A program made the translations under genes and the position numbers. From NCBI GenBank assembly GCA_947311475.1, contig CAMZLK010000042.1:1-64000 (forward strand): 64,000 nt of DNA. The letters are read 5' to 3'. The first letter of the stretch is position 1. The number at the start of each line of letters is the position of its first letter. Below are positions 1 to 64,000 of this stretch, piece by piece. The notes beneath the pieces were generated by a model, which saw only the letters and a program-made list of their open reading frames with translations, made no database searches and had not been told where the DNA came from. This DNA is from an uncultured Desulfocapsa sp. (lineage in GTDB: Bacteria; Desulfobacterota; Desulfobulbia; Desulfobulbales; Desulfocapsaceae).

Positions 1-148
1 TCGTAAAAACTCTTCATCTGCTTCGTTGCTACATTTTTTGTTTAATTTCAACGTACCTTAGTACGCCGAAATTAAACAAAAAATGTGCGCCTCGCATATG
101 AAGTTTTTTACTTAGCCATCGGGATTTTAACCTTTTTACGAATTTATC
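1..148 (+). repeat. Repeat family A copy A1 (left end cut by window edge)
   Basis: TCGTAAAAACTCTTCATCTGCTTCGTTGC + palindrome ACATTTTTTGTTTAATTTC...GAAATTAAACAAAAAATGT + GAAGTTTTTTAC...TTTTTACGAATTTATC; same framework at about 10 other sites in the window. Confidence 0.9.
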
Positions 149-229
149 ATAGAGTGAATCCTTGTGATTTGCCCTATCCTGTCTTTTTCGTGAGGAGAAA
201 GACATATTCTATTTAAGGAGAATAAAACC

Positions 230-631
230 ATGGACGCAAAGGAACTGAAGAAGATCCTTGCCGGAATCGGAGTCGTCGGCCTGTTGGCTGGTGGCGGTGT
301 ATCCATTCCCGGCAGTGCGAGTGCTGCCAGTGCCAGTGGCTGAGGTGCTGAAAAGCCCAGTGCAGTTGGCACTGAAACACACGCAGCAGGTAGTGGCTGA
401 GGCGCAACTAAAACCGACGCAGTTAGCGTCGAAAAACATGTTGACGAAATGAAGGCAAAAGCCGGAGAAGCTGTAGAAGATGTAAAGGCTAAAGCCGGCG
501 AAGCCGTAGATAAAGCAAAATCGAAAATGAACAAAGAAGCGGCTGGTAGCGGTTGAGGCGCAACAAAGCACGACGCAGGTAGCGTCGATGGGAAAAAAGC
601 GGCACCTAAAAAGAGCGGCTGAAGTGGTTAA
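230..631 (+). CDS. Predicted multi-selenocysteine secreted small protein (4 in-frame UGA): MDAKELKKILAGIGVVGLLAGGGVSIPGSASAASASGU-GAEKPSAVGTETHAAGSGU-GATKTDAVSVEKHVDEMKAKAGEAVEDVKAKAGEAVDKAKSKMNKEAAGSGU-GATKHDAGSVDGKKAAPKKSGU-SG*
   Basis: SD AAGGAG at 215-220, ATG at 230; frame continues through TGA at 341, 398, 554 and 620 to TAA at 629-631. Each TGA is preceded by Ser-Gly and followed by a hairpin 13-14 nt downstream. N-terminal signal-peptide-like segment. UGA is a normal stop in other genes here (e.g. mnmE). Confidence 0.8.
358..374 (+). promoter_or_regulatory. bSECIS-like hairpin 1 (CAGTGC-AGTTG-GCACTG)
   Basis: Perfect 6-bp stem, 5-nt loop with G at position 2, 14 nt after UGA 341-343. 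Confidence 0.7.
415..431 (+). promoter_or_regulatory. bSECIS-like hairpin 2 (CGACGC-AGTTA-GCGTCG)
   Basis: Perfect 6-bp stem, 5-nt loop with G at position 2, 14 nt after UGA 398-400. Confidence 0.7.
571..587 (+). promoter_or_regulatory. bSECIS-like hairpin 3 (CGACGC-AGGTA-GCGTCG)
   Basis: Perfect 6-bp stem, 5-nt loop with G at position 2, 14 nt after UGA 554-556. Confidence 0.7.
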
Positions 632-635
632 TCAC

Positions 636-653
636 TAAGTGCGGTCGCGCTTA
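636..653 (+). promoter_or_regulatory. bSECIS-like hairpin 4 (TAAGTGC-GGTC-GCGCTTA)
   Basis: 7-bp stem with one G-U pair, loop starting with G, 13 nt after UGA 620-622; lies beyond the TAA stop. Confidence 0.6.
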
Positions 654-665
654 CAGATATGGAAG

Positions 666-704
666 GGTCAACTATGGTATTTATCATAGTTGGCCTTTTT
701 TTTT
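666..704 (+). terminator. Rho-independent terminator after the Sec gene
   Basis: GGTCAACTATG...CATAGTTGGCC followed by a run of 9 T. Confidence 0.85.
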
Positions 705-734
705 GTTTTAATTATCTCGTTGAGTTTTGTGTGT

Positions 735-868
735 TTAGTGCCTTACTCCGTAATTTCTGCAATAAAAAACAAGAATATGTGAGAGTAATATCAAGCCGTT
801 ATGAATAGCAACAGATAGCGAACGAAGAGAGACCTTCAAGGCACTTACTTGCGGTTTATCTGCGTTAG
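735..868 (+). repeat. Repeat family B copy B1
   Basis: TTAGTGCCTTACTCC...AAGGCACTTACTTGCGGTTTATCTGCGTTAG. Confidence 0.85.
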
Positions 869-1254
869 ATTTAATAGCTTCTTGGATTCGAGTGTCTTTG
901 AATGTGATACCTTCTTCAGCGATTTTATAAAAAAGAGCTTAATAATCATTATTCTCGATATCTCAAAAACGTGTGTTATTCCAAGTGCAAAGGCTACAGT
1001 ATAGTGCTAATTTGGGGGATGCTTGATGCACTCGTTCGTTAGCTTTTTGGTGGATCTATTGAAAAATGAAACAGAGTGATGTATCTTTATCCATAGATAT
1101 GATATGCAGTATTTCTACTTACTTGACAGAATCCTGCTTGGGGAGCGGATGAAGAGAAGTTGGAAATTATTCTGTCGTATTCTTTAGTATGCTGATATAT
1201 CGATTTAAATTATTGATTCATTTCGTTTTATAATATTAACTAAGAGGATATCCC

Positions 1255-1494
1255 ATGAAAAATGCTGTTAAAATTCTTACTTTGTTTATGATCGTAGGCC
1301 TTGCTGGTTGTGCCAGTAATAGTGACTTGGATGCCGTAAAAGCACTTGCTCAACAAGCGAATGTAACTGCCGATGCAGCACTGAAAACAGCTCAAAGTGC
1401 TGAAAATATTGCCCAGGAAGCTAAGGCAACATCTGATGCTACAGAAAACAAGCTCGAACGTATGGCCAAAGGTAAAATGACCAAGCATAAGTAA
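1255..1494 (+). CDS. Lpp-like alanine-zipper lipoprotein
   Basis: Lipobox VGLAGC then SNSDLDAVKALAQQANVTADAALKTAQSAENIAQEA heptad-like repeats. Confidence 0.75.
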   Translation: MKNAVKILTLFMIVGLAGCASNSDLDAVKALAQQANVTADAALKTAQSAENIAQEAKATSDATENKLERMAKGKMTKHK

Positions 1495-1508
1495 GAAACA
1501 CCAGTTTT

Positions 1509-1663
1509 GATGGATTCGTAAAAACTCTTCATCTTCTTCGTTGCTGCAAAATTCAAATCATTTCAACGTACTTTTGTACGCCGAAATGATTTGAATTTTG
1601 CGCGCCTCGAATATGAAGTTTTTTACAAATCCATCTTAACTGTTAACTTTTTACGAGTTTATC
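1509..1663 (+). repeat. Repeat family A copy A2 (155 bp, distinct palindrome arms)
   Basis: Flanked by AGTTTT (1503-1508 and 1664-1669); arms GCAAAATTCAAATCATTTC / GAAATGATTTGAATTTTGC. Confidence 0.9.
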
Positions 1664-1774
1664 AGTTTTAACTAGTCAGACCATAAAAAGGCAGGGCATT
1701 AGTGCTCTTGCCTTTTTATTTTTCACACCACTCTCAGCTTCTTTCCAATCAGTGTCCTGCCAGTGATGAGGAGG

Positions 1775-3580
1775 CTATTTCCCTCTTGTACCTGTATGAC
1801 GGCCCTTTTTTCGTCTTCCATTACGCCCCTTTTGTTTTGACGGCTTTTTCGGTTGTAGCAGTTGTTCAAGTATTCGTCGTTGTTTCATTCGTTCCGATTG
1901 GCCGCGGGCAACATATATTGGTTTTTCCGTATCCCGATGCAACCCTGTAACAAACATAGCAGTGGCAAGGGTGCCTGGAGTTGGGGTGAAATCCTGAAAT
2001 TGTCTCAATTCGAGTCCCAGGTTTTTGAGTGTTTTTGCCATGCTTGCAGTGTGCGTTTCTCTACACCCTGGATGGGAAGAGATGATATATGGACTGAAAT
2101 GTATCTCTTTTTTTAGCTCATGACTCAGTTTTCGTCCAAGATTAAGAAATTTTCGCAGCTGTTCATGGGACTCCTTGTGCATGATGTTCAGCACGTCCCT
2201 GTCCGTGTGTTCCGGCGCAATTTTCATGGCACCTGGGGTGTGAGAACGGATGATTTCTTTAAATAGAGCAGGTGTTTTTATGAGGAGTTCCAGCCGCAGG
2301 CCCGAAGAAATAAAGACATTCTTCACTGCCGGCAAGGCTGAGATTTCATGCAGAAGAGATAACAGTCCTTTTTCATCAACCTGGAGGTTTTTACACACTT
2401 TCGGGTAGAGGCAATCATGCTTTCTGCAGGATCCGATACGACAGGAAACACCGTATAAATTAGCAGTGGGCCCACCAAGATCACTGATCGTTCCTGTGAA
2501 GTTTTTCATGGAACTAACCAGTCTGGCTTCCCGGAGTAAAGATTCCCTGCTGCGACTGGTGATGGCAGGGCCCTGGTGACGAGTGATGGCACAGAAGGAG
2601 CAATTACCGGAACAGCCACGAACTGTGGTTAATGAATGCTGGATCATTTTGGCAGCAGGAACATTGGGAAAGGCGGGGTGCTCACAGCGGGTAAAGGGAA
2701 GCTCGTAGAGGCTGTCCATCTCTTTGGTCGTAAGTTTTGGTGGTTGCGGATGTTGCACTATCCACGAGCTTTGTTGCTTTTGGATGAGCTGTGTATCAGC
2801 ATAGCTTCTAGCCTGGGAATCCACTTCTTTTTCAGCACGTAGAAATAAGTCTTTATTCTTACTTATCTCCTGCCAGGAAGGCAGAAGGATCGTTTTTTGT
2901 TCCTCTCTGGCTTGCCTTTCCAGGAAGGCTTTTCCACTGAGCCGTTCACAGGTTCCGGCAATACTTGTAAGATTTTCACCCCTACTTAAACGTTCTGCAA
3001 TTTGGGCGATTGCCTGTTCCCCCATTCCGTACACAATAAGATCTGCCTTGGCATCACTTAGAATGGAACCACGAAGTTTTTTTTGTTTATAGTCGTAATG
3101 GGTAAAACGGCGTAAAGATGCTTCGACTCCACCAAGAATTATGGGTACATCTTTGTAGGCAGAGCGGGCAAGGTTAGTGTAGAGCATGGATGCACGATCA
3201 GGACGTCGTCGTGCAGATTTTTCCCGTTTATTGCCAAACCAGGGATTGCCTCCCGGCGAGTAGGAATCTTTTTCACGAACCTTGCCATTACCTGTGTAAT
3301 TGGCAACAATGGAGTCCAGATTACCTCCACTTATCCCAAAAAAAAGCCGGGGCTTGCCAAACCTTTTAAAATCAATATTGGAATCATAGTGAGGCTGGGC
3401 CAGGATGGCGACACGGTGACCCTTACTCTCAAGGAGTCTGCCAATCAGTGCGACTCCAAATGAAGGGTGATCCACATAGGCGTCTCCGCTGATGAGAACG
3501 ATATCAACTTCATGCCAGCCTCGTGCGGTGCATTCTTTTTTTGTCGCAGGTAATGGTAAAATAGTTTTAGTTGTAGTCAT
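1775..3580 (-). CDS. ygiQ: YgiQ family radical SAM protein
   Basis: Full-length match to the YgiQ pattern (VDIVLISGDAYVDHPSFG, TTVRGCSGNCSFCAITRHQG). Confidence 0.9.
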   Translation of the reverse strand: MTTTKTILPLPATKKECTARGWHEVDIVLISGDAYVDHPSFGVALIGRLLESKGHRVAILAQPHYDSNIDFKRFGKPRLFFGISGGNLDSIVANYTGNGKVREKDSYSPGGNPWFGNKREKSARRRPDRASMLYTNLARSAYKDVPIILGGVEASLRRFTHYDYKQKKLRGSILSDAKADLIVYGMGEQAIAQIAERLSRGENLTSIAGTCERLSGKAFLERQAREEQKTILLPSWQEISKNKDLFLRAEKEVDSQARSYADTQLIQKQQSSWIVQHPQPPKLTTKEMDSLYELPFTRCEHPAFPNVPAAKMIQHSLTTVRGCSGNCSFCAITRHQGPAITSRSRESLLREARLVSSMKNFTGTISDLGGPTANLYGVSCRIGSCRKHDCLYPKVCKNLQVDEKGLLSLLHEISALPAVKNVFISSGLRLELLIKTPALFKEIIRSHTPGAMKIAPEHTDRDVLNIMHKESHEQLRKFLNLGRKLSHELKKEIHFSPYIISSHPGCRETHTASMAKTLKNLGLELRQFQDFTPTPGTLATAMFVTGLHRDTEKPIYVARGQSERMKQRRILEQLLQPKKPSKQKGRNGRRKKGRHTGTRGK

Positions 3581-3669
3581 GGTTCTATCTTAACTACGGC
3601 AGGGCGACTATGCAAATGTGAAAGCGATACTTTTGACTTTTTACGACGCCACCAAATGAAAATATTTCA

Positions 3670-5127
3670 GTGATAAGGATATTCATGAACATCGATATTG
3701 AACAATATTTAGCAATTCTAAAAAAGGAAGTGAAAAATTATCAGGTTCCCGTGGTGGACTTAATTGCAGTGCAAACCAAAGATCCGTTTAAGGTACTGGT
3801 GGCTACAATTCTTTCTGCTAGAACCAAGGACGAGGTAACTGCAAAGGCTTCTGAGCGCTTGTTTAAAAAGGCCGGTACCGTGGAAAAACTGGCAGAGCTT
3901 GATGAAAAGGCATTGCAGAAGATGATTTATCCGGTTGGCTTCTATAAAAATAAGGCAAAGTACCTTGCTGCGTTACCTGGGAAGATGGCAGCAGATTTTG
4001 ACTCCGTTGTTCCTGATACCATGGAGGGATTACTTTCTCTTCCTGGCGTGGGAAGAAAAACTGCCAATCTCGTTTTGGCACAGGCTTTTGGTGTTCCGGC
4101 CATTTGTGTTGATACCCACGTGCATCGAATTATGAATATCTGGGGATATGTTACAACCAGGACTCCTGAACAAACCGAGATGGCGCTGAGAAAAATCCTG
4201 CCGGAAAAATATTGGATTCCGGTAAACTCCTTGCTGGTTGCTTTTGGACAGGGGACATGTCGACCCGTAGGGCCCCATTGCGATCGTTGCGTACTTGTTA
4301 AAACCTGTCCCCAAATAGGTGTGACATCACGAAAGCTCAAACAAAAAAGGAAAAATAAAAATGTTCTGCGTCTTGTTTCCTGGAATGTAAATGGGTTGCG
4401 CGCAATATTTAAGAAAGGGTTTATTGATATTGTGCGTGATATGGCACCTGATGTTTTGGGTTTGCAGGAGATCAAGGCTATGGTTTCGCAGTTACCCGAG
4501 TCTTTACAAAACCTTGATGGTTACCACAGCTATTTTTACAGTGCAAAGCGAAAGGGCTATTCAGGCGTTGCGAGTTACAGCAGGCAGGAACCTGAAAATG
4601 TTATCAAAGGTATTGGTGACTCACGTTTTGACGACGAAGGTCGAGTGTTAACTCTAGAATTTAATAACTATTTTTTCATTAACTGCTATTTCCCAAATTC
4701 CAAGAATGACTTGAGTCGGTTGGATTTTAAGCATGATTTTAATGTTCTTTTACAGAAATTTGCAGAAGATCTGGCATCTAAAAAGTCAGTGGTGATTTGT
4801 GGGGATTATAATGTGGCCCATAAGGAAATTGATCTTGCCAATCCGAAGCAAAACAGAAAAAATGCCGGTTTTACCCCTGAAGAATGCGCATGGATGGATA
4901 GTTTTACAGATGCTGGCTGGATTGATAGTTTTCGAATGAAAAATCAAGAGAAAGATCAATATTCGTGGTGGAGTTATCGAAGCAGAGCCCGGGAGAGGAA
5001 TATCGGTTGGCGCATTGACTACCACTGTGTTGATAAGAACAGTGGTAAACGAATCGTGGATGCTGATATTTTTCAGCACATTCCTGGATCGGATCATTGT
5101 CCGGTTGTGCTTGATTTTCTATGCTAA
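3670..5127 (+). CDS. Endonuclease III - exodeoxyribonuclease III fusion protein
   Basis: N-half: HhH-GPD Nth with LPGVGRKTANLVLAQAFGVPAICVDTHVHRI and 4Fe-4S C-x6-C-x2-C-x5-C; C-half: ExoIII LRLVSWNVNGLRA...LGLQEIK...CGDYNVAHKEIDL...SDHCPV. Confidence 0.9.
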   Translation: MIRIFMNIDIEQYLAILKKEVKNYQVPVVDLIAVQTKDPFKVLVATILSARTKDEVTAKASERLFKKAGTVEKLAELDEKALQKMIYPVGFYKNKAKYLAALPGKMAADFDSVVPDTMEGLLSLPGVGRKTANLVLAQAFGVPAICVDTHVHRIMNIWGYVTTRTPEQTEMALRKILPEKYWIPVNSLLVAFGQGTCRPVGPHCDRCVLVKTCPQIGVTSRKLKQKRKNKNVLRLVSWNVNGLRAIFKKGFIDIVRDMAPDVLGLQEIKAMVSQLPESLQNLDGYHSYFYSAKRKGYSGVASYSRQEPENVIKGIGDSRFDDEGRVLTLEFNNYFFINCYFPNSKNDLSRLDFKHDFNVLLQKFAEDLASKKSVVICGDYNVAHKEIDLANPKQNRKNAGFTPEECAWMDSFTDAGWIDSFRMKNQEKDQYSWWSYRSRARERNIGWRIDYHCVDKNSGKRIVDADIFQHIPGSDHCPVVLDFLC

Positions 5128-5184
5128 TTCAGGTACATTTAGCGATATTACAGGTTGTTTGGACTTTTCCAAATGGAGACTGCA

Positions 5185-5853
5185 ATGGACTCAAACAAAA
5201 AGCGTTATACAATACTTCTGGCTGACGATCACACATTGATACGCCGTGGTATCAGAAATCTTATCTGTAACAATCCTGCGTTGGAAGTTATCGGTGAGGT
5301 TGGTGATGGTGAGGAATTGTTGGAATTCCTGGAAACAACCCAGCCTGAGCTTCTAATCCTTGATATTTCCATGCCCAAACTTACTGGTATAGAAGCAGTA
5401 AGCAGAGTGAAAAAGAAGTATCCGAAAATTAAAATTCTAATGCTTACCATGCACAAGAATAAACAATATTTTTATCATGCCATGTCGGCAGGGGCCGATG
5501 GGTATCTGATGAAAGAAGATTCGGATGAAGAATTGCTCCTTGCCATTAAGCGTATCCAGGACGGAAAATCCTACCTTTCTCCATTCCTTTCTCAAGATTT
5601 TGCCGACGATGTCATCTCGGCTTACCGAAATAATCGAAGTTCTCCTTTTGAAACCCTTACCAACAGGGAAAGAGAGGTCCTCAATCTTGTTGTAGAAGGG
5701 CACACCAGCAAGGTTATGGCTGATATGCTTTGTCTTAGTCCAAGAACGGTTGATCATCATCGGGCTAATTTACTCAGAAAATTTGATATGAAAAACAGTG
5801 TCGACCTTGTTAACTTTGCAATACGCAATGGATTCGTAACTCCAAGTGACTGA
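5185..5853 (+). CDS. LuxR/NarL-family response regulator
   Basis: REC domain (LLADDHTLIRRGI..LDISMPKLTGIEA) plus LuxR HTH (LTNREREVLNLVVEGHTSKVMADMLCLSPRTVDHHRANLLRKF); start could also be 5173. Confidence 0.9.
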   Translation: MDSNKKRYTILLADDHTLIRRGIRNLICNNPALEVIGEVGDGEELLEFLETTQPELLILDISMPKLTGIEAVSRVKKKYPKIKILMLTMHKNKQYFYHAMSAGADGYLMKEDSDEELLLAIKRIQDGKSYLSPFLSQDFADDVISAYRNNRSSPFETLTNREREVLNLVVEGHTSKVMADMLCLSPRTVDHHRANLLRKFDMKNSVDLVNFAIRNGFVTPSD

Positions 5854-6155
5854 GTTGATATTATTGGGTTCTTTCTTATCAACTATCTGGAATATTATCG
5901 ATTTTATTATGTAAAACTCTTTTTCCAAATAGCTGTCAAATCTTTTATATGGTGCTGCTTTTACAGCACAATATCCTGCATTAGGTAAAAATACCTATTG
6001 AAAAATACGTATTTCCCTCAATTGTATTTTAGTCCTGGCTGTGGTTTTTACACAAAGTGAGAAGAAACTGAATTGTTATTCAGCTAAAAAACCAGTCATT
6101 TCCCGCCTTAGGGATAATGGCTTGTTCTTTCTAAGAAAAACAATTTGTGTGGCGT

Positions 6156-6287
6156 TTAGTGCCTTACTCCATGATTCCTGCAATAAAAAACAGGTAGTGT
6201 AGACTCCGAGAAACTGAAGAAGGTTAATTGCAATTATATTGTTACGTTATATCACCAAGGCACTTACTTGCAGTTCACCTGCGTTAG
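6156..6287 (+). repeat. Repeat family B copy B2
   Basis: TTAGTGCCTTACTCCATGATTCCTGCAAT...AAGGCACTTACTTGCAGTTCACCTGCGTTAG. Confidence 0.85.
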
Positions 6288-6411
6288 CTCTTTCAAAGGA
6301 TACCGAAGAGCCCCGGTGCAACGAACGTATATTTCGTTTTACCTGGCTTGGAACCTTTGGCAGGATTGAATGTGCTGGATATTAAGAGATACAAAAGAGG
6401 GAATGGAAGTT

Positions 6412-6684
6412 ATGAATAAAGCAGAGCTTGTGGCCTCTGTTGCAAAGTCAGCAGGAACCACGAAAGTAAAAGCCGAAATGGTTTTAAATGGTATTCTTGA
6501 AACAATGGTGAAAACTATGCGAGAGGGTGAGAAAGTTTCTCTTTTGGGTTTTGGAACCTTTAGTGTCGTTCAGCGCGTTCAGAAAAAAGGGCGGAATCCA
6601 CAAACGGGGAAAGTTCTTATTATCCCGGCGCATAAGGCAGTTAAGTTCAAGCCGGGGAAGACTCTTTACGGTCGTGTGCAATAG
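6412..6684 (+). CDS. HU/IHF family DNA-binding protein
   Basis: MNKAELVASVAKSAGTTKVKAEMVLNGIL...GFGTFSVVQRVQKKGRNPQTGK. Confidence 0.92.
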   Translation: MNKAELVASVAKSAGTTKVKAEMVLNGILETMVKTMREGEKVSLLGFGTFSVVQRVQKKGRNPQTGKVLIIPAHKAVKFKPGKTLYGRVQ

Positions 6685-6754
6685 TTTGTAAGAGCTAAAC
6701 CTCCCGGGTGTTCCCCATAAAGAAGCCTGTTATGCCATTTTCTAATAAGTGGTT

Positions 6755-7552
6755 TTAAACCTGTTGAGTCTGGCGTATCTTCCAAAGGATTATCCCACCA
6801 AGCACCATCAATCCACTGAGAAGTTGTCCTCTGGTTATTGATCCCAATACAAAACCAATATGTTGATCCGGTTCCCGGAATAGTTCCACAATCATCCTGA
6901 GCAGGCCGTAGCAAATTAGAAAGAGGCAGAGTATGCTGCCGTGTGGCCAGTTTTTCTTTCCTTTCCACGGTTGTCCCTTGCTAATCCAGAGGATTGCGAA
7001 AAGCCCAACACCTTCCAGCAGCATTTCATAAAGTTGTGACGGATGACGTGGCTGTGGCCCGCCTCCCGGGAAAATCATGGCCCAGGGCACTGAAGATGTT
7101 CTGCCAAATAATTCACCATTGATAAAATTTCCCAGTCGCCCTAGTCCTAAGCCCACGGGGATAGTGGCAACGTAGAGATCGGCACATGTCCAGAAATCCA
7201 GTTTGTGTTTCCTTGTATAGAGGTAGCCACCGATAAGGCAGCCAATGCAGGCTCCGTGAAAAGACATACCTCCTGTCCATGTGGCAGGGATTTGCAGAGG
7301 ATGGCGCAGGTAGTATGAAAAATTATAAAAGAGAACATAGCCCAGGCGTCCTCCAATAATTACGGAAAGAATCAGAACCAGATTAAGATTTTCAAAGTAG
7401 GGTTCCAGTGCTTTGTACGAAAAAATTTTAATCTGTCTCAGAACAAGAAAATAGCTGGCACTAAAGCCAAGGACATACATAAGCCCATACCAGCGAACCT
7501 TTAGTGGGCCAATTCCAAATATTACAGGATCAATGTTTGGGAAAGGGATCAT
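6755..7552 (-). CDS. lgt: Prolipoprotein diacylglyceryl transferase
   Basis: Lgt motifs [33 protein letters not shown]. Confidence 0.95.
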
Positions 7553-9447
7553 TTCTTTTTTTGCCCCTGATATTTTATAAGGTGAACCTGGAGGACTGAA
7601 ATCGCAGCCGGAGTAACTCCCGATATTCGTGAAGCCTGACCGAGTGAACGGGGGCGGACTTTGCTCAGTTTCTCCACAACTTCATTGGAAAGACCAGATA
7701 GGGATTTGTAATCAATCTCATCGGGAAGCTCCATTTCTTCCATCTTTTTAAAACGAGCAACTTGCTCTTCCTGACGTTTGAGATATCCCTGGAATTTTAC
7801 CTGGAGTTGTATTTCATCCCGTGCTTCCGAGAGTACCAGTTGCTTGACAGACTCCTGCCCCTCTGGTGGGTCTGTTGGGAGCAGGCTGATTTGGGCAAGT
7901 GTTAGTTCGGGTCTGCGTAGAAGGTCAGACAGTGTGCATTTTTGTTTTAGTGCAACAGTTCCTTCAGCGACAAGGATCTTATTAGTTGCTTCATTTGGTT
8001 TTACATGGACAGATTCAAGAATGGTCACGCCATGTTCAAGTGCAGTCTGTTTTTTTAGAAATGCCTGGTACTCTTCGTCCTGTAGCAGTCCGATTTCGTG
8101 CCCAATTTCACATAATCTGGTGTCTGCGTTGTCTTCGCGAAGCAAGAGCCTGTATTCAGCCCGTGAGGTGAATAAGCGGTAAGGTTCTTTGGTCCCGCAA
8201 GTAACAAGATCATCAATGAGAACGCCGATATAAGCCTGAGCGCGGCTGAGAATAAGTGGTTCTTTGGCATGAACCATATGGACAGCATTGATTGCCGCCA
8301 TCAGGCCCTGTGCAGCAGCTTCTTCATAGCCTGAAGTTCCGTTAATCTGACCTGCCAGAAAGAGCCCGGGAACCCGTTTGGTCTCAAGGTTTGGTTTGAG
8401 TTCGAGGGGGTCGATGTAGTCGTACTCAATGGCATAACCGGGGCGTACGATTGTCGCTTTTTCCAGACCTTTAATGGAGTGGAGCATGGCAAGTTGGGTT
8501 GAGAGCGGAAGGCTGGTGGGAAGGCCATTTGGGTAGACTTCTGTTGTGTCAAGCCCTTCAGGTTCCAGAAATATCTGGTGTCGATCTTTTTCAGGAAAAC
8601 GCATTACTTTGTCTTCAATCGACGGGCAGTACCGCGCACCGATTCCTTCTATAATTCCGGTGTACATTGGTGATTTGTCAATGCCAGCCCGGATTGCGGC
8701 ATGGGTTTCAGGGTTGGTATAGGTAATATGGCAAGGTCGCTGAGGAAGTGTGTATTCCCCCTTGCTTGAAAAAGAGAAAAATGCCGAGGGTTGGTCGGAA
8801 TGCTGTTCTTCTAGCTCTGAATAATCAATTGACCGGGCATCAATCCGTGGGACAGTGCCCGTTTTCATTCGTCCCATGGTGAATCCAATGTTCTTGAACC
8901 AACCAGAAAGGCTTGCGGAAGGAGGGTCGCCCATGCGGCCTGCCGGAAAATTTTTAAGACCAATGTGAGTAAGTCCATTCAGGAAGGTACCGGTGGCCAC
9001 AATCACAGCTTTAACAGCTATTACCTCGTCAAGCAAAGTCTTCAGGCCGCATATTTTGCCATCTTCAACAATCAGGGATTCAACCTCCGTTTGCTTGATT
9101 TCAAGGTTTTCCTGGGATTCCATCACAGATTTCATTCTCAGACGATAGAGTAACCGGTCGGCTTGGGCACGCGATGACCTGACTGCGGGGCCCTTGCTGG
9201 TATTCAGTCTCCGAAACTGAATGGAGGTGGCATCAATATTTTTGGCCATTTCGCCACCTAAAGCATCAATCTCACGAACCAGATGGCCTTTTGCCAGGCC
9301 ACCAATGGCAGGGTTGCAGGACATGGCACCAATGGTATCTATATTGATGACTGTTACCAGTGTTTTACATCCCATTCTGGCTGCTGCAAGGGCAGCCTCG
9401 CACCCGGCATGGCCGGCCCCGATAACTGCTATATCATATGAATCCAT
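7549..9447 (-). CDS. mnmG: tRNA uridine-5-carboxymethylaminomethyl modification enzyme MnmG
   Basis: [23 protein letters not shown]...[23 protein letters not shown]. Confidence 0.97.
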
Positions 9448-9486
9448 AATTGTTGGCTGTTGTTTAATTATTGTAATAATCTTGTG

Positions 9487-10359
9487 TCAGGTAATGCTCT
9501 TCTTATGCGATGGTAATAATATTTGTCCATTTTGAGCCTCTTTTTTCCACCAGATCATAGCCCAGCGCTGTGGAGTTGGCCGTTTCAGGATGAGTTCTCC
9601 GCTCCTGGTGGGTCTTGAGTTGGATGTAATATACTCTGTAAGCCTTTGTTCTTCGACACCTGTTAAATCCTTGAACATCCAACGGTAGGATTCAAGAGCT
9701 GCTTCCATATCGTTGAACCGTGTTTCCAGGCCAAGACTGATGATATTGATATTGGGGTGGATATTCATGGAATACAATGTGTTGATTGTGTAAATATAAT
9801 CCGGCCCTGAGCGAAAAGGTCTGTTAATTGCTTCAAAAGCAGCATTGTCAAAGGGCGTGGGGGTGATTCTGTCCACCACAAATACGGCGCGTTTTGCATA
9901 CTTGTTTAGTTTGGAAAGGGCTTCTTTAAGATTCTCCACACTGAGCGAACGGCAGGCGATGCAGATATCATGTTTTTTGATTTGTAATGCTTCCCAGTCG
10001 TCTTCCCAGGATCCAAGAACAGTTTGTATATTGGTTATTTTCTGTTTTTGGGCGCGATCACGTAATACTTCAAGCATGCCCTTGGAATAATCAAGGGCGG
10101 TAACTGATTTAACTAAACCTGCAAGGGGCAGGGAGAGAGTTCCGGGGCCTGAGCCACCATCAAGTATTGTGGTTTTAGAATCAAAAGGAATGTGTTGCAA
10201 CACGAGATCAACAAAGGGAGAAGTACTGTTTCTTTCAGCAAATGAGACTGCCTTGTTGTCCCAGTCAGCCGGGCCTTTGGGCGTCCATGATTTTTTTGCC
10301 CTTGCATTCTGCCAGAGTTCATGCCAGTCAAGATCATCGTAGGTTATTTGAGGATGCAT
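9487..10359 (-). CDS. Class I SAM-dependent methyltransferase
   Basis: ILDGGSGPGTLSLPLAGLVKSVTALDYSKGML; start chosen at MHPQITYDD, ORF extends to 10467. Confidence 0.75.
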   Translation of the reverse strand: MHPQITYDDLDWHELWQNARAKKSWTPKGPADWDNKAVSFAERNSTSPFVDLVLQHIPFDSKTTILDGGSGPGTLSLPLAGLVKSVTALDYSKGMLEVLRDRAQKQKITNIQTVLGSWEDDWEALQIKKHDICIACRSLSVENLKEALSKLNKYAKRAVFVVDRITPTPFDNAAFEAINRPFRSGPDYIYTINTLYSMNIHPNINIISLGLETRFNDMEAALESYRWMFKDLTGVEEQRLTEYITSNSRPTRSGELILKRPTPQRWAMIWWKKEAQNGQILLPSHKKSIT

Positions 10360-10650
10360 TTTATCCCTGCCTCTTCCGGTGTTTTGTCTTTGAGCAAAAA
10401 ATGATTTGACCAAAAGGGTAGCACAGGCAAATTGCTTCCGCAAGGCATTGCCGAAAATGTTTGACACAAGCTATTCAATATGGTTAATATTGTCTTTTTG
10501 TTGATTTTACGCCCTGCGAATAGTTGAGATTCAGTGGACAGGTTGTGCAGGGCAAAAAATATCCGGAACTACAGCGAATCTCTGTACATTTTATAATACC
10601 GGTTTTAGAAGTGATAAACCCGCAACAATTGCGGACAAGGAGTAAGGAAA

Positions 10651-10788
10651 ATGAGTAAACGTACCTTTCAACCCAGTAATATTAAACGTAAGCGTACCCA
10701 TGGATTCCGTTCAAGGATGTCTACCCGTGCCGGTCGTGCAATTTTAAATTCCCGTCGTGCAAAAGGACGTAAGCGTCTCTCTGCTTAA
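10651..10788 (+). CDS. rpmH: 50S ribosomal protein L34
   Basis: [45 protein letters not shown]; missing from the ORF track (45 aa). Confidence 0.98.
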
Positions 10789-10794
10789 AATACA

Positions 10795-11127
10795 TTGCTT
10801 CAGTGTAAACTCCCGAAAACAGCCCTTCTTCGTAAAGGCCGGGAGTTTGACAAGGTATATAAGCTGGGAACGCGTTGGCACGGTAAAGGGTTCTCCCTGA
10901 TATTCTGTCCCAACGAACTGGGATTTAATAGAATTGGAATCAGTATTCATCGCAAACTGAAAGGGGCTGTGAAACGGAACAGAATTAAACGGATTATCCG
11001 TGAATCGTTTCGTTTGGAAAGATCCACTTATCCTGATTGTTCAGATATTATTTTTGCTGTTCGTCCCGATTTTTCTCTCAATTCTCCTGCTGAAATTACC
11101 TTCTCTGTGGCAAAATTTGAAATTTGA
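10795..11127 (+). CDS. rnpA: Ribonuclease P protein component (TTG start)
   Basis: LRKGREFDKVYKLG...RIGISIHRKLKGAVKRNRIKRIIRESFR, directly after rpmH. Confidence 0.93.
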   Translation: MLQCKLPKTALLRKGREFDKVYKLGTRWHGKGFSLIFCPNELGFNRIGISIHRKLKGAVKRNRIKRIIRESFRLERSTYPDCSDIIFAVRPDFSLNSPAEITFSVAKFEI

Positions 11128-11203
11128 AGCGACTTTTTTTAGTCGGGAAAGGCTGCCTGATGCATAACAGGATCAATCAATTGTATTCTTTTTCTCTTGT
11201 ATC

Positions 11204-11527
11204 ATGAAGATGCATCTGTGGATACAGAAAATTCCAATTGGATTGATCCGCGGCTACCGTTATCTTATTTCTCCCTTTCTCCCTCCAAGTTGTCGTTTTA
11301 CTCCCACCTGCTCCCGTTATGCAATTGAGGCCATTCAAGCCCATGGCACATTGCGGGGTCTTTTTCTCGCCTGTGGTCGAATTTTTCGCTGTCACCCTTT
11401 CTGCGATGGGGGATATGACCCTGTTCCGCCAGTACACGGAGACGAATGTGGGTGTCACAACAAGAGTAAAGACTCAAAATACAGCATCAATAAAACGTGT
11501 GATAATCAATCGGGCGTTATTTCTTAA
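11204..11527 (+). CDS. yidD: Membrane protein insertion efficiency factor YidD
   Basis: [36 protein letters not shown]. Confidence 0.93.
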
Positions 11528-11539
11528 CATGGTATAATC

Positions 11540-13201
11540 ATGGATATTTACAGAACATTTTTAGCAATTATTATTTCCTTTCTCATTCTTATTGGATACC
11601 AGTATTTTTTTGTAGGATTTGGTCCTGTGGAAGTACCGGTTGAGGATGGAGTTGCCCAGACAGAAACTGTGGTTACTGACCCACCGGTTCAAGAAAAAGT
11701 CGAGGCAGCAGAAATTACGGTTGCACCGGTAGCGCAATCTGAAACCGAAAAAAACATGGTTCGTCCAGACAGAGAGGCCAGGACAGTCGTTGTGGAAACT
11801 GATCTTTATACGGCTTCGTTAAGTGAGGATGGCGGTTCCATTCAGAGTTTTGTCTTGAAAGATTACAAGGAGACTTCAGATGCTGATTCTCCTGGCATGC
11901 AGATGGTGAAAGTTGATGGTAAGGATGGTTTTCCCCTGGAGTTTTCCTGGGGAAGTGTGGTTCCTAATGCCACTTTTTATGATGCAGGTGGAAGAGACGT
12001 CACTTTTCAGGGGAATAGTGGAACGTTGACTATGACCGGGGTTGGAAACGGTCTGAAGATAGAGCGAAATTACACCTTCTCCAAAGACAGTTACCTGATG
12101 GAACTGAATATTAAAGTAAAAAATGTTTCCGAAGGTGTTTTGCAGGGTGCCGCTGCATTGCAGCAATCCAACCTTCCATTCAGTGCGTCAAAGACCATAA
12201 GTAGTCGTATTTTTATTGGTCCCGCATACTATCTGGATGACTCTCTCACTGAGGTGGGTTCCGACGATTATGAAAAAGGGCCAAGCACTGTTACTGGTCA
12301 GATGGATTGGGCTGGTTATGAAGGGACATATTTTATTTGTGCTGTTCTTCCCCAGAATGGCAGTTCAACATCCCTGACAATGGCTTCCTTTGGTGAAAAA
12401 GGTGTGAAAATGCAGATGAACAGCACACTTGATACTTTGCAGCCAGGAGAGGTAAAGGTTTACAGTTATAAGCTCTTTTTTGGCCCCAAAAAGCTTGACA
12501 TCTTAAAAGCCTCTGGCTCAAATTTGAATAAAGCCGTGAATTTTGGCTGGTTTGATGTGATTGCACAACCCACCCTTGTTATGCTCAATTTCTTTCACGG
12601 AATTTTTAAGAATTATGGTATTGCCATAATTCTGGTAACCATACTTTTTAAGGCAGTTTTCTGGCCGATTACCCAAAAGGGTTTGAAGTCTATGAAAAAC
12701 ATGCAGAAACTGCAGCCGAAGATGGTGAAGCTCAAAGCAAAGTATAAAGATGATCCTGCCAAGATGAACCAGGAAGTGATGAACCTGTATAAGACTTACA
12801 AGGTGAATCCGCTGGGTGGTTGTCTTCCCATGGTATTGCAGATTCCGGTTTTCTTTGCCTTGTATAAGGTTTTACTCATGTGTATTGAGTTGCGTCATGC
12901 GCCCTTTATGCTCTGGATAACAGATCTTTCTGCACCGGATCGTCTATCCATTGGTTTTGATATTCCCTATGTCGGAGGTATCCCGGTATTAACTCTCCTT
13001 ATGGGAGGATCCATGTGGCTGCAACAGAAAATGACTCCGACCACTGCAGATCCCACCCAGGCCAAGATTATGATGTTTCTGCCCGTATTGTTTACCTTCA
13101 TGTTTGTAAATTTCGCATCAGGTTTGGTTCTTTACTGGTTTGTTAACAACCTGCTCGCAATTTTTCAGCAGCAAATGATTAATCGTCAGAAGAAGGCTTA
13201 A
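11540..13201 (+). CDS. yidC: Membrane protein insertase YidC
   Basis: N-terminal TM plus periplasmic domain, C-terminal KMNQEVMNLYKTYKVNPLGGCLPMVLQIPVFFALYKVL. Confidence 0.96.
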   Translation: MDIYRTFLAIIISFLILIGYQYFFVGFGPVEVPVEDGVAQTETVVTDPPVQEKVEAAEITVAPVAQSETEKNMVRPDREARTVVVETDLYTASLSEDGGSIQSFVLKDYKETSDADSPGMQMVKVDGKDGFPLEFSWGSVVPNATFYDAGGRDVTFQGNSGTLTMTGVGNGLKIERNYTFSKDSYLMELNIKVKNVSEGVLQGAAALQQSNLPFSASKTISSRIFIGPAYYLDDSLTEVGSDDYEKGPSTVTGQMDWAGYEGTYFICAVLPQNGSSTSLTMASFGEKGVKMQMNSTLDTLQPGEVKVYSYKLFFGPKKLDILKASGSNLNKAVNFGWFDVIAQPTLVMLNFFHGIFKNYGIAIILVTILFKAVFWPITQKGLKSMKNMQKLQPKMVKLKAKYKDDPAKMNQEVMNLYKTYKVNPLGGCLPMVLQIPVFFALYKVLLMCIELRHAPFMLWITDLSAPDRLSIGFDIPYVGGIPVLTLLMGGSMWLQQKMTPTTADPTQAKIMMFLPVLFTFMFVNFASGLVLYWFVNNLLAIFQQQMINRQKKA

Positions 13202-13216
13202 CCCCCAATTAAAGTC

Positions 13217-13261
13217 GGATTGGAAAACCTGAAGCCCACGTCTCTGTAGGTTTTCCAATCC
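13217..13261 (+). other. Perfect 14-bp hairpin between yidC and jag
   Basis: GGATTGGAAAACCT (13217-13230) / AGGTTTTCCAATCC (13248-13261). Confidence 0.8.
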
Positions 13262-13293
13262 TGACGATCTCCGGAAGGATGGAATAACAAAAA

Positions 13294-14208
13294 ATGTCTT
13301 CAGCAAAAATGGATTTCTACGCTAAAGAAGTAATGGATGCCATTAAAAAGGCCTGTGATACTTTTAAGGTGGCCCAGGAGGAACTGGTAATAGAAGTTGT
13401 GGATACCGGTTCCATGGGGATTTTTGGTCTTATTCGAAAAAAAGCACATATCAGGGCATATGTAAAAGGTCTTGAAACTGATGATGTTGTGGAGAAGCCA
13501 AAACCTAAAAAGAAAAAAGCTGTGGCCAAGCCGAAATCTCCCAAAGTTGATACGTTAAAAGAAGAAAAATCGTCTGCACCTGTTGCTGAGGTAGCAGAGA
13601 AGGCGGCACCTGAAAAAGAGAAGGTTAAAGGCAAACCTCGTCCACCACGAAGAGAGACAGTCGAGATAAGGCCCGAGAGTGTGGAACTTGTGCGGCAGCA
13701 ATTGGAAGAGCTTCTCACGCACATGGGCTTTCCATCTACTGTGACGGCTGAACTCGATGGTGGTACAATCCGATGTAAAGTTGGTGCAGAACACGAAGAT
13801 GCGCTCACCGAGCAGGAAGGAAAAATTATTGATTCCCTCCAGTATCTTTTAAGAAAACTTGCAGCCAGAAAAGTTGAAGAAAAAATTCGGCTCTCCATCG
13901 ATATTGGCCAGTTTCGTGAAAAACGAAAAGTTGAATTGCTTGCACGCGCCAAAGAACTCGCCGAACTTGTAAAAGCTGATGGAAAGACACAAGCCATTCC
14001 GCCCTTGAATCCATCAGAAAGACGAGTTGTTCATGTTGCCTTACAGGATGACAAGGAAATACGTTCTCGCAGCGTTGGAGATGGCTTGTTCAAAAAAATA
14101 CTCATCTATAAGCCTGGAAAAGGGAAAAAATCTGGAACGAATAAACGTGGTGGTCGAGGACGGCGTGGAAGACCCGCCAAAAAGCCTCAGAATAAAACGG
14201 AATCATAA
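13294..14208 (+). CDS. jag: Jag/KhpB RNA-binding protein (Jag-N, KH, R3H)
   Basis: Jag-N YAKEVMDAIKKACDTFKVAQEEL, C-terminal R3H PLNPSERRVVHVALQDDKEIRSRSVGDG; long charged linker. Confidence 0.9.
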   Translation: MSSAKMDFYAKEVMDAIKKACDTFKVAQEELVIEVVDTGSMGIFGLIRKKAHIRAYVKGLETDDVVEKPKPKKKKAVAKPKSPKVDTLKEEKSSAPVAEVAEKAAPEKEKVKGKPRPPRRETVEIRPESVELVRQQLEELLTHMGFPSTVTAELDGGTIRCKVGAEHEDALTEQEGKIIDSLQYLLRKLAARKVEEKIRLSIDIGQFREKRKVELLARAKELAELVKADGKTQAIPPLNPSERRVVHVALQDDKEIRSRSVGDGLFKKILIYKPGKGKKSGTNKRGGRGRRGRPAKKPQNKTES

Positions 14209-14220
14209 TTCATAAGCGGT

Positions 14221-15615
14221 ATGGAAATCATGGATATCGGTGATACCATTGCTGCTATTTCAACTCCACCAGGATCTGGTGGAATTGGAATTGTTCGCAT
14301 GAGTGGTGCACAGTCTCTTGCACATCTCCAAACAATTTTTCATCCCCAGGGGAAGCGTTGCGCCTTTGAAAGCCACCGTCTTTATTATGGACGTGTGGTT
14401 CACCCGGATACCAACAAAACTCTCGATGAAGTGCTTGCTGTGTTTATGGCGGCACCCAAAACCTATACACGTGAGGATGTGGTTGAAATTCATTGTCACG
14501 GAAATATTCTTGTATTGCAGTCCATTCTGGAACTGCTTCTTTCTTTAGGTGTTCGTCTCGCTGATCCTGGCGAATTCACAAAGCTTGCATACTTAAACGG
14601 TAGAATAGATCTCACCAGGGCAGAAGCTGTAATCGACATTCTTTCGGCCAGAACCCGTAAGGGGATGGAGATGGCTCTTGGGCAGCTTGGTGGTAATTTG
14701 TATGAACAGGTCGATTCCATTCGTTCTTCTCTTGTTCATATGCGTGCAACTGTTGAAGTTGCCATTGATTTTCCCGATGAAGATATTGAAATTATAAACT
14801 ATTCATCCCTTATTCAACGGGTACAAAAAGATGTTTTGGATCCCCTTGAACGTTTACTTTGTCAGGCCGAAGAGGGAAAGATCTATCGTGATGGAATATC
14901 TGTAGTGATTGTTGGACTGCCAAATGTTGGAAAATCCAGTCTCTTGAACACGTTGCTTCAGGAAGAACGTGCGCTCGTTACCGCAATCCCTGGTACTACT
15001 CGTGACACCATTGAAGAGTATCTTGATATTCAAGGTGTCCCTGTTCGAATTGTTGATACTGCCGGTATCAGACAGGGCGCCGATGAAGTTGAAAAGATGG
15101 GAATTGAGCGTGCCAGAAAACAGATTGATCAGGCTGATCTCGTTCTTTTTATGCTCGATTCACACAGGGGGATTCAGGCAGAGGATAAACAGTTGTTTGA
15201 AACGGTAAATCATAAACCCTTGCTTCTTCTTTCCAATAAAAGTGATCTGGTTTCCGGAAACATTGAAATTGTAAAGCTTGGATTAAAGGATACAACACTT
15301 CCATGTCTACGAATTTCTGCCAAGCATCAGGAGGGTATTGGAGAATTGAAAAGCGCTATCTTCAAAACTGTCGTCGGAGAGAGGAATCAGTGGCAGGAAG
15401 AGGGGTGTGCACCAAACGTAAGACATAGGGCGTCTCTTAGTGGAGCCAAAGAAGCAGCGCTTAGACTGGAGCAGGGCTTGAAATTGAAAAATACAAGTGA
15501 TCTTCTGGCGATTGATCTTCAGGATTGTCTGGCAGAGCTGGACGCTATAGTGGGTATAACCACAACAGAAGATGTTTTAGACGTTATTTTTGAGCAGTTT
15601 TGTCTAGGGAAGTGA
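14221..15615 (+). CDS. mnmE: tRNA modification GTPase MnmE
   Basis: DTIAAISTPPGSGGIGIVRMSG, GLPNVGKSSLLNTLL, C-terminal FEQFCLGK. Confidence 0.97.
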   Translation: MEIMDIGDTIAAISTPPGSGGIGIVRMSGAQSLAHLQTIFHPQGKRCAFESHRLYYGRVVHPDTNKTLDEVLAVFMAAPKTYTREDVVEIHCHGNILVLQSILELLLSLGVRLADPGEFTKLAYLNGRIDLTRAEAVIDILSARTRKGMEMALGQLGGNLYEQVDSIRSSLVHMRATVEVAIDFPDEDIEIINYSSLIQRVQKDVLDPLERLLCQAEEGKIYRDGISVVIVGLPNVGKSSLLNTLLQEERALVTAIPGTTRDTIEEYLDIQGVPVRIVDTAGIRQGADEVEKMGIERARKQIDQADLVLFMLDSHRGIQAEDKQLFETVNHKPLLLLSNKSDLVSGNIEIVKLGLKDTTLPCLRISAKHQEGIGELKSAIFKTVVGERNQWQEEGCAPNVRHRASLSGAKEAALRLEQGLKLKNTSDLLAIDLQDCLAELDAIVGITTTEDVLDVIFEQFCLGK

Positions 15616-15683
15616 CTTGCAAACACCGTTTCTGCTTGGGCCTGCGGGCTGACTAAAGGAATCAATTCGCGTAAAAACAAGTC

Positions 15684-15720
15684 GGTGAGCTTTTAAATTG
15701 AGATTATTTAAAAGCTCACC
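15684..15720. terminator. Perfect 15-bp hairpin between converging mnmE and lipoprotein genes
   Basis: GGTGAGCTTTTAAAT tgagatt ATTTAAAAGCTCACC; weak T-tract only on the minus side. Confidence 0.5.
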
Positions 15721-15745
15721 AGATAAGAGAAGGCTGGGGAATCTC

Positions 15746-16276
15746 CTAACAACCTTCTATTTTGTTTTTTGTTGTATCGATGGCATCGCTGGCTTTAACC
15801 TTTACGTTTTCTACTGCTTCAGCAGCTTTGGCAGTTGCGGAATCGGTCATTTCGCTCGTTTTAGCTTTTGCTGCGTCTGTCAACTCTCCAGCTTTGTTTT
15901 TGGCAGTATCAACCAATGCGTTGGTTTTCTCTTTGACTGCTGTTACTGCCTCATCGGTCTTGGCTTTAGCGGAATCGACTAATTCAGAGGCTTTTTTACT
16001 TGTGGCCTCAGGCATCTTCTCGGTCTTTTCTGCAACCGCTGTTATTGCCCCATCAACCTTCTCCTTAGCTGTGTCCAGTACCGCATTGGTTTTTTCTTTT
16101 GCAGCAGTTATCATAGCATCAGCTTTTTCTTTGGTGGCCGCAACTGTTTCAGTCAATTTATCAGTTATATCTTTCTTTGTGTCACTGGCTTCTTGTTTGA
16201 CCTCATCGCTACTACACCCATAAGAAATACCGAGTAATACTCCCATGAAAATAATTATAGATAGTTTTCGTACCAT
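15746..16276 (-). CDS. Putative lipoprotein made of tandem 11-residue LEA/apolipoprotein-like repeats
   Basis: MVRKLSIIIFMGVLLGISYGCSS then KEKADAMITAA/KEKTNAVLDTA/KEKVDGAITAV... about 11 undecads; start at 16276. Confidence 0.75.
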   Translation of the reverse strand: MVRKLSIIIFMGVLLGISYGCSSDEVKQEASDTKKDITDKLTETVAATKEKADAMITAAKEKTNAVLDTAKEKVDGAITAVAEKTEKMPEATSKKASELVDSAKAKTDEAVTAVKEKTNALVDTAKNKAGELTDAAKAKTSEMTDSATAKAAEAVENVKVKASDAIDTTKNKIEGC

Positions 16277-16426
16277 GTGCGTGCTCCCTTTTAAAATTTT
16301 TGTAAATGTATAATACAGTAGCTCAAATTGATTGAATAAATAAAAATAAATCAATTAATACTAGCAAATAGCTTAGTCCAGCTTGTAGTAAAAACAAGTA
16401 CAAAATAAGTTTTTGTTATGGGATGC

Positions 16427-17086
16427 TTAGTCTCGTGTAAGAAGTAATATTTCCTTGATCAAGCGGTTGCTTTCTTCGCTTATTTGATCCACCCGCGAAT
16501 CCAGCATATAGCAGGGAGCGGTTACAATTTTATGCTCTTTATCCACGACAATCTCTCCTGCAATTGTTGTGGTGTGGCATGCGTTCATTGCTTCAATATT
16601 GGAGATGGCAGTTGGGCTCTGGCCAATTGTTATCATTACATGGTCTAGAATTCGTGCAAGGATCATTGGAGCAATGCACAGAGCACCGATGGGCTTTTTT
16701 TGTTCGAACATATTGAAGATCGCTTTCTGAACACCTTCATTTACCGTACAGTCAGATCCATCAAAAGCATAGCTGGAAAGATTCTTTGCTGCTCCAAATC
16801 CTCCTGGAATAACCAGGGCATCATGGGAAGTGGCTTGAAAATCCGCAAGATCAAGTATTCTCCCCCTTGCAATTCTGGCTGATTCAATGAGTACATTTCG
16901 CTGCTCGTTCATTTCCTTACCATTTATATGGTTCAGAACATGATGCTGAAGAATATTAGGGGCATAACACTGATACTCTGCGCCGTTTGTATGGATAGCC
17001 AGAAGAGTTAGTGTTGCCTCGTGGATTTCAGAGCCATCCTGATTACCACAACCTGAAAGGATGACAGCAATTGATTTCTTTCGCAA
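16427..17086 (-). CDS. elbB: ElbB-like isoprenoid biosynthesis glyoxalase (DJ-1/PfpI family)
   Basis: IAVILSGCGNQDGSEIHEATLTLLAIHTNGAEYQCYAPN...GALCIAPMILARI. Confidence 0.9.
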   Translation of the reverse strand: MRKKSIAVILSGCGNQDGSEIHEATLTLLAIHTNGAEYQCYAPNILQHHVLNHINGKEMNEQRNVLIESARIARGRILDLADFQATSHDALVIPGGFGAAKNLSSYAFDGSDCTVNEGVQKAIFNMFEQKKPIGALCIAPMILARILDHVMITIGQSPTAISNIEAMNACHTTTIAGEIVVDKEHKIVTAPCYMLDSRVDQISEESNRLIKEILLLTRD

Positions 17087-17094
17087 AGCGTACC

Positions 17095-17619
17095 TCAGAG
17101 GCTAAGGTGATAAATTGAAGGGAGGTTACGATATTGTTCATTATAATCCAAGCCGTAACCGATGAGAAATCCTTGTGAAATGGAAAATCCTGTGTAATCG
17201 ATCTGAATTTGATGCTCACGCCTTTCTGATTTGTCAATCAATGAACAGATGCGAACAGAAGTTGCACCCTGCTCGCTAAAATGTTTGGCAAGCCACTGCA
17301 TGGTAAGCCCTGTGTCGATAATATCTTCCACCAGTAAAATATGAACGTTTTCCACCGGATGGTTTGGGCTGGCCAGCAAAGTAATTGTACCAGATGAGAA
17401 GTCGCTGCTGCCGTAAGATGAAACTTGAATAAAGTCGGTGACAAGCGGCAGGTCAATCTCTCGAACAAGGTCAGACATAAACACGAAAGCCCCTTTCAGA
17501 ACACCAATAACCACAAGTTTTTTACCCATGTAATCTTTTGATATTGTTTTACCTAGTTCCTGGACACGCTTTTGAATGGTCTCGCGGTCCAGCACGATTT
17601 CTTTATTTGAATGGTTCAT
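17095..17619 (-). CDS. hpt: Hypoxanthine phosphoribosyltransferase
   Basis: VVIGVLKGAFVFMSDLVREIDLPLVTDFIQVSSYG...LLVEDIIDTGLT. Confidence 0.93.
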   Translation of the reverse strand: MNHSNKEIVLDRETIQKRVQELGKTISKDYMGKKLVVIGVLKGAFVFMSDLVREIDLPLVTDFIQVSSYGSSDFSSGTITLLASPNHPVENVHILLVEDIIDTGLTMQWLAKHFSEQGATSVRICSLIDKSERREHQIQIDYTGFSISQGFLIGYGLDYNEQYRNLPSIYHLSL

Positions 17620-17648
17620 AGTGTATAATAAGGTGAAAAGTTAATAGT

Positions 17649-17803
17649 GATGACGTCGTAAAAACTCTTCACCTGCTTCGTTGCTGCATTTTTTGTTTAA
17701 TTACGACGTACCCTAGTGCGCCGAAATCAAACAAAAAATACGCGCCTCGCATCTGAAGTTTTTTACTTAGCCATCTCTCAATTGACCTTTTTACGAGGTC
17801 ATC
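17649..17803 (+). repeat. Repeat family A copy A3 (155 bp)
   Basis: Flanked by AATAGT at 17643-17648 and 17804-17809. Confidence 0.9.
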
Positions 17804-17809
17804 AATAGT

Positions 17810-17894
17810 GATAAACTTGTAAAAAGGCTAACGTCCCGATGGCTAAGCAAAAAATGTGGCAACGAAGCAGATGAAGAATTTTTACAACGCCATC
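17810..17894 (-). repeat. Repeat family A copy A4, short 85-bp form, opposite orientation to A3
   Basis: GATAAACTTGTAAAAAGGCTAACG...ACAACGCCATC; shares AATAGT with A3 and has AATAGT at 17895-17900. Confidence 0.88.
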
Positions 17895-18131
17895 AATAGT
17901 GCATTTGCAATACAGAGAATTATGGTGTCACTATTCTGTACCTTCCCGGCAAAGTCAAGAGAAAGAACGGGAATAGTGGCCCTCTTGAAACATGAGCCAG
18001 GCAAGTTTCATTTTGTTGACAAAATACTCCTCTTCAAGTAAAACATAAATTTCATTTATGGAACATATCAATAAACGTGGTGGTGAGATGTTAACCATCG
18101 CTTGAACCTTTAAACAAGTTAAGAGTTAATC

Positions 18132-18695
18132 ATGGGAAAGTCATCTACTTCACTTAATTCAGCATTTAACGGAGAAGTTACGTCTCTTCCAGGCGGTGAA
18201 CATCTCAATAGTTGTTTTTCCTGCGGAGCTTGCAGTGGGATATGTCCTGTTTCGCAGGCTATTCCTGAATTTGATCCGCGAAAAATTATTCATATGATCC
18301 GCATGGGCATGAAGGAGCGTCTGCTCACTTCTGATCTGCTCTGGTATTGTTCCGGTTGCAGATCCTGCGTTTTTGTCTGTCCGCAGGATGTGAGCTTTGC
18401 CGATATTATGGGTGCCGTGAGTAAGCTGGCTTTGAAAGAAGGGTATGTAACTGAAGAAGAGCTGATTGAAAAAGGAAAGGCTGCCAAGGTTGAGCGTGAT
18501 CTTTGTGTGGCTTGTCTTACCTGTGTTCGCACCTGCCCCTGGGAAATCCCCAAAATAGATAAATTGGGTGTGGCTACCATCGATGTGGAAGAGTGCCGGG
18601 CCTGTGGTATCTGTGTGGAAGAATGCCCTGCCAACGCAATCACCTTGACTGAATCTCAGGATGAACTGCTTATCGCCGCCTGTGGTCTTAAATAA
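18132..18695 (+). CDS. HdrC-like / 4Fe-4S ferredoxin protein
   Basis: HdrC-type CFSCGACSGICP and CSGCRSCVFVCPQ plus ferredoxin CVACLTCVRTCP, CRACGICVEECP. Confidence 0.85.
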   Translation: MGKSSTSLNSAFNGEVTSLPGGEHLNSCFSCGACSGICPVSQAIPEFDPRKIIHMIRMGMKERLLTSDLLWYCSGCRSCVFVCPQDVSFADIMGAVSKLALKEGYVTEEELIEKGKAAKVERDLCVACLTCVRTCPWEIPKIDKLGVATIDVEECRACGICVEECPANAITLTESQDELLIAACGLK

Positions 18696-18707
18696 GATTT
18701 CTTTTTT

Positions 18708-18792
18708 GACAAACTCGTAAAAAGGTTGAGATACCGATGGCTAAGTAAAAAATATAGCAACGAAGCAGATGAAGAATTTTTACGACGCCATC
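18708..18792 (-). repeat. Repeat family A copy A5, short 85-bp form
   Basis: GACAAACTCGTAAAAAGG...ACGACGCCATC; flanking TTTTTT on both sides. Confidence 0.85.
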
Positions 18793-18797
18793 TTTTT

Positions 18798-18933
18798 TTA
18801 GTACCTTATCCCTGGAAAACTGTAATAAAAACCAGAAAATCGAAGTGTTTCAAGCTTAAATTATCAGCATAAGCAACAGATAGCGAACGAAGAGAGACCT
18901 TCGAGGCACTTACTTGCGGTTTATCCGCGTTAG
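18798..18933 (+). repeat. Repeat family B copy B3
   Basis: TTAGTACCTTATCCC...GAGGCACTTACTTGCGGTTTATCCGCGTTAG. Confidence 0.85.
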
Positions 18934-18954
18934 AACACAAAGAAGAGGATAGAG

Positions 18955-19368
18955 ATGAGTTTTGATCCTGCTATAACTTTATTCAGCTGTCATTATACCT
19001 CTCAGCAGAGTTGTGCTGAAGAGGGAAGTGAACTGGAACAGCTGGGTTTTCCAGCGAGTATTAATCTGATCAGGGTACCCTGTACCGGAAAGTTGCAGGT
19101 AACAACGTTACTGCAGGCCTTTGAAGATGGTGCTGATGGCGTTTATGTTGTCGGTTGCCCGGTAGAAGGGTGTCATAATGTGAAAGGCAGTTTACGGGCG
19201 GCAAAACGGGTTGATTCCGTTCGTGATGCCCTTGAAGAGCTTGGTGTGGAAGGTGGGCGAGTTCAAATGTATCATCTTCCTCGTGGATTGCATCCTGAAT
19301 TTGTTGCTAAGGGCAAAGAGATGGACAGTAGAATTCGAGATCTTGGCCCAAGTCCGTTTAAAAATTAA
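18955..19368 (+). CDS. MvhD/FlpD-type hydrogenase iron-sulfur subunit
   Basis: VPCTGKLQVTTLLQAFEDGADGVYVVGCPVEGCHNVKGSLRAAKRV. Confidence 0.88.
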   Translation: MSFDPAITLFSCHYTSQQSCAEEGSELEQLGFPASINLIRVPCTGKLQVTTLLQAFEDGADGVYVVGCPVEGCHNVKGSLRAAKRVDSVRDALEELGVEGGRVQMYHLPRGLHPEFVAKGKEMDSRIRDLGPSPFKN

Positions 19369-19372
19369 AGTT

Positions 19373-19477
19373 GATGGACTCGTAAAAACTCTTAAAAAAC
19401 AGGAAATTATGAGAGTGAAACAATGTCGAAATGTTACGAATAGCAATAAGGCACTTACTTGCAGTTTATCTGTGTTA
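19373..19477 (+). repeat. Chimeric A/B repeat remnant (A left end 19373-19393 joined to B right part)
   Basis: GATGGACTCGTAAAAACTCTT followed by AAAAAACAGGAAATTATGAGAG...AAGGCACTTACTTGCAGTTTATCTGTGTTA. Confidence 0.7.
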
Positions 19478-19506
19478 ACAAAATTGAGTTTAAGTGGAGT
19501 GATGAA

Positions 19507-20175
19507 ATGATTGTTGCAGAACGAAAGCCCTTGGCAGAAATCATAGAGATGGTGAAGGACTGTAAAAAAGTTCTGGTTCTGGCCTGTCGCGGATGCGTTA
19601 CGGTCTGTTCTGCTGGTGGTGAAAGAGAGGCGGAGATTTTGTCGTCACTTATTCGTCTTGGAATGAAAAAGGCCGGGAAGTCCATTGAAATTATCAATGG
19701 CAGCCTGGTTCGTCAGTGTGATCGTGAATACATTGATGAGATTGACCAGTGGGATGGTGAGTATGATGCTGTGGTATCCACTGCCTGTGGAGTCGGGGTG
19801 AATTTTATCTCTAATCTTCGCAAAGACACCATGGTTTACCCTGCGTTGAATACCACTTTCTTTGGTGGCTCTGCTGAACAGGGGGAATGGACTGAACAAT
19901 GTGCTGGTTGTGGTGACTGTGTTCTGCACCTCACCGGTGGACTATGTCCCGTAGCCCGTTGTGCTAAAAGCCTGATGAATGGCCCATGTGGTGGCTCCGT
20001 GGATGGAGTATGTGAGATCAATAAGGATGTGGAATGTATTTGGCAATCCATCCATGACAGATTGAATTCATTTGACAGGGTTGCGCAGATGGAAGTTATT
20101 GCACCTATTCGTGACTGGTCTACAGCAGGACATGGCGGACCGCGTAAAGTTGTGCGTGATGATCTTACTGTGTAA
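19507..20175 (+). CDS. MetV-like methylene-THF reductase C-terminal/zinc-finger protein
   Basis: VLACRGCVTVCSAGGEREAE...CAGCGDCVLHLTGGLCPVARCAKSLMNGPCGG; start ATG at 19507, ORF from 19459. Confidence 0.82.
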   Translation: MIVAERKPLAEIIEMVKDCKKVLVLACRGCVTVCSAGGEREAEILSSLIRLGMKKAGKSIEIINGSLVRQCDREYIDEIDQWDGEYDAVVSTACGVGVNFISNLRKDTMVYPALNTTFFGGSAEQGEWTEQCAGCGDCVLHLTGGLCPVARCAKSLMNGPCGGSVDGVCEINKDVECIWQSIHDRLNSFDRVAQMEVIAPIRDWSTAGHGGPRKVVRDDLTV

Positions 20176-20217
20176 TTGAAGTCGTACTGTTGATACCCTG
20201 TTGATTGAGGGCTGTTG

Positions 20218-20258
20218 AAATCGCTTTTGTGCCAAGGGTACAAAGGCGATTTTTTTTT
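20218..20258 (+). terminator. Rho-independent terminator after metV-like gene
   Basis: AAATCGCTTTTGT...ACAAAGGCGATTTTTTTTT. Confidence 0.8.
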
Positions 20259-20294
20259 AATGGAGTCGCTGTTCACAGGGTACTGCGTTTATCT

Positions 20295-20345
20295 TCGGTC
20301 ACGCTGGTTTTGATATGACTTATATGCTGTGCCGGTCTGCCTGCG
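20295..20345 (-). repeat. Repeat family C copy (partial)
   Basis: Reverse complement CGCAGGCAGACCGGCACAGCATATAAGTCATATCAAAACCAGCGTGACCGA resembles 23335-23390. Confidence 0.6.
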
Positions 20346-20365
20346 AAAAAATTGAAATAAACTCC

Positions 20366-21598
20366 ATGAAAAATACTAATGAACAGCCCATTGAGCTTCA
20401 AACAGCGCAAGATCTGATACTTGATTTCTGTTCTGATTTGGAGGTGGAGCAGGTTCCTCTTGCTGAAAGCCTGGGGCGCTATCCAGCAAGTGAGCTCGTT
20501 GCTCTGTCAGCCTTACCGGGATACGACCAATCTTTGAGGGACGGGTATGCCATTGGCACAGGTGGCTTAGTTGCTGCTCAACACTCCATTCATTCTTTTC
20601 AAATTGTAGATGAAGTTGCAGCAGGTGATACCAGAAAACTTGTTCTTGGTGCAGGATCTGCAATCAGGATAATGACAGGAGGGCTCATTCCCGCTAACTG
20701 TACCGCTGTGATTCCTGAAGAGAATTGTGAAGTAACTGGTAGCACTCTTGTTGTTCCTCACTTTTTTCCTGAACCGGTAAAGACTTTTATTCATCCAAGA
20801 GGAAGTGAATTGGCAGAAGGCCAGGTCATTGTTCCAAAGGGTGTCTCTCTCAGCCCGGAACATCTTATTGTACTCGCAGGTGTGGGCTACCATACTGTTC
20901 AAGTTATCAGGGTACCCAAAATCCGCTTTTTCTGTACAGGAAGTGAACTGGTGTCTGGAACTGTGGCAAAAACCGCGGGGAAAAAGTTTTCTGCAAACAG
21001 TCCGCTTCTTCAGGGACTTATAAAGCGGGCAGGGGGAAGGATAACCACGTCACAAACAGTCGAGGACGATCAGGAAGCAGTTGCAACGGTCATTTCAGAG
21101 ATGCTCCAGGCGGGTTGTGACATCCTGATCAGTACCGGTGGAATGGGGCCGGGGAAATTTGATCTTATCGAGGAAACATTTTGTCGGCTTGGTGGAAAGG
21201 TGATCTATAGCTCTTTGTTGTTACGGCCCGGAAAGTCGACTCTTTTTGGAATTCTTGGAAACACGTTGTTCTTTGGAATGCCTGGGCCGCCTCCTGCTGT
21301 CCATCTTTTGTTTAATGAGTTGATTCGGCCTGCAATCCTAGCTCTTCAGGGGGCAAAGCGATCCATACCTCAAAAGTGTAAAGCACGGCTCATAGAAGAC
21401 TTATTCTTTCCCAAAAGAGGATTAGCTCGGCTGAAAAGCGGTGTATTCCACTTAAAAGATGCTAATTGTCTGGTACGTCAGGCGAAGAGAACCGAAACAG
21501 CGAATTGTTACATATATTGTCCGGCACCACAAAGAAAAATGAGAAAAGGTGAAATGGTGACGGTTCATCTATTGGAGCCAGCATCTTTATGTACCTGA
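20366..21598 (+). CDS. moeA: MoeA-like molybdopterin molybdotransferase
   Basis: ALPGYDQSLRDGYAI, IRIMTGGLIPANCTAVIPEE, ISTGGMGPGKFD, FGMPGPPPAV; ORF extends to 20315 but that part is repeat C. Confidence 0.9.
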   Translation: MKNTNEQPIELQTAQDLILDFCSDLEVEQVPLAESLGRYPASELVALSALPGYDQSLRDGYAIGTGGLVAAQHSIHSFQIVDEVAAGDTRKLVLGAGSAIRIMTGGLIPANCTAVIPEENCEVTGSTLVVPHFFPEPVKTFIHPRGSELAEGQVIVPKGVSLSPEHLIVLAGVGYHTVQVIRVPKIRFFCTGSELVSGTVAKTAGKKFSANSPLLQGLIKRAGGRITTSQTVEDDQEAVATVISEMLQAGCDILISTGGMGPGKFDLIEETFCRLGGKVIYSSLLLRPGKSTLFGILGNTLFFGMPGPPPAVHLLFNELIRPAILALQGAKRSIPQKCKARLIEDLFFPKRGLARLKSGVFHLKDANCLVRQAKRTETANCYIYCPAPQRKMRKGEMVTVHLLEPASLCT

Positions 21599-22419
21599 CA
21601 GTGCGGACAGAAAAAACTGGCACGGCCTCCAATGCTTTTTTTTTGTAGCTGTTCGCCACACTCAGAGCACTCCTCTCCGGCTTTGCCATAAACACGAAAA
21701 TTCATCTGGAAATACCCGCCATCGCCTGAAGCACCCAGGAAGTCACTAATGGTAGAACCCCCGCATTCAATGGCGTGTCTCAGTGTTTTGCGGATGATAC
21801 TCAGCAGGCGCCTCCATTCTTTGGCTGATAACGAAGAGGCTACTTGTTCCGGATGGATTTTTGAACGAAACAGGGACTCATTGGCATAGATGTTTCCTAT
21901 CCCGGCAATTATGTGGCTATCCATTATGAATTTCTTGATTGCGATGTTTCGGCGTGTTGCTTTTTCGCTTAGATACCGAACCGAACAGGCACGTGAGAAC
22001 GGCTCGGGCCCTGTGGTTGCAAAATAGTGTTTTATTTGGCGTGAAATATCTTTTTGAGGAAGAAAATGTACTGCGCCAAATCTGCGAGTATCATTGAAGC
22101 GTAATTCTGTCTCATTATCTAGTTTCCAGCGGACGTGGTCATGTTTTTTTGTTGGTGCGTCTGCGGCAAATATACCCATGTTTCCTGTCATTCCGAGGTG
22201 AATGATGAGTGCGCCTCCATTGTCTGTTTTCAGGATAAGGTACTTTGCTCTCCTGCAAAGGTTTCCAATACGTTTTCCTGTGAGTTCTCTTTGCATATCT
22301 TTACAGGGCACAGGGACACGGAGTTGCTTTCCGGAACAGTGTACAGAAATAATTGTTCTGTCGATCAGGTGGGGCAGCAGGCCTTGACAAATAACTTCTA
22401 CTTCAGGCAGTTCCGGCAT
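21565..22419 (-). CDS. mutM: Formamidopyrimidine-DNA glycosylase
   Basis: MPELPEVEVICQGLLPHL...GIGNIYANESLFRSKIHP, zinc finger CSECGEQLQKK...FFCPHCQ. Confidence 0.96.
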   Translation of the reverse strand: MPELPEVEVICQGLLPHLIDRTIISVHCSGKQLRVPVPCKDMQRELTGKRIGNLCRRAKYLILKTDNGGALIIHLGMTGNMGIFAADAPTKKHDHVRWKLDNETELRFNDTRRFGAVHFLPQKDISRQIKHYFATTGPEPFSRACSVRYLSEKATRRNIAIKKFIMDSHIIAGIGNIYANESLFRSKIHPEQVASSLSAKEWRRLLSIIRKTLRHAIECGGSTISDFLGASGDGGYFQMNFRVYGKAGEECSECGEQLQKKSIGGRASFFCPHCQVHKDAGSNR

Positions 22420-22421
22420 GG

Positions 22422-23201
22422 TTATATGGAGTTCGAGGTTTTTGTGGTTTCACAGCAGAAGGCCAGCCCATACCCATTGTCCAATATTCCAGTAGCAACA
22501 GGAAGGGGGCATTTTCCAGTTTTTGAAAAGCTGAATACTGCATTAGAATCATTATGAGGAGTAATATTAACCAGAGTGAGCTCCAAGAATCCAGGAATCC
22601 CCTCAGGGCTGAGCATCTTTTTGACAGCTTCTTTCCCCGCCCAGAGTAGGGTAAGTTGCTGTAATGTATTTAGTTGTGGAAGTGTTTCCTGCAACAGAAA
22701 TTCCTCCCTGTCCGCGATAAATCGCTCTTTTACCCGAATTAGATTTTCTGCAGGGTATTGAATATCTATACCGCAGTATGTTCTACTGACTATTGCAACT
22801 GCAAAATCTTTTGAGTGGCTGATGGAAAGTTCCGGGAATGAGAATTTAGAATCTTCTGTTCTTGCAAAAAAAGGCCTCCCAGAGTCCTCAGAAGATATTT
22901 TGTACTGCTGGTGCTTAAAGGGCATAGCCATTGCGTTTTGCTGTTTTAAATAGTTGTGAAGGCCTTGTTTGGAACAAATCCGTCCTCCCAGCCACTCGGT
23001 ATGTCGTTTTTTGTAGGTAAAAGTGTCGAGTTTGAGGAGTTCTTCTTTATGGAGCCACTGTTTTAATTTTGTGTTTATGCGACTTAGTGGTAGAGTGGCT
23101 ATTGACAGGCAGGAGTCGGGGAAGAGGGCATATCCTAAGTTTAATGTCTCAACAGGGAGAGCATCAAAACATATTGATTGGTTTGAGTTATGTACGAACA
23201 T
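22422..23201 (-). CDS. 4'-phosphopantetheinyl transferase superfamily protein
   Basis: WLGGRICSKQGLHNYL, LSISHSKDFAVAIVSRTYCGIDIQ, LWAGKEAVKKML. Confidence 0.85.
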   Translation of the reverse strand: MFVHNSNQSICFDALPVETLNLGYALFPDSCLSIATLPLSRINTKLKQWLHKEELLKLDTFTYKKRHTEWLGGRICSKQGLHNYLKQQNAMAMPFKHQQYKISSEDSGRPFFARTEDSKFSFPELSISHSKDFAVAIVSRTYCGIDIQYPAENLIRVKERFIADREEFLLQETLPQLNTLQQLTLLWAGKEAVKKMLSPEGIPGFLELTLVNITPHNDSNAVFSFSKTGKCPLPVATGILDNGYGLAFCCETTKTSNSI

Positions 23202-23305
23202 AAAAATAACCTTGCTTTTTCAACTGTTTCTGCTAACTAAATTTTCAAAGATTAAATGTAACTACTCACGGGGTGAGCGACTTACTTTCGCAAACCACTG
23301 ATTTT

Positions 23306-23440
23306 GTAACTGCTTACAGGGTGCTGCAGCTTTTCACAGGCAGGCTGGCGCAGCGTATAAGTCATACGTAAGTCAGCGTGACCGCGCAGGTAAGCGAGGA
23401 ACGAGACTCCGCAGAGATGTGGTGCTCTGTGAGCAGTTAC
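23306..23440. repeat. Repeat family C element with about 19-bp imperfect terminal inverted repeats
   Basis: GTAACTGCTTACAGGGTGC ... GTGCTCTGTGAGCAGTTAC; core resembles 20295-20345 in reverse. Confidence 0.65.
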
Positions 23441-23473
23441 GATTAAACATTGTAACGAGTACTGAACGAGGGA

Positions 23474-24082
23474 ATGATGGAAAATGTTTTTAACATGACA
23501 GGGTTTGATTTTGTCATTATTGCACTGCTTCTGCTTTTAACCTTACGAGGCTTGTGGATAGGTTTTCTGCGCCAAATAACCACACTGGTGGCTCTGGTTG
23601 TGGGTTATGTAATTGCCGGCCAGTATCATGACAAACTTTTTCCTTTTTTGCGAGGACTAACGGATAACCCCCATGTGCTTTTCTGGGGCTCTTATGTGAT
23701 CCTTTTCGTGATTACTTATGTGATTACCATGCTTCTCGGAAAAGCTTTGGCTAAAGTTGTGGAACTTACTGTCGCCGGCTGGTTTGATAAAATACTTGGT
23801 GGTGTTTTGGGTTTTGTAAAAGCTGCTGTTCTTATTATTCTGTTGAATATGGTTCTTGCCGGGGTTCTGGCTCCTGAAAATGAAATGCTTCGGAGTTGCC
23901 AGTTTTGTCCTTATGTGAGCCAGGCTACTGACTACGTTCGGAGTCTGATTAAAGATGAAAATCTACGGGAGTCTCTCTTACAGAGGAAGCCGGCGATTGC
24001 AGAGAAGGCAGAGAAACACAAAAAACTCTCAGCTGATGGTGTCCGTCCCTTTGTTCCCACTAAATCTCCAGGAAAGGAGTAG
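23474..24082 (+). CDS. CvpA family membrane protein
   Basis: GFDFVIIALLLLLTLRGLWIGFLRQITTLVALVVGYVIAGQY...GWFDKILGGVLGFVKAAVLIILL. Confidence 0.88.
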   Translation: MMENVFNMTGFDFVIIALLLLLTLRGLWIGFLRQITTLVALVVGYVIAGQYHDKLFPFLRGLTDNPHVLFWGSYVILFVITYVITMLLGKALAKVVELTVAGWFDKILGGVLGFVKAAVLIILLNMVLAGVLAPENEMLRSCQFCPYVSQATDYVRSLIKDENLRESLLQRKPAIAEKAEKHKKLSADGVRPFVPTKSPGKE

Positions 24083-24085
24083 CTA

Positions 24086-24766
24086 TCACTTCCTGCGGTA
24101 AAATGCGGCTAGTTTTTCAGGTTTTATTCCAAGATGATACCCAAGAACAACAAGTTGGTTTGTGACTGTCGTTTGGAATACTCCCAATTGTTTCCAGCGT
24201 CTGGCTGATGTTGTCACTGCTTGATCCAGCGTTACAATCTTCCCTTTCTTTTTCGCCCTTTTTACAAATATGTAATCTTCCATTATTGGAACTTCCGGGA
24301 ACTCGCCAAGTTTTAAAAAATCTTTTTTTCTTATAAATAAAGATTGATCTCCGTAGGGGAGTTGTAGGAATTTTGATCGAATATTTGTGAATAGAAGAAC
24401 AAGGCTAAGCAATATGTCACTGTTGTTAACTTGTAAACGAAAACTGCCAAGGATATTTTCAGAATTGGCAAGACACGTACTTACTGCATGGGGAAAGTCA
24501 AGGGGAAGATGTGTATCTGCATGAAGGAAAAGTAGAATAGAGCCTGAAGCATTGGCCGCACCGGTGTTAAGTTGTGTTCCCCGGCCCCCTGCCCCTGTTT
24601 CCTCTATTATCCCATACCCCAACTCTTTTGCAACGAGCGGAGTATTGTCATTGCTGCCACCATCAACCACGAGAAGTTCCTTTACTTTTTTTGCCGCCGG
24701 CAAAAGTCCGGGCAGGTTTGTGGCTTCATTCAGCGTCGGAACGATGATGGAAATACTTGAGGTCAT
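24086..24766 (-). CDS. Family 2 glycosyltransferase, rSAM/selenodomain-associated transferase 2 type
   Basis: ISIIVPTLNEATNLPGLL...VVDGGSNDNT...GRGTQLNTGAANASGSILLFLHADTHLP; internal start MTSSIS chosen. Confidence 0.85.
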   Translation of the reverse strand: MTSSISIIVPTLNEATNLPGLLPAAKKVKELLVVDGGSNDNTPLVAKELGYGIIEETGAGGRGTQLNTGAANASGSILLFLHADTHLPLDFPHAVSTCLANSENILGSFRLQVNNSDILLSLVLLFTNIRSKFLQLPYGDQSLFIRKKDFLKLGEFPEVPIMEDYIFVKRAKKKGKIVTLDQAVTTSARRWKQLGVFQTTVTNQLVVLGYHLGIKPEKLAAFYRRK

Positions 24767-25367
24767 CTGCGGTGTCAATGTCATGGAGTTTATTGAGTAT
24801 GTGAGTTTTAAGTCCCAACTTATCCGCATGTTGCAGGGTTTTTGCAAAAACGCGCTCTGTGCCCCACGGGATTTCTTCGAAAAGTTGTCTGCATGTGTTG
24901 TCTGCCATATTTCCTGCCACACCAATCAGGTAGTATCCACCATCATGGGCAGGACCTAATACAACATCATTCTCATCTAAGGACATCAGGCTGTCTTCCA
25001 GGGTGTGAGTGCTTATATCAGGGCAGTCTGAGCCGATCAAGACGCTGTTTTGTTTGTTCAGCAGGCCGTGAAGAAGAGCTGTGGCCATGCGTTCTCCCAA
25101 ATCCTCTCCCTGTTGCTTTTTGAATATATAATTCTCACCAAGCCACTGTTTCATCTGCCTCTCTGTTCCGCCATCATGGAAAATTTGACAGCTTGCACTG
25201 TTGCTTAAAAAAAGAAACTTTTTCACTTCTTTCAGCACAATAGATACCAGTTGTTTATGCACCTTCAATGCCCCCTCTGCTCCAAGGGGCGGGATCAGTC
25301 TGCTTTTACATTTACCCACTTGCGGGAAACGTGTAAAAAGAATGACAAGTTGAGCTAAAGGTGGCAT
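24726..25367 (-). CDS. Glycosyltransferase/nucleotidyltransferase-like, rSAM/selenodomain-associated transferase 1 type (DUF2064)
   Basis: LVILFTRFPQVGKCKSRLIPPLG...VLIGSDCPDI...VVLGPAHDGGYYLIG...WGTERVFAKT. Confidence 0.85.
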   Translation of the reverse strand: MPPLAQLVILFTRFPQVGKCKSRLIPPLGAEGALKVHKQLVSIVLKEVKKFLFLSNSASCQIFHDGGTERQMKQWLGENYIFKKQQGEDLGERMATALLHGLLNKQNSVLIGSDCPDISTHTLEDSLMSLDENDVVLGPAHDGGYYLIGVAGNMADNTCRQLFEEIPWGTERVFAKTLQHADKLGLKTHILNKLHDIDTADDLKYFHHRSDAE

Positions 25368-25382
25368 AAAGAATGAAATCCT

Positions 25383-26180
25383 ATGAAAGCGAATAAACGA
25401 AAATCAAGGCCAGAATCTTATTCTGACAGGGTATACCGTAAACTGGTTACTTATACAGGTCTTGTTTCCACCACAGTCAGGATAGAAGAAACAGATCTGC
25501 ATATTCTTGCAGAGGATGATGTTACTGAAAAAGCAACTGATCTTATCCTTCAATACAGAGCACAACTTGAACAATACATTCTAAAGAATCCCCAGTTTTC
25601 TGCAAGTCTGGAACCTTTGAAACATGATAAAATTGTACCGCCGTTGATACGGGATATGCTTAATGCCGGAATTGCGGCAGGTGTTGGGCCAATGGCTGCG
25701 GTTGCAGGAACCATTGCAGAATATGTTGGCAAAGGACTGGTAGCGGCCGGATTCCGTGAGGTGATGATTGAAAATGGAGGAGATATCTTTCTGCAAAGAA
25801 ATTCTGACTGTTCGATTGCAATTTTTGCTGGTGAATCCCCCCTTAGCTATAAGGTTGGGATGAATATCAGGTCTGCACAGATGCCCATTGGCATTTGCAC
25901 TTCATCAGGCACTGTGGGACATTCCCTCAGTTTGGGGCTTGCCGATTCCGTTACAGTGCTCAGCAAGTCTACAGCTCTTGCCGATGCTGCTGCGACCCGC
26001 CTAGGGAATGAAGTGGGGCGAAGTGGGAATACAAGGGAAGGCATGCAAAATGGTCTTGCACAAGCAAAAGAAATTCCTGGGATTATTGGTGTGGTGGTGG
26101 TTTGCGGTGAGCTTATTGGGGCATTCGGAGATGTGGAATTGATACAAGTTGACCTGCGGGAGAAATACGAAAATGATTGA
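25383..26180 (+). CDS. UPF0280 (ApbE-like) family protein
   Basis: DMLNAGIAAGVGPMAAVAGTIAEYVG...VMIENGGDIFLQ...GICTSSGTVGHSLSLG. Confidence 0.87.
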   Translation: MKANKRKSRPESYSDRVYRKLVTYTGLVSTTVRIEETDLHILAEDDVTEKATDLILQYRAQLEQYILKNPQFSASLEPLKHDKIVPPLIRDMLNAGIAAGVGPMAAVAGTIAEYVGKGLVAAGFREVMIENGGDIFLQRNSDCSIAIFAGESPLSYKVGMNIRSAQMPIGICTSSGTVGHSLSLGLADSVTVLSKSTALADAAATRLGNEVGRSGNTREGMQNGLAQAKEIPGIIGVVVVCGELIGAFGDVELIQVDLREKYEND

Positions 26181-26538
26181 AAATAAAAAGAGTGTGGAGA
26201 AAAGAATTGGTGCTCGCCGGCATCTGGTTTTTTATCTTCGAATATTTGATGGCCTGAGTAGCAGGGTACTTGGTCATCTCATGGATATTTCTCCCAGTGG
26301 ACTCATGTTACTCAGCGATGAACCAATAGCAGTTAACGAAGAGTATCGCATGCGGATGCGGCTGCCTGCAGAAATATCAGAAAACAGTAATGAAATACTT
26401 TTTAAGGCAGTGAGCAGGTGGTGCAAGAAGGATGATAATCCTGATTTTTATGTAACCGGCTTTCAGGTTCAAGAGATGGATAAAAAGACCAAAGAATTAA
26501 TCACACTTCTCATTGATGAGTTTGGCTTTGTGGATTAG
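26173..26538 (+). CDS. PilZ domain protein
   Basis: EKRIGARRHLVFYLRIFDGLSSRVLGHLMDISPSGLMLLSDEPI; overlaps the preceding gene's end. Confidence 0.82.
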   Translation: MIENKKSVEKRIGARRHLVFYLRIFDGLSSRVLGHLMDISPSGLMLLSDEPIAVNEEYRMRMRLPAEISENSNEILFKAVSRWCKKDDNPDFYVTGFQVQEMDKKTKELITLLIDEFGFVD

Positions 26539-27416
26539 TGAGGAGTGGCTTCTTTGATGAGTTCTTTTTTATAGAGTTTCACAAAATGATCAATGTCTTC
26601 CTGCCAGGTCTTGAATACAGAAAGCCCTGCCTGTTTTAATCTGTTGTTTTCAAGTATGGAGTTTGCTGGACGGTGTGCCGGAGTTGGATATTCTTTTGTG
26701 GTACATGGGGAGATGTTGTAAGGAATTGCCATGGCATCGAGAAAGTAACATGCGCCTTCATACCAGGTGGAAGCATCTTCTGCAGTAGCGTGTGCTATGC
26801 CTTGCATTGTGTTTGACAAAACAGCTTCGGTCTGACGGGCAAGCGTGGCTGTCCATGTGAGTGACCCGAATTGATCGTTCACCACTTTTAATTCACGGGT
26901 AGAGTCTGTTAACGCGAGTTTTAGCATTGTTTTCAGGAAGTTATTTCCTTTTATTCCGTAGAGCCACGCTGTGCGGAGAATTAAATGGTTGCTGGAATGA
27001 ACGCTTATGGCCTCCTCTCCTGCAAGCTTACTTTGGCCATACACGGAAAGTGGCGCGGTGGGGTCGCTTTCAATATAGTTTTCATTCGCTGCTTTGTTAC
27101 CATCAAACACATAATCAGTTGAGATGTGGATCAACCTTCCAGCGATTACTTCCATTGCAATGGCCAGGTTCTCGGGGCCTTTTGCGTTCACTGCAAATGC
27201 CTGGTCTTTTTCTGTTTCACAGTTATCAACTGCAGTGTAGGCAGCGCAATTTATGAGCACATCTGGCCGTTCTTTACGAATAACAGATTCGACTGCGGCT
27301 CTACTGCTGATATCAAGTTCTTTTGAGCCAAGCGATACAACGTTATGCTCTTTACTAAGGAGTGTGTTGACATCACGCCCCAGCTGTCCATGGCCTCCTG
27401 TTATAAAAATTTTCAT
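26535..27416 (-). CDS. rmlD: dTDP-4-dehydrorhamnose reductase
   Basis: [20 protein letters not shown]...[32 protein letters not shown]...ISTDYVFDG. Confidence 0.95.
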
Positions 27417-28303
27417 GGAAATGCAGACCCTGATTCAGTTTCAGATACAATATCCAGAAGATATTGTCCATATTGGTTTTTTAACATATCCTGAGCCAGT
27501 GTTTTCATCTGTTTCGAGTCTATATAACCCAGGCTGTAGGCGATCTCCTCCACACAGGCAACTTTCAGGCCCTGTCGGTCCTGTACAGCCTGCACGTAAC
27601 TCGATGCCTGTTGCAGCGATTCGTGGGTGCCGGTATCCAGCCAGCAGAATCCACGACTGAGTGGTTGAACGCGAAGCTTACCGCGTTGCAGGTACTCCAT
27701 ATTTACATCCGTAATTTCAAGTTCTCCCCGTGGGGATGGTTTGATATTTTCTGCGATGTCGATGACATCATTGTCGTAAAAATAGAGACCGGGAACAGCG
27801 AATTTGGATTTAGGTTTGTCAGGTTTTTCGTCAATACCCACGACTGTATTGTTATTGTCAAATTCGACAACTCCATAGCGCTCAGGATCCTTCACCGGAT
27901 ATCCAAAAATCAGCCCACCTTCTGACAGTGCTGCGCATTCCTCAAGAATGTGGGAGAATCCGGAGCCGAAAAAGATGTTGTCTCCCAGTATGAGAGCCAC
28001 ATTATCTTTTCCTATGAAGGACTTGCCGATGATAAAAGCCTGAGCCAGGCCTTCAGGTTTTGGTTGTTCTTCGTAGCTGATAGAGAGTCCAAGGTGGGCT
28101 CCGTCACCAAAAAGTTGTTTGAATTGTGGCAAGTCATGTGGGGTGGAGATGATTAAGATATCCTTTATACCTGCCAACATGAGGACAGACAGAGGGTAAT
28201 AAATCATAGGTTTATCGTAAACGGGGATAAGCTGTTTAGAGAGAACTCTGGTCAGAGGATAGAGTCTGGTGCCGGAACCGCCGGCAAGGATTATACCTTT
28301 CAT
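27413..28303 (-). CDS. rmlA: Glucose-1-phosphate thymidylyltransferase
   Basis: [52 protein letters not shown]. Confidence 0.97.
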
Positions 28304-28510
28304 AATACTCTTGAGGTTGAAGGATGATATTGTTTTTGATATATTATTAGGAGATTGTCCGAGAATCCCCTTTTACCCAAACTCTTCAGAATTGTTAAAA
28401 AATAATGCTGCTAATATCAAACGCATAGCCGTGCTAATTTTTTAAAATTCTTCGATTTTGACCAAAATGCCTATTCTCAGATAAGCTTCTTGTATAAATA
28501 CGTCAGTTCA

Positions 28511-28623
28511 TTAGTGCCTTACTCCATGATTCCTACAATAAAAAACAAGAATATGTGAGAGTAAAATAATTTCAAAGGCTATGAATAGCAACAAGGCACT
28601 TACTTGCAGTTTACCTGCGTTAG
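28511..28623 (+). repeat. Repeat family B copy B5
   Basis: TTAGTGCCTTACTCCATGATTCC...AAGGCACTTACTTGCAGTTTACCTGCGTTAG. Confidence 0.88.
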
Positions 28624-28677
28624 ATTTGCAGTATAGTAAACCTGTTTGAAAATAATACTCTAAAATTGGATTAATTA

Positions 28678-30039
28678 ATGAGCGTGATCATTCCAGCTTG
28701 CTTTAAGGCTTACGACATAAGAGGCAGAGTTCCAGATGAATTAAATCCTGAGCTTGCACAAAAAATAGGGCGAGCTTTCGCCGTTATTTTTAACCCCCGA
28801 AAGCTCGTGGTCGGCCATGATATACGACTGAGCAGTCCCGATTTGACAAAAGCTCTGGTTGAAGGACTGTTGGAATCTGGTGTTGATGTCCACCATCTTG
28901 GGCTTTGTGGTACGGAAGAGATTTATCATGCAGCTTTCAGTCTTGAAGGTGAGGGGGTGGACGGAGGCATAGTGGTTACTGCCAGTCATAATCCTGCTGA
29001 TTATAACGGAATGAAATTTGTGACAGTTGGGGCACGTCCAGTAACCGGAGAATCCGGCTTAAAAAGAATGGCAGAGTTGATTGTAACGGACACTCTTCCA
29101 GAACCATCTGTGAAAAAAGGCAGAGAAAGCTTTGCAAAAGATAAAAAGGCCTATATTCAACATCTTCTTGGCTATGTGAAACCGGATGAACTCATGCCAC
29201 TCAGGCTGGTGCTTAATAATGGCAATGGCTCTGCCGCACCAGTGATTGATCTGCTTGAAAAAGAGTTGCCCTTTTCCTTCATAAAGGCTTTTCATGAACC
29301 GGACGGCACCTTTCCAAATGGTGTTCCTAATCCTCTGCTCCCTGAAAAACGTGAAGAGACAGCAAGGCTAGTGCGCGAACATGGTGCCGACTTTGGGGTT
29401 GCCTGGGACGGTGACTTTGATCGCTGCTTTTTCTGGGACGAAAAAGGGGACTTTATTGAAGGCTACTATGTGGTTGGGTTGCTGGCACTGGAATTGTTAA
29501 ATCAAAAACCCGGCGGAAAAATACTCCATGATCCGCGTCTTATTTGGAACACCAGAGAGTTGGTAGAGGCCGCAGGCGGAGTGCCTGTCATGGCCCAGAC
29601 AGGACACGCGTTTATTAAAGAACGTATGCGCCGGGAAGATGCCATTTATGGTGGTGAGATGTCAGCACACCACTATTTTAAAAGTTTCGGCTATTGTGAC
29701 TCTGGTATGATTCCCTGGCTGCTTGTGGCTTCTTTGCTTAGTCGAAAAGAGGTAACGCTTTCTTCTCTTGTGAGGGATTGCAAGGCTGCATATCCTGTTT
29801 CCGGTGAAATCAATAATATTGTGGCCGATCCTGATGCCGTGATAGCACGTATTGAGAAGCAGTTTTCCACAGGAGAAAAGGATTATACTGATGGCCTTTC
29901 TGTGTCTTTTCCTGAATATCGTTTCAATATACGAAAATCAAATACTGAACCATTGTTACGATTGAATGTTGAAAGTCGTGGAAATATAGAGTTGCTTGAT
30001 GAAAAAACTGAAGAATTATTGAAGATTATTAAATCTTAA
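28678..30039 (+). CDS. manB: Phosphomannomutase/phosphoglucomutase
   Basis: CFKAYDIRGRVPDELNPELAQKIGRAFA...GIVVTASHNPADYNGMK...WDGDFDRCFFWDE. Confidence 0.94.
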   Translation: MSVIIPACFKAYDIRGRVPDELNPELAQKIGRAFAVIFNPRKLVVGHDIRLSSPDLTKALVEGLLESGVDVHHLGLCGTEEIYHAAFSLEGEGVDGGIVVTASHNPADYNGMKFVTVGARPVTGESGLKRMAELIVTDTLPEPSVKKGRESFAKDKKAYIQHLLGYVKPDELMPLRLVLNNGNGSAAPVIDLLEKELPFSFIKAFHEPDGTFPNGVPNPLLPEKREETARLVREHGADFGVAWDGDFDRCFFWDEKGDFIEGYYVVGLLALELLNQKPGGKILHDPRLIWNTRELVEAAGGVPVMAQTGHAFIKERMRREDAIYGGEMSAHHYFKSFGYCDSGMIPWLLVASLLSRKEVTLSSLVRDCKAAYPVSGEINNIVADPDAVIARIEKQFSTGEKDYTDGLSVSFPEYRFNIRKSNTEPLLRLNVESRGNIELLDEKTEELLKIIKS

Positions 30040-30056
30040 AAAGGATACCTGATAAA

Positions 30057-31466
30057 ATGCCAAAAATTCAACCCGTTATTCTTGCCGGAGGTACCGGATC
30101 CCGTTTGTGGCCCCTGTCTCGCGAGCTGTATCCAAAGCAATTGTTACAGCTTATAGATGATACCTCGCTGCTTCAAACCACTGTGCTTCGTGTCTCACAG
30201 CTCGACGAGGTTTTGCCGCCATTACTTGTGGTTGGTGAAGAACATCGTTTTATAACGCGTCGACAGATTGAAAATCTCGAATTAGGAGAGGATTGTAAAA
30301 TTCTCCTTGAACCGATTGGACGAAATACTGCTCCTGCGGTCTCTGGTGCTGTGGAATATTGCGCATCTGAAACAGATGAAGATACGATTTTACTAATTCT
30401 TCCGGCAGATCATCTGATTCTTAGAAAAGCAGCTTTTCAGGATGCTGTGGCAAAGGCCGTTGAACTGGCAGACGAAGGGAAAATTGTTACATTTGGAATA
30501 GAACCGCAGCATCCTGAAACCGGTTATGGCTATATTGAACAGGGTGAGGGGAGTTCTGTTCAGTCATTTTGTGAAAAACCAGACCTTGAAACTGCTCAAT
30601 CCTATCTCGATAAGGGCAATTATTATTGGAATAGCGGCATGTTTGCCTTTTCCATCAAAACTTTTCGTGAAGAAATGGAACGATTTGCGCCAGAAATACT
30701 CTCCTGTATGCGGGAAGCTGTTTTACTTGGAAGTAAAGATGGGAATTTTTTCAGGTTGGATGAAGCTGCAATGACCAGATCCCCCAGTGATTCTCTTGAT
30801 TATGCGCTCATGGAAAAAACAGACCGTGCTGCAGTTGTGGCTGCTGATCTTGACTGGAGTGATATCGGTTCCTGGCATGCACTTTGGGAGGTGTCCCACA
30901 AAGATGGTGACGGGAATGTGACCCTGGGCGACGTAATCATGGAAGATACCAGAAATTGCCTGGTACGTTCCGAGAACACTCTTGTTACTACTGTTGGGCT
31001 TGAAGACACTCTGGTGGTGGAGACGTCCGATGCCGTTTTGGTGGCACCTTTATCACGAGCACAGGATGTGAAGAAGATTGTCAGTAAATTAAAGATAAAC
31101 AGCAGAGATGAGTTTAGGCTGCATCGTACCGTACACAGACCCTGGGGAAGCTATACTGTACTTGAACAGCATGAAAGGTATCAGATAAAGCGAATTACCG
31201 TAAGCCCTGGGTCAAAGCTTTCGCTCCAGATGCATCACCATCGCCATGAACATTGGGTTGTTGTTTCCGGAACTGCACGTATTACAAATGGGGAAGAAGT
31301 TTTTCTTTTGTATGAAAACCAGTCAACATATATCCCTTCCGGTGTGATGCATCGTCTGGAAAACCCTGGTGTTATAGATCTTGAACTTATTGAGGTTCAA
31401 AATGGCAGTTATTTGGGTGAGGATGATATTGTACGTTTTGAGGACGATTACGGTAGGCAGGAATAG
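30057..31466 (+). CDS. manC: Mannose-1-phosphate guanylyltransferase/mannose-6-phosphate isomerase
   Basis: PVILAGGTGSRLWPLSRELYPKQLLQL...RPWGSYTVLEQHERYQIKRITVSPGSKLSLQMHHHR. Confidence 0.96.
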   Translation: MPKIQPVILAGGTGSRLWPLSRELYPKQLLQLIDDTSLLQTTVLRVSQLDEVLPPLLVVGEEHRFITRRQIENLELGEDCKILLEPIGRNTAPAVSGAVEYCASETDEDTILLILPADHLILRKAAFQDAVAKAVELADEGKIVTFGIEPQHPETGYGYIEQGEGSSVQSFCEKPDLETAQSYLDKGNYYWNSGMFAFSIKTFREEMERFAPEILSCMREAVLLGSKDGNFFRLDEAAMTRSPSDSLDYALMEKTDRAAVVAADLDWSDIGSWHALWEVSHKDGDGNVTLGDVIMEDTRNCLVRSENTLVTTVGLEDTLVVETSDAVLVAPLSRAQDVKKIVSKLKINSRDEFRLHRTVHRPWGSYTVLEQHERYQIKRITVSPGSKLSLQMHHHRHEHWVVVSGTARITNGEEVFLLYENQSTYIPSGVMHRLENPGVIDLELIEVQNGSYLGEDDIVRFEDDYGRQE

Positions 31467-31516
31467 GCAGGAACTGAAGGTTTTCGGTCAGTTTTTGCCA
31501 AAAGGTTGACGGGCCT

Positions 31517-32620
31517 CTATGGATGCTCAGGGAAAAGATTGTGGATGGCTTCTTTTTCTGCCGTTATAACGCCCCGCTCAGTAATCAGGCCAGTTACTAA
31601 TCGTGCTGGAGTGATATCAAAGCTGTAATTCAGGGCGCGGGTTCCCGGTGCTGTGAGCTGAATGGTTTCGATATTACCATTTTTGTTTATGCCACTGATG
31701 GCAGTTATTTCATCACCTGACCGTTCTTCAATGGGAATGTCATTCCCGTTATCAATTTCCCAATCAAAGGTAGAAGAGGGCAGGGCCACATAGAAAGGGA
31801 TATCGTTGTCATGCGCAGCGAGAGCTTTCAGGTAGGTACCTATTTTGTTGGCTACGTCACCTGTGTGAGTTGTGCGGTCTGTCCCTACAATAACCATATC
31901 CACCATACCCTGCTGCATCAGGTGGCCACCAGCATTGTCTGTGATAAGTGTGCAGGGGATGTTTTCCTGTTGCAGTTCCCAGGCTGTGAGCTTTGCCCCC
32001 TGATTCCAGGGGCGTGTTTCATCCACCCACACATGAATATCGATCCCTGCATCCCTTGCCGCATAGATGGGTGCTGTTGCACTCCCATAATCCACAAAGG
32101 CAAGCCAACCGGCATTGCAGTGAGTAAGTATATTGATGGTTTTACCCTGTTTGGCTTTGCTGAGATCTGTTATGATATCCAAGCCATGCACGCCTAGTGT
32201 CCTGCAGAATTCTGCATCTTCGTCAGTTATTTCACAGGCGGTATCAAAGGTGAGTATTTTTTTATCTTCCTCGGTTTTTCCTTTATTTACAGCTTGCAAC
32301 ACCCGATCAACCGCCCATTTAAGGTTCCTTGCTGTGGGCCGACTTCTGTCCAACAGTTGTGCTGCCTGCTTTAAGGTTTCAGCCAGGTGCCCTTCTTTGG
32401 CATTCACAGCTGCCAGATGCATTCCAAAACCGGCTGTGGCTCCAATTAACCCAGCTCCTCGTACGTGCATATCTTTGATGGCAGCAACAGCATCATCGAG
32501 AGTGGAAAGTGTTTCGATGACAAATTTGTGGGGCAGTTTCCTCTGGTCAATGATCATGACTGTTTCGTTATTTTCGGGATCAGGCCAGATGGTTCGGTAG
32601 TGCTGTTTGTTTATCTTCAT
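31517..32620 (-). CDS. mtnA: S-methyl-5-thioribose-1-phosphate isomerase
   Basis: DMHVRGAGLIGATAGFGM...LTHCNAGWLAFVDYGSATAPIYAARD...VDETRPWNQGAKLTAWEL...VGTDR. Confidence 0.93.
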   Translation of the reverse strand: MKINKQHYRTIWPDPENNETVMIIDQRKLPHKFVIETLSTLDDAVAAIKDMHVRGAGLIGATAGFGMHLAAVNAKEGHLAETLKQAAQLLDRSRPTARNLKWAVDRVLQAVNKGKTEEDKKILTFDTACEITDEDAEFCRTLGVHGLDIITDLSKAKQGKTINILTHCNAGWLAFVDYGSATAPIYAARDAGIDIHVWVDETRPWNQGAKLTAWELQQENIPCTLITDNAGGHLMQQGMVDMVIVGTDRTTHTGDVANKIGTYLKALAAHDNDIPFYVALPSSTFDWEIDNGNDIPIEERSGDEITAISGINKNGNIETIQLTAPGTRALNYSFDITPARLVTGLITERGVITAEKEAIHNLFPEHP

Positions 32621-32845
32621 TAGGGGACGCCACGGTTTATTTTTTGTAAAAGAATCCAGATAAAAATCGAATAATGGAAAGTAAACGATTTTTTCCGATT
32701 CGACAAGAATTGGATGTCCTGGAAATTACAAAATTGGAAGAAAATGGTGCAAATGTAACACAAATGTAATCTTTTGTGTGGCGGTTTGAGGGGCGTGATC
32801 AGCATAGAAGTACTTTTTTGGTGTCTTAGTGGTGGAATCTCTTTC

Positions 32846-32861
32846 TGGCACGGCAGTTGTA
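32846..32861 (+). promoter_or_regulatory. Candidate sigma-54 (-24/-12) promoter upstream of amtB-1
   Basis: TGGCACGGCAGTTGTA versus consensus TGGCACG-N4-TTGCW (one mismatch). Confidence 0.65.
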
Positions 32862-32938
32862 TATATTTGTGGATCATATTGGAAAATCAAAAAGATCGCA
32901 GCAATGATTTGGGAGATTTGTTGTTGCGACTCTAAGTA

Positions 32939-32982
32939 AGGAGCCGTCCGGAAATTGTCCAACTTATTTCCGGACGGCTCCT
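32939..32982 (+). promoter_or_regulatory. Perfect 17-bp GC-rich leader hairpin upstream of amtB-1
   Basis: AGGAGCCGTCCGGAAAT tgtccaactt ATTTCCGGACGGCTCCT; no T-tract follows. Confidence 0.85.
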
Positions 32983-33026
32983 AATTCGGGAAGGGAGATC
33001 CTGATTAAATTCCTATGGAGGAGAAA

Positions 33027-34250
33027 ATGATTAGTGCTGCGGATACCGCCTTTATTCTGGCGGCGGCGGGGTTGGTGTTGTTGATGACACCGGGACTCGC
33101 CCTTTTTTATGCTGGAATGGTTCGAAGTAAAAATGTACTCGGAACCATGATGCAGAGTTTTTTTATGATAGGTCTTATTTCCATTGAGTGGGTTTACCTG
33201 GGCTATTCAATGTCCTTTGGCCCGGATATTGGCGGGGTGATTGGAGGTTTGTCCTGGTTTGCTTTAAATGGTGTGACAACTGCACCAAGTGCTGATTACG
33301 CAACTACAATTCCGCAAATAGTCTTTATGATTTACCAATGTATGTTTGCGATTATAACCCCGGCCCTCATTACTGGTGCCTTTGCAGAAAGGGTTCGTTT
33401 TGTACCGTTTCTTATTTTTGCTCTGCTGTGGGCCGTTCTTGTCTACAATCCAGTCTGTCACTGGGTATGGGGAAAAGGTGGATGGCTTGGAAACATGGGT
33501 GTGATGGATTTTGCAGGTGGTTTGGTTGTTCATGTAACCTGTGGCGCGGCAGCACTTGCTGCAATACTTGTCATCGGGCCACGGAGTGGTTATGGAAAAC
33601 GAAGTTTTATACCCCATAGTTTGCCCATGGCCTTTATCGGAACAGGTCTTCTCTGGTTTGGCTGGTTTGGCTTCAATGGTGGATCGGCACTGGCAGCAGA
33701 TGAAGTCGCAGCCACTGCTTTTGTGGCAACACATCTTGCGGGGATGGCAGGTGTTCTCATGTGGGTGCTTATGGAATGGATTATCCTTGGAAATGCAACC
33801 ACACTTGGTGCGATGTCAGGTGCCATTGCAGGGCTGGCAACGATAACCCCTGCTGCCGGATTTGTCGGTCCAAACTCTGCAATCGCCATTGGTTGTATTG
33901 CAGGTATGATTTGCTTTGCGGCAGTAAATTTAAAAGTAAAATTAAAGCTTGATGATTCCCTCGATGTTGTCGGGATTCATGGAGTGGGTGGGGCTGTTGG
34001 AACCCTCTGTCTTGGGATTTTTGCATCAACAGCAGTAAACCCTGGAGGTGTGGACGGCTTGCTTGCAGGTAATGTGGCACAACTGGGGAAACAGGCCTTT
34101 GGAGTATTGGTAGTTGGAAGTTACACCCTTGTTGTGAGCTGGATTTTATTGAAAATTGTCCATGGCACAATGGGGCTGAGGGTTACTGAGGAGGCTGAGG
34201 TTGCAGGCCTGGATTATACTGAACATTCAGAGACTGCATACAATAGCTAA
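33027..34250 (+). CDS. amtB: Ammonium transporter (paralog 1)
   Basis: AAAGLVLLMTPGLALFYAGMVRSKNVLGTMMQS...CHWVWGKGGWLGNMGVMDFAGGLVVH; GGAGGA SD before 33027. Confidence 0.95.
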   Translation: MISAADTAFILAAAGLVLLMTPGLALFYAGMVRSKNVLGTMMQSFFMIGLISIEWVYLGYSMSFGPDIGGVIGGLSWFALNGVTTAPSADYATTIPQIVFMIYQCMFAIITPALITGAFAERVRFVPFLIFALLWAVLVYNPVCHWVWGKGGWLGNMGVMDFAGGLVVHVTCGAAALAAILVIGPRSGYGKRSFIPHSLPMAFIGTGLLWFGWFGFNGGSALAADEVAATAFVATHLAGMAGVLMWVLMEWIILGNATTLGAMSGAIAGLATITPAAGFVGPNSAIAIGCIAGMICFAAVNLKVKLKLDDSLDVVGIHGVGGAVGTLCLGIFASTAVNPGGVDGLLAGNVAQLGKQAFGVLVVGSYTLVVSWILLKIVHGTMGLRVTEEAEVAGLDYTEHSETAYNS

Positions 34251-34359
34251 CGCGGATAAACCGCAAGTAAGTGCCTTGTTGCTTATGCTAATAATTTGAG
34301 TTTGAAACACTTTTGATTTTCTTGCTTTTTATTATAGCTTTTCAGGAGTAAGGCATTAA
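34247..34359 (-). repeat. Repeat family B copy B6, between the amtB paralogs
   Basis: CTAACGCGGATAAACCGCAAGTAAGTGCCTT...GGAGTAAGGCATTAA; overlaps the amtB-1 TAA stop. Confidence 0.88.
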
Positions 34360-34390
34360 TTATTTGAATACGATTTTTAAGGAGTAGGGA

Positions 34391-35608
34391 ATGAATAGTG
34401 GAGATACCGCATTTATGCTCATTGCGACAGCGATGGTAATGCTAATGACGCCAGGATTGGCTCTTTTTTACAGTGGTTTGGTACGCAGTAAAAATGTACT
34501 TTCAACCACCATGCAGAGTTTCGTCTGTTTGGGCGTAATCACAATTGTTTGGGTATTGTACGGATACTCCATGGCTTTTGGACCTGATGTCGGTCATTTT
34601 GTAGGAAATCTGGATTTTGCAGGGCTGAAAAATGTGGGGCTAACACCGGGGCCTTATTCCGATACTATCCCGGATCTGCTTTTCTGTGCATTTCAGTTGA
34701 TGTTTGCCATCATAACACCTGCCTTAATCACTGGCGCAATCGCAGAACGAATGAAGTTTTCTGCATACCTGCTTTTTATCGTCTTCTGGGCAACCTTTGT
34801 TTATTTTCCTGTTTGTCACTGGGTTTGGGGACAGGGCGGATGGCTTGGCCAGATGGGTGCTCTTGATTTTGCCGGTGGGACTGTAATCCATATTAACTCT
34901 GGGGCTGCGGCACTTGTTGCCTGCCTTATGCTTGGTAAACGAAAAGGGTATGGACGTGATGCAATGCATCCTCACAGTCTTCCGTTAACTGTGCTTGGTG
35001 CAGGTTTGCTCTGGTTTGGCTGGTTTGGATTCAACGCCGGATCTGCATTGTCTGCAGGCCCTACTGCTGTACTTGCTCTTATGACCACACAGGTGGCAAC
35101 CGGAGCAGGACTTCTGGCATGGGTACTTGCTGAGTGGAAAATCCAAGGGAAACCAACAATTCTTGGTGCAGCATCGGGAGCCCTTGCAGGCTTGGTTGCA
35201 ATTACACCGGGTGCCGGTTTTGTGAGCCCGATTTCAGCAATGATTATTGGCGGAGTGGCAGGTGTTCTTTGCTATGCAGCAGTTGTCGCTAAAGGAAAGT
35301 TCGGCTATGATGATTCTCTTGATGTTGTTGGTATTCATGGTGTTGGCGGATTGTGGGGGGCACTTGCCACAGGTCTTTTTGCTTCCACTGCCGCAAATCC
35401 CGATGGAGCAAATGGCCTTTTCTTTGGAAATGCCGGGCAATTCGCCGTGCAAGCCATTGGTGCAGGAGCTGCAATTGCCTATTCTGTGGTATTGACCTTT
35501 ATTATCTTAAAAGTGATAGAGTTGACTGTTGGTCTTCGTGTAGAAATTGAAGACGAGACACAAGGTTTGGACGTTACATCACATGGAGAAGTAGGATACA
35601 GTATGTAA
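34391..35608 (+). CDS. amtB: Ammonium transporter (paralog 2)
   Basis: MLMTPGLALFYSGLVRSKNVLSTTMQSFVCLG...CHWVWGQGGWLGQMGALDFAGG. Confidence 0.95.
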   Translation: MNSGDTAFMLIATAMVMLMTPGLALFYSGLVRSKNVLSTTMQSFVCLGVITIVWVLYGYSMAFGPDVGHFVGNLDFAGLKNVGLTPGPYSDTIPDLLFCAFQLMFAIITPALITGAIAERMKFSAYLLFIVFWATFVYFPVCHWVWGQGGWLGQMGALDFAGGTVIHINSGAAALVACLMLGKRKGYGRDAMHPHSLPLTVLGAGLLWFGWFGFNAGSALSAGPTAVLALMTTQVATGAGLLAWVLAEWKIQGKPTILGAASGALAGLVAITPGAGFVSPISAMIIGGVAGVLCYAAVVAKGKFGYDDSLDVVGIHGVGGLWGALATGLFASTAANPDGANGLFFGNAGQFAVQAIGAGAAIAYSVVLTFIILKVIELTVGLRVEIEDETQGLDVTSHGEVGYSM

Positions 35609-35640
35609 GCATTCCCATTCGGGATATACTATGAAATTAG

Positions 35641-35988
<348 letters not shown>

Positions 35989-36016
35989 GCGGAAGTAGCA
36001 GCCAGGTTTTATATAT

Positions 36017-38578
36017 ATGTCAAAACTTCGTGCCCAAAGAGAAACTCTAGAGGAACTGTGGACAAAGGGTCTGAGTGGTCAGGCCCTTTTATCAGAACAG
36101 AGCCGTTTAGCTGATGAATTCATTGTCCAGCAATTCGATACTGTGGCAGATGCAGCCACCACAGATTCAGTGGCACTCGTTGCCCTTGGAGGATATGGCC
36201 GGAGTGAGCTGTTTCCCTACTCTGATATTGATCTTCTGATTCTTTTTCGTGAAGATGCGAAAGAGGAAATGGAAAAGGTCGCTAATGCGGTGCTATATCC
36301 GCTTTGGGATACAGGGCTTGATGTCGGGCATGGCGTTCGTACTGTTGAGGAATCTTTAAATTTTGCAAAAGAGGATTTCTTTTTTCAGGTTGCCATGCTT
36401 GACGCTCGCTTACTTACAGGTTCTGAGACTCTTTTTGAGGAACTGCTTAAACGTTATAAGAAAGATTTCATAGAAGGTTCGCGTGATGAATTTGTTCATG
36501 CCATGAAATCGTTTCGCGCGGAGCGTAGAAAGAAATATGGAAGTCATAGCTATCTGCTTGAACCAAATATAAAAGAAAGCAAAGGTGGAATGCGTGATAT
36601 CCAGGCCATGCTCTGGACGGCCATTGTTGTCTTTGGTTTGCCGGATCTTGAGGCGATCGCCAATGCCGGAATTCTTCAGGAAGATGAAAAAACAGCTTTT
36701 ATTGAATCCTGGAATATGCTCAGCAGGGTGAGAAATCGTCTTCACTATATCAGCCGCAGAAAAAATGATCAGCTCTATTTTGAGCAACAGGAACAAGTTG
36801 CTGAAGCGTTTGATTATAAAAATAGAGGTGGGGTTCTTGGTGTTGAAAATTTTATGCGGGATCTGTATGGACATCTTCAGGTAATTGCAGTAACCACCGA
36901 TCTCTTTTTTGATCATGTGGATGATGTACTTGGTTTTGCAGGTAAAGTTGGAGATACCGATAGGATTGTTGAGAACGGGGTTGAGATTCGCAATAATCGT
37001 ATCCACCTAACAGCTTCGAAAACAGAAATTGCTGCCAGGCCCTACCTCCTGATGCGCTGTTTTCTGGCTTCTGCAAAAACCGGCTTACCTATTCATCACA
37101 GAACACGAAAATTAGTGACCAGTAAGCTTGATCTGATCACTGATAAGCACCGTTGTTCGGTAAGAATGTCCCGGCCTTTTTTTGAAATACTTGAATCCGG
37201 GAAAAATATCCTAACGGTTCTCGAGGTGATGCTTGAGACAGGCTTACTCTCAGCGTACATTCCCGAATTTTCCCGTATTGAGTCTCTGGTTCAGCATGAT
37301 GTCTATCATATTTACACAGTGGATCGTCATTTATTACAGAGTGTTGTTGAGTTGAGAGAGGCCGCAGAGAGTGAAGAGGCTGTGTTCCAAAGCATCGCAT
37401 CACCGCATGTTTTATACCTTGCAACTTTGTTCCATGATATCGGGAAAGGAACAGGAAAAGACCATTCCCAAATGGGGGCAGAGATGATAGGTCCCATTGG
37501 GCGGCGTTTAGGGCTCAATGAGTCGGAATGTTCCTGTCTTGCATTTGTTGTTCGCTATCATCTCTTTATGCCGGAAAGTGCGTTGCGCAGAGATCTAAAT
37601 GATGAACTCTTCATTAAGCGCTGTGCCGAAAAAATAGAAGATACTGAACGTCTGGCAATGCTGTATCTGATTTCAGTTGCAGATTCTCATGCCACAGGAC
37701 CATCTGCGTGGAGTGACTGGAAGGGAATGCTTCTTTATGAAATGTATATGAAGGTTCATCCCTATCTCCAGCTTGCAACTCCTGGAGATGCGGTGCATCA
37801 GATGGATCAGGGAGTGGAATGGCTCCGTGATCAAGTGGATCTTTTACTGGCCCAAGAGAAGGGCGATCATTTTTCAACAGAGGCGTTACCCGCCGATTAT
37901 TTATTAAGCTTTACTCCGGAGGCAGTTGCTGGGCATCTTAGAATGCATCAGGAGCATTTTAAGGTTTTACAGCAAAAGGCTTTAATCTTCCCGCAGAAAT
38001 TACAATCGCAATGGTCACTTCTTGTAATGTCTCAGGATAAAAGTGGACTGCTTGCCAAGATTTGTGGTGTGTTGAGTTTGCATAACCTTTCAGTACTCAA
38101 TGCCCAGATCTTTACCTGGAAAGATGGAAGTGCTGTTGATGTGCTCGATGTGCGTCCCGAGGGGGGAGTGCTTTATGAAGAAAAAGATTGGCAGGCAGTA
38201 AACGACGATTTGAATTTGGCCCTGAACCATCGCCTTGGTCTCGGGCACAGATTACATAAAAAATGGTCATCAGGAATTGGACGTCGAAAGTTTCCTGCCG
38301 GAAACAGTGAGACACGGGTTGTTATCGATAATGACGACTCAGAGAAGTACACCGTTGTTGAGGTTTACTCAACAGATAGTCCCGGACAGTTATATCGCAT
38401 AACGCAAACCCTGGCAGATTTTGGGATTAATATTTATCGTGCGTATATCGCAACGGAAGTAGAACAGTTGATTGATGTTTTTTACGTACTCGATAGCCAC
38501 GGGAAAAAGGTCTTGGATCCATCATTTATTAAAGAATTGCATGATGGCCTTTTGTATGGAATCGAGAATAGAACCTAG
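36017..38578 (+). CDS. glnD: PII uridylyltransferase/uridylyl-removing enzyme
   Basis: VALGGYGRSELFPYSDIDLLILF, HD domain ATLFHDIGKGTGKDHSQMG, C-terminal ACT domains. Confidence 0.95.
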   Translation: MSKLRAQRETLEELWTKGLSGQALLSEQSRLADEFIVQQFDTVADAATTDSVALVALGGYGRSELFPYSDIDLLILFREDAKEEMEKVANAVLYPLWDTGLDVGHGVRTVEESLNFAKEDFFFQVAMLDARLLTGSETLFEELLKRYKKDFIEGSRDEFVHAMKSFRAERRKKYGSHSYLLEPNIKESKGGMRDIQAMLWTAIVVFGLPDLEAIANAGILQEDEKTAFIESWNMLSRVRNRLHYISRRKNDQLYFEQQEQVAEAFDYKNRGGVLGVENFMRDLYGHLQVIAVTTDLFFDHVDDVLGFAGKVGDTDRIVENGVEIRNNRIHLTASKTEIAARPYLLMRCFLASAKTGLPIHHRTRKLVTSKLDLITDKHRCSVRMSRPFFEILESGKNILTVLEVMLETGLLSAYIPEFSRIESLVQHDVYHIYTVDRHLLQSVVELREAAESEEAVFQSIASPHVLYLATLFHDIGKGTGKDHSQMGAEMIGPIGRRLGLNESECSCLAFVVRYHLFMPESALRRDLNDELFIKRCAEKIEDTERLAMLYLISVADSHATGPSAWSDWKGMLLYEMYMKVHPYLQLATPGDAVHQMDQGVEWLRDQVDLLLAQEKGDHFSTEALPADYLLSFTPEAVAGHLRMHQEHFKVLQQKALIFPQKLQSQWSLLVMSQDKSGLLAKICGVLSLHNLSVLNAQIFTWKDGSAVDVLDVRPEGGVLYEEKDWQAVNDDLNLALNHRLGLGHRLHKKWSSGIGRRKFPAGNSETRVVIDNDDSEKYTVVEVYSTDSPGQLYRITQTLADFGINIYRAYIATEVEQLIDVFYVLDSHGKKVLDPSFIKELHDGLLYGIENRT

Positions 38579-39028
38579 AGTTTGGGCAAAATGCCTATTC
38601 TCGAACAAGCCCCTGGCTGGAATGTTACAATTATGTAGATAAAATGTTTTTCATTGAGATTTTCTCTTAACATGGTAATGAGAAGTGGTTTTTTCTTTTG
38701 CTTGAAACGATGATGTGCACATGGAATCACGTTTGTGATTTTCATTAAAAGCAGCTCCTCTGTTAGAAAATCGTTGTGTTTCAATGTATACCGATGCGAT
38801 TTGGGATAAATAATAAAACTGTCGAATTCAATCCGAATCCTTGTACGTTGACACGAATATGATTGTTACAAGGTGTGATTAGGCTGGTGATCATTTCTTT
38901 TCATGATGGTTGGTATTTATATATGTTAAAAGTTGTTTGAGTTGATTGAGAAATAACTTTGCTCTGGTTTTTTTAGCGAAGTACTTTTTTTGATCCCATA
39001 GGAACCCAGAAATTAAAAGGAGTTTACA

Positions 39029-41209
39029 ATGAGTGGAAGTAATGCCCGTGAACAAGCGATATTTGAAATTACTAATCGTAATGCAACCCCGGTAAGCAAG
39101 CGCAAGACGCTTGATAAAATTTGGGCAAGCGATGTTTTTACCTTGACCAAAATGGAAGAGGCTTTATCCAAAAAGGCCTACAAGGCGATGAAAAACACCA
39201 TGGAAACCGGTGCTCCGCTAGATCCTCAAGTGGCAGACAGTGTTGCCGCTGCCATGAAAGATTGGGCTATTTCACAAGGGGCGGATTACTTTTCACACAT
39301 TTTTTATCCTCTCACTGGCTTCACAGCTGAAAAACATGATGGTTTTATTCTGTCTGAATCCAATGGCAAGGCCATTACCGAGTTTAATGGCGGTCTGCTT
39401 ATCAAAGGTGAGCCGGATGGATCATCTTTTCCCAATGGCGGTATTCGCCAAACCAATGCGGCCCGTGGCTATACTGCCTGGGATCCGACCAGCCCGGCCT
39501 ATATCCTCAAGACCAGAAACGGCGCCACCCTTTGTATTCCAAGTATTTTTATCTCATGGACCGGCGAGTCCATGGATAAGAAGGTTCCCCTGCTTCGCTC
39601 CAATGCAGCAATGAATGCAGCAGCCACCAAGGTTTTGAAAAAAGTCGGTGAAAGAAATGTAGCGCCTCTTAATTCAAGCTGTGGTGCTGAGCAGGAATAC
39701 TTTTTGGTTGATGAAAATTTTGCCAGTCTGCGCCCGGATCTTTTGCTCACCGGCCGTACATTGTTTGGTGCAGCTCCCGCCAAAGGGCAGGAATTTGACG
39801 ACCATTATTTTGGTACCATTGCTGATCGTGTTCTGCTTTTTATGCAGGAAGTTGAAGAAAAACTCTATCGTCTGGGTATTCCGGCAAAAACCCGTCATAA
39901 TGAAGTTGCTCCAGGCCAGTTTGAAATTGCGCCCTATTTTGAAGCGGCTAATGTGGCCGCTGATCATCAGCAGATGTTAATGACTGTCCTGAAGAGCACT
40001 GCCAAGCGGCACGGTTTTGCCTGTCTGCTTCACGAAAAACCATTTGCCGGTATTAATGGATCTGGTAAGCATGTTAACTGGTCTGTTGGTAACTCCACCC
40101 AGGGTAATTTGCTTGATCCGGGTGATAAGCCAAACCAGAATCTCAATTTTCTACTTTTCTGCGGTGCGGTTATTCGTGGTGTACATCTCTATGGACCTCT
40201 TCTTCGTGCTGTGGTTGCCTCTGCCGGTAACGATCACCGTCTGGGAGCCAACGAAGCGCCCCCTGCAATTCTTTCGGTCTATCTCGGTTCGCAGATTGAA
40301 GGTGTTTTCGATCAGATTGCTAAAGGAAAACTGGATGGTTGTGATGAAAGTGGCTTGATGGATCTGGGGCTGTCTCAGATCATTCCATTTGTTAAGGATG
40401 CGGGTGACCGGAACCGGACTTCCCCCTTTGCTTTTACTGGTAACCGTTTTGAGTTCCGTGCTGTTGGTTCTGATCAGTCTGTTGCCGGATCTCTAACAGC
40501 GATGAACACCATGCTGGCCGATTCTCTGAACTGGATGGCAGATGAGCTTGATAAAGCGATTGAAGGCAAGAGCAATGCCGCTATCCGTGCTGGTGTTATC
40601 AAGGTTCTTAAGAAAATAATGAAATCTCACGGTGCTGTCGTCTTCGGTGGTGACGGTTATTCTGCAGAATGGCACAAAGAGGCTGTTGAAAAACGAGGCT
40701 TGGCAAATCTGCCAACAACAGCTGATGCTTTGCCTGCCCTTCGGGATAAGAAGGTCGTTCAGCTCTTCGAAAGCACGGGTGTTCTTTCTCCTGTTGAGCT
40801 TGAAGCCCGTTTTGAGGTTGATGCGGAAATCTATCTTCTTAAGATTGCTGTGGAATCTAAGCTTGTTGTCAGCATGGCCGTCAAGACTATTTATCCTGTT
40901 GCAACGGCTTACCTGCTAGAGCTGGCTCAGGCAGCTTCAGCAGCAGCCGAAATTGGTGTTGGATTTGATAAAGCTCTGGCAAAAAGCATTGCTGCCAACA
41001 TCAAGGCCATGATGAAAGCCGTTGACAAACTGAAAAAGGCAATGGCCAAGGACAATTTTAAATCCGTTGAAGAACATATGCAGTTCTGCGCTGGTGACAT
41101 CCGCAGTTTAATGGATGAAGTTCGCACATATGTTGATGCTCTTGAAGCTGAAGTAGCTGATGATTTTTGGCCACTTCCTACTTACCAGGAAATGCTGTTC
41201 ATTAAATAG
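39029..41209 (+). CDS. glnN: Glutamine synthetase type III
   Basis: 726 aa; FNGGLLIKGEPDGSSFPNGGIRQTNAARGYTAWDPTSPAYI, LHEKPFAGINGSGKHVNWSVG. Confidence 0.94.
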   Translation: MSGSNAREQAIFEITNRNATPVSKRKTLDKIWASDVFTLTKMEEALSKKAYKAMKNTMETGAPLDPQVADSVAAAMKDWAISQGADYFSHIFYPLTGFTAEKHDGFILSESNGKAITEFNGGLLIKGEPDGSSFPNGGIRQTNAARGYTAWDPTSPAYILKTRNGATLCIPSIFISWTGESMDKKVPLLRSNAAMNAAATKVLKKVGERNVAPLNSSCGAEQEYFLVDENFASLRPDLLLTGRTLFGAAPAKGQEFDDHYFGTIADRVLLFMQEVEEKLYRLGIPAKTRHNEVAPGQFEIAPYFEAANVAADHQQMLMTVLKSTAKRHGFACLLHEKPFAGINGSGKHVNWSVGNSTQGNLLDPGDKPNQNLNFLLFCGAVIRGVHLYGPLLRAVVASAGNDHRLGANEAPPAILSVYLGSQIEGVFDQIAKGKLDGCDESGLMDLGLSQIIPFVKDAGDRNRTSPFAFTGNRFEFRAVGSDQSVAGSLTAMNTMLADSLNWMADELDKAIEGKSNAAIRAGVIKVLKKIMKSHGAVVFGGDGYSAEWHKEAVEKRGLANLPTTADALPALRDKKVVQLFESTGVLSPVELEARFEVDAEIYLLKIAVESKLVVSMAVKTIYPVATAYLLELAQAASAAAEIGVGFDKALAKSIAANIKAMMKAVDKLKKAMAKDNFKSVEEHMQFCAGDIRSLMDEVRTYVDALEAEVADDFWPLPTYQEMLFIK

Positions 41210-41237
41210 TATTTTTTATAATATTTTCTTTACGATT

Positions 41238-41267
41238 TAAAAAAGGTCGCTTCGGCGACCTTTTTTT
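41238..41267 (+). terminator. Rho-independent terminator after glnN
   Basis: AAAAAGGTCGC TTCG GCGACCTTTTTTT. Confidence 0.93.
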
Positions 41268-41456
41268 ATTGCGTAGCGAGAAGGATTGCCCCAGGGGAGT
41301 TCTATTTATAAAGTAATCCGGTGAGATGCTTCACTGGCTTGCTTATTGTTAGCAAGTGTTTGTTGCATCAACTTTAGGTGAAAGGTACTATCTGGAAAAG
41401 CTCAGTCGTCCATGTGGCCCTGCAGTGTTGTATTTTTTTTCCTTAATATTATGTGG

Positions 41457-42059
41457 CTAACGAAGAATAACACCTCTTTCCCGCAGCTCATCAATTATCA
41501 CATTGACACATTCACGCAAGGGACGTGTGCCAGTGTTCAGCTCAATGTCTGGACTTTCAGGTATTTCGTATGGAGAAGAAATTCCTGTGTAGTTTTTAAT
41601 TTCACCAGCTCGTGCCTTTTTGTACAATCCTTTCACATCACGTGCTTCACAGATTTCGAGTGGGCAGTTGCAATAGACTTCTATAAGGTTATCGGCACCG
41701 ATTATTTCCTGAACATGTTCTCGATCAGTTTTTAACGGTGAGATAAAGGCTGTTAGTGAGATAACCCCAGCGTCCAGAAAAAGATTGATCATTTCAGCAA
41801 TGCGACGCATATTTTCACTGCGATCGTCAATGCTGAAACCAAGGTCACCACATAAGCCGTGACGCACATTGTCACCATCAAAAACGTATGTTCTGCATCC
41901 CATAAGGTGCAGGCGCTCTTCAACGGCATGGGCAAGGGTGGATTTTCCTGAACCGGATAGGCCGGTAAACCAGAGATTAATGCTCATATGGCCGTTCAGA
42001 GTTTCTCGGCGTGGACGGCTGACAGCAGCACGTTGTCTGATTACATTGGAAGATTTCAT
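41457..42059 (-). CDS. cysC: Adenylylsulfate kinase
   Basis: LWFTGLSGSGKSTLAHAVEERL...YVFDGDNVRHGLCGDLGFSIDDRSENMRRIAE. Confidence 0.95.
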   Translation of the reverse strand: MKSSNVIRQRAAVSRPRRETLNGHMSINLWFTGLSGSGKSTLAHAVEERLHLMGCRTYVFDGDNVRHGLCGDLGFSIDDRSENMRRIAEMINLFLDAGVISLTAFISPLKTDREHVQEIIGADNLIEVYCNCPLEICEARDVKGLYKKARAGEIKNYTGISSPYEIPESPDIELNTGTRPLRECVNVIIDELRERGVILR

Positions 42060-42096
42060 TCGTATTGTGGGCTGGGAGTTAAAGGGGAAAAAATAA

Positions 42097-42963
42097 TCAG
42101 CAAAACATCTTTTGTAAATAAGGCAGCAAGGTATCTTTTATTTCCGGATGCTCAAGGGCAAATGCCAAATTAGCCATTTGAAAGCCGGCTTTATCTCCAC
42201 AGTCAAAACGGGTTCCTTCAAAGCGAAAACCAAAAATTGGTTGTTCAGTCAAAAGTTGTGACATGGCATCTGTGAGTTGGATTTCGCCGCCAGCTCCTTT
42301 TCCCTGTTCGCCCAAGATATTAAAAATCCGCGGAGTTAGGATGTATCTGCCAATTACAGCCATGTTAGATGGTGCCTCATCCGCGGGTGGCTTTTCTACC
42401 ATTCCATTTACACGAAAAGTCTGCTCTGATGTTTGGTCAGCATCAAGGATACCATATCTCGAGGTTTCCTCTTTAGGAACCTCAATTACCGCGACGGTAG
42501 AAGCTCTCAGCCGATCGAATTCTTTTACCATCTGATGCAGAACAGGTGTCTCACTTTTGATGAGATCATCGGCCAGAAGAACCGCAAAGGGTTCATCTCC
42601 TACAATGTCCCTTGCGCACCATATAGCATGGCCAAGGCCTAAGGGCTCGCTCTGTCGGGTATAAATGATGGTGCCTGACTCAGGAACAAGTGATTCGACC
42701 TCTTTTAATAATTCTATTTTCTGGCGCTGTCTAAGCGTTTCTTCCAGTTGAAAAGAGCGATCAAAATGATTCTCCAGAGCGCCCTTACCGCTGCCTGTAA
42801 CAAATATTAGTTGTTCGATTCCTGATGCTAATGCCTCTTCAACGGCATATTGGATTAGAGGCTTATCAACAACCGGAAGCATTTCTTTGGGCATAGCTTT
42901 GGTTGCAGGAAGAAAACGGGTACCAAGCCCTGCTACTGGGAAGACAGCTTTTTTTACTTTCAT
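42097..42963 (-). CDS. galU: UTP-glucose-1-phosphate uridylyltransferase
   Basis: VKKAVFPVAGLGTRFLPATKAMPKEMLPVVDKPLIQYAVEEA. Confidence 0.96.
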   Translation of the reverse strand: MKVKKAVFPVAGLGTRFLPATKAMPKEMLPVVDKPLIQYAVEEALASGIEQLIFVTGSGKGALENHFDRSFQLEETLRQRQKIELLKEVESLVPESGTIIYTRQSEPLGLGHAIWCARDIVGDEPFAVLLADDLIKSETPVLHQMVKEFDRLRASTVAVIEVPKEETSRYGILDADQTSEQTFRVNGMVEKPPADEAPSNMAVIGRYILTPRIFNILGEQGKGAGGEIQLTDAMSQLLTEQPIFGFRFEGTRFDCGDKAGFQMANLAFALEHPEIKDTLLPYLQKMFC

Positions 42964-43005
42964 TTGGATGCCTGAGATATGTGAATATTTATGGTACTTA
43001 TGTTT

Positions 43006-43176
43006 GATGGCGTCGTAAAAACTCTTCATCTGCTTCGTTGCTACATTTTTTGTTTAATTTCAATGTACTTTAGTACGCCGAAATTAAACAAAAAATGTGC
43101 GCCTCGCATATGAAGCTTTTCGAAGTCTGCGCTATCTACTCAGCCATCGGGATTTTAATCTTTTCACGAGTGTATC
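43006..43176 (+). repeat. Repeat family A copy A7 (about 171 bp, extra CGAAGTCTGCGCTATCTACTC segment)
   Basis: GATGGCGTCGTAAAAACTCTTCATC...TTTTCACGAGTGTATC. Confidence 0.88.
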
Positions 43177-43180
43177 AATT

Positions 43181-43726
43181 ATGAAAGTCACTAAAACAGC
43201 AATTCCTGAAGTACTTCTGGTTGAACCGACTGTGTTCGGGGATGATCGGGGATTTTTCTACGAAAGTTATAATGCAAAAGAATGGCAGGAGCAAACTGGA
43301 TTGCAAACCAGTTTTGTTCAGGATAATCATTCACGTTCTGCAAAAAATGTACTTCGTGGTATTCATTACCAGATCAAGCAGGCACAGGGAAAACTTGTAC
43401 GAGTGGTTGTTGGAGAAGTCTTTGATGTAGCAGTTGATTTGCGGAAGAGCTCTCCTACCTTTGGTCAATGGGTTGGGGAGCGTTTAAGTGCGGAGAATAA
43501 GAAAAGCTTATGGGTACCGGAAGGTTTTGGACACGGCTTTCTTGTCCTTTCCGAGTTTGCCGAGTTCCTGTACAGGACAACAAACTTTTATGCACCGGAA
43601 CATGAGCGCGGTCTTGCCTGGAATGATTCTTCAATTGATATTGACTGGCCCCTTGATGGTCCTCCTCTTCTTTCGGAAAAAGATGCAAAGGCCACAGTAT
43701 TCAGCAAGGCTGAATATTACGAATAA
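43181..43726 (+). CDS. rmlC: dTDP-4-dehydrorhamnose 3,5-epimerase
   Basis: PEVLLVEPTVFGDDRGFFYESYNAKEW...FVQDNHSRSAKNVLRGIHYQ; start at 43181, upstream ORF extension is repeat A7. Confidence 0.95.
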   Translation: MKVTKTAIPEVLLVEPTVFGDDRGFFYESYNAKEWQEQTGLQTSFVQDNHSRSAKNVLRGIHYQIKQAQGKLVRVVVGEVFDVAVDLRKSSPTFGQWVGERLSAENKKSLWVPEGFGHGFLVLSEFAEFLYRTTNFYAPEHERGLAWNDSSIDIDWPLDGPPLLSEKDAKATVFSKAEYYE

Positions 43727-43806
43727 GAACCGTTTTGTATGATACAATACTGAAAAGGGCCTCGTTACACCGCTAAACAGTGCAACGAGGGATAATCAAT
43801 CGCACA

Positions 43807-43960
43807 TAAGTGCCTTACTCCTGAAAAGCTGTAATAAAAAGTAGGTAGCGCAGACTCCGAGAAGATCAAAAGTGTTTCAAACTCAAATTATTAGCATAAG
43901 CGACAGATAGCGAACGAAGAGAGACCTTCGAGGCACTTTCTTGTGGTTTTTCCGCGTTAG
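43807..43960 (+). repeat. Repeat family B copy B7
   Basis: AAGTGCCTTACTCCTGAAAAGCTGTAAT...GAGGCACTTTCTTGTGGTTTTTCCGCGTTAG. Confidence 0.8.
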
Positions 43961-43993
43961 GAACTAATAAACAACAGCATTTATCTTCAATGG

Positions 43994-44950
43994 TCAAATA
44001 GCGTCAACCAGCACCGAAGAAAGATCCACAACATCAGCACCGCATTTTTCCAGATTGACCATACATATTGGACATAAAGCAACAATCGGTTTCCCGGTTG
44101 CCTGTAATTCAGCTACTCGTCGCAGTCCAACCTCATCAGCAAGTTTTGGTGAAACTGATTCAGCAGGGCCACCACAGCAGTTTGTAAAAGAACCGTTGTT
44201 GTTGATTTCGGTACAGTTCACTCCCGCCTTGTTGAGTGCCGCACGTGGTGCATCTGAAACTTCAAGGTATCTTCCGTAGAAACAGGGATCATGCAGAGTT
44301 ATCTCGCCATGCTCTGCTTTTCCAGCAAGATCTGCCACTTCGAACCAGGTTTGTACCTCAAATGAGATGCCGGTAATCTTGGGATACAGAACTTTAAGGG
44401 CATAAGTTGTGTGTGGATCAACTGTAATTAGTTTTTTGATGCCGGCTGATTGCAGCTTTTTAGCTACAAAACGGGCATGGTTCTCAAAACCTTCCTGGTC
44501 ACCAAGATCATAGAGCAGAACACCAGAATATTCATCGAGGTCATGGTCATAGAAGAATGAGACATCGGATGCTTTTAAAATCTTGACCATATTGCCAAGG
44601 GTTGTAGCAGTTTTCAGCTTTTCATCCTGGCTGGCAATTTTTTGAAGCCCCATATTGGCTACGGTCTTTGGAATAAATTTTCCATATTTCAGATATTTTG
44701 CCATTGGTTTGTCTTCGTATTTCTCAAGATAGCCGGTGGCTGCTTTAATGTAAGGAACCAGTTGATACATCAGGCCGGTAAAGAGCAAGGCATCACCCGT
44801 TGCCGGGACATCTACTTCCTTCCACCAGGTGTTAAAACCTTCTTTATTTAAACCAAAGGGGTTGTGGGTCACACGTACATTATCTGCAATATTTTCTATG
44901 ATATCTTTTGGATCAAACATTTTATGATTTCCTCCATGAAGCAACTGCAT
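43994..44950 (-). CDS. HdrB/HdrD-like CCG-domain protein
   Basis: ITLHDPCFYGRYLEVSDAPRAALNKAGV...NCCGGPAESVSPKLADEVGLRRVAE...CPICMVNLEK. Confidence 0.85.
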   Translation of the reverse strand: MQLLHGGNHKMFDPKDIIENIADNVRVTHNPFGLNKEGFNTWWKEVDVPATGDALLFTGLMYQLVPYIKAATGYLEKYEDKPMAKYLKYGKFIPKTVANMGLQKIASQDEKLKTATTLGNMVKILKASDVSFFYDHDLDEYSGVLLYDLGDQEGFENHARFVAKKLQSAGIKKLITVDPHTTYALKVLYPKITGISFEVQTWFEVADLAGKAEHGEITLHDPCFYGRYLEVSDAPRAALNKAGVNCTEINNNGSFTNCCGGPAESVSPKLADEVGLRRVAELQATGKPIVALCPICMVNLEKCGADVVDLSSVLVDAI

Positions 44951-45224
44951 AACGTTTCAGGCTGAGGAGGATTCCTCCCGGATCAGCACCCCTGGGACAG
45001 GATTCGCTACAGAGTCCGCAATGCAGACATTTCCAGAGTTCATTTCTATTGAGAAGGATGCGATCCTTTGCACCAATCTGAACATAGCGAATCAGCTTAC
45101 GGGGAAAGCTGCCATCAATAAGGGGGCAGATGGCAACACAGGTGCCGCAGTTGAAACATTCCAGAGCTGTGTCCTCGCCATATTGTTTGAGGTCTTCGGC
45201 GAACTGGGGGCTAATTTTTGTCAT
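44922..45224 (-). CDS. HdrC-like 4Fe-4S protein
   Basis: CFNCGTCVAICPL and CLHCGLCSESCPRG. Confidence 0.85.
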   Translation of the reverse strand: MTKISPQFAEDLKQYGEDTALECFNCGTCVAICPLIDGSFPRKLIRYVQIGAKDRILLNRNELWKCLHCGLCSESCPRGADPGGILLSLKRYAVASWRKS

Positions 45225-45324
45225 TTCAGATCTCCAGAGAGATTTTGGTTTTCACTTATTTGTGGAACTCAACTATGCAACTATTCAGCTGCTGATAAAA
45301 ATAACTCAATCCAATCACGACGTT

Positions 45325-45633
45325 TCAGGCATTATCTTTAGCAACAAGTTTATAACGAAAATAAGCACCATCCTTGTTAGCTTCTGCAACCTCACCATAC
45401 TGTTTCAGGGTTGCCAGATACCAGATCACTCTGGAAATCGCGATCTTGGTGATTCCGGCAATTTCAGGGGCAGTGGCACCATCATCGCCGGTTAGTTGCT
45501 CTTTAAGGAGTTTCAAATCTTTTTTCTGATTTTTTACTCTGGCAGCAACCCTTTTAATGGAGTCTTTACGTTCTGCACGCAACTGCTTCATGGCCTCTTT
45601 TTTTTCCTGTGCTGCCTGGTCTGTGTCAGTCAT
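45325..45633 (-). CDS. Small winged-helix-like protein
   Basis: KEQLTGDDGATAPEIAGITKIAISRVIWYLATLKQYGEVAEANKDGAYFRYKL; start 45633, the ORF upstream of it is repeat A. Confidence 0.6.
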   Translation of the reverse strand: MTDTDQAAQEKKEAMKQLRAERKDSIKRVAARVKNQKKDLKLLKEQLTGDDGATAPEIAGITKIAISRVIWYLATLKQYGEVAEANKDGAYFRYKLVAKDNA

Positions 45634-45666
45634 GGTTTTATTATGTAAGTAAAAATTATCATTTAT

Positions 45667-45821
45667 GATGGACTCGTAAAAACTCTTCATCTCCTTCGTT
45701 ACTGCAAATTTACAATCTTTTCGACGTACTTTAGTACGCTGAAAAGATTGTAAATTTCCGTGCCTCGGATATGAAGTTTTTTACAAGTCCATCCAGTTTT
45801 TGACCTTTTTACGAATTTATC
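45667..45821 (+). repeat. Repeat family A copy A8 (155 bp, distinct palindrome arms)
   Basis: ATTTAT at 45661-45666 and 45822-45827; arms GCAAATTTACAATCTTTTC / GAAAAGATTGTAAATTTCC. Confidence 0.9.
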
Positions 45822-45827
45822 ATTTAT

Positions 45828-45982
45828 GATAAACTCGTAAAAAGGTTAAAATCTCGATGGCTAAGTAAAAAGCTTCATGTGCGAGGCGCACATTTTTTGT
45901 TTAATTTCGGCGTACTAAGGTACGTTGAAATTAAACAAAAAATGTAGCAACGAAGCAGATGAAGAGTTTTTACGACGCCATC
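45828..45982 (-). repeat. Repeat family A copy A9 (155 bp), opposite orientation to A8
   Basis: GATAAACTCGTAAAAAGG...ACGACGCCATC; shares ATTTAT with A8, third ATTTAT at 45983-45988. Confidence 0.92.
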
Positions 45983-46023
45983 ATTTATAAGATTATGGGT
46001 TGTCTTACTCAGTAAACGTTTGT

Positions 46024-47874
46024 CTATTCGGCAACAATCATATCAACCATAGCCTCGTACTGTTTCAGGCTCCATCCCTTGAGATCAATGGCTCTGCTGG
46101 GACAAACAGCTACGCAGGCGCCGCACCCCAGACAGAGTGCAGGTGTAACCAGTGCCTTTCCGTCAACCATTGCCAGGGCTCCGTCTGCAAGACAGGCGTC
46201 AACACAGGCGCCAGTTCCATCACAAAGAGCTGTGTCCACTTCAGCCACATAAGGATCAAGCTCTACCAATCCTTTACCAAGAAGAGAGGCAGCTTTTGCA
46301 GCAGCAGCTGCTGCACCATTACAGGCCTCACCTATGGTCATGGGGGCCTGGCAGGTTCCTGCAAGAAAAACCCCGGATACTGCCATTTCAACAGGTGCAA
46401 GTTTGGGATGTACTTCCTGCAGGAATTTGTCTGTTCCAACAGGTAGTTTCATCATGGAGACAATATCTGAAATATCTCCGGCTTCCATACCAGTGGCCAA
46501 CACTACCAGATCAACAGGCACCTCAATCTCTTCATTAAAGGTAAGGCCATCTTTAACAGTTACCTGAAGGGGATAATCACTGTCGCTGGATGGAATTACC
46601 TGGGGAGATTCGGTTGCATCAAAGCGGAAGAAAACCACACGATTCTCAGATGCTTTATCATACAAATCTTCCTGTCCACGCCCATAGGTACGGATATCAC
46701 GGTAAAAGTCATAAATATTTGTATCAGGAAACTGCTCTCTTATTTTATTCGCCATAAAGAGGACAGAACTACAACAGGTGCGTGAGCAGTATTCGTTGAG
46801 ATAACCGTTTTCATCTTCTTTGTGAATACCTGGGATCTGCCTGCTGCCAACACAGTGAATCATGGCGATGGAACGAATTTTTCGTCCGTCAAGTTCCAGC
46901 GTGGATGATCCTTCAACCTTGCCGACCTGTTTGATAAGATCTGGAAGGGTGATAACTTCTTTGTGTTTACCAAAACCATACTCGCCGTGATCTGGCCGAT
47001 ATGATTTGAATCCGGTGGCGAGAATAACTGCACCAGTTTCAATGATTTCTTCAACTACTGTATCTGTTTCAACACCTTCGAAGGGAACAAAATGCCCGGG
47101 GTGCTGTTCGTGATCCGATGGATCTGTGAAAACTGTTTTAACGCTTAAATCAAATTTTCCGATATATCCGTCAAAACCAACAAGTCTGCAATGGGTTTTG
47201 ACTGTAATATTCTTATGCTCGAGAACGGATTTTGCGAGTTGGCTGATCAGATCACTGGCCTTTTCCCCAAAGGGGGCAATTTTATCAAGCATGGCAGCAT
47301 TTCCGCCAAGAAATGGCGTTTTCTCAATGAGTACAACATTGAGACCAAAATCAGCAGCAGACAAAGCTGCTTTCAGTCCGGCAATTCCACCACCAATGAC
47401 AGTTACATGTTTTCTCGAATTCACCTGGATGGGATCAAGTTTTTCAAGAAGCCCGGCTTTCCCCACAGCTGCACCGACCAGTTTTTCGGCCTTAAAAGTG
47501 GCTTTTTCCCCATGCATAATCCAGCTGACATGCTCACGGATGTTTGCATGGTCGTATATGTAAGGGTTGCCGTTAGCTCGGGTGATTGCTCCACGGAATG
47601 TGCTTTCATGAAGGCTTGGTGCGCACGAGGCAACTACTACCCGGTCAATGAGGCCATCTTTCAGATCCTGGGTGATCAGATCCTGTCCAAGATCAGAACA
47701 CATGAAAGAATTTGTGCGGGCGACTACGACACCCGGCATCTTTTCGGCTGCGTCACGTACTTTTTCAACGTCCACATGATCGGAAATATTTCCGCCGCAG
47801 TAACAAACATATACGCCAATTTTTTCAGATCTGTTTACACTGTTTTCGTTTTTCTTTTCTTTCGGGTCACTCAT
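46024..47874 (-). CDS. HdrA-like FAD/4Fe-4S protein (616 aa)
   Basis: IGVYVCYCGGNISDHVDVEKV...VTVIGGGIAGLKAALSAADFGLNVVLIEKTPFLGGNAAM; C-terminal ferredoxin CLGCGACVAVCPSRAIDL. Confidence 0.9.
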   Translation of the reverse strand: MSDPKEKKNENSVNRSEKIGVYVCYCGGNISDHVDVEKVRDAAEKMPGVVVARTNSFMCSDLGQDLITQDLKDGLIDRVVVASCAPSLHESTFRGAITRANGNPYIYDHANIREHVSWIMHGEKATFKAEKLVGAAVGKAGLLEKLDPIQVNSRKHVTVIGGGIAGLKAALSAADFGLNVVLIEKTPFLGGNAAMLDKIAPFGEKASDLISQLAKSVLEHKNITVKTHCRLVGFDGYIGKFDLSVKTVFTDPSDHEQHPGHFVPFEGVETDTVVEEIIETGAVILATGFKSYRPDHGEYGFGKHKEVITLPDLIKQVGKVEGSSTLELDGRKIRSIAMIHCVGSRQIPGIHKEDENGYLNEYCSRTCCSSVLFMANKIREQFPDTNIYDFYRDIRTYGRGQEDLYDKASENRVVFFRFDATESPQVIPSSDSDYPLQVTVKDGLTFNEEIEVPVDLVVLATGMEAGDISDIVSMMKLPVGTDKFLQEVHPKLAPVEMAVSGVFLAGTCQAPMTIGEACNGAAAAAAKAASLLGKGLVELDPYVAEVDTALCDGTGACVDACLADGALAMVDGKALVTPALCLGCGACVAVCPSRAIDLKGWSLKQYEAMVDMIVAE

Positions 47875-47956
47875 AACTCATATACCCTTAATATTTTTAT
47901 TCGTTTTACGAAAATCCGGAAAAAAGTTTCTCTATTATCCGTCTTCTGGCTTCTTC

Positions 47957-49258
47957 TTATCGTCCAAGTGCGTTCATATAATTTGCAGCTTCCATGGCAG
48001 CAGCACCCGCTTCAGATATTGAATCAACAATATCTTTTGGGCCTGCGGCTGCACCAGCAACAAAAATACCCGTCTTGTCGGTTATTGTTGGGGCAATTGA
48101 GGGTTGTACGGTCTGGATAAAATGATCGCTTCCAGTGGATACCGGACAAATTCCTTTCGGGTTCCAGTCTGGCAAAACTCCAAGGGATAACACAACAAGA
48201 TCGTGGTTTTCAGTCGTTACTCCACCACCATCCTGAGCTTCAAAGTGAACAGCTGCTCCGCCATTTTCACCTGCATCAACTCTGGCTACTTTGCCCTTGA
48301 TAAACTGAATGCCCATGGCTTTGGCTGTCTGATAAAACTGCTCATAGCCTTTACCGAACGCCCGGATATCCATGTAGTAGATATAAATATCGGCTAGGGG
48401 CAGGGAACCGGACAGGAGCATGGCCTGTTTAATGGCATACATGCAGCAAAACCTGGAACAGTAAGGAATCCCCATGGATTTATCTCGGGAACCGGCACAT
48501 TGAATAAAGGCGATGGAGTCTGGTTCCATTCCATCGGAAGGCCGTAACACTCGATTGTATGGGCCATGGGGAGCAAGTAAGCGCTCCATCTGGAGCGAGG
48601 TGATTACATTGTCCACATTACCATTGCCATACTGAGGTTTACCTTCAATGGGAGTTTGCTCAAAGCCGGTTGCAAGGATTGCAGTTTTTGCTTCAACTCT
48701 AAAATCCACTGCTTTCTGGAAATAGTCTATCGCATTTGTGGGGCATACTTTTTCACACTTACCGCAGAGCATACATTCTTTAGTTGCAAGTGCTGCAACT
48801 TGGGGTGTTGCCGTGGAAAATGGAATCCGGATGGCTTTTGTTGCTGAAAAGCCGCCCTGTTCCAGATCATCCGTATATACAGGACAGACGTATTCACATT
48901 TGCGGCAGCCTATGCACTTGTCCTCATCAACGTAACGCGGATTTTGTGTTACATGGGCACTTACCTGGCCATTATCACTGGTCAGGGATTTGAGATCACA
49001 ATAAGTTCGTATTGTGATGTTTTTGTGATGTGCCGCAGACGACATTTTAGGGGTCGTGATACAACTGGAACAATCCAATGTGGGAAACACCTTGGATAGT
49101 CGGATCATTTTGCCGCCAATGGATATATCTTTTTCTATGATGACTACTGAATAATCCTGATCCGCAAGATCAAGGGCCGTTTGTAAACCGGCGATACCAC
49201 CGCCTATCACGAGTGCGTCACAGGTAATTGTCTGACTGTCTGCCATTTTGTTCTCCAA
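47957..49258 (-). CDS. HdrA/QmoA-like FAD/4Fe-4S protein (433 aa)
   Basis: DALVIGGGIAGLQTALDLADQDYSVVIIEKDISIGGKM, CIGCRKCEYVCP, CMLCGKCEKVCP. Confidence 0.9.
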   Translation of the reverse strand: MENKMADSQTITCDALVIGGGIAGLQTALDLADQDYSVVIIEKDISIGGKMIRLSKVFPTLDCSSCITTPKMSSAAHHKNITIRTYCDLKSLTSDNGQVSAHVTQNPRYVDEDKCIGCRKCEYVCPVYTDDLEQGGFSATKAIRIPFSTATPQVAALATKECMLCGKCEKVCPTNAIDYFQKAVDFRVEAKTAILATGFEQTPIEGKPQYGNGNVDNVITSLQMERLLAPHGPYNRVLRPSDGMEPDSIAFIQCAGSRDKSMGIPYCSRFCCMYAIKQAMLLSGSLPLADIYIYYMDIRAFGKGYEQFYQTAKAMGIQFIKGKVARVDAGENGGAAVHFEAQDGGGVTTENHDLVVLSLGVLPDWNPKGICPVSTGSDHFIQTVQPSIAPTITDKTGIFVAGAAAGPKDIVDSISEAGAAAMEAANYMNALGR

Positions 49259-49294
49259 TACTGCGGTTAACGCCTGTTGAAAGCCTCAAAATTT

Positions 49295-49464
49295 GATGGC
49301 GTTGTATAAACTCTTCATCTGCCTCGTTGCTACATTTTGGGTTTGATTTTAACGTACCTTAGTACGCCGAAATTAAATCAAAATGTGCGTTTCGCATATG
49401 AAGCTTTTCGAAGTCTGCGATATCTACTTAGCCATCGGGATTTCAACCCTTTTACGAGTTTATC
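49295..49464 (+). repeat. Repeat family A copy A10 (about 170 bp, extra segment as in A7)
   Basis: GATGGCGTTGTATAAACTC...TTTTACGAGTTTATC with AAAATTT on both sides. Confidence 0.88.
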
Positions 49465-49491
49465 AAAATTTGATTCTTTATATTTCTTTTT

Positions 49492-49518
49492 TACTTACTT
49501 ACAGTTTACCTGCGTTAG
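49492..49518 (+). repeat. Repeat family B terminal fragment B8
   Basis: ACTTACTTACAGTTTACCTGCGTTAG; overlaps the stop codon of the MvhD-like gene. Confidence 0.75.
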
Positions 49519-49925
49519 TCCATCTCCGGCAGGCCAATCTCCTGCACAAGATCATTCATCAAATTAACCTCTTTTAAGAAGGCACGATTACAAACCGTAC
49601 AGATGGCGGTAAGTCTGAGCCTGCGAATATCAAGATCCTGTTTCTTCATTAACTGATAAACGGCGTCAATGCGGGTTGCCAGGGCTTTATAGGCACCCTC
49701 ATACGGACATTCTTCGCCGCAGGACATTATTATGATACCACTGATTCCTTTTTTAAAGCAGTCGAGGTAAAATTGTTCCGGAAACATTACCGGTGCACGG
49801 ACCCGTAAAATATAGGTATTGGCAGGGTAACTTGAATGTGCCTGTCCCACAGAGTCTGCACCTGGATAGGCGCAACTGTCTGTGGCCAGAATCAGGATTT
49901 TTTTCTCTTTATCCGGAGATTCCAT
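49515..49925 (-). CDS. MvhD/HdrF-like iron-sulfur subunit
   Basis: ILILATDSCAYPGADSVGQAHSSYPANTYILRVRAPVMFPEQFYLDCFKKGISGIIIMSCGEECPYEGAY. Confidence 0.85.
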   Translation of the reverse strand: MESPDKEKKILILATDSCAYPGADSVGQAHSSYPANTYILRVRAPVMFPEQFYLDCFKKGISGIIIMSCGEECPYEGAYKALATRIDAVYQLMKKQDLDIRRLRLTAICTVCNRAFLKEVNLMNDLVQEIGLPEMD

Positions 49926-50069
49926 GAATCACTCCCTGTTGTTGGAAATTTTTTAATAAGGGCCCTGTTATACTGGGTAACCAGCAGTTTTCACAGATAA
50001 TATATCTAAGAGTTTCGGGCCTTGAGGTATCTGCAAATACTATTGCGAACGCCCTCATTGTCAATTTGC

Positions 50070-50378
50070 CTATTTGTTACGTGTTATGTCGTGTTTGTTA
50101 TGGCTATCAGCTTCAACCGATTTCTTCTCTAAGATAATTCGAAAGTGTGTCTCATCTTCCAGTGACTGTCCAGAAATTACCTTAAAACCACCCTTAGGCA
50201 TTACCTTGAACAGTTCTCCGGGAAGATTTGCTCCTTCATAGAGGATCTCCAGTTGATCGCCAGCTTGTATTTCCCTATATGCCTGGTTGAATTTCAACAA
50301 GGTAAATGGATCGAGCAATCCTTTTAACGTTAGTTTTCGTTTTACATGCATCGATGAGCCAATTTTGTACAAGTCCAT
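50070..50378 (-). CDS. TusA/SirA-like small protein lacking the catalytic Cys
   Basis: LTLKGLLDPFTLLKFNQAYREIQAGDQLEILYEGAN versus TusA G-L-x-C-P-x-P-x-L-K; ATG at 50348 is an alternative start. Confidence 0.65.
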   Translation of the reverse strand: MDLYKIGSSMHVKRKLTLKGLLDPFTLLKFNQAYREIQAGDQLEILYEGANLPGELFKVMPKGGFKVISGQSLEDETHFRIILEKKSVEADSHNKHDITRNK

Positions 50379-50407
50379 CCCATTTTTGACCTTTTTACGA
50401 GTGTATC
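50367..50407 (+). repeat. Repeat family A right-end fragment A11
   Basis: TTTGTACAAGTCCATCCCATTTTTGACCTTTTTACGAGTGTATC matches the A8 right end. Confidence 0.75.
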
Positions 50408-50428
50408 ATTGTTAAATCACCATTTAGA

Positions 50429-50446
50429 TAGCAACAGATGTGCCAA
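50429..50446 (-). promoter_or_regulatory. Sigma-54 (-24/-12) promoter driving the TusA-like/Hdr operon
   Basis: Minus strand TTGGCACATCTGTTGCTA fits TGGCACR-N4-TTGCW; cognate-type activator encoded divergently. Confidence 0.8.
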
Positions 50447-50593
50447 TGAGTCCTTAGTTTTTTTATAAGAGGCTGTTTGCCTGTAACGTACAGGAAATAC
50501 ACAATAAATATTTTATTGGGATGTTCATTTTCCAATGGTATTTATTATAATATTGCTCAGTTCCTGCGAGGGTGTTAAATTGAACTTAATGAA

Positions 50594-52012
50594 ATGTTAA
50601 AATTTAAACAGGAGGCTCCTGTGAGTAATGAAGAGTTAAATGCATACTGGAAAACAGTGGTTGATACTATTCAAGAAGGGGTGATGATTGTAAACTCGGA
50701 AGGAGTTATCATTTCTGTGAATAAGGCGTTTGAAAACCTCACGGGATATTCATTGGATGAGCTAATTGGTAATTCCTGCACTATCCTTAACTGCACCTCC
50801 TGTAAATTGCAGCGATCGGGTGACCCCGAACACTGGTGTACTCTTTTTCTCAATGGGCTTCTTGAGAAACAGCGTTGTGTTCTCATGAGACGGGACTCAA
50901 GCTATGTTCACATCCTGAAAAACGCCTCTGTGTTGCATGATGCCGGTGGAAGGGTAATTGGGGCAGTGGAAACCATGACAGACATAACCGAATTGCTTGA
51001 ACGGGAGACAACCATTGAAGCATTTAAAAGAGAGCTTAATAATAGAGATACTTTTCATGGCATCATTGGCATCTCGGCGTCCATGCAACGAATTTTTGAT
51101 TTAATTACTAATGCCTCAGACTCGGATGCTCCTCTTCTTGTTCTTGGAGAGAGTGGAACCGGAAAAGAACTTATTGCTCAGGCCGTGCATGAATGCAGCA
51201 ACAGAAAAGATGCCCCTTATATTAAAGTTAATTGTGCATCGTTGAATGAATCATTGCTGGAGAGTGAACTGTTCGGACATGTTAAAGGTGCTTTTACCGG
51301 GGCTCATCAAGACAGGGAAGGGCGTTTTGGGGCGGCAGATGGAGGGAGTATTTTTCTTGATGAAATAGGTGATCTGCCCATGTCAACACAGGTGAAACTG
51401 CTGCGTGTTCTGGAAGAAAAAACCATTGAACGGGTGGGGGACAATCAATCCATTGCCATTGATGTCAGGATAATTACTGCAACCAATCGTGATTTAGCTG
51501 GTATGGTTCGTAAGGGACTATTTAGAGAAGATCTTTTTTACCGAATTAATGTGATTCCCCTTAATATTCCGCCTGTACGGGATCGAAGCAGTGATATTCC
51601 TCTACTGGCAGAATCATTTTTCAGGAAATTACAGTTAAAAAGCGGAAAAAACATTCAGAATATATCAAGCCATGCCATGGATCTGCTCATGCGGTATCCA
51701 TGGCCGGGGAATGTGCGGGAAATACGCAGCACCTTTGAATATGCCTTTGTGACCTGTCAGAGTACGACCATTGAACCGACGGATTTACCACTGGTTATTC
51801 AGCAGCTCATTCTGGAAGAAGCAAAAGAAGGAATTGGTGTAATTCCCAAGATATCTGGTCTTAGCATCAATGAGCGAAGAGAACAGGAACTTATTGCTGC
51901 TTTGGAACAGACAAAAGGCAATCAGACAAGAGCCGCGGAGATACTTGGGGTCTCAAGAGTTACGGTTTGGAACAGGATGAAACGTTATGGGCTGCAATCC
52001 AATCGTTCGTAA
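50594..52012 (+). CDS. PAS-domain sigma-54-dependent transcriptional activator
   Basis: PAS then AAA+ LVLGESGTGKELIAQAVHE, ELFGHVKGAFTGAHQDREGRF, FIS HTH NQTRAAEILGVSRVTVWNRMKRYGL. Confidence 0.94.
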   Translation: MLKFKQEAPVSNEELNAYWKTVVDTIQEGVMIVNSEGVIISVNKAFENLTGYSLDELIGNSCTILNCTSCKLQRSGDPEHWCTLFLNGLLEKQRCVLMRRDSSYVHILKNASVLHDAGGRVIGAVETMTDITELLERETTIEAFKRELNNRDTFHGIIGISASMQRIFDLITNASDSDAPLLVLGESGTGKELIAQAVHECSNRKDAPYIKVNCASLNESLLESELFGHVKGAFTGAHQDREGRFGAADGGSIFLDEIGDLPMSTQVKLLRVLEEKTIERVGDNQSIAIDVRIITATNRDLAGMVRKGLFREDLFYRINVIPLNIPPVRDRSSDIPLLAESFFRKLQLKSGKNIQNISSHAMDLLMRYPWPGNVREIRSTFEYAFVTCQSTTIEPTDLPLVIQQLILEEAKEGIGVIPKISGLSINERREQELIAALEQTKGNQTRAAEILGVSRVTVWNRMKRYGLQSNRS

Positions 52013-52049
52013 ATAAAACAGCAGGGAATATCAGGGTATTTATCACGCA

Positions 52050-54050
52050 TCACCATTCTAAGCGCAGTGTATTATCGAGCGCATCTGCGCGTGAGACTTT
52101 TATTGTTACCCGCGAACCAGGTTCCGGCCTGTTTCTGCTGGGAGTGGGCAGGTCAACATTCAATAAAATATCCGTGAGCAGAAGAAATGTTCGTTTGGGG
52201 CCACAGTCGAGTACAAGTGCATTCAAGGGTGCTCCCTGTCGCGCTTCAAGATATTTAAGAAGCCAATATCTGTGGCGTTGCTGGCGTACACTGTTTGCCT
52301 TTGACAGGGTTCTGCCAATAACAGAGGTGAAGTCTTTACACATCTCTTCAGTAAACCTGAGTTCTTCTCGACGAACAAGCGAATGAATCTGATGCTGCAT
52401 GACAAGATCAAGGAGTCTGCGGATTGGAGATGTTATGGTGGTATACTGGGCAACACCAAGGCCACTATGGGGCTGGGCACTGGTGAGAAGTTCTCCGCGA
52501 GCCAGCATCTTTCTCTGTTTGGAGTTGAGAAAAAGATCGTTGTCAAGACCGTGAACAATACGTTTTTTGGGTGGCTTCTGGGCCCTGAAAAGACCGGGAG
52601 CCATTCTGTCTGCAACATATCTGGCAGCTTCAGTGTTTGCCAGGATCATCATTTCAGACACCAGGGTGCGTGAAGGAGTGTCTGTATCAGCAAGGCTTAT
52701 CTGGACTTTGCTTCCATCGTGAATGTGAATGTTTACATCAGGAAAGGGCAATAGCAGGGCACCTGCATCGAGGCGTCTGTTACGGAGCTTTCGGCGAAGA
52801 TCATTCAGTATGATCAGTTCCTTGTCAGTATTGATCATGGTATCCGCTTCATCATAGGTTAGCCTCCTGGCCACTTTTATGATGGAAGGGGAAATTCTGA
52901 CTCGAAGAACTTCTGCCTCGGGGGAGAGAAGTATCATAAAACTTATGGTTGCGCGGATCTCACCCTGAATCAGGCTGCATATTCCCTGGGAGAGATGCCT
53001 TGGTAGCATGGGGATCTGGCCTTCAGGGAAATAGATGGAGGTACCCCGCTGCATGGCTTCAAGGAATAGCGGATCTTCAGGTTGTACATAATGTGCAACA
53101 TCTGAAATATGAACACCTACGAGAAAATTCCCGTCCTGCTCTTCAATTGAGAGTGCATCGTCAAAGTCAAGTGTGGTTGGGCCGTCGATGGTCATGGGGC
53201 GCAGGTTAGTAAAATCTTTCCTGGCTGGATCCTGGAATAGTTTTTCCGATCCCTGCTGAAGAAGCATTTCAGCCTGCTGGATACCAAGAAGCGGAAAGAC
53301 CACCGGCAGATCATTACGAAGGAGCGGGATATTTTCGTTACTATCCCAAAGCCCGGCTTTCACAAGTAGATGAAACGGGTCGTGGGGTCTGTTGAATCCC
53401 CCGGCTTTTAATATTTTCCTGGCTAGTTCTGCATGTTTTGATTCGCTGCCGGATATGTAAAAATCGCGGATGACATGGAGACATTCGTCGCAGGTCGCAT
53501 TTTTGGGGTGGTTTTTTTTGGGGAAGGTATCTATTTGCTTAAGGAATTCAGCACCCTGTTCAATGAGCTTCCGGATGCGTGCTTCTTTCTCACGCTGCTT
53601 TTGCAGTTGTTCGATCTGTTCGGGAGAATGGGCGATTATCCTATTCTCTTTATATTTAAAATAGAGTCGATCTTCAAAAACAGATCGTAAAAAAGCAGCT
53701 ACAATATCATCATCTGCATCTTTGCCGAAACTTAATTCGGCAAGAAACGCCGGACTGAATTTTTGTGTTGGTTCATCGGACGTGAGTTCCCAGATCTCCT
53801 GGAGATGTATCTTTTCCATGAGTTTTTTACGGGTTGTTGCAGTGTCCATGAGTTGCCTGGTAAGTTCCTCCCGGGAGGCTTCAATGGAATGTGTTTTTTC
53901 TGAGCAGTGGACAACTCGAGAAAGCGGAAGGTTCATTTCGCGGCTGTTTTGATTAATAAGGTGCAGGCGCTTAGCCTGGGCGCCTACAACATAGGCGCAG
54001 AGAAATTTTCCTCCATCCAGATATTCTATGAGTTTCCCTGTAGCTGTCAT
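52050..54050 (-). CDS. RNase II/R (RNB domain) family exoribonuclease
   Basis: RPMTIDGPTTLDFDDALSIEEQDGNFLVGVHISDVAHYV...YTTITSPIRRLLDLVMQHQI. Confidence 0.9.
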   Translation of the reverse strand: MTATGKLIEYLDGGKFLCAYVVGAQAKRLHLINQNSREMNLPLSRVVHCSEKTHSIEASREELTRQLMDTATTRKKLMEKIHLQEIWELTSDEPTQKFSPAFLAELSFGKDADDDIVAAFLRSVFEDRLYFKYKENRIIAHSPEQIEQLQKQREKEARIRKLIEQGAEFLKQIDTFPKKNHPKNATCDECLHVIRDFYISGSESKHAELARKILKAGGFNRPHDPFHLLVKAGLWDSNENIPLLRNDLPVVFPLLGIQQAEMLLQQGSEKLFQDPARKDFTNLRPMTIDGPTTLDFDDALSIEEQDGNFLVGVHISDVAHYVQPEDPLFLEAMQRGTSIYFPEGQIPMLPRHLSQGICSLIQGEIRATISFMILLSPEAEVLRVRISPSIIKVARRLTYDEADTMINTDKELIILNDLRRKLRNRRLDAGALLLPFPDVNIHIHDGSKVQISLADTDTPSRTLVSEMMILANTEAARYVADRMAPGLFRAQKPPKKRIVHGLDNDLFLNSKQRKMLARGELLTSAQPHSGLGVAQYTTITSPIRRLLDLVMQHQIHSLVRREELRFTEEMCKDFTSVIGRTLSKANSVRQQRHRYWLLKYLEARQGAPLNALVLDCGPKRTFLLLTDILLNVDLPTPSRNRPEPGSRVTIKVSRADALDNTLRLEW

Positions 54051-54122
54051 TCTTTAATGATCAATGATCCCTGTTTTGTACTATTGATGAAAAATATCAT
54101 TATTTCTGCTAATCTGTTTACA

Positions 54123-54236
54123 TTAGTGCCTTACTCCATAATTCCTGTAATAAAAAAACAAAAATATGTGAGACTAAATAATATCAAACCGTTATGAATA
54201 GAAACAAGGCACTTACTTGCGGTTTATCCGCGTTAG
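54123..54236 (+). repeat. Repeat family B copy B9 (tandem with B10)
   Basis: TTAGTGCCTTACTCCATAATTCC...AAGGCACTTACTTGCGGTTTATCCGCGTTAG. Confidence 0.88.
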
Positions 54237-54360
54237 TACCTTACTCCGTGATTCCTGCAATAAAAAAACAAGAAGCTGATGGCGGTTTATTGTAATTATA
54301 TTGTAATTATATTGTTATGTTATGTTACCAGGGCACTTACTTGCAGTTTATCTGCGTTAG
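54233..54360 (+). repeat. Repeat family B copy B10 (shares TTAG with B9)
   Basis: TTAGTACCTTACTCCGTGATTCC...GGGCACTTACTTGCAGTTTATCTGCGTTAG. Confidence 0.88.
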
Positions 54361-54452
54361 GTTTATAAAACACGAAAGAATTTACTATAGTGTGCTTTTG
54401 TAATTAGGGCACTCTAAAAGAGATACCTGGAACCGCAAAAGAGGAATAAAAA

Positions 54453-55373
54453 TTGATTGAAGCGTTTTTGAAGGAAAATATACGGTCAGGGATGGTTGCC
54501 ATTGTGGGCCCGCCAAATGCTGGAAAATCTACCCTGATGAACTATCTTCTCGGGCAAAAGATATCCATTGTCAGTCATAAACCTCAAACAACACGGAATC
54601 GTATTTTGGGTGTTGTAAATGGTGATGACTATCAAATTGTGCTCCTTGATACTCCAGGACTTCATAAGGCCAGGCAGCCATTGAATCGTGAAATGGTACG
54701 TATTGCCATGGACAGCCTTAAGGAGGTGGATGCAATTTTGTATTTGATTGATGTTTCACTCCCCTTGCCTGAAAAGATCGAACAGGAGAAAAACAAAGAG
54801 ATGATGGAGCAGATGGAGGGGGTATCAGCCCCGATTATCCTTGTTTTAAATAAGGTTGATCTGCTTGAAAAAGAACTGCTTCTGCCAATGATTAAAAGGT
54901 ATTCTGAACTCTTCCCCTTTCATGGCGTGATACCTCTTTCGGCACTTACTGGGGTCGGAACCGATATACTTGTGAAAGAATTGCTGGATATCCTGCCGCT
55001 TGGGCCCCGTTATTTCCCGGAAGATATCCCAACGGACGTCAGTGAACGTTTTTTAGTGACTGAAATTGTACGTGAAAAAGTTTTTCTCCTAACAGGACAG
55101 GAAATCCCGTATTCCTCGGCAGTGACCCTTGAATCGTTTCAGGATGACACCAAAAAGCAGATGACCACCATCCATGCCACAATAGTCCTTGAAAGAAATT
55201 CCCAAAAGGGGATAGTCATCGGAAAGGGTGGGAAAAAGCTTAAAAGTATTGGTATCGCTGCTCGAAAGGATATCGAAAAGATGCTTGGGCAAAAAGTTTT
55301 GCTCAAACTCTGGGTCAAAGTTCGAAAAAACTGGTCAAAAGATGAGCGATTTTTAAAGGAGCTTGGATTTTAA
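54453..55373 (+). CDS. era: GTPase Era (TTG start)
   Basis: VAIVGPPNAGKSTLMNYLLGQKISIVSHKPQTTRNRILG; KH domain GKGGKKLKSIGIAARKDIEKMLGQKV. Confidence 0.96.
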   Translation: MIEAFLKENIRSGMVAIVGPPNAGKSTLMNYLLGQKISIVSHKPQTTRNRILGVVNGDDYQIVLLDTPGLHKARQPLNREMVRIAMDSLKEVDAILYLIDVSLPLPEKIEQEKNKEMMEQMEGVSAPIILVLNKVDLLEKELLLPMIKRYSELFPFHGVIPLSALTGVGTDILVKELLDILPLGPRYFPEDIPTDVSERFLVTEIVREKVFLLTGQEIPYSSAVTLESFQDDTKKQMTTIHATIVLERNSQKGIVIGKGGKKLKSIGIAARKDIEKMLGQKVLLKLWVKVRKNWSKDERFLKELGF

Positions 55374-55453
55374 TGGGGGATTCGCGCAGAGTAACTGTTT
55401 TACCCCATGAGTAGGTACCAGTTTGTTTTTTATCGATCAGCTGCTAACGATAT

Positions 55454-56809
55454 CTACGGCATGCTGTTTTGGGTCTTGGGGTCAGTTCTGTATTCGGTGT
55501 ATAGATTGAGACTTTTTAAAATATTAAGAGCTGTGCGTAATTGATTGTCCTTCCTGAGACGTTTTGTCACCTTTTGTTGATCTTTTGTTTTCTTTTTATT
55601 GGAGGCGGCCTCTTGTTCTCTGGTAATTCCTGACTCATCGTCACGGTTCAAAATATGGTTTTTAAGGTCAACTTCACGGACAAAATTTGGTAAATTCCGT
55701 CTTTCTTTTTCCTGTTCTGTATAGGGAATATGTGGGACTTCAACATCCGGAATGATACCTGTGGCCTGGATGGATCTCCCGTTTGGTGTGAAGTATCGCG
55801 CAGTTGTGAGACGGAGTCCGGATCCTCCTGGCATGGGTAGAATGGTTTGAACCGAGCCTTTGCCAAAGGTCCTGGTGCCAACAATCACACCGCGTTTATG
55901 ATCCTGAATGGCACCTGCAACAATCTCTGATGCACTGGCTGATCCTTCATTTACAAGAATAATCAAGGGGTACAGGTTTTTTCCATTATTGGAATGGGCC
56001 TGAAACGTCATGTTCTGTTCCTGAATGCGTCCCTTAGTGTAAACAACAAGCCCTTTATTAAGAAAAATGTCTGAAATCGAAATTGCCTGATCAAGTAATC
56101 CACCAGGGTTATTGCGCAAATCAAGTATTAATCCTTTGATCTGTTTTTCTTTTTCAAGTTTAGCAAGGAGCTTTTTGGTATCTTTTGTGGTTGCTCCCTG
56201 GAAGTTAGTGATTCGTACATAGGCAAAACCGGGTTCCAGGAAAAGACCCTTGACACTGTGCAGAGAAATTATATCACGAACAATGGTGAATTCTTTAAGA
56301 TCCTGCCATCCGTCACGGTAAATGGATAGTGTTACTTCACTTCCTTTGACACCTCTTAACTGTTTTACTGCATCCATGGATGGCATTTTTTTGGTTGGAT
56401 TACCATTGATCTTCACGATAAGATCTTTTGCTTTCAGGCCTGCTTTGTCTGCGGGAGTTCCTTCTATGGGAGAAATTATGGTTAAAATGCCATCCCGGAC
56501 AGTAATTTCAATGCCAACACCTGAAAAATTACCACGAGTTTCCTCCTGCAGTTCGTCAAAGTCTTCTGCGGTAAGATATGATGAATGCGGGTCAAGAGAG
56601 AGGAGCATGCCACTGATTGCTCCTTCTATGGTTCCCTTTGCATCGATCTCCTCAATGTAATTTTCCTGCAATATGCTAAGCACATTGGCAAATATTTCCA
56701 ACTGTCGATATGTAGCTTCCCTTTGGTCCTGAGAAATAGCAGCCTGTGACACACCTGCAAAGTGTACGAAAAAGAGGAGAAAGGAGAACAGGCGTATTAA
56801 TCTTTTCAC
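55454..56809 (-). CDS. S41 family C-terminal processing peptidase
   Basis: PDZ plus LRNNPGGLLDQAISISDIFL, VNEGSASASEIVAGAIQDHKRGVIVGTRTFGKGSVQ. Confidence 0.94.
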   Translation of the reverse strand: MKRLIRLFSFLLFFVHFAGVSQAAISQDQREATYRQLEIFANVLSILQENYIEEIDAKGTIEGAISGMLLSLDPHSSYLTAEDFDELQEETRGNFSGVGIEITVRDGILTIISPIEGTPADKAGLKAKDLIVKINGNPTKKMPSMDAVKQLRGVKGSEVTLSIYRDGWQDLKEFTIVRDIISLHSVKGLFLEPGFAYVRITNFQGATTKDTKKLLAKLEKEKQIKGLILDLRNNPGGLLDQAISISDIFLNKGLVVYTKGRIQEQNMTFQAHSNNGKNLYPLIILVNEGSASASEIVAGAIQDHKRGVIVGTRTFGKGSVQTILPMPGGSGLRLTTARYFTPNGRSIQATGIIPDVEVPHIPYTEQEKERRNLPNFVREVDLKNHILNRDDESGITREQEAASNKKKTKDQQKVTKRLRKDNQLRTALNILKSLNLYTEYRTDPKTQNSMP

Positions 56810-56876
56810 GTGATATCCGTTAATAGTGTTAGCTGTTTAATGGTATGGTTAAGCTCGTAATATCCATGTTGTGTAA

Positions 56877-58127
56877 CTATGGAATGATAAGGTCGTTCTT
56901 ATCAATCCACTGAAGAGGATCTAGTGGTTTGGAACCATGGCGAATCTCAAGGTAAATAGCTTCATCCATAAGTGTTGCAGTATCACCGGTGAGAGCAATG
57001 ATATCGCTTTGCTCTACCTTGTCACCTTCTTTTACAAGGAGTTTTTCAAGGCGTGAGATGATGGAGAAATAATCATAACCGTGGTCGATAATGATGGTGT
57101 TGCCATAGCCATATAAATATGAGGCATAATGTACTTCCCCTTCAAAAATTGCATAGACTTTATTCACACCATGGCTGGCTATGGTTATGCCAGTTGTTTT
57201 TCCTTTGATGCCCAGTTTGTTTGCATGCTCTTCACCAAAGCGGGCAATGACTTTCCCCTGGATTGGTGCAGGGTGCGATCCTTTCTCAAGTAAAAAACCC
57301 TGGCTAAATAGCTTTCCCTTTTTCTTAAGTGATTTTAGCATCTTGTTGAGGTTTTTTGCAACTTTTTTCATTTCCTGGACAGCCTGTTCGTGTAATTCCT
57401 TTTGGGTCTGTATCTGTTTGAGCAGGGCTTCTTTTTCAAGTTTGATTGCATTTGTTGCGTCGCGTTCTTCTTTTGTAGCAATAATGAAATCATTGAGCAC
57501 ACCTCTTTCCAGACTCAATACGGTTTTGGCCTGTTGCAAATTTGCAATGGAGGTTCGATACTCATTGATCAAAGCTTTGTCATACTCAAGGAGATTGGTA
57601 AAAGAATCCCTGAAATTGAGCATTTGAGGCATGCCTTCTGTGGAAAAAACAACATTTGCAATCCCTATTTCGCCCATTTTATAATAGGCTTTGATTCGTT
57701 TCCGGAGATGCTCCTGAACACTCTGTTTTGCTGTTTGAAAAACCTGTAATTCTTCTTCTTTAGATGTGATACGTTTTTCCTGGTCTTCCACCTGTTCTTC
57801 AAGGCCCGCCAGCTTTTTTAGCTGAGCCAGAAGCCGAGTGTCAATATGTTCAATTTCCTCAAGGAGGCTGTGTTGTTTTTCTTTGGTTGCCTCTATCAGT
57901 AGCCGCTGGCTGGCAATACCATTTTGCAGTTTACTGATATTAATTCGGTATTTCTTTATGCCTCTTTCAATACGCTTTTTTTCAGCTTTTCGATCTGTTC
58001 TGGCAAGGCCATGGGAAGGGCTGATTAAAAGAATGGACAACAGGAAGACAAGAAAGAGGGGCAAATATTCATAGAGGGGTTTTTCAAACTGCCAACAGCT
58101 GATGCTGGATCGTAAAAAATTCATCAA
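56877..58127 (-). CDS. envC: EnvC-like murein hydrolase activator (M23 domain)
   Basis: Signal peptide, coiled coil, degenerate M23 GITIASHGVNKVYAIFEGEVHYASYLYGYGNTIIIDHG; beside ftsEX. Confidence 0.85.
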   Translation of the reverse strand: MMNFLRSSISCWQFEKPLYEYLPLFLVFLLSILLISPSHGLARTDRKAEKKRIERGIKKYRINISKLQNGIASQRLLIEATKEKQHSLLEEIEHIDTRLLAQLKKLAGLEEQVEDQEKRITSKEEELQVFQTAKQSVQEHLRKRIKAYYKMGEIGIANVVFSTEGMPQMLNFRDSFTNLLEYDKALINEYRTSIANLQQAKTVLSLERGVLNDFIIATKEERDATNAIKLEKEALLKQIQTQKELHEQAVQEMKKVAKNLNKMLKSLKKKGKLFSQGFLLEKGSHPAPIQGKVIARFGEEHANKLGIKGKTTGITIASHGVNKVYAIFEGEVHYASYLYGYGNTIIIDHGYDYFSIISRLEKLLVKEGDKVEQSDIIALTGDTATLMDEAIYLEIRHGSKPLDPLQWIDKNDLIIP

Positions 58128-59011
58128 ATTTTCAAAAATTTTCTTATGGAGGTATAACTACCGATACTGCAGAGGCTGATAGAACATAATATTATGATGA
58201 AAATGACAATGGGCGGGAAAAAGTCAAATTGAAAAATATGTAAGATTCCAGGGCCGGTAAAATGGGAAATAATCCAGCGGAACAGGCCATAAAGAGCAGA
58301 GAGTCCAATAATGGATCCCATAAACCCCTGAAGAATTCCTTCAATAAGAAATGGAGTCCTGATATAGCTGTTTGTGGCCCCAACGAGCTTAAGAAGTTCC
58401 AGCTCATCCTGACGCCCCATGATGGTAAGTCGGATAGTGTAGGCAACCATAAAAGTGGCAGTGAGGATCAGCAGTGTGCCGCTGAGAAGTACAACAATGG
58501 TGAGCAGGCGAGTAAAATAATAAAACCGTTCAACCCATTCCTGACCATATTGTACCTTTTCCGTGCCGGGCAGACTCGCAAGGTATTCGGAAAAGAGTTT
58601 TATCTGATTGTAACCGCGTAGCCCTTTCAGGGGAACGACTTCAATGGAAGCAGGAAGGAAATTTTTAGGCATATCGTCAAGAACATCAGAATCTTCACCA
58701 AGCTGTTTTGCAAAACGTTTATAAGCGGCTTCCTTTGAGATAAAGATGATTTCTTCAACATCGTCAAAATTTTCTATTTTTCGACGGAGTTGCATTTGCA
58801 TTGCAGGCCCGGGTTCTTCTTCGAGGTAGACAATGAGACGAAGTTCGTCATTTAACCGATCTCCTGCACCAAGCATATTGGTGTAGATCAGATAGAAAAA
58901 AGCAAAGATAAGTACGGAAAGGCTGACGGTGAGAAATGTCATGAACTGGGATGTCCAGGTCTGTTTAAGGTTGCGACCTGCCTGTCTGAGTACTGCAAAC
59001 CAGAAATTCAT
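58124..59011 (-). CDS. ftsX: Cell division protein FtsX
   Basis: FtsX topology; LIVYLEEEPGPAMQMQLRRKIENFDDVEEIIFISKEAAYKRFAKQLGE. Confidence 0.92.
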   Translation of the reverse strand: MNFWFAVLRQAGRNLKQTWTSQFMTFLTVSLSVLIFAFFYLIYTNMLGAGDRLNDELRLIVYLEEEPGPAMQMQLRRKIENFDDVEEIIFISKEAAYKRFAKQLGEDSDVLDDMPKNFLPASIEVVPLKGLRGYNQIKLFSEYLASLPGTEKVQYGQEWVERFYYFTRLLTIVVLLSGTLLILTATFMVAYTIRLTIMGRQDELELLKLVGATNSYIRTPFLIEGILQGFMGSIIGLSALYGLFRWIISHFTGPGILHIFQFDFFPPIVIFIIILCSISLCSIGSYTSIRKFLKI

Positions 59012-59730
59012 TATGTATTCCCCCGTGTCAGGGAATGAATGACTCCATTGCGAAGTTCCATGACACGATGCTTGCCTTGCTTGTAGATCGATGCGTCATG
59101 GGTGGCAATAACAATGGTGGCACCAGCCTGCTTGCTGCGATTGAGCAACTCCATCACTCGTTTTGTGGTAGATGCATCAAGGTTTCCTGTGGGTTCGTCA
59201 ACCAGGATCAGACGGGGAGAATTTGCGACAGACCTGGCAAGAGCAACACGCTGTTGTTCGCCACGAGAGAGCTCTCCGGTGAGGGAGTTATGTTTGTCGG
59301 TCAGTTGGAGCTGGTCGAGCAAATCACGAACCTGCTTCTTGATGGTTTTTGGATTTTTGTAGGAGACTTCCATGGAAATAGCAATGTTTTCAGCCACTGT
59401 TCGGTCGTTTAGAAGCTTGAAATCCTGGTATGCCACACCTATCTTTTGCCTCAGATAAGCAAGCTTGTTTCCCTTAAGCTTATTAATGTTGTGGCCTGCT
59501 ATTTCTATTAGGCCTTTTGTGGGGACTTCCATATTGGAAATGAGTTTTAAGAGAGTGGTTTTTCCAGCTCCACTTGGCCCGATAAGAAAAAACATCTCAC
59601 CAGTTTCAATGGATAAGGATATTTCAGAGAGCGCAGTGATGTTCGGATGATAGGTTCGACTCACTTTGATCATTTCGATCATGGTGTTACCGGACGCCAT
59701 GGCTTCTTCTGTGGATTCTTGACTGGACAT
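59011..59730 (-). CDS. ftsE: Cell division ATP-binding protein FtsE
   Basis: FLIGPSGAGKTTLLKLISNMEVPTKG...LSRGEQQRVALARSVANSPRLILVDEPTGNLD. Confidence 0.94.
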   Translation of the reverse strand: MSSQESTEEAMASGNTMIEMIKVSRTYHPNITALSEISLSIETGEMFFLIGPSGAGKTTLLKLISNMEVPTKGLIEIAGHNINKLKGNKLAYLRQKIGVAYQDFKLLNDRTVAENIAISMEVSYKNPKTIKKQVRDLLDQLQLTDKHNSLTGELSRGEQQRVALARSVANSPRLILVDEPTGNLDASTTKRVMELLNRSKQAGATIVIATHDASIYKQGKHRVMELRNGVIHSLTRGNT

Positions 59731-59752
59731 TTGAATATGGAGAAAAGATTAT

Positions 59753-60511
59753 TTATGAAAGAATTTTGTCAAATATTGCATCAATAGTACCTGCAATATC
59801 TGCGGAATCTTCAATTCTCAGATAGGATTCACCACTCAACTCCTGATTAATCAGTTCCTCACTTGAGGGAATGATGCCTCCAAGTTCCATGTTGGAATCC
59901 ATAACTGCCGCATCAATTTTTTCCTGGAGGACAGCAGGGACAGGCTGTGGGGCACGATTAACAAGCAAATACTGCTTTTTGACCTCAAGCCCAAGAGGTT
60001 CAGTTATCTCAGAAATACGTTTTGCAGTGAGTATTCCTCTTGCTGATGGATCGGATGTGACGAGGAGATAATCAATGGAGCGCATGTTCATACGGCTTAA
60101 GTGTTCCATACCTGCTTCGTTATCCACTATTATATACTTGTAGTTCTCGGCTAGTTTATCCATGGTCATGGAGAGATACTGATTCGCGGCACAGTAGCAC
60201 CCCGGGCCGTCGGGCTGGCCCATAACAAGAAGATCAAATCCGGTTTCCTCGATAAGCGCCTGATGGATCTTTAGCTCCATAAATTGGTCACGGGTCACAT
60301 TGGGGGGAAGCTCACCTTTTAATTCTTTTCTAATCTGTCCGAGTGTGAGGTGCACATCAAGGTCGAGCAGCTCATTAAGATTGGCGTTCGCATCAGCATC
60401 AACAAGCAGGAATGGAGTCTGGTTCTTTTTTAGCAGATATCTGGTTAACAGGGCCGAGGTTGTCGTTTTTCCAGTACCACCTTTTCCGGCCATGGCAATT
60501 ATTTTGGTCAT
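59753..60511 (-). CDS. cooC: CooC-like nickel-insertion/CODH maturation ATPase
   Basis: IIAMAGKGGTGKTTTSALLTRYLL...VDADANANLNELL...GQPDGPGCYCAANQYLS. Confidence 0.87.
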   Translation of the reverse strand: MTKIIAMAGKGGTGKTTTSALLTRYLLKKNQTPFLLVDADANANLNELLDLDVHLTLGQIRKELKGELPPNVTRDQFMELKIHQALIEETGFDLLVMGQPDGPGCYCAANQYLSMTMDKLAENYKYIIVDNEAGMEHLSRMNMRSIDYLLVTSDPSARGILTAKRISEITEPLGLEVKKQYLLVNRAPQPVPAVLQEKIDAAVMDSNMELGGIIPSSEELINQELSGESYLRIEDSADIAGTIDAIFDKILS

Positions 60512-60752
60512 GCATCGTCTCTAAAGTATATGAATTGAAAAGCATTTAAGCAATTATGTAACTTCTCTATTGTAATTAAGGCATGGCCAGATGTCAATTT
60601 TAAAGCTGATTTCAGCGGTTTTTGCCAATTTTCCTTGCATCTTCACACTCAGTTGGTATTTTTAAAGGTTTTGTATTTGATTGTTATGCATGAGATTTTA
60701 CAACGTACACTGAAAACAGAACCCCGCTTAGCGCGTATTTAAGGAGAGAGTT

Positions 60753-63575
60753 ATGGATTACAGGGATACCCTGAATCTGCCGCAAACCAAGTTTAAGATG
60801 AAGGCCAATCTGAACCAGAAAGAGCCTCAGTATCTTAAACGCTGGGAAAAAGAAGACTTATATGGAATGCTGCAAGAGCATGCTGAAGGAAAACCTCTTT
60901 ACGTACTTCACGATGGCCCTCCTTATGCCAATGGACATATTCATCTTGGAACTGCTTTTAATAAAATTTTAAAAGATATTATTTTGAAATCCCGGCGTAT
61001 GGCCGGATTCCAGGCACCCTATATTCCGGGTTGGGACTGTCATGGCTTACCCATCGAGCACAATGTGGATCAGGAACTTGGTGAGAAAAAGAACACTATC
61101 CCCAAGATTTCCAAAAGGGGAGCCTGCCGAAAATATGCTGAAAAATGGATCAAAACTCAGAAAGCGGAGTTCAAACGCTTAGGCGTTCTTGGTGACTGGG
61201 ATAAACCGTATCTCACAATGAACTATGAGTATCAGGCCACCATTGCCCGGGAGTTTAATAAATTCCTGCTTTCAGGCTCTGTGATTCGTAATAAAAAGCC
61301 GGTTTACTGGTGTTCTACCTGCACCACAGCTCTGGCTGAGGCTGAAGTTGAGTATTACGATCATACTTCACCTTCTATTTATGTGAAGTTTCCGGTTCTT
61401 GGGGATTGGTCTGATGTTGATCCGGCACTCTCAGGAGAAAAGGTCTCCGTGCTTATCTGGACAACGACTCCCTGGACACTTCCTGCAAACCTGGCGGTGG
61501 CTTTTCATCCCGATTTTGAATATGCAGCAGTAAAAACAGAAAACGAAACACTGATCCTTGCCAAAGAAATGGTGGAAGGTGTGATGGAGGAGATGGGTAT
61601 CGACGACTATTCGGTGCCTGCGACATTTTCTGCAAAAGGCCTTGAAAAACGAAAATGCCGCCATCCTTTTATGGAACGGGATTCATTGATGGTACTTGCC
61701 AACTATGTCACACTCGAAGCTGGTACCGGTTGTGTCCATACAGCACCAGGGCATGGCGCAGATGATTATTTAACAGGGCTGCGTTATGATCTTGAGGTCC
61801 TCTCTCCAGTTGACAATGAGGGGCGGTACACCGAGGAAGCTGGTCAGTACGCAGGCCAGCAGGTTCCTGATGTTAATAAGACCATAAATGCAGATATGGC
61901 AGCCAGTGGTGCTCTGCTCCATGAAGATGCCATAAATCATAGTTATCCGCATTGCTGGCGTTGCAAAAAACCGGTTATGTATCGGGCAACACCTCAGTGG
62001 TTTCTTTCGATGGGAATCAATGACCTCAAGAAAAAAGTTTTGGCTGAGATTGAAAACGTTCAATGGACCCCGGACTGGGGAATGCAACGCATCTACTCAA
62101 TGGTGGAAAACCGACCAGACTGGTGTTTGTCCCGCCAGAGGACATGGGGGGTTCCCATCACAGTGGTAACCTGTCGGGCCTGTGGTGAGATTGTCAAAAG
62201 TGAAGTGCTGGTTGCACGTATTGATGAACTGTTCCGAAAGGAAGGGGCTGATGCCTGGTTCCGTCATGAACTATCTGAGTTCCTTGAAGCGGGATGTACC
62301 TGCTCTGCCTGTGGTGGCAATGAGTTTGATAAAGAAGAGGATATTCTTGATGTATGGTTTGATTCAGGGAGTTCTCATGCTGCTGTTCTTGAGGCACGCC
62401 CTGAACTTCGTTCGCCTGCTGATCTGTACCTTGAAGGCAGTGATCAGCATCGTGGCTGGTTTAACAGTTCTCTTGTTACATCGGTTGGAACCCGTGGCCG
62501 GGCGCCATTCAAGGGCGTCCTGACCCATGGCTATGTTGTGGATGGGCAAGGCAGGAAAATGTCCAAATCAGTCGGTAATGTGGTGGCACCGAGTGAAGTA
62601 ATTCAAAAATTTGGTGCAGAAATCCTTCGTCTCTGGGTATCAAGCGAAGATTACAGAGATGATATAAAAGTTTCAGACGAAATATTAAAACAGGTTGCGG
62701 ACAGTTACAGAAAGATCCGTAACACCATTCGATATATGCTTGGAAATGTTACAGACTTTGACCCATCTGTTAATGCCGTTGATTTTGATAAGATGGAGGA
62801 GATTGATCGCTGGGCACTGGGACGTTTTGAAGAGTTGCGGGAAAAAGTAACCGTTGCTTATGATCGTTATGAGTTTCATCCGATTCATCAGGCCCTGAAT
62901 TACTTTTGTGGCACAACCATGAGTGCTTTCTATCTCGATATATTGAAAGACAGGCTCTACTGTTCCGGAACTGACTCTCCTTTGCGCCGTTCTGCTCAGA
63001 CAGTCTTGTATGAAATTCTTGGAGGCCTGCTGCAATTAATGAGTCCGGTTCTTACTTTTACCACAACCGAGGCCTGGGAGCACTTTAAAGAACTTGATGA
63101 TAAGGCACCCTTAAAAGAGAGTATCTTTTTCACAGAGTTTCCTGCTGCTGCCCCTGAGAGACGTGATGCTGTGCAGGAAGAGCGCTGGGATAAACTGATT
63201 CAGGTTCGTTCTGTAATAACCAGGGCATTGGAAGCTGCACGTCGTGAAAAGCTCATAGGACACCCACTTGAGGCAGAGGTGCTGATTGAGGTAACTGGTG
63301 AGTGGGCAGGATTTATCGAGAAAGAATGGGATCAGGTAAAAGATGTTTGTATTATCTCAGTGCTCACTCGTTGTGAAGATAAAAGCAGTGTCAGTGATCT
63401 GGAATTTCTTGTAAGTGAAGAAATCCCAGAACTTGCGGTGGCAGTGCGCCCGGCATCAGGTGACAAATGCGAACGGTGCTGGACCCGTGATACCTTTGTG
63501 GGGAGTAATGCTGATCATCCGCAGCTTTGCGAACGATGTTTAAACGTTGTTCTTGCAATGGACGTAGAGGAATAA
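60753..63575 (+). CDS. ileS: Isoleucyl-tRNA synthetase
   Basis: LHDGPPYANGHIHLGTAFNKILKDIILKSRRMAGFQAPYIPGWDCHGLPIEH...KMSKSVGN, C-terminal zinc finger CERCWT...CERC. Confidence 0.98.
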   Translation: MDYRDTLNLPQTKFKMKANLNQKEPQYLKRWEKEDLYGMLQEHAEGKPLYVLHDGPPYANGHIHLGTAFNKILKDIILKSRRMAGFQAPYIPGWDCHGLPIEHNVDQELGEKKNTIPKISKRGACRKYAEKWIKTQKAEFKRLGVLGDWDKPYLTMNYEYQATIAREFNKFLLSGSVIRNKKPVYWCSTCTTALAEAEVEYYDHTSPSIYVKFPVLGDWSDVDPALSGEKVSVLIWTTTPWTLPANLAVAFHPDFEYAAVKTENETLILAKEMVEGVMEEMGIDDYSVPATFSAKGLEKRKCRHPFMERDSLMVLANYVTLEAGTGCVHTAPGHGADDYLTGLRYDLEVLSPVDNEGRYTEEAGQYAGQQVPDVNKTINADMAASGALLHEDAINHSYPHCWRCKKPVMYRATPQWFLSMGINDLKKKVLAEIENVQWTPDWGMQRIYSMVENRPDWCLSRQRTWGVPITVVTCRACGEIVKSEVLVARIDELFRKEGADAWFRHELSEFLEAGCTCSACGGNEFDKEEDILDVWFDSGSSHAAVLEARPELRSPADLYLEGSDQHRGWFNSSLVTSVGTRGRAPFKGVLTHGYVVDGQGRKMSKSVGNVVAPSEVIQKFGAEILRLWVSSEDYRDDIKVSDEILKQVADSYRKIRNTIRYMLGNVTDFDPSVNAVDFDKMEEIDRWALGRFEELREKVTVAYDRYEFHPIHQALNYFCGTTMSAFYLDILKDRLYCSGTDSPLRRSAQTVLYEILGGLLQLMSPVLTFTTTEAWEHFKELDDKAPLKESIFFTEFPAAAPERRDAVQEERWDKLIQVRSVITRALEAARREKLIGHPLEAEVLIEVTGEWAGFIEKEWDQVKDVCIISVLTRCEDKSSVSDLEFLVSEEIPELAVAVRPASGDKCERCWTRDTFVGSNADHPQLCERCLNVVLAMDVEE

Positions 63576-63581
63576 CAGAAA

Positions 63582-64000
63582 TTGTTTATTTCAATATTTT
63601 TGGTACTGCTGGTGATTGTGCTTGATCAGCTGACAAAGATCTGGATTCTGAAAAGCTTTCAGCTTTATGAGATAATGGAGATTATCCCAAATTTTTTCAA
63701 CCTCACCTATCTGACCAACAAGGGAGCTGCTTTTGGATTTCTGGCAGGAGTTGATTCAGTATGGCGCCACTATTTTTTTCTGATTTTGGCATCTGTTGCT
63801 CTGGTGTTCCTCGTTATTGCCTGGCGTCGGATGCATAAAGATCATCCTTTCTATGGTCCTGCTCTGGCACTTATTGCAGGGGGTGCCATTGGCAATGTCA
63901 TTGACAGGATTCGTCTGGGGGCGGTGGTTGATTTCTTCCAATTTTATGTGGGAGACTATTACTGGCCAGCATTTAATGTCGCAGATTCTGCTATTACTAT
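63582..64000 (+). CDS. lspA: Signal peptidase II (partial at window end, TTG start)
   Basis: LVIVLDQLTKIWIL...LTYLTNKGAAFGFLAG...GGAIGNVIDRIRLGAVVDFFQFYVG...WPAFNVADSAIT. Confidence 0.95.
   Translation, partial: MFISIFLVLLVIVLDQLTKIWILKSFQLYEIMEIIPNFFNLTYLTNKGAAFGFLAGVDSVWRHYFFLILASVALVFLVIAWRRMHKDHPFYGPALALIAGGAIGNVIDRIRLGAVVDFFQFYVGDYYWPAFNVADSAIT

Follow-up and report, generated by a model that had tools for sequence, protein, structure and literature searches.

The operon at positions 43,994 to 49,925 of the window, a 64,000-nucleotide stretch of DNA from an uncultured Desulfocapsa sp., may belong to a family of Qmo-like Hdr complexes that has apparently not been described before, is tied to sulfur carriers and would transfer electrons to or from sulfane sulfur, with the oxidative direction favoured; the probability of this reading is put at roughly 0.45. 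No description of the operon, or of its sulfur-carrier route in sulfate reducers, was found in the literature searched. Attention to cytoplasmic sulfur oxidation and disproportionation in sulfate reducers has so far centred on YTD/DsrEFH-II carriers and reversed Dsr. The operon family joins dedicated TusA and DsrE proteins to a Qmo-like redox complex whose end unit may be either membrane-bound or soluble, has a sigma-54 switch of its own, and offers a concrete and testable candidate for the destination (or origin) of sulfane-sulfur electrons.

The six minus-strand open reading frames described in an earlier note were all found at the coordinates and on the strand given there, and domain searches agree with its assignment of an MvhD, two HdrA-like proteins, a winged-helix protein, an HdrC and an HdrB, and show one CCG domain in the HdrB. 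The six genes stand as part of the operon, but its extent had been underestimated, as an upstream TusA-fold reading frame (T2), a sigma-54 promoter and a divergent sigma-54 activator also belong to it:

43994..44950, minus strand: HdrB-like subunit, single CCG domain with intact motif (Pfam CCG 1.1e-8)
44922..45224, minus strand: HdrC-like subunit, two [4Fe-4S] motifs (NF038018, qmoC, residues 4-94, 4.7e-22)
45325..45690, minus strand: winged-helix protein, 121 aa, with long N-terminal helices, kept with the operon
46024..47874, minus strand: HdrAb, 616 aa, HdrA N-terminal domain, FAD core and C-terminal ferredoxin; own clade in tree
47957..49258, minus strand: HdrAa, 433 aa, FAD core with inserted 2x[4Fe-4S] ferredoxin; own clade in tree
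49515..49925, minus strand: MvhD/FlpD-like subunit (PF02662 8.6e-19)
about 50070..50378, minus strand: T2, TusA-fold protein (weak Pfam TusA match, 0.04, below cut-off)
50430..50445, minus strand: sigma-54 promoter TGGCACATCTGTTGCT
50480..50494, strand unassigned: perfect palindrome CCTGTACGTTACAGG, candidate activator site, window genome only
about 50594..52012, plus strand: divergent PAS-sigma-54 activator (Pfam Sigma54_activat 1.1e-70)

HdrAa, which is without an N-terminal HdrA domain, has a QmoA-like layout, and HdrAb, whose FAD core carries no inserted ferredoxin, is laid out like QmoB minus the MvhD domain; neither protein shows a recognisable active site of any known type for oxidising or reducing sulfur. 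The five cysteines of the HdrB CCG motif (C223, C258, C259, C293 and C296) are invariant across 19 orthologues, while those of the N-terminal CCG domain are absent, and HdrC resembles the N-terminus of QmoC. The winged-helix protein has orthologues in 38 of the 44 family loci and an AlphaFold pLDDT of 86; its identification as DsrD was rejected, as the fold search returned PDB matches to generic ArsR/MarR-type winged helices only and there is no Pfam match. The window complex may bifurcate or confurcate electrons, as suggested in the earlier note.

The same gene order was found again, with HdrAa identities of 54-84%, in dozens of genomes from the Desulfobacterota, and the operon is therefore not a product of chance. 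Of the 395 Desulfobacterota genomes sampled, about 34 have it, as do cultured Desulfacinum species. Every one of 28 sample genomes with the Hdr operon (own genome included, two partial copies left out) has dsrA over the cut-off, compared with 188/395 overall, and DsrAB accompanies a divergent operon type in 4/6; this co-occurrence is in part taxonomic. Throughout the family the MvhD, HdrAa and HdrAb core is constant, whereas the terminal module comes as HdrC plus HdrB, as a two-CCG HdrC-HdrB fusion, or as a QmoC-like membrane subunit. The absence of a membrane subunit noted earlier thus holds for the window, but not for several relatives, one of the same genus, in which the QmoC-like protein replaces HdrB; in nine relatives this paralogue gives a near full-length match of 175-207 bits, below the 300-bit cut-off. 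As TusA and DsrE stay in place when HdrB is exchanged for the QmoC-like subunit, sulfur handling should sit on the side of the core and the terminal unit should be the electron outlet or inlet.

The partner and substrate of the complex, given as unknown in the earlier note, can be narrowed by the genes for TusA and DsrE encoded within the operons of relatives. TusA occurs in 40 of the 44 family loci and a DsrE-like sulfurtransferase in 37, against 1 and 0, respectively, in the 73 other Hdr/Qmo neighbourhoods compared, spanning 1.0 Mb, and in several loci (e.g., L057 and L166) TusA ends about 15 bp ahead of mvhD. Across the phylum sample, the operon-type DsrE was detected in 26/27 operon-bearing genomes (excluding the window genome and two partial copies) and in 21/367 genomes without a counted operon, at least 6 of these 21 having a divergent version of it. 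The C-x-P-C site of DsrE is kept in 20/20 aligned sequences, and in three genomes, representing at least two lineages, an in-frame TGA falls exactly at its first Cys, as would be expected of selenocysteine at a reactive Cys; SECIS folds past this TGA are plausible, not decisive. A further TGA in the DsrE of genome G262 was dropped as a selenocysteine candidate, being at another position and in a locus without core genes. No linkage to a lipoate-binding protein (LbpA, GcvH-like) was seen in 12/12 genomes tested, in which GCV_H matches lie on other contigs or far off.

The window copy itself is atypical: both TusA and DsrE have been lost, and its TusA-like protein no longer has its cysteines. 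The genes for TusA and DsrE are absent from the window operon, and the operon-type DsrE was not found in its genome. T2, whose model matches YeeD/TusA structures (E 2e-3 to 2e-2) and which has an orthologue at L166 (6.7e-14), is without the sulfur-binding Cys and, in alignment, also lacks the C-terminal CxC that its orthologues keep. The electron-transfer complex is nonetheless under purifying selection, dN against a same-genus orthologue being well below dS, which is largely saturated. Since the dedicated carriers have been lost, other carriers must have been borrowed, or the complex has a different partner or has been repurposed; the genome has a TusA-DsrEFH-II-like cluster on contig C152 (L194).

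A divergent activator is found in 33 of the 44 loci, in a few of them as a weak match of about 40% identity that does not adjoin the operon. Among 25 loci with a divergent activator, the sigma-54 promoter motif is present in 16, with none on the opposite strand and a shuffled mean of 0.02. A conserved upstream activator site was rejected, as the window palindrome CCTGTACGTTACAGG is not conserved across loci and the GTTAA-n-TTAAC inverted repeat, present in 14/25 loci (shuffled mean 0.14), is not listed for the window.

In the mechanism proposed, TusA and DsrE would bring sulfane sulfur as a persulfide to the core or to its partner enzyme, and the flavin/Fe-S core would link this sulfur chemistry to the terminal module by electron transfer. 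In the HdrB version the electron acceptor, or donor, would be a protein disulfide such as that of DsrC, and the QmoC-like version would use menaquinone. The favoured direction is oxidative, with sulfane sulfur as the donor and expression presumably under sigma-54 control, and the window copy may work with other carriers, such as those of the C152 cluster, or with a different partner.

The same TusA/DsrE linkage would equally suit a reversed complex, a cytoplasmic persulfide reductase in which electrons derived from H2, formate, NADH or ferredoxin, entering via MvhD/HdrA, reduce the TusA/DsrE persulfide to sulfide. MvhD is the usual entry point for electrons from hydrogenase or formate dehydrogenase, and a GltD-like region (Fer4_20) inserted in the thermophile-type HdrAa could bring in NAD(P)H. 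This direction is nevertheless considered rather unlikely, as neither hydrogenase nor formate dehydrogenase genes recur beside the operon in relatives (the window operon has no hydrogenase genes), and a version linked to menaquinol would need to drive electrons to persulfide, which is uphill by redox potentials. Sulfane sulfur might instead play no part, the complex being a general flavin-based bifurcating Hdr that serves a disulfide such as DsrC, with TusA and DsrE as accessories in regulation or in Fe-S or Mo-cofactor supply. The Hdr-MvhD core and the HdrB CCG site suit a classical Hdr, and so does the selected persistence of the window copy without the two carriers; however, retention of TusA and DsrE through the swap of terminal module and across divergent lineages, together with the exchange of Cys for TGA in DsrE, which points to catalysis, makes this account unlikely.

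Far less probable again is a second QmoAB-HdrBC feeding electrons to APS reductase, a type of complex reported from Gram-positive sulfate reducers and from some deltaproteobacterial ones (PMC10504309). The QmoAB-HdrBC likeness claimed in the earlier note is borne out by domain layout: there are two unequal HdrA-like flavoproteins, one with an inserted ferredoxin and one with an N-terminal HdrA domain, an MvhD domain (joined to the HdrAb layout in QmoB, split off here), an HdrC/QmoC-N module and, in some relatives, a QmoC-like membrane subunit. It does not extend to membership of canonical Qmo, which was rejected on both trees, where the HdrAa and HdrAb clades are each separate from QmoA/QmoB with support of 100/98 or better, and on the presence of canonical aprBA-qmoABC elsewhere in the genome (contig C217, L129), a check proposed in that note; the operon is thus neither in the canonical clade nor the sole copy. 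Unlike canonical Qmo, with which it coexists, the operon has MvhD as a separate gene, its own promoter and regulator, linkage to TusA/DsrE and, in the window, no QmoC. Gram-positive QmoAB-HdrBC has aprBA/sat beside it, whereas here HdrBC is present but aprBA neither adjoins the window operon nor is among relatives' recurrent neighbours. Type II QmoAB (Vulcanisaeta, Ammonifex) has been placed near HdrA (PMC10504309), as is the operon family; this comparison is with the published placement, outside the present trees.

In genetic context the family resembles the sulfur-oxidising sHdr complex (hdrC1B1A-hyp-hdrC2B2 with lbpA, tusA and dsrE), likewise an Hdr-type complex tied to TusA and DsrE-type sulfurtransferases, a linkage shared by the relatives and not by the window copy. 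The sHdr gene set is not matched: the operon has two large HdrA, MvhD, a single HdrB/HdrC set, a winged-helix protein, the QmoC alternative and no LbpA, and it occurs with dsrAB in anaerobic Desulfobacterota. The YTD cluster (yedE-tusA-dsrEFH type II) of sulfate reducers and disproportionators also has a TusA and DsrE-type relay, but has no Hdr genes and differs in its TusA and DsrE types. Tentatively, the family might represent a third Hdr-based sulfur pathway, in which a lipoate-independent, TusA/DsrE-fed Qmo-like complex would oxidise protein-bound sulfane sulfur in sulfate-reducing Desulfobacterota and deliver electrons to menaquinone or a soluble disulfide; this is somewhat doubtful, and if true would give these organisms a way to oxidise or disproportionate sulfur. 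Among the nearest relatives of the A half in the tree are HdrL-type proteins (fused HdrA-HdrA of Desulfobacterium autotrophicum), which look like a fusion of HdrAa and HdrAb with MvhD adjoining, whereas the operon has two split genes, TusA/DsrE, and HdrBC or QmoC. Methanogen-type HdrABC-MvhAGD, with a single complete HdrA, a two-CCG HdrB and the MvhA/MvhG hydrogenase, is not matched. Geocrenenecus archaea have the HdrAa-HdrAb-MvhD arrangement in common with the operon, and the genes adjoining it there are hydrogenase-like, not those for TusA/DsrE.

The six genes that the earlier note had read on the minus strand hold up under both Pfam and NCBIfam, and HdrB carries one CCG motif, the five cysteines of which are invariant in an alignment of 19 orthologues. 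The operon and its upstream region comprise the following features:

43994-49925, minus strand: MvhD, HdrAa, HdrAb, winged-helix protein, HdrC, HdrB
HdrAa, 433 aa, minus strand: aligns to HdrA2 residues 134-561, FAD core plus inserted ferredoxin
HdrAb, 616 aa, minus strand: HdrA N-terminal domain, core without the inserted ferredoxin, C-terminal ferredoxin
50070-50378, minus strand: T2, 102-aa open reading frame upstream of the six genes
50445-50430: textbook sigma-54 promoter between T2 and the activator
50594-52012, plus strand: divergent PAS-sigma-54 activator

QmoA and QmoB show the same division of labour as HdrAa and HdrAb, the MvhD domain of QmoB being a separate gene here. In HdrA-core trees, the operon and its relatives across Desulfobacterota form their own clades (support 100/99 for HdrAa, 100/98 for HdrAb), with QmoA and QmoB in separate clades (100/100). 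The HdrAa family groups with the N-terminal halves of HdrL and archaeal short HdrA proteins (100/96), and HdrAb with the archaeal partner protein (100/85). Canonical AprB, AprA, QmoA (424 aa), QmoB (750 aa) and QmoC (399 aa, over the qmoC profile cut-off) are encoded together on contig C217 of the same genome (L129). The earlier note had envisaged that both HdrA proteins might fall in the canonical Qmo clade, with this operon as sole copy; because the clades are separate and canonical aprBA-qmoABC lies on another contig, neither is the case, and the operon is ruled out as the genome's Qmo. The genome also encodes roughly 1000-aa HdrL-type proteins at L130, L131 and L132, each needing readthrough of one TGA, beside HdrB, hydrogenase or formate-dehydrogenase-like genes.

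Orthologues occur in 30 of 395 Desulfobacterota genomes, a sample spread evenly over the phylum that makes frequencies rough, and additionally in named MAGs and two isolates, Desulfacinum infernum and D. hydrothermale. Presence is patchy: of 20 genomes in the window's genus, 3 have it. Every one of the 28 operon-bearing genomes in the sample, the window's own among them, carries dsrA above cut-off, against 188/395 overall. This count omits G259 and G302, whose partial copies are the most divergent of all; they lack TusA, MvhD, HdrBC and DsrE, and have no dsrA over cut-off.

A TusA-type gene lies within the cluster at 40 of the 44 family loci and a DsrE-type sulfurtransferase at 37; aligned TusA examples have the sulfur-binding CPGP motif and are encoded directly upstream of mvhD. 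Seventy-three other Hdr/Qmo neighbourhoods (1.0 Mb) contained a single TusA-like gene and lacked this kind of DsrE altogether. Across the 395 genomes, such a DsrE was found in 26/27 operon-bearing genomes, not counting the window's genome and the two with partial copies, versus 21/367 others. The single exception has its operon on a 4.6-kb contig, and at least six of the 21 carry a divergent version (TusA, MvhD, roughly 705-aa HdrAa, 572-aa HdrAb, HdrC, HdrB or a QmoC-like protein, DsrE), with dsrA in 4/6. The GltD-like insert of divergent-type HdrAa was identified in L113 (5817-7931, Thermodesulfobacteria-type), where it spans roughly 240 aa with a Fer4_20 match and a degenerate nucleotide-binding fold. 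Whereas LbpA is essential in the sulfur-oxidising sHdr system (PMC6067878), no GcvH/LbpA gene was linked to the operon in 12/12 genomes examined.

DsrE keeps a C-x-P-C site, and in three genes, from at least two lineages, an in-frame TGA replaces the codon of its first, predicted sulfur-binding Cys:

L113:11194-11547
L170:4647-5003, minus strand
L176:2576-2932, minus strand

This TGA probably encodes selenocysteine, in keeping with the selenoproteins resembling DsrE, with a U-x-x-C motif, that have been reported in Sargasso Sea data (PMC1088965); SECIS folds after the TGA are plausible only. The L228 locus (8326-9275), apparently a decayed operon without HdrAa, HdrAb, TusA and MvhD, keeps the winged-helix gene, the sigma-54 regulator, a short HdrC and a DsrE whose in-frame TGA lies at another position.

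The module after HdrAb is exchangeable. The window, like the majority of its relatives, has HdrC plus one-CCG HdrB; in L187, L188 and L190, HdrC and HdrB are fused and there are two CCG domains; and other loci have a QmoC-like protein with a ferredoxin and about five transmembrane segments. The last form, which matches the qmoC profile over nearly its full length at a score below cut-off, occurs in G006 (window's genus), G033, G101, G111, G133, G158, G182 and G364, and within the divergent type in G231. TusA and DsrE remain with the core in QmoC-bearing loci, which suggests that the core handles sulfur and that the terminal unit would exchange electrons with quinone or disulfide.

Beyond the observed composition, relatedness, linkage and module exchange of the family, we infer that the complex would exchange electrons with carrier-bound sulfane sulfur, at somewhat short of even odds in its favoured, oxidative form (about 0.45). 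The reverse direction is rather unlikely; our preference for oxidation, a weak one, comes from the existence of forms linked to menaquinone, since reducing persulfide with quinol would run uphill. Earlier work has described YTD/DsrEFH-II (PMC13293266, PMC12998232), type I/II Qmo and QmoAB-HdrBC (PMC10504309), HdrL (PMC2702500) and proposals that involve Hdr/Qmo in sulfur disproportionation (PMC4911364). The family may be part of what PMC10504309 groups as 'type II QmoAB'; no description of a tusA-dsrE-linked Qmo-like operon in sulfate reducers was found in the open-access literature searched, and one may exist elsewhere.

The window's copy is atypical for the family in having neither TusA nor DsrE in the operon, and no operon-type DsrE was found in its genome assembly (220 contigs, 95.6% completeness). 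Other TusA genes of this genome lie in a TusA-DsrEFH-II-like cluster (C152, L194) and as a YedF-like gene (C148, L195). T2 is only 30% identical to its same-genus orthologue, against 65-86% for the rest of the operon, where dN is well below dS (dS largely saturated), so the complex has been maintained although its dedicated carriers are gone; a carrier may yet lie on a missing contig.

Among the orthologues of T2 are clear TusA proteins, such as that of L166 (Pfam 6.7e-14), and the modelled T2 structure shows a weak match to YeeD/TusA structures (E 2e-3 to 2e-2, TM about 0.6). In alignment, the window's T2 lacks both the sulfur-binding Cys and the C-terminal C-x-C of closer orthologues; in many Desulfobulbales, this second TusA-like protein has lost the N-terminal Cys and has the C-x-C. 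The sigma-54 motif recurs at 16/25 comparable loci, with 0 on the opposite strand and a shuffled mean of 0.02. In thermophile-type operons, an ArsR-family regulator directly upstream of tusA replaces the activator. Examples are:

L133:6108-6386; L134:10336-10614; L135:7761-8039: T2 with C-terminal C-x-C
L217:15863-16237; L226:1992-2378; L231:15674-16045: ArsR-family regulator

A variant locus in a Desulfobacteraceae MAG (L127:2331-13345) sets a related sigma-54 activator and T2 beside HdrA proteins of 1134 and 1142 aa, MvhD and HdrC.
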